Of a stretch of DNA of 28,992 nt, positions 1 to 28,992 are shown in pieces. Origin of the DNA: a virus; IMG/VR virus record IMGVR_UViG_3300025705_000014, positions 1 to 28,992 of that record, one strand, 5' to 3'. The translations under genes were made by a program, and so were the position numbers. How positions within the stretch are numbered: the stretch's first letter is position 1; every line of letters begins with the position of its first letter. A model generated the notes under the pieces. It searched no databases. It saw only the letters and a program-made list of their open reading frames with translations, and was not told the origin of the DNA.

Positions 1-1
1 A

Positions 2-1297
2 TTAACAACTGCACAAGTTAGAAGTAAGGTATCTGCTGGAACTGGGATTAGTTACAATTCATCTACAGGTGTAATAACCAATACAGTTACAAACACAAAT
101 ACTCAACTTTCCGATGAAGCGGTTGCTGAAATAGTTACAAAAGCTGGGTTTATAAAAACAGATACTAACACCCAATTATCAGCAGCTCAAGTAAGAGCTA
201 ACTTCTCAGCTGGTACTAACGTATCAATAACTTCCGCAGGTGTAATATCATCAACGGATACAAACACCACTTATTCAGTTGGTGATGGTGGGTTAACACA
301 AAAGAATTTTACCTCAACATTAAAAACTAAGTTAGATGGAATAGCAACTGGAGCAAACAACTATAGTTTCCCTTACACAGTTTCATCAGCTGCTGGTAAT
401 AGTACGGTAGTTCAACGAAATAGTAGTGGTTACATATTTGCTAATTATTTCAATGGTACAGGAACATTTAGTACTTCTGGGGCAACTTCAGGAATGGGAT
501 TATTTACTGGTACAAATGGAACTGATACTTATGGTCGTTCTTATACAGCCGCTGCAGCTAGAGCATTATTAAATGTAGCAGATGGGGCAACTAATGTAAC
601 TAATAACTCTCAAATTGCTAACGGAAGAGGATATATAACATCATATACAGATACAAATACTCAACTTTCCGATGAACAGGTTGCTGAAATAGTTACAAAA
701 GCTGGGTTTGTAAAAACAGATACTAACACCACATATACAGCAGATGGAAACTATGGTATTACTTTAAGTGGAACTACGTTCCGTTTAGAAGATGATAGAA
801 GAAGAAACTCAACTGCAACTGATGTTTATTCAGGTAATACACATGATTTCACTTGGTACGATGCAGATGTAGGTATTAGATGGTACACTGCTGGTGGTGA
901 GGATATGAGATTGTTAGATAATGGTACATTACACGTTGATGGTGATGTTGTAGCATATTCTTCAACAATATCAGATGAAAGACTTAAAGATAACATTAAA
1001 ACAATTGAAAATCCATTAGATAAAATCAAAGCACTTAGAGGTGTTGAGTATGATTGGAATAATGGTAATAGAAAAGGTAAACATGATTTAGGGCTTATAG
1101 CACAAGAAGTTGAATCGGTTATTCCTGATATAGTACATGAACACACACTACCATATGTAGAAGGTGAGGAAGATACACTATATAAGACTGTAGATTATGA
1201 AAAAATGGTAGCAGTTCTAATTGAAGGTATGAAAGAACAACAAACTCAGATAGATTCGTTAAAATCGGAACTAACTGAAATCAAAGGGAAGTTGTAA
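2..1297 (+). CDS. Tail fibre, C-terminal part, with S74 self-cleaving chaperone (partial at left edge)
   Basis: The frame is open from base 2 with no stop, so the gene enters from the left and the ATG at 494 is internal. About 431 residues are visible. The body is rich in Thr, Asn, Ser and Gly with short beta-like segments, as in fibrous receptor-binding proteins, and carries a duplicated block (NTNTQLSDE...VAEIVTKAGF). The last ~108 residues form a peptidase S74 / intramolecular chaperone domain: SDERLK, with Ser at window residue 324 and Lys at 329 (the Ser-Lys dyad spacing of the endosialidase family), then GLIAQEVE and a coiled-coil end (QTQIDSLKSELTEIK). In this family the C-terminal chaperone trimerises the fibre and cuts itself off before the Ser. 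The stop overlaps the next start (TAATG). The domain call is strong; the receptor is unknown. Confidence 0.88.
   Translation, partial: LTTAQVRSKVSAGTGISYNSSTGVITNTVTNTNTQLSDEAVAEIVTKAGFIKTDTNTQLSAAQVRANFSAGTNVSITSAGVISSTDTNTTYSVGDGGLTQKNFTSTLKTKLDGIATGANNYSFPYTVSSAAGNSTVVQRNSSGYIFANYFNGTGTFSTSGATSGMGLFTGTNGTDTYGRSYTAAAARALLNVADGATNVTNNSQIANGRGYITSYTDTNTQLSDEQVAEIVTKAGFVKTDTNTTYTADGNYGITLSGTTFRLEDDRRRNSTATDVYSGNTHDFTWYDADVGIRWYTAGGEDMRLLDNGTLHVDGDVVAYSSTISDERLKDNIKTIENPLDKIKALRGVEYDWNNGNRKGKHDLGLIAQEVESVIPDIVHEHTLPYVEGEEDTLYKTVDYEKMVAVLIEGMKEQQTQIDSLKSELTEIKGKL
95..172 (+). repeat. 78-bp direct repeat in fibre gene, copy 1
   Basis: This segment matches 653-730 at about 75 of 78 bases, 558 bp apart. 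It encodes the module TNTQLSDE-VAEIVTKAGF-KTDTNT. The near identity at DNA level points to a recent duplication or gene conversion inside the fibre. Confidence 0.85.
653..730 (+). repeat. 78-bp direct repeat in fibre gene, copy 2
   Basis: Second copy of the segment at 95-172. It differs at three positions, giving DEQV instead of DEAV and GFVK instead of GFIK. A shorter related piece (NTQLSAAQVR) follows copy 1, so the fibre shaft seems to be built from related modules. Confidence 0.85.
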
Positions 1298-1740
1298 TGG
1301 CATTAGCAGCATCAGGTCAGATATCAATTAGTCAAATCAATACTGAGTTGGGTAGAACATCTACCACAGCCAATACTTCATTAACACAATGTAGTGATGG
1401 GACTAATGGTACTATTAATACGGCAAATGCAGCCGCTGATAGACCAGATAGAACAGCACCTCATTCAATGAGTGAATTTTATTCATATAACCACACCTTA
1501 TCAGCTTTAAAAGATTTTCTTGGTACTACCTTTTCTGAAAGAGGTGAAGTTTGTGGTAATGAGCCTGAGACTAAATATTGGCACGATGGTTCAGGAGAAT
1601 CCCCAGCAATAGGTGATTTGATATATACTGATTCAGCTGGTTCAACGGAACTTAGTGATGGGTGGATTGGCTTATCTACTACGACTGGATTACAATATGC
1701 TTCAGAGGTGAAAGAACTTTACCTATGTAGAAAAAAATAG
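1297..1740 (+). CDS. Small tail-associated structural protein
   Basis: 147 residues. It starts with ATG overlapping the fibre stop (TAATG), so it is probably made by termination-reinitiation with the fibre. The N-terminus (ASGQISISQINTELGR) and the segment RTAPHSMSEFYSYNH resemble a short motif common in phage tail and fibre-associated proteins, where a 'GxISxSxIxxELG' stretch is followed by a 'hSMSEFY' stretch. The remainder, with two Cys near residues 86 and 143, is not recognised. The role is inferred from position and this motif only; it could be a fibre accessory or a tip protein. Confidence 0.6.
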   Translation: MALAASGQISISQINTELGRTSTTANTSLTQCSDGTNGTINTANAAADRPDRTAPHSMSEFYSYNHTLSALKDFLGTTFSERGEVCGNEPETKYWHDGSGESPAIGDLIYTDSAGSTELSDGWIGLSTTTGLQYASEVKELYLCRKK

Positions 1741-1767
1741 ATAACTATCTGATTATCAGATAGCTAT
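1741..1767 (+). other. Hairpin after fibre operon
   Basis: CTATCTGA (1745-1752) and TCAGATAG (1756-1763) are perfect inverted repeats around a TTA loop. The pairing extends to about 12 bp with one mismatch. No T-run follows, so it is not a classic intrinsic terminator. It may protect the mRNA 3' end or act as a weak terminator. Confidence 0.5.
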
Positions 1768-1833
1768 GATAGTGATAGTGAAAAGTACTGAGTATCAATA
1801 AGTTATGAATCTAAGTGATTCTTAAAGATTCTC

Positions 1834-1842
1834 ATATTTATA
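1834..1842 (+). promoter_or_regulatory. Candidate late promoter (TATTTATA) for neck genes
   Basis: ATATTTATA, 22 bases before the gp13-like start. It is one of seven such intergenic sites in the window. No TTTG box lies about 19 bases upstream. Confidence 0.55.
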
Positions 1843-1864
1843 TAAAAGAATTAGGAGATTATAA

Positions 1865-3025
1865 ATGGCAGTAAACATTCCAATATGGCCGGGTTCATCA
1901 TCATTTTCAGCTGGTAATACACCATTTGGACATTATGATACCGATTCAGAATTTCAATCATCAGTTGATAAGACAGCTGAATGGTGCGCAAAACGATTAG
2001 GTTATCCTATAGTTGATATAGAACTGCAGGATATAAACTTCTATGCTTGTTTCGAAGAAGCAACTACAGAATACTCATCTCAAGTTAATCAATTTAATAT
2101 TAGAGAAAATTTACTTAATCTAAAAGGACACCCTACATCATCTAATGTATCTCAAACTCAACTTGATGCAAACTTAGGTGGTTTAGTAACATTAGCTAAA
2201 GATTATGGTACAGAAGCTGGTAGTGGTGGTAGTGTAACATATTATACTGGTTCATTTGAAGCTAAAAAAGGACAGCAAGTTTACGATTTAAAAGATGTAT
2301 CTAATTCAGGCGCATCTTTAGAAGTAGGTACTATAGGAGTTGATGAATTTGAAATCAAAAAGATGATGCATAACGCACCACCTGCGATGGTAAGATACTT
2401 TGACCCATTTGTAGGAACTGGTTTAGGTTCACAACAAATGATGGATACTTTTGGATGGGGTAATTACTCACCAGGTGTTTCATTTATGATGCAACCACTT
2501 TATGATGATTTATTAAGGTTACAAGCAATTGAACTTAATGATATGGTTCGTAAATCTCAATATGGATTTGATATTCAGAATAACAGAGTTAGATTATTCC
2601 CAATACCTGAAACACCATATACAGTACACTTCCATTATGTATTATTATCAGAAAGAAATAATCCAATAGTGGCTACTTCTGTAGTATCTGATTATTCTAA
2701 TGTAAGATACGATAGAATTGAGTATAGTAAGATTAATCACGTTGGAAAACGATGGATTGAAAAATATACATTAGCATTAGCTAAAGAAATGTTAGGTGCA
2801 GTAAGAGCTAAGTTTAGTTCAGTACCAATTCCTAACTCAGAAATAACATTAGATGGTGCAGATTTAAGAAGCGAAGCTGCTACTGAAAAAGAAATCTTAA
2901 TTACAGAATTAAGAGAGAATTTAGAAGCTACTTCTAGAAAAGCATTACTTCAAGCACAGCAAGAAGAATCAGAAGCAATGGAATCTACATTAAATAGAGT
3001 ACCTAGGGCAATTTATATAGGGTAA
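1865..3025 (+). CDS. Neck protein, gp13-like
   Basis: 386 residues, with an AGGAG ribosome site 9 bases before the ATG. The N-terminal segment 'AEWCAKRLGYPIVDIELQDINFYACFEEATTEYSSQVNQ' (read in part) has the form of T4-type gp13 and related head-completion proteins, where a predicted helix 'LGxPxVxVELxDxxxxxxxxEA' opens the protein. Further along come FDPFVGTG, a region rich in Met and aromatic residues, and a charged helical C-terminus. Gp13 with gp14 forms the neck that closes the filled head and docks the tail. It is the first gene of a neck-sheath-tube series and is followed 3 bases later by the gp14-like gene, which supports the call. Confidence 0.7.
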   Translation: MAVNIPIWPGSSSFSAGNTPFGHYDTDSEFQSSVDKTAEWCAKRLGYPIVDIELQDINFYACFEEATTEYSSQVNQFNIRENLLNLKGHPTSSNVSQTQLDANLGGLVTLAKDYGTEAGSGGSVTYYTGSFEAKKGQQVYDLKDVSNSGASLEVGTIGVDEFEIKKMMHNAPPAMVRYFDPFVGTGLGSQQMMDTFGWGNYSPGVSFMMQPLYDDLLRLQAIELNDMVRKSQYGFDIQNNRVRLFPIPETPYTVHFHYVLLSERNNPIVATSVVSDYSNVRYDRIEYSKINHVGKRWIEKYTLALAKEMLGAVRAKFSSVPIPNSEITLDGADLRSEAATEKEILITELRENLEATSRKALLQAQQEESEAMESTLNRVPRAIYIG

Positions 3026-3028
3026 ATT

Positions 3029-3556
3029 ATGGCATTATTCGGTGGACAAAGAGATATGGCTCTGTTTAGTAAAATAAACAAAGAGTTAATTACAGATATC
3101 ATAGATACTGAAGTGTATTACTATAAGGTCATCATAGAAGATACAAAACAAAACTTATATGGTGAAGGTAAAAATAAGGTATATTACAATCCTGTAAAAA
3201 TACCAACATTAGTTGATAGAACAAATGCTGAAGCTGTATTCGATGAATTTGGTTCATCTTATACTAGAAGTGTAAACTTTTACTTCCTAAGAGATATTTT
3301 AAAAGAGAAAAACATACTTCCTGCAATTGGTGATGTAATAGAATGGAATGATGAACAACATATTGTAGATGTAACATTCCAAAATCAATTCGTTGCTGGT
3401 AAAAACCCAACTACTTGGGATGGTGGTGATGAGCATGGGTATAGTGTATCTATTATATGTGAAACGCATGTAGCTAGAAGAAGTCAACTAAAATTAAAAG
3501 ATGATTTTAGAGTAGGTGTTAATAAAGATAATAATGATTTACCAATAGGAATCTAA
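3029..3556 (+). CDS. Neck protein, gp14-like
   Basis: 175 residues, shorter than T4 gp14 (256). It starts 3 bases after the gp13-like stop, so the two are co-translated. Features resembling gp14 relatives are the core 'YYYKVIIEDTKQNLYGEGKN' (partial), a FLRDILKEKN helix, then 'LPAIGDVIEWNDEQHIVDV' and QFVAGKNP. The 'GDxIxWNDxxxxVD' stretch is the most telling. In T4 gp14 works with gp13 in the head-tail connection. An alternative start at the second Met (residue 10) is possible. Family assignment is from motif reading plus order (13-14-15-18-19). Confidence 0.62.
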   Translation: MALFGGQRDMALFSKINKELITDIIDTEVYYYKVIIEDTKQNLYGEGKNKVYYNPVKIPTLVDRTNAEAVFDEFGSSYTRSVNFYFLRDILKEKNILPAIGDVIEWNDEQHIVDVTFQNQFVAGKNPTTWDGGDEHGYSVSIICETHVARRSQLKLKDDFRVGVNKDNNDLPIGI

Positions 3557-3557
3557 A

Positions 3558-4361
3558 ATGGCACAACGATACAGAACACATAGAGATGATAAGATAGATT
3601 TGAAAAGAACTCAGAATTCTTTTTCAGATGACCCTATGTTAGATAAATCTAAACAGATATCTCGTAGAAACGATGATGTAAAAAATGTATCTGTTGGGAT
3701 ATATGATATAGATTTAGCATTTAAAAGTTTTTTAGAAACTGATGTTAAACCTATTATAGAAGAGAATGGAAAGTTTATTCCTGTTCCTGTAATGTATGCA
3801 AATGCAGAAAATTGGTCATCAGCACAGAGAGATGGGTTTCTAAAAGATAACAATGGTAAAGTACAAACACCTCTTATTTCATTTAAAAGAAACGCATTAG
3901 ATGTGAATACTGAAATATCTAAACTAAAAGTTAGAACTGATTTAGATTCTTCACAAGCGTTTGTTAAAACATATTCAAAAGAAAATAGATACGATTCATT
4001 CTCACAACTTACAGACCAACAACCTGTAACAGAACATTATATAGTAGACAGACCTGATTATGTAAATTTAACATACGATGTTATAATATGGTGTGATTTT
4101 ATGGAAGATTTGAATAAGTTAGTAGAGCAAATCATATACTTTCAAGGTGGTACATTTGGTGAACGATATAAATTCCAAATAAAAGGTGAATCATATTCAT
4201 TTGATACAACTAATGGGGTAGGTGAAGAGAGAATAGTAAAAGCTAATGTATCTCTTACAGCCAAAGCATATATAGTGCCAGAACAGACTGGATTGAAGAT
4301 AAATACTTCAAAAGCATTTGGTTCTTCAAAGGTTGTTTGGAAATTAAACCCAAAAATTTAA
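3558..4361 (+). CDS. Tail sheath stabilizer / tail completion protein, gp15-like
   Basis: 267 residues, close to T4 gp15 (272). Shared features are FIPVPVMYAN near residue 75 (T4: FIRVPITYAS), a 'PLISFKR' strand, then DRPDYVNLTYDVIIW and EDLNKLVEQIIYFQGG (T4 has YELSIFTRYEDDMFQIVEQI). Gp15 caps the finished sheath and tube and joins the tail to the neck. The start is one base after the preceding stop. The charged N-terminal ~45 residues are an extension relative to T4. The order and these paired motifs make the call fairly firm. Confidence 0.75.
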   Translation: MAQRYRTHRDDKIDLKRTQNSFSDDPMLDKSKQISRRNDDVKNVSVGIYDIDLAFKSFLETDVKPIIEENGKFIPVPVMYANAENWSSAQRDGFLKDNNGKVQTPLISFKRNALDVNTEISKLKVRTDLDSSQAFVKTYSKENRYDSFSQLTDQQPVTEHYIVDRPDYVNLTYDVIIWCDFMEDLNKLVEQIIYFQGGTFGERYKFQIKGESYSFDTTNGVGEERIVKANVSLTAKAYIVPEQTGLKINTSKAFGSSKVVWKLNPKI

Positions 4362-4380
4362 TCTTTACAAAAATAATTTC

Positions 4381-4389
4381 ATATTTATA
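4381..4389 (+). promoter_or_regulatory. Candidate late promoter (TATTTATA)
   Basis: ATATTTATA, 40 bases before the start at 4430, in an AT-rich gap after the gp15-like gene. Confidence 0.5.
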
Positions 4390-4429
4390 TACACATAAAG
4401 TATAATAATTAAATTTAAAAACAAAAGTT

Positions 4430-4729
4430 ATGGCAGAAGTAAACACAATCAAAGAAAAAGAAGTTATCAATATCGATGAAAAAGATATTGCTAAAGTTAA
4501 AGAATTCAGAACCGAGTTTGCTGAGGTTACAGCAAGAATTGGTGAGATAGAGGTAGAACGTTTGAATGCAGTAATGATATTAGAAAATATTACAGCTGCA
4601 CAATCAAATTTATCTGACAAGTTTAGGTCTTTAAGAAGTGGAGAGCGTGAAATCACCGAAGAATTTCAAAAGAAATATGGTGAAGGAGAGTTTAACATAG
4701 AAGAAGGTACTTTTACACCTATCTCATAA
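4430..4729 (+). CDS. Small coiled-coil protein of unknown function
   Basis: 99 residues, acidic and strongly helical: about residues 17-75 read as one long amphipathic or coiled-coil helix (heptad-like Ile, Val and Leu in VKEFRTEFAEVTARIGEIEV and the following stretch), then a short tail rich in Glu and Gly. There are no Cys and no membrane segment. It has its own candidate late promoter and sits between gp15-like and sheath genes, so it is expected late in infection and may be a minor virion or assembly factor. I do not recognise the family. Confidence 0.6.
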   Translation: MAEVNTIKEKEVINIDEKDIAKVKEFRTEFAEVTARIGEIEVERLNAVMILENITAAQSNLSDKFRSLRSGEREITEEFQKKYGEGEFNIEEGTFTPIS

Positions 4730-4755
4730 ATATAATCGTTTTGAGTTTTTTGATG

Positions 4756-4763
4756 TATTTATA
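4756..4763 (+). promoter_or_regulatory. Candidate late promoter (TATTTATA) for tail sheath
   Basis: TATTTATA preceded by G instead of A, 39 bases before the sheath start. Confidence 0.5.
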
Positions 4764-4802
4764 GATATAATAAAAACCAAAAGAAATTAATAGGAGAATA
4801 AA

Positions 4803-7205
4803 ATGGCAGAAAGAATAGTAAGTCCTGGAGTATTTACAAGAGAAAAGGACTTGTCATTTCTACCTCAAGGGATTGGCGAAATTGGAGCAGCATTAGTAGG
4901 TTCAACATTAAAAGGACCAGCATTCGTTCCAACAACAGTATCATCATTTTCAGAGTTTCAGCAAGTATTCGGTGGATTGACTTTAGATTCATATTTACCA
5001 TATACGGCTCAAACTTACTTAGAAGATGCTGGAACAGCAACAATCGTTAGAGTATTAGGAAAAGACGGGTACACTCTGGAAAACCCAATAGCATTGAAAG
5101 TATCATCATCACTTGGTGAGAAAGTAGTAGCAGTACTACACCCAACACATGAAATTGTATCAGATGTAGATGTATTTGATGATTCAGCAATTGCTGACCA
5201 TTTCGGTAGTACACCAGTATCAGCATCTTTGTTTACATTAACTGTAAATGGTTCTGAAGCTGTATCAACAGATTACTCAGCATCATTAAACCCAACAAGC
5301 GATAACTATTTCACAAAATCATTTGGATTTTCTCCAAAAGGTTCTGAAGAAGCTTATGTTTTATCAAACTTTAAAAACTTCCAATCAGATGTATTTGCAT
5401 TAGATGGGGAGATTCCTGTAGTAACATTGGATGTTTTAAAAGATGTAGATTACACAAAAGCTTATACTGAAGCATCTACTCCGTGGATTACTTCACAAAA
5501 AGTAGGTGGTAACACAACTAACTTAATTAAATTCCATACACTATCTCATGGTACGGCAACTAACTACGAATTTAAAATCGGTATTCAAGATGTTAAAGTA
5601 GCTGGTTCAGTTCCTGGTTCTGAGTATGGTTCATTTACTGTAGTAGTACGAAGAGTAGACCAAGATAAGATTGCTGGTTCACCATTCGTAGGCATAGTTG
5701 ATTCAGATATCAGACCAAACTTAGTTGAACAATTTCAAGGTGTTAACTTAGATCCTGATTCACCAAACTTTATCGTAAGAGTAATTGGTGATAAGTATAT
5801 TACTGTAGATGATGATGGTAAATTATCAACAAATGGTGATTACGCTAACAATTCAGCAAATATTAGAGTTGAAGCTTCACCAGCAGTAATGAACAAAGCA
5901 ATTGATGAAACTTTAGTACCTTTCGGATTTGGAGCATTACAAAATCCATTCGGAACTAAATTCGATTTACCTGCACCAACTATGGTATCTAACCAACAAA
6001 TCAATCAATCATATAATCCTAAGAAATTCTACGGATTAGATTTTGATTTCGCAGTTAACGATAATAGAAACTTCCTATCACCAACTCCTGATTCGGCAAC
6101 GGCAGTAGTAGGTACGGCATTCTATTTAGGTGATTATAACCAAGAAGCTGGAGCTAACTACCCATCATCAGCATCACCAAATACTGATAAAATATCATTA
6201 GATAACGCTAAAACTACGATTAACTCTCGTAAGTTCTTAGTACCATTTCAAGGTGGATTTGATGGATTCAAACCTTCTAGAGTTGTATCTTTAGGAAACG
6301 ATATTGTTTCTGGAAATACGCAAGGATGGGATTGTTCATCAAACACAGCAGCTGGTACATTAGCATATAGAAAAGCAATTAACGCTGTATCTAATCCTGA
6401 TGAATTTGATATCAATATGTTAGTAATTCCTGGTCTTATCCACAGATTACATTCTTCAGTAACAACATTTGCTAAAGATATGTGTGAAGATAGACAAGAT
6501 ACATTCTTTATTATGGATGCATCAGCATGGGGTGATTCAATTTCAACGGCAGTTAACGCTGTTCAACCATTTGATTCAAACTATGTAGCATCTTACTACC
6601 CTTGGGTTAAGATACTGAATACTGACAAAAACAAACCTGTTTGGGTTCCGCCATCTGTAGTACTTCCGGGTGTTATAGCATTTAATGACCAAGTTGCAGC
6701 CGAATGGTTCGCACCTGCTGGTTTAAATAGAGGTGGATTAACTTCAGTAATTGAAGCTAAGACAAGATTGACTAGAGTTGAGAGAGATGCACTTTACGAA
6801 GGTAGATTGAATCCTATCGCAACATTCCCTGGTCAGGGTGTAACTGTATTTGGACAGAAAACATTACAAGCAAAACCATCGGCATTGGATAGAATCAATG
6901 TAAGAAGATTGTTAATCGCAGTGAAGAAATTCATCGCATCATCTACTCGTTACTTAGTGTTCGAAAACAACACAGCAGCTACGAGAAATAGATTCCTATC
7001 AATCGTTAATCCTTACTTAGAATCAATTCAACAAAGACAAGGTTTATACGCATTTAGAGTGAAGATGGATGAAACCAACAACACACCAGATGTAATCGAT
7101 AGAAATATAATGGTGGGTGAGATATTCTTACAACCAGCAAAAACAGCAGAATTTATAGTTCTTGACTTCAACGTACTACCAACTGGAGCAGCATTTCCAG
7201 AATAG
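4803..7205 (+). CDS. Tail sheath protein, gp18-like
   Basis: 800 residues (T4 gp18 has 659). The N-terminus MAERIVSPGVFTREKDLS followed by GAALVGSTLKGPA is the classic sheath start. The C-terminal quarter holds the conserved subtilisin-fold sheath core: GVIAFNDQVAAEWFAPAGLN, RGGL, 'ALYEGRLNPIATFPGQGVTVFGQKT' (in part), INVRRLLIAVKKFI and FENN. The long middle (about residues 100-480) is the variable outer domain. The sheath contracts to drive the tube through the host envelope. An AGGAG site lies 9 bases upstream, a candidate late promoter precedes it and a strong terminator follows, all consistent with high late expression. Confidence 0.97.
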   Translation: MAERIVSPGVFTREKDLSFLPQGIGEIGAALVGSTLKGPAFVPTTVSSFSEFQQVFGGLTLDSYLPYTAQTYLEDAGTATIVRVLGKDGYTLENPIALKVSSSLGEKVVAVLHPTHEIVSDVDVFDDSAIADHFGSTPVSASLFTLTVNGSEAVSTDYSASLNPTSDNYFTKSFGFSPKGSEEAYVLSNFKNFQSDVFALDGEIPVVTLDVLKDVDYTKAYTEASTPWITSQKVGGNTTNLIKFHTLSHGTATNYEFKIGIQDVKVAGSVPGSEYGSFTVVVRRVDQDKIAGSPFVGIVDSDIRPNLVEQFQGVNLDPDSPNFIVRVIGDKYITVDDDGKLSTNGDYANNSANIRVEASPAVMNKAIDETLVPFGFGALQNPFGTKFDLPAPTMVSNQQINQSYNPKKFYGLDFDFAVNDNRNFLSPTPDSATAVVGTAFYLGDYNQEAGANYPSSASPNTDKISLDNAKTTINSRKFLVPFQGGFDGFKPSRVVSLGNDIVSGNTQGWDCSSNTAAGTLAYRKAINAVSNPDEFDINMLVIPGLIHRLHSSVTTFAKDMCEDRQDTFFIMDASAWGDSISTAVNAVQPFDSNYVASYYPWVKILNTDKNKPVWVPPSVVLPGVIAFNDQVAAEWFAPAGLNRGGLTSVIEAKTRLTRVERDALYEGRLNPIATFPGQGVTVFGQKTLQAKPSALDRINVRRLLIAVKKFIASSTRYLVFENNTAATRNRFLSIVNPYLESIQQRQGLYAFRVKMDETNNTPDVIDRNIMVGEIFLQPAKTAEFIVLDFNVLPTGAAFPE

Positions 7206-7220
7206 TATATAAATAATATC

Positions 7221-7260
7221 TTAGTTCCCCTAATATTTTTAGGGGGACTAACTATTTTTT
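7221..7260 (+). terminator. Intrinsic terminator after tail sheath
   Basis: TTAGTTCCCCT pairs with AGGGGGACTAA (11 bp, one G-T wobble) around a TAATATTTTT-type loop, then TATTTTTT. It lies 15 bases after the sheath stop. Confidence 0.88.
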
Positions 7261-7270
7261 AAAAAGAACT

Positions 7271-7279
7271 ATATTTATA
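7271..7279 (+). promoter_or_regulatory. Candidate late promoter (TATTTATA) for tail tube
   Basis: ATATTTATA, 30 bases before the tube start and directly downstream of the sheath terminator, so the tube gene probably has its own transcript. Confidence 0.6.
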
Positions 7280-7309
7280 TTAAAGAATTAGAAACAGAGG
7301 AAAACAAAA

Positions 7310-7798
7310 ATGGCACAATTATTAGACCCAACAGAAGTAATGTTTACATCATTCGAACCGAAGATGTCAAACAGATTCATTATGTACATAGAAGGAATTC
7401 CAGCGTACTTAGTGAAAGCCGCCAACAGACCAGAAATAGCAAATGGTAAAGTTACCATAGACCATATTAATGTTAGAAGATATGTAAAAGGTAGAAGTGA
7501 GTGGAGTAGTTTAACTATATCATTATATGACCCGGTAGTTCCATCAGCAGCACAAGCAGCAATGGAATGGGTAAGATTACACCACGAATCAGTAACAGGC
7601 CGTGATGGTTACTCTGATTTCTACAAAAAAGATATCACATTTAACAGTTTGGGTCCTGTAGGTGATAAAGTAGAAGAGTGGACATTAAAAGGAGCATTTA
7701 TTGAAACAGCAAAGTTCTCAGATATGGACTATACTGGTGAAGATATCGCAACTGTAGATTTAACACTAGCATACGATTACGCAATATTACAATACTAA
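7310..7798 (+). CDS. Tail tube protein, gp19-like
   Basis: 162 residues, matching T4 gp19 (163). Recognisable: SNRFIMYIEGIPAYLVKAANRP (first part), VRRYVKGRSEWSSLTISLYDP, 'AAMEWVRLHHES', GRDGYSDFYKKDI and the C-terminal beta strands 'GAFIETAKFSDMDYTGEDI'. These fit the tube beta-sandwich fold shared with type VI Hcp. It stacks as hexamers to make the inner tail tube. A GAGG site lies upstream, with a terminator before and after, giving a single-gene late unit. The sheath-then-tube order is the usual one for T4-type phages. Confidence 0.95.
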   Translation: MAQLLDPTEVMFTSFEPKMSNRFIMYIEGIPAYLVKAANRPEIANGKVTIDHINVRRYVKGRSEWSSLTISLYDPVVPSAAQAAMEWVRLHHESVTGRDGYSDFYKKDITFNSLGPVGDKVEEWTLKGAFIETAKFSDMDYTGEDIATVDLTLAYDYAILQY

Positions 7799-7830
7799 TT
7801 ATCAAATTATACTAAGTATTACAAATTTAG

Positions 7831-7866
7831 AAACCCTTACTATTAATTTAGTAGGGGTTTTTTCGT
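7831..7866 (+). terminator. Intrinsic terminator after tail tube
   Basis: AAACCCTTACTA (7831-7842) pairs with TAGTAGGGGTTT (7849-7860) with one wobble, loop TTAATT, followed by TTTCGTTT. It lies 32 bases after the tube stop. Confidence 0.9.
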
Positions 7867-7893
7867 TTAATTAGTTTAATTAATATTATTTGT

Positions 7894-7902
7894 ATATTTA
7901 TA
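7894..7902 (+). promoter_or_regulatory. Candidate late promoter (TATTTATA) for tail chaperone genes
   Basis: ATATTTATA, 43 bases before the start at 7946, just after the tube terminator. Confidence 0.55.
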
Positions 7903-7945
7903 TAAGGTTAACCAACATTAAATAAGTTTTAAAACGAGAAACGTT

Positions 7946-8830
7946 ATGAGCAAAGAAAAATTACAAGATGATTACAAAAACCCAGTATCCGCAGCGGATA
8001 TGGTTGAGCTCGCTAAACAGCAGTATGAGCAAAAAAAGGTTTCTGATTACAAATTCCCAACAGAAATCGTAGATTTACCATCAAAAGGATTAGTTTATCC
8101 AAAAGATAACGCCCTTTCAAGTGGTAAAGTGGAAATGAAGTATATGACAGCTAAAGAAGAGGATATACTTACTACACAATCTTACATAAAAGATGGTTCA
8201 GTATTAGATAGATTGTTTCAATCATTGATTATATCAAATGGTGATGGAGCTCCTGTAAAATACATAGATATCACATTAGGTGATAAAAACGCAATTATGA
8301 TTGCGGCTAGAATCTTAGGATATGGTAAAGATTATGAAGTAGAGATTGATGACCCAACACAACCAGGTACGATGCAGAAAGAAGTTATTGATTTAACTCA
8401 ATTTGAATCTACAGATTATGATGGTTCAGGTCAAACAGAACTACATAAAAACGAATATGAGTTTGAATTACCACAATCTAAAAGGAAAGTAACCTTTCAA
8501 GCATTAACTGAAAGTAAGGAAAGAAAAATCAAACATCAATTAGAAGCACAAAAGAAAGCATCTAGAAAGTTGAATGATAAGACTGATAAACAACTTACTA
8601 TCAGATTAAAAAATACAATAGTATCAGTAGATGGTGATACAGACCAAACTACAATCAATCACTTCGTAGAAAACGAATTATTTGCGGCCGATTCAAGGGC
8701 TCTCAGAACGCATATAAACAAAGTCGTACCAGATGTTGATTTAACTTATGAATTTATATCTGATGAGACCGGGGAAGGGAGAGATATGCTACTGCCTATG
8801 GGGCTTGGCTTTTTTTGGCCTCAATCTTAG
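7946..8830 (+). CDS. gp26-type baseplate/tail assembly protein (frame 0 product)
   Basis: 294 residues. The N-terminal third, VDLPSKGLVYPKDN, KVEMKYMTAKEEDILTTQSY and IKDGSVLDRLFQSLI, is typical of the 'T4 bacteriophage base plate protein' family that includes T4 gp26. A basic helix (ESKERKIKHQLEAQKKASRK) follows. The end, LPMGLGFFWPQS, carries the family's terminal FFWP. Sitting between tube and tape measure genes, it occupies the place of the upstream tail-assembly chaperone (lambda gpG). The last codons use GGG, CTG and GGC in a cluster unlike the rest of the gene and end in TTTTTTT (8810-8816), a likely slip site into the next ORF. Confidence 0.78.
   Translation: MSKEKLQDDYKNPVSAADMVELAKQQYEQKKVSDYKFPTEIVDLPSKGLVYPKDNALSSGKVEMKYMTAKEEDILTTQSYIKDGSVLDRLFQSLIISNGDGAPVKYIDITLGDKNAIMIAARILGYGKDYEVEIDDPTQPGTMQKEVIDLTQFESTDYDGSGQTELHKNEYEFELPQSKRKVTFQALTESKERKIKHQLEAQKKASRKLNDKTDKQLTIRLKNTIVSVDGDTDQTTINHFVENELFAADSRALRTHINKVVPDVDLTYEFISDETGEGRDMLLPMGLGFFWPQS
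8810..8816 (+). other. Candidate +1 ribosomal frameshift site (T7 run)
   Basis: In frame 0 the codons are TTT-TTT-TGG. A Phe-tRNA on the second TTT can move one base forward onto another TTT (8814-8816) with full re-pairing, putting GGC in the A site and entering the 8817-9023 frame. GGGGCT (8801 on) can pair weakly with GGCCTC (8817 on), leaving the run in a loop. Loss of one T by polymerase slippage would give the same protein. Confidence 0.6.
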
Positions 8831-9023
8831 TTATAGGAAGCATTTACACTCTCACATTTTTGATTTGATATTCCACGGAAATGGTGGATTCAACTTTACT
8901 GATGTTTACAATATGCCTGTTTGGGCAAGAAAATTCTATATAGGTAAAATTGTAGAATTTAGACAAGAAGAACAGAAAGCACATGATAAAGAAATGAAGA
9001 AAGCTAAATCAAGAAGAAGATAA
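8817..9023 (+). CDS. Frameshift extension of the gp26-type protein (second tail assembly chaperone domain)
   Basis: 68 codons in the +1 frame relative to the preceding gene: SYRKHLHSHIFDLIFHGNGG, then VYNMPVWARKFYIGK and a very basic tail ending KKAKSRRR. Although the frame has an ATG at 8748, residues before SYRKH look like a shadow of the upstream gene, and no start codon with a ribosome site lies near the conserved part. So I expect it to be made as a C-terminal extension, giving a fusion of about 358 residues. This is the same layout as lambda G-GT. By position it corresponds to T4 gene 51, which follows 26. If not frameshifted, it would be a separate ORF with an unusual start. Confidence 0.62.
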   Translation, partial: GLNLSYRKHLHSHIFDLIFHGNGGFNFTDVYNMPVWARKFYIGKIVEFRQEEQKAHDKEMKKAKSRRR

Positions 9024-9027
9024 TATT

Positions 9028-9064
9028 AATACCCAATGAATTTTTTGATGATTTGTTGGGTATT
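9028..9064 (+). terminator. Possible terminator hairpin
   Basis: AATACCCAA (9028-9036) and TTGGGTATT (9056-9064) form a perfect 9-bp stem with a 19-base loop, followed by a T-rich stretch that merges into the next promoter motif. The long loop and short T-run make it weaker than the two terminators above. Confidence 0.45.
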
Positions 9065-9067
9065 TCT

Positions 9068-9076
9068 ATATTTATA
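9068..9076 (+). promoter_or_regulatory. Candidate late promoter (TATTTATA) for tape measure operon
   Basis: ATATTTATA, 29 bases before the start at 9106. No further such motif was seen before 18319, so this could drive the long run from the small protein through the tape measure, baseplate, LysM and hub genes. Confidence 0.55.
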
Positions 9077-9105
9077 TACAACTAACAAATAAGGGATACA
9101 TTAAC

Positions 9106-9297
9106 ATGGCCAAAATAACCAAATCAAAACTTACAGAGATGTTGAAATCAAAGGGTCTCTCTGAAGGGTTCTTATCTAACTTTTTTAAGAAAATTAAACT
9201 TGCTAAAGCAGAAAAAGAATACCAACAACTAACAAATGACCCTAGATATCAAGAACTACTTAAAAAATATAATATTAAACCAGTAGACTGGAAATAA
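9106..9297 (+). CDS. Small basic protein of unknown function
   Basis: 63 residues, Lys-rich (predicted pI high) and helical: KITKSKLTEMLKSKGLSEGF, then FFKKIKLAKAEKEYQQL and a tail KYNIKPVDWK. No membrane helix, Cys or signal peptide. GGGA lies about 12 bases before the ATG. It is the first gene after a candidate late promoter and 15 bases before the tape measure gene, so a small assembly partner or minor tail protein is plausible. I do not recognise it. Confidence 0.55.
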   Translation: MAKITKSKLTEMLKSKGLSEGFLSNFFKKIKLAKAEKEYQQLTNDPRYQELLKKYNIKPVDWK

Positions 9298-9312
9298 TAG
9301 TATAGTAGCTAT

Positions 9313-12228
9313 ATGGCTAAGAAAAAAGAAAATATCCAAAAGAAGATAGCTGAAGAGAATGCAAAAAATCTCAAAGCTCTTAGAGCTGAAGAATCACTTC
9401 AGACAAACATATCTGCCATATTGTTAAAGAGAGTCCAAGGACAAAAGAAATTAAATCAAAGCCAAAAGGACTTACTCACCGACATACAAGGTGAAACTGA
9501 TTTAGCAAGTAAACTTACCAAAATACAAGACGCCAAACAAGCAATATTATTAAAACAAGCAAAAACTGGCAAAGATATAGGAAAAGCTCTACTAACCCAA
9601 TTAGATGATTTGGATGAAATTGTTAGACGAGAGGGAAAACGGCAAGAATCAGCAGAACACTATCAAGAACTTCTTGATGACAGAAAGAAAACTCTTCAAA
9701 ACATATTAGGGATAGATGATGATATAACTGCGGCAGTAGCTAAGGGTGGTGTAGCCGCTCTTGCTATGAATAAAGCATTTGAAAATGTTGGAGCATCACT
9801 AACCGCTCATGTAGATACATTGAGAGATATGGTTACTCAACAGGGGCTAAGTGGTGGAGAAGCCGTAATACTTAAAGGTAATATCGATGCAGCATCATTT
9901 AGTTTAACTGGAATGATGTATGGTTCAGAAGCATTAGCATCATCTGCATCAGCAATCGCTGAAAAGTTTGGTAATGTAAACGCAGCAACATCAGATATGA
10001 TAAAGGGTGTTACTGAAGTAGCATCACTTACAGGAGATGCAGCATCGGCAACTGATTTAGTAAGTACCTTCCAAAATGCAGGAATGGAAGCTGGTGAAGT
10101 TGGTGACCATATAAAAGAATTAGCAGAAAAGCATGGTGTAAACGCCAAAAAGATGATGGAAGGTATGGGTTCTCAGATGTCTAAGCTGAGAGGTAAAACT
10201 CAAGAACAACTGGATGTTATATTAGAAGGTAACGCAGCTTTAATTAAGCAGGGTACTAATATGGAAGAAATTCAAAACATAGCAAATAATGTTTTGGATA
10301 TCGAAGGTAATATGAAAGCAGCTGCTAAAGCTAGAGTGATGTTAGGTAGAGATGTTAATGCTAACGCTGTAAGAAGTGCCGCATTATCTCTGGAATCTGC
10401 TCGTACTGATGAAGAAAGAATAGCAGCTCAAGAAAGATTATCTGCAGAAATATTAAAAGGTGTGGGTGGACAAGAAGAGTTCGCTCAAATGACTGAAAAA
10501 GAAAAAGCAGCAACCGCAGCCGCAATGGGAATGGATAAAGAACAATTATCCGTTATGATGGACAAAAAAAGAGTTCAAGACGAACTTACAGAAAAATATG
10601 GAGCCGCAGCACCAGCAATTGAGATGTTAAAAGGTGGATTCTTTTCAGCTGTTAAAGGAGCTGGTAGTTTACTTATGGAGATGGGTAAGGTTATAGCGAA
10701 AACAACTATAATGAACCTAATGATGAATGGAAAGACTGGTCTAGGTGGTATGTTCACAGGAGCAGCTAACTCAGCAAAAGATTTAGGTAGTAAAATAAAA
10801 GGTGTTTTCTCAAAAGGTGGTGGTGGGGCTAAACCTGATTTGCCAGGTTTAGATAAAACACAGGATATGGGACCTAAAGTAGATAAAGGTGGTTCTAAAA
10901 GTGGTGGTGGGTTAAAATCATTAGCCGATGGTTTAAAAGAGATGGGTGATTCTAAAGTATTCGCAGGTATAGGTGCAGTTGCATTGGCAGGACCTGCATT
11001 TATAATAGCACTTCCATCAATTCCATTCTTATTATTTATGGGATTAACTCCATTAAAACAATTAGAAACTAACTTTAGTGGATTAGCAACAGGTCTTAAT
11101 AGTATGGCATCCACATTTATGGGTTCATTGGCTGTAGCCGCATTCGGAATCGCAGCAATTCCATCTATACTATCAATTCCATTCTTATTATTTATGGGAT
11201 TAACACCATTAGCACAATTAGGACCTAATTTCACATCATTATCAGTAGGATTGACCGCTATGGCATCCTCATTTATGGGTTCACTCGCATTAGGAGCATT
11301 CGCATTAGCAGCTGGGTTAGCAATAGCATCTATTCCATTCTTAATCGCTATATCATTATTAGGAATACCAGCATCAGCTGGATTAGGTGCATTAGGTGTT
11401 GGATTAACTGCGTTAGGAACGGCAGCCGCTAGTGGATTACCATTCTTAGGAATCGCATTAATAGGGGCATTAGGATTGGCTATGATTCCATTCGCAATCG
11501 CATTAAATATAGCAACACCAGCAATTGAAGCATTTGGTGGTGTAATAGTTGGGGTAATGGGAGCAATCCCACCAATCATTAGTGCAATAGCAGATGGGTT
11601 CGTAACTATGATGGGTGCATTATCTTTAGAAAATATTGGAGCATTAATGTTATTAGGACCGGCATTGATGTTAGCATCAGTTGGTATGGTTGCATTTGGA
11701 ATTTCAATGGCAGTTGCATCAGCAGCATCATTCTTTGGTGGTGGTATTATAGATGATATAAGTGAATTAGCTATGATAGGACCTCAATTAGAACAAGCAG
11801 GTAGTGGGTTAGCATCAATTACACAAAATTTAGGTGAAGTAAGTGGTGTAATAGCAACATTATCAGAATCATTAAGTACAATGGGTTCAGTAACAACACC
11901 ATTATATGGAGTTGCAGGTGGATTAATGAGTATAGCGGGTGGTTTAGTAACTATGGCTGGTGCTGGATTGTTAGCACTACCAATATTTGCAGCAATAGGT
12001 GGTTTAGCAGCTATCGCTCCTGTATTAGATGGATTAGGTTCGTTATTTGGTGGTGGTGGTGAATCCGAATCCACATCAGATAGTGGTGGTTCTGATATGA
12101 TAGATTACGAAAGATTAGCATCAGTTTTACAATCACAACCAATAGTATTATCAATAGATGGTAAGGCAGTACAAAAGATAACGGCAGTACAACGTAGACA
12201 AGGTAAAAACGCAAGGGGATTTAGCTAA
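9313..12228 (+). CDS. Tail tape measure protein
   Basis: 971 residues. The N-terminal ~150 residues are charged coiled coil; the middle is Ala/Gly-rich helix; residues ~430-530 are Gly-rich linker; residues ~545-910 are long hydrophobic helices (AAFGIAAIPSILSIPFLLF and relatives); the C-terminus (YERLASVLQSQPIVLSIDGK, then AVQKITAVQRRQG) has the usual tape-measure end. Such proteins fill the tube, set tail length and may insert into the host membrane during DNA entry. It has two clear 52-residue tandem repeats. The stop overlaps the next ATG (TAATG). No lytic domain was seen. Confidence 0.9.
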   Translation: MAKKKENIQKKIAEENAKNLKALRAEESLQTNISAILLKRVQGQKKLNQSQKDLLTDIQGETDLASKLTKIQDAKQAILLKQAKTGKDIGKALLTQLDDLDEIVRREGKRQESAEHYQELLDDRKKTLQNILGIDDDITAAVAKGGVAALAMNKAFENVGASLTAHVDTLRDMVTQQGLSGGEAVILKGNIDAASFSLTGMMYGSEALASSASAIAEKFGNVNAATSDMIKGVTEVASLTGDAASATDLVSTFQNAGMEAGEVGDHIKELAEKHGVNAKKMMEGMGSQMSKLRGKTQEQLDVILEGNAALIKQGTNMEEIQNIANNVLDIEGNMKAAAKARVMLGRDVNANAVRSAALSLESARTDEERIAAQERLSAEILKGVGGQEEFAQMTEKEKAATAAAMGMDKEQLSVMMDKKRVQDELTEKYGAAAPAIEMLKGGFFSAVKGAGSLLMEMGKVIAKTTIMNLMMNGKTGLGGMFTGAANSAKDLGSKIKGVFSKGGGGAKPDLPGLDKTQDMGPKVDKGGSKSGGGLKSLADGLKEMGDSKVFAGIGAVALAGPAFIIALPSIPFLLFMGLTPLKQLETNFSGLATGLNSMASTFMGSLAVAAFGIAAIPSILSIPFLLFMGLTPLAQLGPNFTSLSVGLTAMASSFMGSLALGAFALAAGLAIASIPFLIAISLLGIPASAGLGALGVGLTALGTAAASGLPFLGIALIGALGLAMIPFAIALNIATPAIEAFGGVIVGVMGAIPPIISAIADGFVTMMGALSLENIGALMLLGPALMLASVGMVAFGISMAVASAASFFGGGIIDDISELAMIGPQLEQAGSGLASITQNLGEVSGVIATLSESLSTMGSVTTPLYGVAGGLMSIAGGLVTMAGAGLLALPIFAAIGGLAAIAPVLDGLGSLFGGGGESESTSDSGGSDMIDYERLASVLQSQPIVLSIDGKAVQKITAVQRRQGKNARGFS
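11017..11328 (+). repeat. Two tandem 156-bp (52-residue) membrane-helix repeats in the tape measure gene
   Basis: Copies begin at 11017 and 11173, each opening SIPFLLFMGLTPL and continuing with QL--NF--L--GL--MAS-FMGSLA. A third, decayed copy opens SIPFLIA at 11329. Each unit has two hydrophobic stretches split by a polar segment. Confidence 0.85.
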
Positions 12229-15200
12229 TGGCACTTAAAGATATGAAATCAGATTTATCAAAGTTTAGAGTTCCTAAAACAACACCTTTGGATTCTAAAC
12301 CAACAGTTGAGGTTAATAAAAACTTAAACAAAACACCTCTTAGTGGGTTAGTAAAATCTGCTCCTGTAAAAGCAACGATTTCACCAACAGAAAAATCTGG
12401 AGTAAATCCTCAAAAGATAAATCAAACTGAAAAGTTTAAAGGTGAAACTACTCCTAAGCCAATGGATAACTCAGAAAAGTTTAAGGGTGAAACTACTCCT
12501 AAGCCAATGAGTTTAGAAGAACGATATTTAGGACAAACCGACCCTAAGTTGGTAAATCAAACTGAAAAGTTTAAAGGTGAAACAAATCCTAAAGAAATGG
12601 ATAACTCATCTAAATTCTTAGGTGAAACAAATCCTACTGAATCTGATAAGAGCTCTAAGTTCATAGGTGAGACAACACCAAAAGAAGCAAATAATCAATC
12701 ACAATTCTTAGGTGAGACAACACCAAAGGAAATGGATAACAAAACTAAATTCTTAGGTGAAACAACTCCTAAAGAGGCAAATAACCAATCAAAATTCTTA
12801 GGTGAAACTACTCCTAAAGAAGCAAATAATAAAACTCAGTTCTTAGGTGAAACTACTCCTAAAGAAGCTGATAAGAGTTCTAAGTTTTTAGGTGAGACAA
12901 CACCAAAAGAAGCAAATAATAAAACTCAGTTCTTAGGAGAAACTACTCCAAAGGAATCTGATAAGAGTTCTAAGTTCTTAGGTGAAACATCACCAAAACC
13001 AATGAGTTTAGAAGAAAGATATTTAGGACAGACAACACCTAATGAATCTGATAAGAGTTCTAAATTCTTAGGAGAAACTACTCCAACCGAATCCGATAGG
13101 AGTTCTAAGTTCTTAGGAGAAACTACTCCAAAGGAATCTGATAAAAGCTCTAAGTTTTTGGGTGAAACTACTCCACTATCATCAGATAGGAGTTCTAAGT
13201 TCTTAGGTGAAACATCACCAACTCCAATGAATATTCCAAATGGTGAAAGGGGTTTAGGTGAAACAACACCAACTGATTTTTCATTTAAAAAGAAATTGGA
13301 AAGTGAAGGAAAAGATTTTAAAGAAGTAAACAATCTTTCAGATATTCACTCAACTGGATTTAATTCTAAATTTGGTGGAGTAGAGGCAACTAGATTTGTG
13401 GGTGTAAATCCTAACAATACTGTATTTGATGGGGCTAGTTCATTATTTTCTAATACATCTGATAATACCTTTACTTTAGGTAAAACTTATGGTAAATCAT
13501 TCAATGATGCCGGTGGTATGAATTCAGGAGAAGAAGGATTTGGAATTGGTAAGGGGCAAGCTAAGCGTAAATCTCCATCATTCTTAGATGAGCAATATAA
13601 TAAGTTTAATTTAAGAGATGATGCATTCAATTTAGGAACATCCGCATTTGCACATCCATTAATCCTAAGAGGTATTCAAAGAAAAGGATTAACCAAAGGT
13701 GAACCACAAAAGTGGGGATTTGGATTTCCTATAGATGATGGTTTAGTTAGGGGTGGTATCGTAACCGCAGTTGATAGAGCAGTTGTTGATGTAGTGCGTT
13801 TAGGTAAGTGGATGATTTCAGTAAAAGGTTTATTGTGGGGTGTAAAGAACTTAGGTTTACAAGCATCCAACCCTAATGTAGAAACCATTACTGGAAAACG
13901 ATTAACGAAGGTTTGGACTCCTATAAATACAATCGCTTCAACACTTGGTGGGTTTGCAGGATTACACCCACGCAGACATGGTATATTACCATTACCAGAA
14001 GCTGCTAATCCTGAAAAATATGAAACTGTACAAAAGGTTAAAAAAGTAGCTCAAGTAGATGATATAACATTAGGTATTGCGGGTACGGGTAATAGATTAG
14101 TTGGATTATACAATGAATCATTCCTTACAATTGGTGGTACAACAACATCTTCTACTTTTAAAGGTGCACCATTTTTAAGATTGCAAGGATTGGGTGGACC
14201 AAACTCCCTTTATGGTTTAATTCCAGGTGGTAGAGTTCCACATAGAGATGAAGATACTAGATTTGATGTATTCGATGGATTCACTATTCAAAATCAATAT
14301 AGTGTAGTAGGAACAGACCCTTCAACGGGGCCAACAGCAGCTCAAAATCTAAACTTTTTACCATTTGATAGAGATAAAACACCATTAGGAAAAGAAGTAA
14401 AACCATATACTGAATTTAATAAGTATCCTGATAGAGAACCAACTTCAGACCCTAACGATACTACTAATAAAAAAGCTGGTATAACTCACAATGATGAGTT
14501 TACATATGGTGAAAATAGAAGTTCAGACTTAGAAGGTAGTGATTACGAAGGTACTGATTTAGGTCTTGCATGGGAATCGTATTCAACTGAGGGTAGACCA
14601 TCTGATGGGGCATTGAATAGAGGTGTTACACACACCTCAAAGGAAAATCCATTCGAAAAAGTAAAAAATACAAATGGAACATCTCATAATATAGAAGTAT
14701 TAACATCATCAGAACTTATCAAAGGATATGAAACTATAGCATATGGAAATATGCCTGATAGAGTAGCTAATGATATTGAAGTAACTGATTTTAGAAGTTT
14801 GTTAACAGGTGATGAATCCAAAAGAGCTACAAAAGCTGCATACACCGATAAATCACTACAAACTAGGTTTAAATTTACAAATCCTGGTAAAGTTGGAGCA
14901 GATAGAACAGATTATACTACATCTCATGCCGCTGACCCAATTCAAACATCGGGTATAAACGCAGCAGAGCAGGATGATTTAGTTAAACTAATATTTGATA
15001 AACATGGTGGTGGTTCTAAATTACAATTCAGAGCAACTGTTACTGGTATAACAGAAACATTCTCACCATCTTGGGATGGGATGAAATATAATGGTAGAGC
15101 TGACCAGGCGTTTAAATACGGAACATTTGAAAGAAGTATGAGTTTTAACTTCAAAGTATATCCAACATCTAAAGCGGAACTAATCCCATTGTATAAAAAA

Positions 15201-15461
15201 TTAGAAAGATTATCCACAATGACAATGCCTAACTATGGTACAAATGGATATGAGGGTATTCTGTTAGATTTTACTTTAGGTAAATTATGGGTAAACCAAT
15301 TATCATTCATAGATTCGTTATCATACTCATTTTCAGATGATGTACCTTGGGATATTGATGAACAGGCATCTATGGGTATAGATGTATCAATAGGATTAAA
15401 ATTATTAATGAACGAATTACCAAAATACCAATCAACTGTTTATAATTTAGATGGGATGTAA
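12228..15461 (+). CDS. Large baseplate / tail-tube-initiator-like protein with 15-residue repeats
   Basis: 1077 residues, start overlapping the tape measure stop. Residues 1-68 are basic and disordered. Residues 69-353 are about 19 tandem 15-residue units of the form KFLGETTPKEADKSS. Residues ~425-560 contain a WMISVKGLLWGVKNLGLQ helix and PRRHG. The last ~150 residues, KLQFRATVTGITETFSPSWD, 'YGTFERSMSFNFKVYP' and WVNQLSFIDSLSYSFSDDVPW, resemble a beta-rich baseplate domain. In T4, genes 48 and 54, which start the tube on the baseplate, follow the tape measure gene 29. By position and C-terminal type I infer a similar role, with low certainty on the exact equivalent. The repeat array is unusual. 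Confidence 0.65.
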   Translation: MALKDMKSDLSKFRVPKTTPLDSKPTVEVNKNLNKTPLSGLVKSAPVKATISPTEKSGVNPQKINQTEKFKGETTPKPMDNSEKFKGETTPKPMSLEERYLGQTDPKLVNQTEKFKGETNPKEMDNSSKFLGETNPTESDKSSKFIGETTPKEANNQSQFLGETTPKEMDNKTKFLGETTPKEANNQSKFLGETTPKEANNKTQFLGETTPKEADKSSKFLGETTPKEANNKTQFLGETTPKESDKSSKFLGETSPKPMSLEERYLGQTTPNESDKSSKFLGETTPTESDRSSKFLGETTPKESDKSSKFLGETTPLSSDRSSKFLGETSPTPMNIPNGERGLGETTPTDFSFKKKLESEGKDFKEVNNLSDIHSTGFNSKFGGVEATRFVGVNPNNTVFDGASSLFSNTSDNTFTLGKTYGKSFNDAGGMNSGEEGFGIGKGQAKRKSPSFLDEQYNKFNLRDDAFNLGTSAFAHPLILRGIQRKGLTKGEPQKWGFGFPIDDGLVRGGIVTAVDRAVVDVVRLGKWMISVKGLLWGVKNLGLQASNPNVETITGKRLTKVWTPINTIASTLGGFAGLHPRRHGILPLPEAANPEKYETVQKVKKVAQVDDITLGIAGTGNRLVGLYNESFLTIGGTTTSSTFKGAPFLRLQGLGGPNSLYGLIPGGRVPHRDEDTRFDVFDGFTIQNQYSVVGTDPSTGPTAAQNLNFLPFDRDKTPLGKEVKPYTEFNKYPDREPTSDPNDTTNKKAGITHNDEFTYGENRSSDLEGSDYEGTDLGLAWESYSTEGRPSDGALNRGVTHTSKENPFEKVKNTNGTSHNIEVLTSSELIKGYETIAYGNMPDRVANDIEVTDFRSLLTGDESKRATKAAYTDKSLQTRFKFTNPGKVGADRTDYTTSHAADPIQTSGINAAEQDDLVKLIFDKHGGGSKLQFRATVTGITETFSPSWDGMKYNGRADQAFKYGTFERSMSFNFKVYPTSKAELIPLYKKLERLSTMTMPNYGTNGYEGILLDFTLGKLWVNQLSFIDSLSYSFSDDVPWDIDEQASMGIDVSIGLKLLMNELPKYQSTVYNLDGM
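12432..13286 (+). repeat. About 19 tandem 45-bp (15-residue) repeats
   Basis: Units share F-x-G-E-T-T-P followed by a variable linker such as KEADKSSK or KEANNKTQ. Units 2-3 and 13-14 both carry the variant PMSLEERYLGQT, exactly 495 bp apart, so an 11-unit block seems to have been duplicated. Units differ mostly at synonymous positions (GGTGAAACT, GGTGAGACA, GGAGAAACT), so the protein motif is being kept. Confidence 0.92.
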
Positions 15462-15464
15462 AAT

Positions 15465-15764
15465 ATGGCAAATAGATACGAAAATATAGAACTATTAAGA
15501 ACCGAATTGGGTAAACGTTTTAAAAAAACCATTAGATACCCAAAGATGGAAAAAAATCAAAATGATACATACATCATTTCTATACAAGGTGATAGATTAG
15601 ATAATATGGCTTATAAATATTATGAAGATTCACGATTATGGTGGATTATTGCAAGAGCTAATTATTTAGGTAAGGGTGATTTAGAAATACCAATTGGTAC
15701 TCAACTAAGAATACCATATGATTATCTAGGTATTTACAAAGAATATGTTCAACTAAATAAATAA
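15465..15764 (+). CDS. LysM-domain baseplate protein, gp53-like
   Basis: 99 residues. The LysM fold spans about residues 34-86: TYIISIQGDRLDNMAYKYYE, then RLWWIIARANYL and IPIGTQLRIP. It has the LysM hallmarks of a hydrophobic strand, a D-x-(L/M)-A-x-K/R-(Y/F)-Y helix, and the closing 'G-x-x-L-x-I-P'. T4 gp53 and the small LysM proteins of contractile injection machines join the hub or wedges to the tube end. It lies 3 bases after the repeat protein and 12 bases before the hub gene, as in other contractile tails. T4 gp53 is longer (196), so this is a minimal version. Confidence 0.8.
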   Translation: MANRYENIELLRTELGKRFKKTIRYPKMEKNQNDTYIISIQGDRLDNMAYKYYEDSRLWWIIARANYLGKGDLEIPIGTQLRIPYDYLGIYKEYVQLNK

Positions 15765-15776
15765 AAAAGTAAAGTT

Positions 15777-17681
15777 ATGAGTGGATTTGACCAAGGATTT
15801 GATGGTAATGTAAAAGCAGAGTTAGATAGGCGTGGTGATGCGTTAGAATCTCATGGTAAAGCGTGGAATTATGATAAATACGCATACATCACCATAAGGT
15901 CAACAGGTAAATCAGAAACTGTTATACAATCTGTAGAAGGATTTACAATAGGTGATGGTGCATCTCACAATCAAGGACCTCACATTGGATTATACACATC
16001 GGAAGATGGTATTCGTAAATTTAAACCTCTACTAAAATCATGTAAAATAACAAATGAAGGTGGTGGTGATTATACCGATTCATATCTATATAATATAGAA
16101 TTCTCTTTTACAGTATTTACAATGGCTGACTTAAATGCAGCTGAAGCATCTGTTATGAGAGTAGGTGGTGAAATTGAAGTAAATTTCGGTTGGAAAGGAT
16201 ACGCTAGTGGTGTTAATACTGGTACAGTAACTGCTAATGTTTTCAATTATGATTTTAGCATGAATGAAGATGGTTCATTTGATTGTAACGTAAAAGCAAT
16301 GTCAGCAGCAGGATTATGGGGTGGTGATGATTTAAGTGGAACTGCAGAAACCGATGATGGCGGAGAAACGAAAGAAGGAAATTTCTTATATGATTTAGAA
16401 TGTGCGTGTAGAGATGCATTTGGATTAGCTAGTGATGATGGTCCTGATTCTGTTTCCGATTTGGGTGATAACAAACTTATAATAAAGCAGGGTGCTGTAA
16501 AAGGAATGCCAATAAAAGGAACATTTGGAGCAGCTGAATTAATTGTTGAGCCAGGATTCTTTAACGATGAGGAAACTTACTTATTTTTCACTACGTTAGG
16601 TACACTTATTAGATACATAAATAAAATGGGTGATGAAGAGGGTAACAAATATAAAATATCCTCAGATGCAGAACTCAACACATGGCCTGACATTAAAGAA
16701 ATAGGTTCTTCAGACCCGAAAGATTGTTTTTTACCAGGTCCTCAAGGAAGTTATGGAGACCCTTCAGATGGTAGTAACGCTGCAAACTTTGCAAAATGGG
16801 GTACAACATTAAAAGAGAATGCTACTTCTGATGATTCAACAGATTTAGATAAAATAGCGTTATCATTTGATTATTTAACCAAAACATATAAGAGTATGGC
16901 TGATTCATCTAAAAGTGTTGGTGGATTTAAAAGTCCTGTAAAAATAGCAGAATACTTAAAAGCTATATTTGCGAGAATAGATGTTTTAACGGGTGGGTTA
17001 ATCACATTAGCAGCAATACCAATGAAAGCTGGACAACCATTGCAACCTGATAATCAGAAACCACCATTTGATATTAACATAGTAAATAAAAAATTAGTTA
17101 GTGATGGTTCAAAAGGATTAACCACTTATACATTCGAAACATTATCAAAAAGGTCAATAACTAAATCAGTATCATTGAGTAGTGAATTTGATTCAGATTA
17201 CGTTTTGATGGCAACTAAATCCAATATAGAAAAAGGTACATCTAATGGACATTATTTAACCAAAAGTAATGGCGGCCCATTTCCAGATAATCCCGATAGT
17301 GGAAAAGTTGTAGCAGGAAAAAAGACAGGCCTCGTTGATTTAGATGGTTTATTGAAATTACGAAATGAAATTGGAGATAAAGGAGCATCCCCACAAAAAT
17401 TAACAGCATATGGTGATGCGTGTAGGGGTTGGATACAAAGAGAAGCAAAGGGTAATGCGAAGTTACAAAAGGGTAGATATAGTGAGATACAATATACATT
17501 AAATCTAAGTGTTACTATAGATGGTGTTTGGGGAATTAAATTTCTATCACCAATTAAGATAGATAGATTACCAGCTGTCTTTGCAGACCCTAAAGTAATG
17601 TTTAGTGTAACGGCAGTAAATCACTCATTCGATGGACAGGGTGGATGGGATACTTCATTAGAAACTGTAATGAGGATATAA
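15777..17681 (+). CDS. Baseplate hub protein
   Basis: 634 residues. N-terminal beta-rich domain (YITIRSTGKSETVIQSVEGF, IEFSFTVFTMADLN, GGEIEVNFGWKGY) resembles hub proteins of the gp27/VgrG-base type, where a first barrel is followed by 'v.v.fGy'. Middle residues ~180-330 are acidic insertions. The C-terminus, RYSEIQYTLNLSVTIDGVWG, then VMFSVTAVNHSFDGQGGWDT and MRI, is a common hub ending ('f.Vt.V.H..d..GW.T'). It should form the trimer linking spike to tube. No lysozyme motif was found, so the spike must be another protein. Confidence is good for hub, less so for exact T4 equivalence. Confidence 0.7.
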   Translation: MSGFDQGFDGNVKAELDRRGDALESHGKAWNYDKYAYITIRSTGKSETVIQSVEGFTIGDGASHNQGPHIGLYTSEDGIRKFKPLLKSCKITNEGGGDYTDSYLYNIEFSFTVFTMADLNAAEASVMRVGGEIEVNFGWKGYASGVNTGTVTANVFNYDFSMNEDGSFDCNVKAMSAAGLWGGDDLSGTAETDDGGETKEGNFLYDLECACRDAFGLASDDGPDSVSDLGDNKLIIKQGAVKGMPIKGTFGAAELIVEPGFFNDEETYLFFTTLGTLIRYINKMGDEEGNKYKISSDAELNTWPDIKEIGSSDPKDCFLPGPQGSYGDPSDGSNAANFAKWGTTLKENATSDDSTDLDKIALSFDYLTKTYKSMADSSKSVGGFKSPVKIAEYLKAIFARIDVLTGGLITLAAIPMKAGQPLQPDNQKPPFDINIVNKKLVSDGSKGLTTYTFETLSKRSITKSVSLSSEFDSDYVLMATKSNIEKGTSNGHYLTKSNGGPFPDNPDSGKVVAGKKTGLVDLDGLLKLRNEIGDKGASPQKLTAYGDACRGWIQREAKGNAKLQKGRYSEIQYTLNLSVTIDGVWGIKFLSPIKIDRLPAVFADPKVMFSVTAVNHSFDGQGGWDTSLETVMRI

Positions 17682-17683
17682 TT

Positions 17684-18319
17684 ATGGCTAACGAATTCAA
17701 ACGAAAAAGAATATATTATACAAAAGCACAGATAACCACTGGATTAATAACTAAGGGTGAAGAGTGGATGTTTGTAGATACTACAGAGTACATAGGGCAA
17801 TATCACAGATATACTACAGGTGAAGTATTTTCAAAAGCAACATTTGTCGATGGTATATCAAGAGTTCTGATACCATATGTAAATATCAAAGCTATTGGTT
17901 TAGAAAACTCCGATGGTGTAAATTTAGCTAAATCATTTATATATGATAATGTAAAAACTTTAGATATTAAAAAAATGATGTTACCAAACCCAGATATTGA
18001 ACCTGTTACAGATGATGATATGAAGAATGGATTTATGGAACGATACTTTGGATATAGATATGATAATAATTGTATCGAACTTAATAAAAAAAAGTTTAAC
18101 CAAATTGGTTCAGAAGATGGGTTATCTGATGTACTCTATCTAAAGGTAAAACTTAAATGGAAAATTGGTGGACCGGTATATGATAAAAAAGATGAAAGAG
18201 GTAACATATTAGAAGCCGGTGTATATGATACAAACAAACGAACAGTAGCACTATATTCAGAAAAATACCCATTGATAAAATATAAACTAATGGATTATTT
18301 AGAATTCTATCAACCATAA
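17684..18319 (+). CDS. Virion structural protein (baseplate-associated, unknown role)
   Basis: 211 residues from the ATG at 17684. The longer frame from 17645 overlaps the hub C-terminus and has no ribosome site, while GAGG lies 9 bases before 17684 and the hub stop is 2 bases before. The N-terminus has the pattern YYTKAQITTGLITKGEEWMF then TEYIGQYHRYTTGEVFS, similar to a protein seen beside baseplate genes of marine T4-like phages ('EY-G-YH---G---'). The C-terminus is charged and ends KLMDYLEFYQP. It closes the virion block. The function is not known; a baseplate wedge or fibre-attachment part is a guess. Confidence 0.6.
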   Translation: MANEFKRKRIYYTKAQITTGLITKGEEWMFVDTTEYIGQYHRYTTGEVFSKATFVDGISRVLIPYVNIKAIGLENSDGVNLAKSFIYDNVKTLDIKKMMLPNPDIEPVTDDDMKNGFMERYFGYRYDNNCIELNKKKFNQIGSEDGLSDVLYLKVKLKWKIGGPVYDKKDERGNILEAGVYDTNKRTVALYSEKYPLIKYKLMDYLEFYQP

Positions 18320-18323
18320 CCCT

Positions 18324-18401
18324 ATGAATCATAAAAAAGATATCAGTACACTCGTATATATTCTATTAATGGTAACGTTTTTTATCTTTGGTATTTGTTA
18401 A
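18324..18401 (+). CDS. Putative 25-residue single-span membrane peptide
   Basis: ATG 4 bases after the preceding stop opens 25 codons: a short charged head (MNHKKDIS) and then one hydrophobic stretch, TLVYILLMVTFFIFGIC, ending in Cys. The topology is like that of small phage membrane peptides (holin helpers, small inhibitors), but at this size chance is a real possibility. There is no ribosome site, so it would depend on reinitiation after the structural gene. Confidence 0.32.
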   Translation: MNHKKDISTLVYILLMVTFFIFGIC

Positions 18402-18406
18402 TAACT

Positions 18407-18434
18407 TTAACAAAGATTTAACAATTTCTTAACA
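18407..18434 (+). promoter_or_regulatory. Three TTAACA direct repeats at exact 11-bp spacing (candidate operator)
   Basis: TTAACA occurs at 18407, 18418 and 18429, one helical turn apart, ending 6 bases before the TTTGG box at 18441. The layout suits an activator or repressor binding one DNA face, or an upstream A/T element. Confidence 0.42.
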
Positions 18435-18440
18435 TTAAAA

Positions 18441-18470
18441 TTTGGTAAATCCAGTAAAAAGTCGTATATT
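18441..18470 (+). promoter_or_regulatory. Bacteroidetes-type promoter P1
   Basis: TTTGG (18441-18445), a 19-base spacer and TATATT (18465-18470) inside TCGTATATT. It has the shared form of five sites in the window and drives the 88-residue gene. Confidence 0.72.
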
Positions 18471-18483
18471 AGTAGTGTAATAA

Positions 18484-18501
18484 GGGTTGAGAGTTTAACC
18501 C
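18484..18501 (+). other. 5' leader hairpin of the 88-residue gene
   Basis: GGGTTGA pairs with TTTAACCC (seven pairs, one wobble) around a short GAGT loop, about 8 bases after the expected transcription start. It may stabilise the 5' end. Confidence 0.45.
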
Positions 18502-18517
18502 CACTAATAATTAAAAA

Positions 18518-18784
18518 ATGACAAAAATAGAAAAGTTCGAAAAATCAATTGAGGGTGTTAAGTTCACTCCAGCTCAAAAAAAGATTGTTAATCTAATCCT
18601 CAAAGGATGGGAAATCACAGTTGTTAATAAACACCATATGAGTGGTGGACAAATGATGTGGAAAGTTCCAAATTCAGATTACTTAGAGCATGCTGGTAAA
18701 GTTTACAAAGCATTCTTCAACGTTTTCTACCAAATCAAAAAACAAAAAGGAATCGAAGTTCCTACTAACCTATTTTGTAGTTAA
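18518..18784 (+). CDS. Small basic protein of unknown function
   Basis: 88 residues, Lys-rich: FTPAQKKIVNLILKGWEITV, then GGQMMWKVPN, HAGKVYKAFFNVFYQIKKQK and a Cys near the end. The first part could be a helix-turn-helix-like pair of helices (PAQKKIVNLILKG), but I see no firm family. It has its own strong host-type promoter with a phased repeat array upstream and a long structured leader, so it is likely expressed early and regulated. The ATG follows AATTAAAAA with no Shine-Dalgarno match, as is usual in Bacteroidetes. A host-takeover or regulatory role is only inference. Confidence 0.6.
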   Translation: MTKIEKFEKSIEGVKFTPAQKKIVNLILKGWEITVVNKHHMSGGQMMWKVPNSDYLEHAGKVYKAFFNVFYQIKKQKGIEVPTNLFCS

Positions 18785-18787
18785 GAT

Positions 18788-18964
18788 ATGAGTAGTTTAG
18801 ATAATATGTTTGGGGGAAACCCAATAGAAGAAATAAACACAATTTTAGATGAAATGCTAATATTCGCTAAAACGGCGGGTAAGGTTACTGAGTGTGGAGT
18901 TTGCAAAAACACAAAAGTATATTTAGAAAAAGAATGTAAGGTTTGTTTGGATAACTCAAAATAA
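18788..18964 (+). CDS. Small zinc-ribbon protein (58 residues)
   Basis: The ATG lies 3 bases after the preceding stop, and 58 codons end with TAA at 18962-18964. The N-terminal half is acidic and helical (NPIEEINTILDEMLIF). The C-terminal half has two knuckles: C36-x2-C39 (TECGVCKN) and C50-x2-C53 (KECKVCLD), a spacing of 10 between pairs that fits a small zinc ribbon. Its last codons contain the TTTGG box of the DNA polymerase promoter, so gene and promoter overlap. Coupling to a replication gene hints at nucleic-acid binding, but no family was recognised. Confidence 0.62.
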   Translation: MSSLDNMFGGNPIEEINTILDEMLIFAKTAGKVTECGVCKNTKVYLEKECKVCLDNSK

Positions 18965-18975
18965 ATTCGTATATT
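18946..18975 (+). promoter_or_regulatory. Bacteroidetes-type promoter P2 for DNA polymerase
   Basis: TTTGG (18946-18950), 19 bases, TATATT (18970-18975, within TCGTATATTTACAT). The ATG at 18981 is only 5 bases after TATATT, so the transcript would be leaderless or start after this ATG. Confidence 0.72.
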
Positions 18976-18980
18976 TACAT

Positions 18981-20240
18981 ATGGTTAAATTTCTAAGTAG
19001 TGGTAATATCACAATGGATAAGGTCTACATTCACCCTATATGGGAGAGTGAGGCTATACACCCTTGTATAGATGGGTTATCTATGTTATACATATACGAC
19101 ATAACCAACGATACAGAGCTTGTAATCAACTTAAAAAATATAGACAACCATACAACCACATTAGATGAGTTTACCTTTAAATTCAACGAATCTTACGTTT
19201 ACGATAATAAATCATTCTTAAACATTCTTCAGATAGATAACTCAGTTGATGCAGGATTAATAAAATATTTACAATCGAATTCCCAACTCAAATCTTCCCC
19301 AACACCAACACATACGTTCTACCATCGTAGATTCGGTGAGTTCAAAGGAGTTAACAATCTTATTCCAATATCTAAACATATAGAAATGGTAAGAGATGTG
19401 AGAAATGAGTTCCTTCAATATTACGATTTGGGTTGGGATTCGGATTGTGTGAAGAAATTTGAAAATTTCTATATTAAGCCGCTAAACTTAGTGGAACGAA
19501 ATGGGATACATACTACAAATGGGTTAGAGTGGACTCAGTATCATCCATATACAACAACTTCTCGTCCTTCAAACAATTATGGTGGTGTAAACTACGCTGC
19601 ACTTAATAAAGATGATGGTAGTAGGGATAGATTTGTTAGTAGGTTCGATGGGGGTAAATTAGTACAATTCGATTACGATGCTTATCACCCACGTATTATT
19701 GGTAAGATGGTAGGTGAACCAATTCCAATGGATGTGAGTGGACACCAAACCTTAGCAGATATGTATGGGGTTTCTTATGGTGAATCAAAAGGAATAACGT
19801 TTAGACAATTATATGGGGGAGTGCAAGAGGAATATCTACATATTCCTTTGTTCTCAAAAGTTTCACACAAAATAGATAAGATGTGGATGGAATTTAATCG
19901 TAGAGGTTATATAGAAACACCATTAGGTAGAAAACTATCAAAAGAGAACCTAAACGATATGAACGCTAACAAACTATTTAATTATATGTTACAGGCAACT
20001 GAAACAGAGTTAAATATGAAGATTTTAAGTAAAGTAATGGAGTTTTTAGAAGATAAACGCTCAAAAATGGTTTTATATACTTATGATTCATATTTATTAG
20101 ATATGCATTCTGATGAATTTGATAGTTTACAGAATTTAAAGATACTTATAGAGGGGAACGGATTCCCTACAAAGATAGAACTCGGAGATAGTTATTCTAA
20201 AATGAATTCTATCGATATAGAAACAACGGATATAATATGA
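18981..20240 (+). CDS. Family A DNA polymerase, polymerase domain only
   Basis: 419 residues, well short of Pol I (928) and T7 (704). Signs of the family A palm and fingers, in order: TTTSRPSNNYGG (T-G-R-L-S-S motif) near 191, motif A FDYDAYHPRI with D231, motif B K270-G-I-T-F274-R-Q-L-Y278-G-G, GYIETPLGRKL near 309, FNYMLQATETEL near 333, and motif C YTYDSYLLD with D369. Motif C has Ser where Pol I has Glu (HDE), and the Arg four before K270 is Tyr. The first ~150 residues show no 3'-5' exonuclease D-x-E signature. Met12 at 19014 is an alternative start that would leave a 5' leader. The stop overlaps the next ATG. Confidence 0.85.
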   Translation: MVKFLSSGNITMDKVYIHPIWESEAIHPCIDGLSMLYIYDITNDTELVINLKNIDNHTTTLDEFTFKFNESYVYDNKSFLNILQIDNSVDAGLIKYLQSNSQLKSSPTPTHTFYHRRFGEFKGVNNLIPISKHIEMVRDVRNEFLQYYDLGWDSDCVKKFENFYIKPLNLVERNGIHTTNGLEWTQYHPYTTTSRPSNNYGGVNYAALNKDDGSRDRFVSRFDGGKLVQFDYDAYHPRIIGKMVGEPIPMDVSGHQTLADMYGVSYGESKGITFRQLYGGVQEEYLHIPLFSKVSHKIDKMWMEFNRRGYIETPLGRKLSKENLNDMNANKLFNYMLQATETELNMKILSKVMEFLEDKRSKMVLYTYDSYLLDMHSDEFDSLQNLKILIEGNGFPTKIELGDSYSKMNSIDIETTDII

Positions 20241-22561
20241 AAGAATTTCTTAACGAACTAGCTAGGTTATGGTGGGTTGAGGTTGGAACAAACCTTACAG
20301 ACCCGTTATCAGAAGATTCCATAGCAGGTTTACGAAAAATATTAAAAGAAGAATACGATTTCGATTCAGAAGTAATCGAATACATCGTAGAATCTGCAGT
20401 TAAAACTCCTTCTAATTTTCATTTAGGTGGAAATAGAGAATCAGGAATGCAGGTTGGAACAAATGATACAGCAGTATCGGCACATTTACATAGTGATGAA
20501 GATGATGATTTAGATGGTGCTATTGATTACGATGAACCCTTAGAAGAGGAAGAAACTGATGAAAAAGAAGATTCAGAAGATGAAGAACGACCTGATGGTG
20601 GCAATGATAAAGAAAAAGCTACAACAGACATTGAACAAAACGCTCTCACTACTTACGAAAAAGAAAAGTTAAAAGAGATTGATGATAAGTTACTAAAAAC
20701 TAAACTTACCAATCCAACTACAGGAAACAAAAACCAAGTTAGTACATTATTAGGTAAAAAGAAATCAGACCCTGCTGCATATAAGGTAGGTAAAAACTTT
20801 TTAGGTGATAAGGGTGTATCGGATGATGAGATTGAAAAACAATCGGATACATCTATGGATACGCCAAAACCACAATCAGCTGATGAATCATACGAATCGG
20901 CAAAACAGAAAGTAAAAGAACTATATGGTGATGATGGCAAACTACTCCAAAACTCAGAAACTTCAGATGCAGCATTAAATAATGGGTATCAAGAAGGAGC
21001 TGATTGGATAGCACCAGGAAATGCTGGTTCAAACTTTAATGAGAATATGTCTAATGAGGCATCTCTAATCATTGAAAAATATCCTGATATCAATGAATCT
21101 GAATTAGCATCTATTATCTTTGAAAAGAGTAGAAATACTAAATTAGGTAAACAACAAAAATCTACAACGGTTGAATCCCCATCTCAAAAAGATAGAGGTG
21201 AAATACCATCAGATATACCAACATCTGAAAGAGATTTATACAGAGCATCTATTATAGCAGCCCGTTCAGGTGTAACAAAATCAAAAAGAGCAACTGATGG
21301 TACTAAATTAGCACAAGAAAAAGTTGGGTTTGGTAAAGAAACGAAAACATCATCATTTGGTGGTACTACTAAAGATTTAGAAAATCTAAAAAACAAAATC
21401 GATTCAGCTGAAAAGATATATGTTACAGATGCTGGAAAAGTAATAGAAGTACCTAAAGATGTAATGCAAGAATGGGTAGCTGGTTCAGGTGGTGGTGAAA
21501 ACGCATCCGATACGGCAGTTATTACTGAAGATGAAAATGGAAACCTTATCTATGATGGTTGGAGTGATAAAAAAGGATTTAATGATATTCAAGGTAATTC
21601 TACGTTGAATGATGATTACACAAAACAAACCAAAAACATCAATTCATTAGAAAAAAGTGGTAGGGTTAGTAAAGAAGATGCAGCAAAAGCAAAATCCATC
21701 GTAGATACTTCTCAAAAACGAAGTGCCGAAATTGAAAAGAACTATAATAAGGCATCTTTTCAAGAAGGTAAGTTTTTAGGAACTTATAAGGGTGAAGATA
21801 AGGCCAGATTGGTTGATGAACTTAAAAAGCAAGAAGGTGGTTATAAATCAGCTGGTACAAAAAATCACATCGCTGATGCTATGAAAAAATATGGCGTTGA
21901 ATCTCACGAAGAACTATTAGATAAACTTACGGAAGAAGTGGGAAGTGGTAAATCATCAGCAAATAGATTGAAAGTTATTTCTAGGTTAGCGGTGGCTGAA
22001 AAGAAGTTCCAAAAGGATAATGGTAATGAAGTTCCTGATGGGTTAGATACTAATAAGATAATATCTAAAGCTAGAGAAGAAGCATTATCACTTCAAATAG
22101 AAACTTTTGATAAACTAAATGAGATAACGGGAAAAACATCAACTGGTAAAGAGAAGCCATTGGGTGATATTGTAGGTTTCCAAGAAACAATAGATTTCTT
22201 ACACTTAGATAAAATTAAAGAAGCCGATGAGGGTGATTTTAAACAAGTTTTAAAAAGAAATACTCAGTTAGTAATGGCAGGTAAGGATGTTCCACCGGAA
22301 TCAATAAAAAAATGTTTAGGTGTAGATAATCTAAAAGATGCAGAAGATAACTTTAGTGTTGTTACTGATGAAAAAATAATTAAGAATAGAGAAAAAACAG
22401 TTACTACTGGTAAAGTTGTTTACATATATGCAGTTGACCAGAAAGATGGTAGTAGAAAGTTTATTGGTGAAAAAAGATATCGTTCAAAATCAGGTATAAC
22501 GGGTAAAACTTCAAATACAATACAATGGTCGCCTGATATGCAGAAATGTTTTGATAAATAA
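20237..22561 (+). CDS. Large acidic protein of unknown function, coupled to the DNA polymerase
   Basis: 774 residues, start inside an ATGA overlap with the polymerase stop. The N-terminal ~60 residues look folded (FLNELARLWWVEVGTNLTDP, then LRKILKEEYDFDSEVIEYIV, KTPSNFHLGG). Residues ~84-125 are a strongly acidic run (DEDDD, EEEETDEKED). The rest is Lys/Glu/Ser-rich helical and disordered, with GKTSTGKEKPLG near 630 (too loose for a P-loop), and a beta-like C-terminus (KVVYIYAVDQKDGSRKFIGE). No catalytic motif was found. It could be an internal virion protein or a DNA-mimic-like factor; the position favours replication, but I cannot assign a function. Confidence 0.6.
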   Translation: MKEFLNELARLWWVEVGTNLTDPLSEDSIAGLRKILKEEYDFDSEVIEYIVESAVKTPSNFHLGGNRESGMQVGTNDTAVSAHLHSDEDDDLDGAIDYDEPLEEEETDEKEDSEDEERPDGGNDKEKATTDIEQNALTTYEKEKLKEIDDKLLKTKLTNPTTGNKNQVSTLLGKKKSDPAAYKVGKNFLGDKGVSDDEIEKQSDTSMDTPKPQSADESYESAKQKVKELYGDDGKLLQNSETSDAALNNGYQEGADWIAPGNAGSNFNENMSNEASLIIEKYPDINESELASIIFEKSRNTKLGKQQKSTTVESPSQKDRGEIPSDIPTSERDLYRASIIAARSGVTKSKRATDGTKLAQEKVGFGKETKTSSFGGTTKDLENLKNKIDSAEKIYVTDAGKVIEVPKDVMQEWVAGSGGGENASDTAVITEDENGNLIYDGWSDKKGFNDIQGNSTLNDDYTKQTKNINSLEKSGRVSKEDAAKAKSIVDTSQKRSAEIEKNYNKASFQEGKFLGTYKGEDKARLVDELKKQEGGYKSAGTKNHIADAMKKYGVESHEELLDKLTEEVGSGKSSANRLKVISRLAVAEKKFQKDNGNEVPDGLDTNKIISKAREEALSLQIETFDKLNEITGKTSTGKEKPLGDIVGFQETIDFLHLDKIKEADEGDFKQVLKRNTQLVMAGKDVPPESIKKCLGVDNLKDAEDNFSVVTDEKIIKNREKTVTTGKVVYIYAVDQKDGSRKFIGEKRYRSKSGITGKTSNTIQWSPDMQKCFDK

Positions 22562-22573
22562 CGGAGAGAATGA

Positions 22574-22963
22574 GTGAGAACGCAATTATTATGTACGTTT
22601 ACAACAGAATCTTCGTTTGAAGATTTATTAACTAAAATATTCGATGGGCATGAATTATTCAGTAGAAAGATATTCGTACTGAAATTAGAACCATCTAATG
22701 AATTAGTGATTAGTTATAATATTATACCAAATAGGGAAAATAAATTCTTACCTAATAGCATAATGGTACACCGAAAAAAAGAATCCAATACAATTTACAC
22801 AATTAACGCTTTAAACCGATTAATTAAAGAATTGAATGGTGGTACGGAAGATAAATCGTATCAAGTAGAATGGGCAAACTATCGCAACTCAATCATCCTT
22901 ACAGATGGTGATGGTTACAAAACAATGAAAACAAAATTGTTCAGAATAGTTGATGTTAATTAA
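22574..22963 (+). CDS. Conserved-looking small protein, unknown function (GTG start)
   Basis: 129 residues. The GTG at 22574 has GGAGAG about 5 bases upstream; a nearby ATG at 22570 opens only a 16-codon frame. The sequence MRTQLLCTFTTESSFEDLL, IFVLKLEPSNELVISYNI, then 'FLPNSIMVHRKKESNTIYTINALNRLIKELNGG' (in part) and SIILTDGDGYK looks like a compact alpha/beta fold. I believe similar proteins with HRKKESNT and INALN--I-ELNGG occur in marine T4-like phages near replication genes, but this is from memory. It lies between the acidic protein and the gp32 region. Confidence 0.6.
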   Translation: MRTQLLCTFTTESSFEDLLTKIFDGHELFSRKIFVLKLEPSNELVISYNIIPNRENKFLPNSIMVHRKKESNTIYTINALNRLIKELNGGTEDKSYQVEWANYRNSIILTDGDGYKTMKTKLFRIVDVN

Positions 22964-22972
22964 AAAAGTTTA

Positions 22973-22981
22973 ATATTTATA
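22973..22981 (+). promoter_or_regulatory. TATTTATA motif before the cysteine-rich peptide
   Basis: ATATTTATA as at late promoters, but only 4 bases before the ATG and in the replication module. If active, the message would be leaderless or lack this start. Confidence 0.4.
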
Positions 22982-22985
22982 GTAT

Positions 22986-23081
22986 ATGAAAGAATGTACC
23001 TGTAACCAATGTTTATGTGAATCAAAAGAAGAGTGTAGCTCATCTTGTGGTTCAAACAATCAATGTACTTGTTGTAAATAA
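22986..23081 (+). CDS. 31-residue cysteine-rich peptide (metallothionein-like)
   Basis: ATG to TAA, 31 codons with nine Cys at positions 4, 6, 9, 11, 17, 21, 27, 29 and 30: C-x-C-x2-C-x-C, then C-x3-C, then C-x-C-C. There are no aromatic residues and many Ser, Asn, Gln and Lys, as in metallothioneins and other metal-thiolate peptides. Random AT-rich DNA would rarely give nine TGT codons in one short frame. No Shine-Dalgarno match. It could bind Zn or Cu, or be a disulfide peptide. Function is inferred from composition alone. Confidence 0.55.
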   Translation: MKECTCNQCLCESKEECSSSCGSNNQCTCCK

Positions 23082-23092
23082 ACAACAAAACA

Positions 23093-23122
23093 TTTGGTAG
23101 TGTGGAATTTATTTCGTATATT
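23093..23122 (+). promoter_or_regulatory. Bacteroidetes-type promoter P3 for the leader/small RNA
   Basis: TTTGG (23093-23097), 19 bases, TATATT (23117-23122). The nearest solid coding start is more than 200 bases downstream, so the first product is a structured RNA. Confidence 0.72.
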
Positions 23123-23128
23123 AGTAGT

Positions 23129-23270
23129 ATATTTAATGGTTATCTATGATTAGCGTAAAGTTCGCTCTTAGTAAAGTAGATACTCGGTGGTTTTAAATCC
23201 ACTATAAAAAATTAAGACCAAGTCAACGTGTGGGTTTAAATTAACGTTGAAAAATAAAAAGTAAATATAA
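23129..23270 (+). ncRNA. Structured RNA segment: small RNA or long gp32 leader
   Basis: A 142-base stretch between promoters P3 and P4 with three stems: TATCTA/TAGATA (23141-23146 with 23177-23182) enclosing AGCG/CGCT; GTGG/CCAC (23187-23190 with 23199-23202); and TCAACGT/ACGTTGA (23223-23229 with 23244-23250). The loops of the last two both contain TTTAAA, which is self-complementary and could kiss. Only tiny ORFs exist (16 codons from 23146). It does not fold as a tRNA. T4 gene 32 also has a structured leader used for self-repression. The 3' end is unknown, as no T-run follows. Confidence 0.45.
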
Positions 23271-23300
23271 TTAGGAAGTTACAAATAAATTTCGTATATT
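23271..23300 (+). promoter_or_regulatory. Bacteroidetes-type promoter P4 for gp32-uvsX-FEN
   Basis: TTAGG (23271-23275, one base off TTTGG), 19 bases, TATATT (23295-23300). It leaves a leader of about 35 bases that is almost pure A and T before the gp32 start. Confidence 0.68.
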
Positions 23301-23341
23301 TACATAAGTAATAATTAATAATAACTAAAAAAAGTAAAATT

Positions 23342-24127
23342 ATGGCAATTGACTTAAATGCAATCCGAAACCGTCTGGACAGTTTACAGACGAAAACTAC
23401 AAAAACTGATAATCTATGGAAGCCAAAACCTGGTAAGCAACAAGTAAGAATAGTACCTTACGTTCACAATCCATCAAATCCTTTTATCGAATTATTTTTC
23501 CACTACAACTTTGGTGGTAAGAATATTCTCTCACCTCAAACACATGGTGAAGCAGACCCATTAATGGAGTTCGCTGACCAATTGAAATCAACTGGTGATA
23601 GAAATGATTGGAATCTTTCAAAGCAATTAACACCTAAGATGAGAACTTACGTTCCTGTATTGGTTCGTGGTGAAGAATCTGAAGGAGTTAAATTTTGGGG
23701 ATTTGGTAAAACTGTGTATCAAGAACTACTTGCTTTCTTCGCAGACCCAGATTATGGTGATTTAACAGACCCAACAAATGGTAGAGATATCACTGTTGAG
23801 TTTAAAACCGCAAAAGAGTTAGGTAAGAACTATCCTGAAACTTATATCAGAGTTAAACCAAACCAAACTCCAATTACAGAAGATAAAAACGTTTTAGAAA
23901 CTGTAAAAGACCAAATTGAATTACCAGGTATGTTTAAGAAATATACTTATGATGATATGAAAGGTTTATTGGAAACTTGGATGGAAACTGGTCAAGTAGG
24001 GGATGATTCTAAAGAAGAAGAATCTACACCAACTAATAACTCTACTCAATCAGCACCAGCAGCAGCTGTGAGTAACTCAACCAACACAGATGTAAAAGAC
24101 GCATTTGAGGATTTATTCAATAACTAA
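23342..24127 (+). CDS. Single-stranded DNA-binding protein, gp32-like
   Basis: 261 residues (T4 gp32 has 301). The N-terminus is basic, with WKPKPGKQQVRIVPYVHNP opening the OB-fold and IELFFHYNFGG next, a pattern common to gp32 relatives of T4-like phages. MRTYVPVLVRG, VKFWGFGKTVYQELL and FADPDYGDLTDP follow. The last ~45 residues are a flexible Ser/Thr/Asn/Ala linker and an acidic tip (DVKDAFEDLFNN), the region by which such proteins call in partner replication proteins. The Cys/His zinc ribbon of T4 gp32 is absent. It lies directly upstream of uvsX (11-base gap) and has its own promoter and AT-rich leader. Confidence 0.85.
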   Translation: MAIDLNAIRNRLDSLQTKTTKTDNLWKPKPGKQQVRIVPYVHNPSNPFIELFFHYNFGGKNILSPQTHGEADPLMEFADQLKSTGDRNDWNLSKQLTPKMRTYVPVLVRGEESEGVKFWGFGKTVYQELLAFFADPDYGDLTDPTNGRDITVEFKTAKELGKNYPETYIRVKPNQTPITEDKNVLETVKDQIELPGMFKKYTYDDMKGLLETWMETGQVGDDSKEEESTPTNNSTQSAPAAAVSNSTNTDVKDAFEDLFNN

Positions 24128-24138
24128 AAACATTAAGA

Positions 24139-25263
24139 ATGGCTAAAACAAATCGTGATGAATTATCATCGCTATTAGCTGATAACCTTAATAAGAAGTT
24201 CAAAGGACAAGCAAAAGTAGCTTACTTTCTTGATGGCTCCGAACAGACACCCACCGACTTAACCGAGTGGGTGTCTACAGGAGATGATATGTTAGATTTA
24301 GCTATATCAAATCGACCTAATGGTGGATTTCCTGTTGGACGAATTGTAGAGGTTACTGGTTTAGAAGCGAGTGGCAAATCTCTGTTATCAGCACATACAT
24401 TAGCAAACACTCAGAAGAAGGGTGGTTTGGCAGTGTATATTGATACAGAGAACGCAATTAACCAAGAATTCTTAGAAGCATTAGGTGTTGATACTCAGAA
24501 GTTACTTTATGTACCTTTGGAAGCAGTAGAAGATATCTTTGATGCTATGGATTCAATTATCGAATCAATTAGAAAATCCGATAATAACAAATTGGTAACA
24601 ATAGTAGTTGATTCTGTTGCGGCAGCAACTACTAAAGTAGAGATGGCAGCTGATTATGACCAAGCTGGTTATGCTACTCAAAAAGCAATCATTATCTCAA
24701 AAGCAATGAGAAAGATTACAAATCTTATTGGTAGAGAGAGAATATTGGTTGTATTTACAAATCAACTTAGAGTTAGATTAGGAGTATCTTTTGGAGACCC
24801 TTACACTACATCAGGTGGGAAAGCATTAGGTTTTCACGCTAGTTGTAGATTGAGAATGAAACAAATGGGTAAACTCAATTCTAAAGTTGGGGGTGTTGAA
24901 CAAACTGTTGGTATTAAGACTAGAGTACAAGTTATTAAGAACAGAATGGGACCACCACTAAGAGCAGTTGATTTTGAAATCTACTTTGATAGGGGTATTG
25001 ATAGATATGGTTCGTGGTTGAATACTATGAAAACATATAAGTTGATACAGATAAGTGGAGCTTGGTATACTTGGGTTGATGAATCAACTGGAGAAGAGAT
25101 TAAATTCCAAGCTAAGAACTTCACTAACATCTTAGAAGAAAGACCAGAGGTAAAGGAACAAATGTATAAACAAATCTGTGATGCATATATCTTAGGATAC
25201 AAAGAAGCATCCGAAGCAGCAAACACAGACACAACAAAACTCGATGAAGGACACGAAATCTAA
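24139..25263 (+). CDS. uvsX: UvsX / RecA-like recombinase
   Basis: 374 residues (T4 UvsX has 391). Walker A GLEASGKS at 74-81, Walker B LVTIVVDSV with D158 and VFTNQLRVRLG near 207 are RecA-family core motifs, and FGDPYTTSGGKALGFHAS matches the L2-region pattern of UvsX. It binds ssDNA, hydrolyses ATP and pairs homologous strands, working with gp32 in recombination-dependent replication. A partner UvsY is not seen in this window. It is probably co-transcribed with gp32. Its last 20 bases overlap the next ORF. Confidence 0.93.
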   Translation: MAKTNRDELSSLLADNLNKKFKGQAKVAYFLDGSEQTPTDLTEWVSTGDDMLDLAISNRPNGGFPVGRIVEVTGLEASGKSLLSAHTLANTQKKGGLAVYIDTENAINQEFLEALGVDTQKLLYVPLEAVEDIFDAMDSIIESIRKSDNNKLVTIVVDSVAAATTKVEMAADYDQAGYATQKAIIISKAMRKITNLIGRERILVVFTNQLRVRLGVSFGDPYTTSGGKALGFHASCRLRMKQMGKLNSKVGGVEQTVGIKTRVQVIKNRMGPPLRAVDFEIYFDRGIDRYGSWLNTMKTYKLIQISGAWYTWVDESTGEEIKFQAKNFTNILEERPEVKEQMYKQICDAYILGYKEASEAANTDTTKLDEGHEI

Positions 25264-26284
25264 TTACAAAGAAATGTTTAATAAGCTATCAGAAACTCCC
25301 AAAAGGAACGTTAATGATAAAGTTATGATTGTAGATGGATTGAATTTGTTCATCAGATGTTTTGGCGCAGTTCCAACTCTGAATGATGATGGAGAGCACG
25401 TCGGTGGGGTAACAGGTTGTCTGTTATCCCTCGGCGCTCTTATTCGTAAGAACAAACCAACTAGAGTGTTGGTAGTTTTTGATGGTAAGGGTGGTTCTCA
25501 ACGTAGAAAAAAGATGTATAAGGGATACAAAGAAGGTAGAACAGGATTAACCAAAGTTAATAGATTGGTTGGTTACGAAGATTTAGAAGACCAAGCAGAA
25601 TCTATGAAACGTAACTTTAACGCTTTAATCAAATACTTAGAGTTATTACCTGTTGATTTGTGTTATATTGATTACATCGAAGCAGATGATATTATGGCAT
25701 ACGCTGCCAGACATATATTTAAAAAAGAAGTTTTGATAATTTCCTCTGATAAGGATTTCTTACAATTAGTTGATGATAGAATTTCAGTATATCTACCAAC
25801 TAAGAAGAAGATGATGTTCAAAGAGGATGTAAAAGAGTTATATGGAGTTCCATCAAAGAATTTAGTATATTATAGAATTTTTGATGGTGATAAATCCGAT
25901 AATATTCCTGGCGTAAGGGGAATCGGACCTAAAACACTAATAAATAAATTAGATTTCCTTCAATCGGATGGATTAACATTGGATACCCTATTAGAAAAGG
26001 TATCTCAAATGGATGATGAGAAACTGAAAAACAAAATATTGGAACATACCGATACTTTGAAATTAAACTATGATTTAATGCAGTTATCAGAACCAATAAT
26101 GGGTTCAGCGATTACATCAAATGTACGAAATATCATTGATACACCAATCAACGGATTAAATTCTTTTGAATTCAAAAAAGAGTTTATGGTTGATAAACTA
26201 TATACTGCATTTAAGAATGTAGAAACATGGTTAGTGAACACTTGGGGTGATTTGGATAAATATTCAAAACAAACCCGAAAATAA
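25244..26284 (+). CDS. 5'-3' exonuclease / flap endonuclease (T4 RNase H type)
   Basis: 346 residues. FEN/5'-nuclease motifs in order: VMIVDGLNLFIR with D31, VLVVFDGKGG with D80, YIEADDIMAYAARH with E146, D148 and D149, LIISSDKDFLQLV with D169 and D171, FDGDKSDNIPGVRGIGPKT with D216, D219 and a helix-hairpin-helix turn. These acidic residues bind the two metals that cut RNA primers and 5' flaps. T4 RNase H has 305 residues. The start at 25244 overlaps uvsX by 20 bases; a later Met (residue 11 at 25274) would remove the overlap, and the conserved part starts only at residue ~27. Role: Okazaki fragment maturation. Confidence 0.92.
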   Translation: MKDTKSNYKEMFNKLSETPKRNVNDKVMIVDGLNLFIRCFGAVPTLNDDGEHVGGVTGCLLSLGALIRKNKPTRVLVVFDGKGGSQRRKKMYKGYKEGRTGLTKVNRLVGYEDLEDQAESMKRNFNALIKYLELLPVDLCYIDYIEADDIMAYAARHIFKKEVLIISSDKDFLQLVDDRISVYLPTKKKMMFKEDVKELYGVPSKNLVYYRIFDGDKSDNIPGVRGIGPKTLINKLDFLQSDGLTLDTLLEKVSQMDDEKLKNKILEHTDTLKLNYDLMQLSEPIMGSAITSNVRNIIDTPINGLNSFEFKKEFMVDKLYTAFKNVETWLVNTWGDLDKYSKQTRK

Positions 26285-26314
26285 TTTGGTAGTTACAATA
26301 ATAAATCGTATATT
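26285..26314 (+). promoter_or_regulatory. Bacteroidetes-type promoter P5 for helicase
   Basis: TTTGG (26285-26289, directly after the FEN stop), 19 bases, TATATT (26309-26314). The helicase ATG is only 8 bases after TATATT, so a nearly leaderless mRNA is expected. Confidence 0.72.
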
Positions 26315-26322
26315 GGTACAAT

Positions 26323-27681
26323 ATGGATAAATTCGGAAACAAATTTGGTACGTCATTTCAGATAAAGATACTTTCATCTCTATTATCAGATAGGATATTC
26401 TTACAACAGATGTATGATATTCTTAAACCTGAGATGTTTGATTCAGATGCTAATGAATGGATAGTAACGAAAACATTAAATCATTTTGATACGTTTTCAC
26501 AACTACCCACATTGGATGTCTTTAAAAACGAAGTAGATAAGGTTGAGAGAGATGTTCTCAAATCATCTATAGTAGATAACCTAAAGCAAGTTTGGAACGG
26601 CTTAGAATCGGATGATTTAGAGTACGTTAAAGAACAATCTTTAGAATTCTGTAAGAATCAAACCTTTAAGAACGCAATCTTAGAATCTGTAGATTTACTA
26701 AGTGATGGTAAATTCGATATAATTAAATCGAAGATTGATAACGCTATGAAAGCGGGACAGGATACTGATATCGGACATGAGTACAAAGAAAACATCATTG
26801 AAAGATACGAATCAACTGTTAGAGATGTAGTTCCTTGTGGTTGGCCTGTTATCGATGAATTAGTAGATGGTGGTTTTGGTAAAGGTGAGTTGATAATATT
26901 TGCAGCTCCACCGGGTATTGGTAAATCTTGGGCATTGGTGAATGTTGGTATGGCAGCTGCTAAAGCTGGTAAGACTGTAGTTCATTATACATTAGAACTT
27001 AACGAAGGATATGTAGGGCAGAGATACGATTCAGTATTAACTGGAATACCCGTACCTAAACTTAAATTTGAAATAGATGAAGTACGAAAGCAGGTAGAAA
27101 AACTAAGTGGTGATATCGTTGTAAAACATTGGCCTACTAAATCTGCTGGATTGAATACTATGAGAGCATCATTAGATAAATTGAAGTTGCAAGGTAAATC
27201 TCCTGATTTGATTATATGTGATTACGCTGATTTATTAAAGGGTAATAGTAGAAAAGAAAGACACGAAGAGTTAGAAGAGATTGTTGAGGGATTAAGAGGT
27301 ATTGCGGGTGAATACGAAGTTCCATTATTTACAGCATCTCAGATAAATCGTAGTGGAGCAGAGCAAGATGTTATTACTGGTACTTCTATAGCTGGTTCAT
27401 TCTCAAAACTGATGACTGCAGATTTTGTAGTATCATTAAGTAGGAAGATTGAGGATAAATTAGCAGGTACAGGTAGATGGCACGTAATAAAAAATAGATT
27501 TGGACCAGATGGGATGACTTTACCTTCAAAAGCTAATATGAGTACAGGTAGGATTGATATCTACAACGATGATTCCATTGATGGTAAAAAAACCCAAAAG
27601 GATATGAACACTGGGGGTGAGTTAGTGAGAAAGAATTTGTTACAAAAATATAACGAAATGAATAAAGATATTGATTTCTAA
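26323..27681 (+). CDS. Replicative DNA helicase, DnaB/gp41 type
   Basis: 452 residues (T4 gp41 has 475). The N-terminal ~150 residues are helical (FQIKILSSLLSDRIFLQQMY, 'PEMFDSD') like the DnaB N-terminal collar. The RecA-type core has Walker A APPGIGKS at 195-202, HYTLELNEGYVGQRYDS, Walker B DLIICDYADLL with D300, and TASQINRSG with Q340. It would form a hexamer that unwinds DNA ahead of the polymerase and recruits a primase, which is not in the window. The start is forced: no other Met occurs before residue 30, inside the conserved N-terminus. The C-terminal ~30 residues are charged and variable. Confidence 0.93.
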   Translation: MDKFGNKFGTSFQIKILSSLLSDRIFLQQMYDILKPEMFDSDANEWIVTKTLNHFDTFSQLPTLDVFKNEVDKVERDVLKSSIVDNLKQVWNGLESDDLEYVKEQSLEFCKNQTFKNAILESVDLLSDGKFDIIKSKIDNAMKAGQDTDIGHEYKENIIERYESTVRDVVPCGWPVIDELVDGGFGKGELIIFAAPPGIGKSWALVNVGMAAAKAGKTVVHYTLELNEGYVGQRYDSVLTGIPVPKLKFEIDEVRKQVEKLSGDIVVKHWPTKSAGLNTMRASLDKLKLQGKSPDLIICDYADLLKGNSRKERHEELEEIVEGLRGIAGEYEVPLFTASQINRSGAEQDVITGTSIAGSFSKLMTADFVVSLSRKIEDKLAGTGRWHVIKNRFGPDGMTLPSKANMSTGRIDIYNDDSIDGKKTQKDMNTGGELVRKNLLQKYNEMNKDIDF

Positions 27682-27735
27682 TCCATATATATTATAACCC
27701 ACAACAACGAAATTAAAACAATAGAAGATAAAAAT

Positions 27736-28731
27736 ATGACACAATTATTTACAGAAAGAGTACCATTCAAACCATTTGAATATCCAATTTATTACACCGA
27801 AGGGTGGTTAAAACAAGCACAAGCATTTTGGTTACATACTGAAATACCAATGCAAGGTGATTTGAAAGATTGGAACGAAAATCTGAATAAATCGGAAAAG
27901 CATTTGGTTGGAAATATCCTTTTAGGATTTGCTCAAACTGAATGTGCCGTATCCGATTATTGGACAACAATGGTAACCAAATGGTTTCCTAAACATGAAA
28001 TCAAACAAATGGCGATGATGTTTGGTTCACAAGAAACAATACACGCTACAGCTTACTCCTATCTAAACGAATCATTAGGTTTAGAAGATTTTGAGGCTTT
28101 CCTACACGAACCTGCGATTGCAGAAAAATTTGAATTCCTAACCGCTACCTCTGCTGATTGGACTCACGAGGATTTACAGAAGAATCCTACGGCGAGAAAA
28201 GAAGTAGCCCGTTCATTAGCGATATTCTCAGCATTTGCAGAAGGTGTATCTTTATATAGTAGTTTTGCAGTCCTGTATTCTTTTCAGATGAGAAATCTTC
28301 TGAAAGGAATTGGGCAGCAAATGAAATGGAGTGTAAGAGATGAATCACTTCATTCTAAAATGGGATGTCAATTATTTAGAGAGATGTGTAATGAATATCC
28401 AGAACTTCATAGTGAGGTTAAAGATGATGTACATCAAGCAGCAAAGTATATGATTGAGATGGAACATAAGTTCATTGATATGATATTTGAGCAAGGTGAT
28501 TTAGAAAACCTATCCTCAGATGATTTAAAAGAATTTATCTCTAAAAGAGGTAATGAGAAGTTAAAAGAATTGGGTTACGAACCTACATTTAAGTTTGATG
28601 ATACTAAAGCATCTAATTTAGATTGGTTCTACCATTTAACTGGTGGAACAACACATACAGATTTCTTCGCAGTAAGACCTACGGATTACTCTAAGGCAAA
28701 CGAAGGTGAAGATTTCAACGATATTTGGTAA
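27736..28731 (+). CDS. nrdB: Ribonucleotide reductase class I small subunit (R2)
   Basis: 331 residues. The ferritin-like R2 metal site is complete: E69 (QTECAV, where E. coli has Asp84), E100 and H103 (SQETIHATAY), E169 (FAEGVSL), E203 and H206 (RDESLHSK). The radical Tyr is at Y107, four after H103, as in E. coli Y122. R2 makes the radical used by R1 to reduce ribonucleotides to deoxyribonucleotides. The R1 gene is not in the window. No clear promoter was found in the 54-base gap after the helicase, so transcription probably reads through. The C-terminal tail ends NEGEDFNDIW, acidic like R2 tails that dock R1. Confidence 0.95.
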   Translation: MTQLFTERVPFKPFEYPIYYTEGWLKQAQAFWLHTEIPMQGDLKDWNENLNKSEKHLVGNILLGFAQTECAVSDYWTTMVTKWFPKHEIKQMAMMFGSQETIHATAYSYLNESLGLEDFEAFLHEPAIAEKFEFLTATSADWTHEDLQKNPTARKEVARSLAIFSAFAEGVSLYSSFAVLYSFQMRNLLKGIGQQMKWSVRDESLHSKMGCQLFREMCNEYPELHSEVKDDVHQAAKYMIEMEHKFIDMIFEQGDLENLSSDDLKEFISKRGNEKLKELGYEPTFKFDDTKASNLDWFYHLTGGTTHTDFFAVRPTDYSKANEGEDFNDIW

Positions 28732-28753
28732 AATAATAATAAAAAAATAAGTT

Positions 28754-28992
28754 ATGAATGATTTTGATAAATTGATTACAAACGTAATCGGATGGGCAGA
28801 TGATAAAGGTATCTTAGTAAAAGATAACGCCCCCAAACAGATGTTAAAAGTTTTGGAAGAAGTCGGTGAAACCGCCGGAGCTCTCCTTAAAAATGATAAA
28901 GCTGAGATAGTAGATGGAATCGGAGATTCTTTCGTTACATTAATTATCTTATCAATGCAATTAGGATTACATCCTTCAGAATGCTTAGAAGC
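28754..28992 (+). CDS. MazG-like nucleotide pyrophosphohydrolase (partial at right edge)
   Basis: The ATG at 28754 opens a frame that runs off the window; 79 codons are visible. The MazG-like core shows as MLKVLEEVGETAGALLKNDK, then AEIVDGIGDSFVTLIIL: E-E-x-x-E followed by E-x-x-D-x-x-x-D, the metal-binding pattern of all-alpha NTP pyrophosphatases. These hydrolyse NTPs such as dUTP or (p)ppGpp-related nucleotides, and phage copies are often found beside ribonucleotide reductase genes, as here. The substrate cannot be told from sequence. It starts 22 bases after nrdB in an A-rich gap (AAAAAAATAAGTT) without a Shine-Dalgarno match. Confidence 0.82.
   Translation, partial: MNDFDKLITNVIGWADDKGILVKDNAPKQMLKVLEEVGETAGALLKNDKAEIVDGIGDSFVTLIILSMQLGLHPSECLE

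Follow-up and report, generated by a model that had tools for sequence, protein, structure and literature searches.

Examination of the tail region of IMG/VR virus record IMGVR_UViG_3300025705_000014 raised the question of whether two overlapping open reading frames, here named ORF1 and ORF2, are expressed as one gene by means of a programmed ribosomal frameshift. The stretch of DNA analyzed in this study, referred to as the window, is a 28,992-nt fragment of an incomplete genome and harbors a T4-like tail module comprising genes for the sheath and the tail tube, ORF1, ORF2, a 63-aa ORF, and a long probable tape measure gene (Table 1). A sequence-only reading of the window had pointed out that ORF1 ends with FFWPQS directly after a run of seven T residues and that ORF2 continues in the +1 frame; the coordinates of all three were confirmed, the 3' end of ORF1 being GGC TTT TTT TGG CCT CAA TCT TAG. 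Our analysis indicates that ORF1 and ORF2 very probably constitute a single chaperone gene of the T4 gp26/gp51 type, from which a programmed +1 slip would yield a short tail assembly chaperone (TAC-N) plus a fusion protein (TAC-NC).

Table 1. Features of the ORF1-ORF2 locus and its neighborhood (window positions)
Feature	Position	Strand	Basis or remark
Tail tube gene	7310..7798	+	phrog_4542, E 5.1e-23
Terminator-like hairpin before ORF1	7829..7862	+	
Candidate late promoter motif TATATTTATATA	7893..7904	+	Upstream of ORF1; none upstream of ORF2
ORF1, short chaperone TAC-N, T4 gp26-type, 294 aa	7946..8830	+	phrog_150; PF12322 in relatives; AF2 model
TAC-N/TAC-C fusion (predicted), 358 aa	7946-9023	+	+1 frame join of ORF1 and ORF2
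Base before T run	8809..8809	+	Never T in relatives; interpreted as guard against -1 slip
+1 slip site (proposed) TTT TTT TGG CCT	8810..8821	+	T7 at 8810-8816; identical in 150/163 loci; per-column conservation
ORF2, chaperone C-terminal part TAC-C, T4 gp51 C-terminal extension type	8814..9023	+	+1 frame, open to 9023; phrog_634
ORF1 stop codon TAG	8828..8830	+	18 nt past slip-site start; 15-24 nt in representatives
Terminator-like hairpin directly after ORF2	9028..9064	+	Closes ORF1-ORF2 unit
Probable tape measure gene, 971 aa	9313..12228	+	Position and length

Since the two hairpins bracket the pair and no TATATTTATATA motif precedes ORF2, ORF2 appears to be part of the unit of ORF1. The motif, a candidate for the late promoter of this phage group, was found eight times in the window when up to one mismatch was allowed, always on the plus strand, versus 1.43 matches expected; it precedes ORF1 and the gene after ORF2, but not ORF2 itself. 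Matches start at positions 1833, 4380, 7270, 7893, 9067, 18970, 23295, and 28247, mostly 10 to 50 nt upstream of gene starts. The 63-aa ORF (positions 9106-9297) between ORF2 and the tape measure gene has its own promoter-like motif and was assigned to no family in a profile search. The tape measure candidate likewise gave no profile match; the genes at the equivalent position in immuto and SP-15 are annotated as tail tape measure. Further downstream, in a 1,077-aa ORF (positions 12228-15461) for a tail or baseplate-region protein, a 45-bp (15-aa) unit, KFLGETTPKEA..., is repeated in tandem about 14 times at positions 12575-13221.

ORF1 is of the T4 gp26 type and probably encodes a tail assembly chaperone. 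Its protein matched phrog_150 ("baseplate hub") with an E value of 7.9e-7; phrog_150 was also matched by 22 of 24 fusion rows of its relatives, and PF12322 (T4_baseplate) was matched by 27 of the 40 aligned TAC-N relatives (best value, 3.7e-14) and not by the window protein itself. Structures were predicted with AF2 for TAC-N and TAC-C separately. The ORF1 model (pLDDT 86.6, pTM 0.80) matched predicted structures of baseplate hub proteins from SP-15, VH7D, and others, and its best match among solved structures was the HK97 tail assembly chaperone 2ob9, with a modest Z score of 4.8 over 81 residues at 3.7 Å; the next unrelated row scored Z 3.4. A Foldseek search of the model against the PDB gave no significant match (E 2.0), and a sequence search of solved structures with the fusion profile gave none. 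The kinship with gp26 and gp51 is drawn from PHROG and Pfam profiles, pairwise profile comparisons with the single T4 gp26 and gp51 sequences being uninformative.

The ORF2 product weakly matched phrog_634 ("baseplate hub assembly catalyst"; E 0.0068), and so did 15 of 38 TAC-C relatives, all weakly; this kinship is supported also by position and by the architecture of T4 gp51. The earlier assignment of the two ORFs to a gp26/gp51-type chaperone pair agrees with these profile matches. Past the ORF1 stop, the median pN/pS is 0.21 in the ORF2 frame versus 1.31 and 1.39 in the other frames, a substitution pattern indicating that ORF2 evolves as a protein. The AF2 model of TAC-C (pLDDT 86) consists of a helix, a short helix, and a long helix. 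PF20546 (DUF6760) was weakly matched by 6 of the 38 TAC-C rows (best value, 0.0014) and Phage_tail_T by one (0.051), matches that possibly link TAC-C to lambda T and other tail-like systems.

Conservation of the frame relation was assessed in two rounds. In all 80 IMG/VR loci of the first round (70 to 100% identity), ORF2 follows in the +1 frame and the junction carries TTTTTTTGGCC; every relative regains homology at the residue directly behind the slip. Another 80 loci, down to 44% identity, came from a profile search, and scoring of the ORF2 profile in both alternative frames placed it in +1 in 165 of 166 loci and in -1 in one. A second profile search again gave mostly +1 loci with the same sites; in the four loci flagged there as -1, neither frame is closed and the +1 site is retained. 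The frame relation and the near-invariant site, which far exceed what chance would give, support the +1 frameshift proposed in the sequence-only reading, with the fusion protein as its predicted product. That reading had also named an error in the length of the T run as a possible refutation, in which case one continuous gene would merely appear split. Homopolymer runs are indeed error-prone, but 123 distinct sequences of 500 nt, drawn from many metagenomes, share the run length and frame. Two cultured phages, Mel-JY01 and immuto, show the same frame, the run of immuto being interrupted, so the chance that an error explains the locus is negligible.

The site itself was counted in 163 loci, which were reduced to 80 representatives with less than 85% nucleotide identity. 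TTT TTT TGG CCT occurs in 150 loci, TTT TTT TAC CCT in seven, TTT CTT TGG CCT in three, and TTT TTT TGG CCA, TTT CTT TAC CCT, and TTT CTA TTC CCT in one each, so that the pattern TTT YTT T(GG/AC) CC fits 162 of the 163. The interrupted run of immuto is of the CTT TGG type, while SP-15, GXN1, and about 25 related loci carry TTY TTT CGT or close variants. The first Phe codon of the site is TTT in all 80 representatives, versus 585 of 757 Phe codons elsewhere in ORF1 (TTC, 23%). Furthermore, the base before the run is C in 46 representatives, G in 32, A in two, and T in none, whereas own-codon usage predicts T in 38.6 (probability of no T, 7.6e-27). Since an eighth T would create the -1 slippery site U_UUU_UUU, we interpret its avoidance as a block to -1 slippage that would hold the shift in the forward direction. 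The codon before the slip site is variable, and GGG is found there in only 15 of 80 representatives; the A-site codon is UGG or UAC. The suggestion of atypical codons at the site was partly right, the base before the run being C or G in 78 of 80 and never T.

A weak stem around the T run, also suggested earlier, was not borne out, as no significant RNA structure was detected at the window site (z of about -0.1). Among 40 representatives, no consistent structure was found before or after the site, with mean z values of -0.5 to -1.1 that resemble those of flanking controls. Neither a stop codon nor a consistent Shine-Dalgarno-like element was found at the site as a stimulator, and no Rfam match or tRNA was found.

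The claim that ORF2 has no credible start is borne out by relatives only, the ORF2 frame of the window containing two ATG codons (8748 and 8763) and a TTG (8805); no Shine-Dalgarno-like sequence was seen at the usual spacing before either ATG. The alignment of homologous loci proposed in the sequence-only reading showed the +1 relation kept in 165 of 166 scored loci. In 28 of 79 representatives, the ORF2 frame is devoid of ATG, GTG, and TTG between its preceding in-frame stop and a point 51 nt past the site. Moreover, an ORF2-frame stop lies at most three codons upstream of the slip in 56 of 163 loci.

In the proposed mechanism, the majority of ribosomes would terminate at the ORF1 stop and release TAC-N. 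On the others, the P-site tRNA-Phe would slip from the second UUU to the overlapping UUU (+1) with UGG or UAC as the waiting A-site codon, and these ribosomes would read on through ORF2 to produce TAC-NC, with the predicted transframe peptide DMLLPMGLGFFGLNLSYR in the window. We infer that the slip takes place, at what rate, and that it goes +1 and not -2. In all variants, re-pairing of the P-site codon at +1 stays possible, either UUU to UUU, CUU to UUU, or, in the UUU_CGU group, UUU to UUC. The site appears to follow a UUU_C-type pattern, in which a P-site UUU able to re-pair at +1 is combined with a restricted A-site codon (UUU_UGG or UUU_UAC here, UUU_CGU in relatives). At prfB, CUU and UUU rank with the codons most prone to +1 shifts (PMC10885494), and in influenza A PA-X, a +1 shift at UUU_CGU has been proven (PMC3498833). 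The invariant first UUU may be explained by the finding that weak E-site duplexes favor +1 shifts (PMC3498833).

Among the alternatives, a -2 ribosomal shift at the T7 run would reach the same reading frame with one extra Phe (GFFFGLNLSYR; predicted peptide DMLLPMGLGFFFGLNLSYR). The Mu chaperone uses -2 (PMC3498833), and an A-site tRNA could re-pair at -2 within the run. We nevertheless regard this direction as improbable, because the bases before the run, with which the P-site UUU would need to pair anew, are C or G and variable, and because the CTT variants and the UUU_CGU and UUU_CAC groups fit a +1 P-site slip better.

Slippage of the RNA polymerase on the T7 run, giving a share of mRNAs one U shorter, appears less probable still. 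A 7-T homopolymer is present in most members, but it is never lengthened to 8 (0/80), which is the opposite of what such slippage would predict, and the interrupted runs TTT CTT TGG, TTT CTT TAC, TTC TTT TAC, and TTY TTT CGT keep the +1 relation, which argues against it. That ORF2 is a separate gene, translated from ATG 8748 or 8763 or by reinitiation after the ORF1 stop, is very unlikely: although the window offers upstream ATGs and the Mel-JY01 annotation lists ORF2 as its own CDS, many relatives lack a start codon or carry a close upstream stop, and the invariant slip site would be left unexplained.

The programmed +1 slip has counterparts in several known systems. As in lambda gpG/gpGT, an overlapping chaperone pair in different frames lies between the tail tube and tape measure genes and is predicted to give a short and a long form, with a conserved slip site near the ORF1 end and an ORF2 that has no start of its own in many relatives. 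In contrast, lambda shifts -1 on GGGAAAG (PMC5009743), and in the window ORF2 and the tape measure gene are separated by a 63-aa gene. No sequence kinship of the window chaperone to lambda G was detected. The chaperone function of ORF1 and ORF2 is assigned by analogy: as proposed for gpG and gpGT, TAC-N would coat the tape measure protein and TAC-NC would recruit tail tube subunits. Closer in mechanism are the UUU_CGN +1 sites of influenza A PA-X (PMC3498833) and of the HF1-group halovirus chaperone, for which TTT-CGC was proposed (PMC7230728); they share the slip of tRNA-Phe on a P-site UUU with no need for RNA structure, and the exact UUU_CGU is present in the SP-15/GXN1-type relatives, whereas the window has UUU_UGG and a UUU also in the E site. 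The prfB (release factor 2) site CUU_UGA similarly has a P-site NUU followed by U, matched by the CTT TGG variants in immuto and others, but the window has a sense codon in the A site instead of a stop and no consistent Shine-Dalgarno-like element. A +1 shift in a chaperone gene probably has precedent in the HSTV-2 and HF1 chaperones; the former was described as probable +1, and that of Mu as -2 (PMC5009743).

We also compared the locus with the wider T4-related family. In T4, phrog_150 and PF12322 are matched by gp26 as well as gp51, and the phrog_634 extension is found only in gp51; by these profiles, gp51 is a paralogue of gp26 that is extended at its C terminus. T4 would therefore have a duplicated, already fused version, and ORF2 would correspond to the extension, in line with the earlier suggestion that the T4 genes are a split form of the pair. 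Like gp26, ORF1 belongs to phrog_150, and ORF2 matches the family specific to the gp51 C terminus; unlike the separate paralogous genes 26 and 51, which lie on opposite strands, the window has one gene with a +1 site, and no second gp26 copy was seen within the 29-kb window, where ORF1 is single and ORF2 out of frame. Cyanophages and relatives (81 loci) and KVP40-type phages (two) also have TAC-N followed by an out-of-frame TAC-C at the same Phe-Phe, but in the -1 frame behind NNT TTT TTC, which by its letters is a canonical -1 heptamer. T TTT TTC is present in 83 of 83, so that the base before TTT is always T, the reverse of the window clade. Atu_ph07 has the same -1 arrangement, and the sole non-+1 locus among the 166, L086 (LR756511, a 595-kb jumbo phage), has TAC-C in -1 with GGT TTT TTC TTC upstream, GGT TTT TTC being a probable -1 site.

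A tree built from 79 TAC-N sequences unites the +1 rows of the window type in a single group (100/100); a 100/96 branch separates these and the UUU_CGU-type +1 rows from the cyanophage-type -1 rows and T4. Atu_ph07 and L086, both -1, fall on the +1 side on long branches, and the placement of T4 is likewise uncertain. On balance, we favor a scenario in which one chaperone family has arrived at three solutions: a large radiation of T4-related myophages (Bacteroidota-type, Mel-JY01, SP-15-like) would use +1 at a stop-free, structure-free UUU_YUU_U(GG/AC)_CC or UUU_CGU, the cyanophage/KVP40 branch would use -1, and the T4 branch would have swapped recoding for gene duplication. With these three states in one family, the loss or change of recoding can be traced on a single tree.

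T4 26 and 51 were reportedly identified as tail assembly chaperones by Vladimirov, Gautam, and Davidson in 2022, who are said to have argued for a mechanism other than frameshifting. Papers citing that study describe T4-like chaperones as a short gene plus a longer fusion gene (PMC10885494) and poly-T signals for a -1 shift within the TAC-N genes of such phages (PMC12846349); the chaperone identity of T4 26/51 is already published, and the -1 signals appear to be known. Atkins et al. (2016) had described the G-T type shift as widely conserved "except T4" (PMC5009743). In the literature covered, which includes the 2022 study by way of papers citing it, we found no description of a +1 lineage in T4-type chaperones. 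Sullivan et al. (2010) reported that gp51 of cyanophages and a marine vibriophage lacks the first ~200 residues (PMC3037559), which is explained by the frameshift.

Furthermore, the site represents a naturally replicated test of what a bacterial +1 shift needs, namely, UUU in both the E and the P site, an A-site codon that is CGU or starts with U, and no eighth T, with no obvious stem or stop. The findings also call for a correction of annotations, since ORF2 is listed as a truncated hypothetical protein or is missing in many public genomes. Those of immuto and SP-15 list only the TAC-C end, which is in the +1 frame and called a hypothetical protein; that of LIS04 has no TAC-C annotation. The loci concerned, where the frameshift is missed, are L083 6839-6949, L092 3321-3440, and L093 3230-3459.
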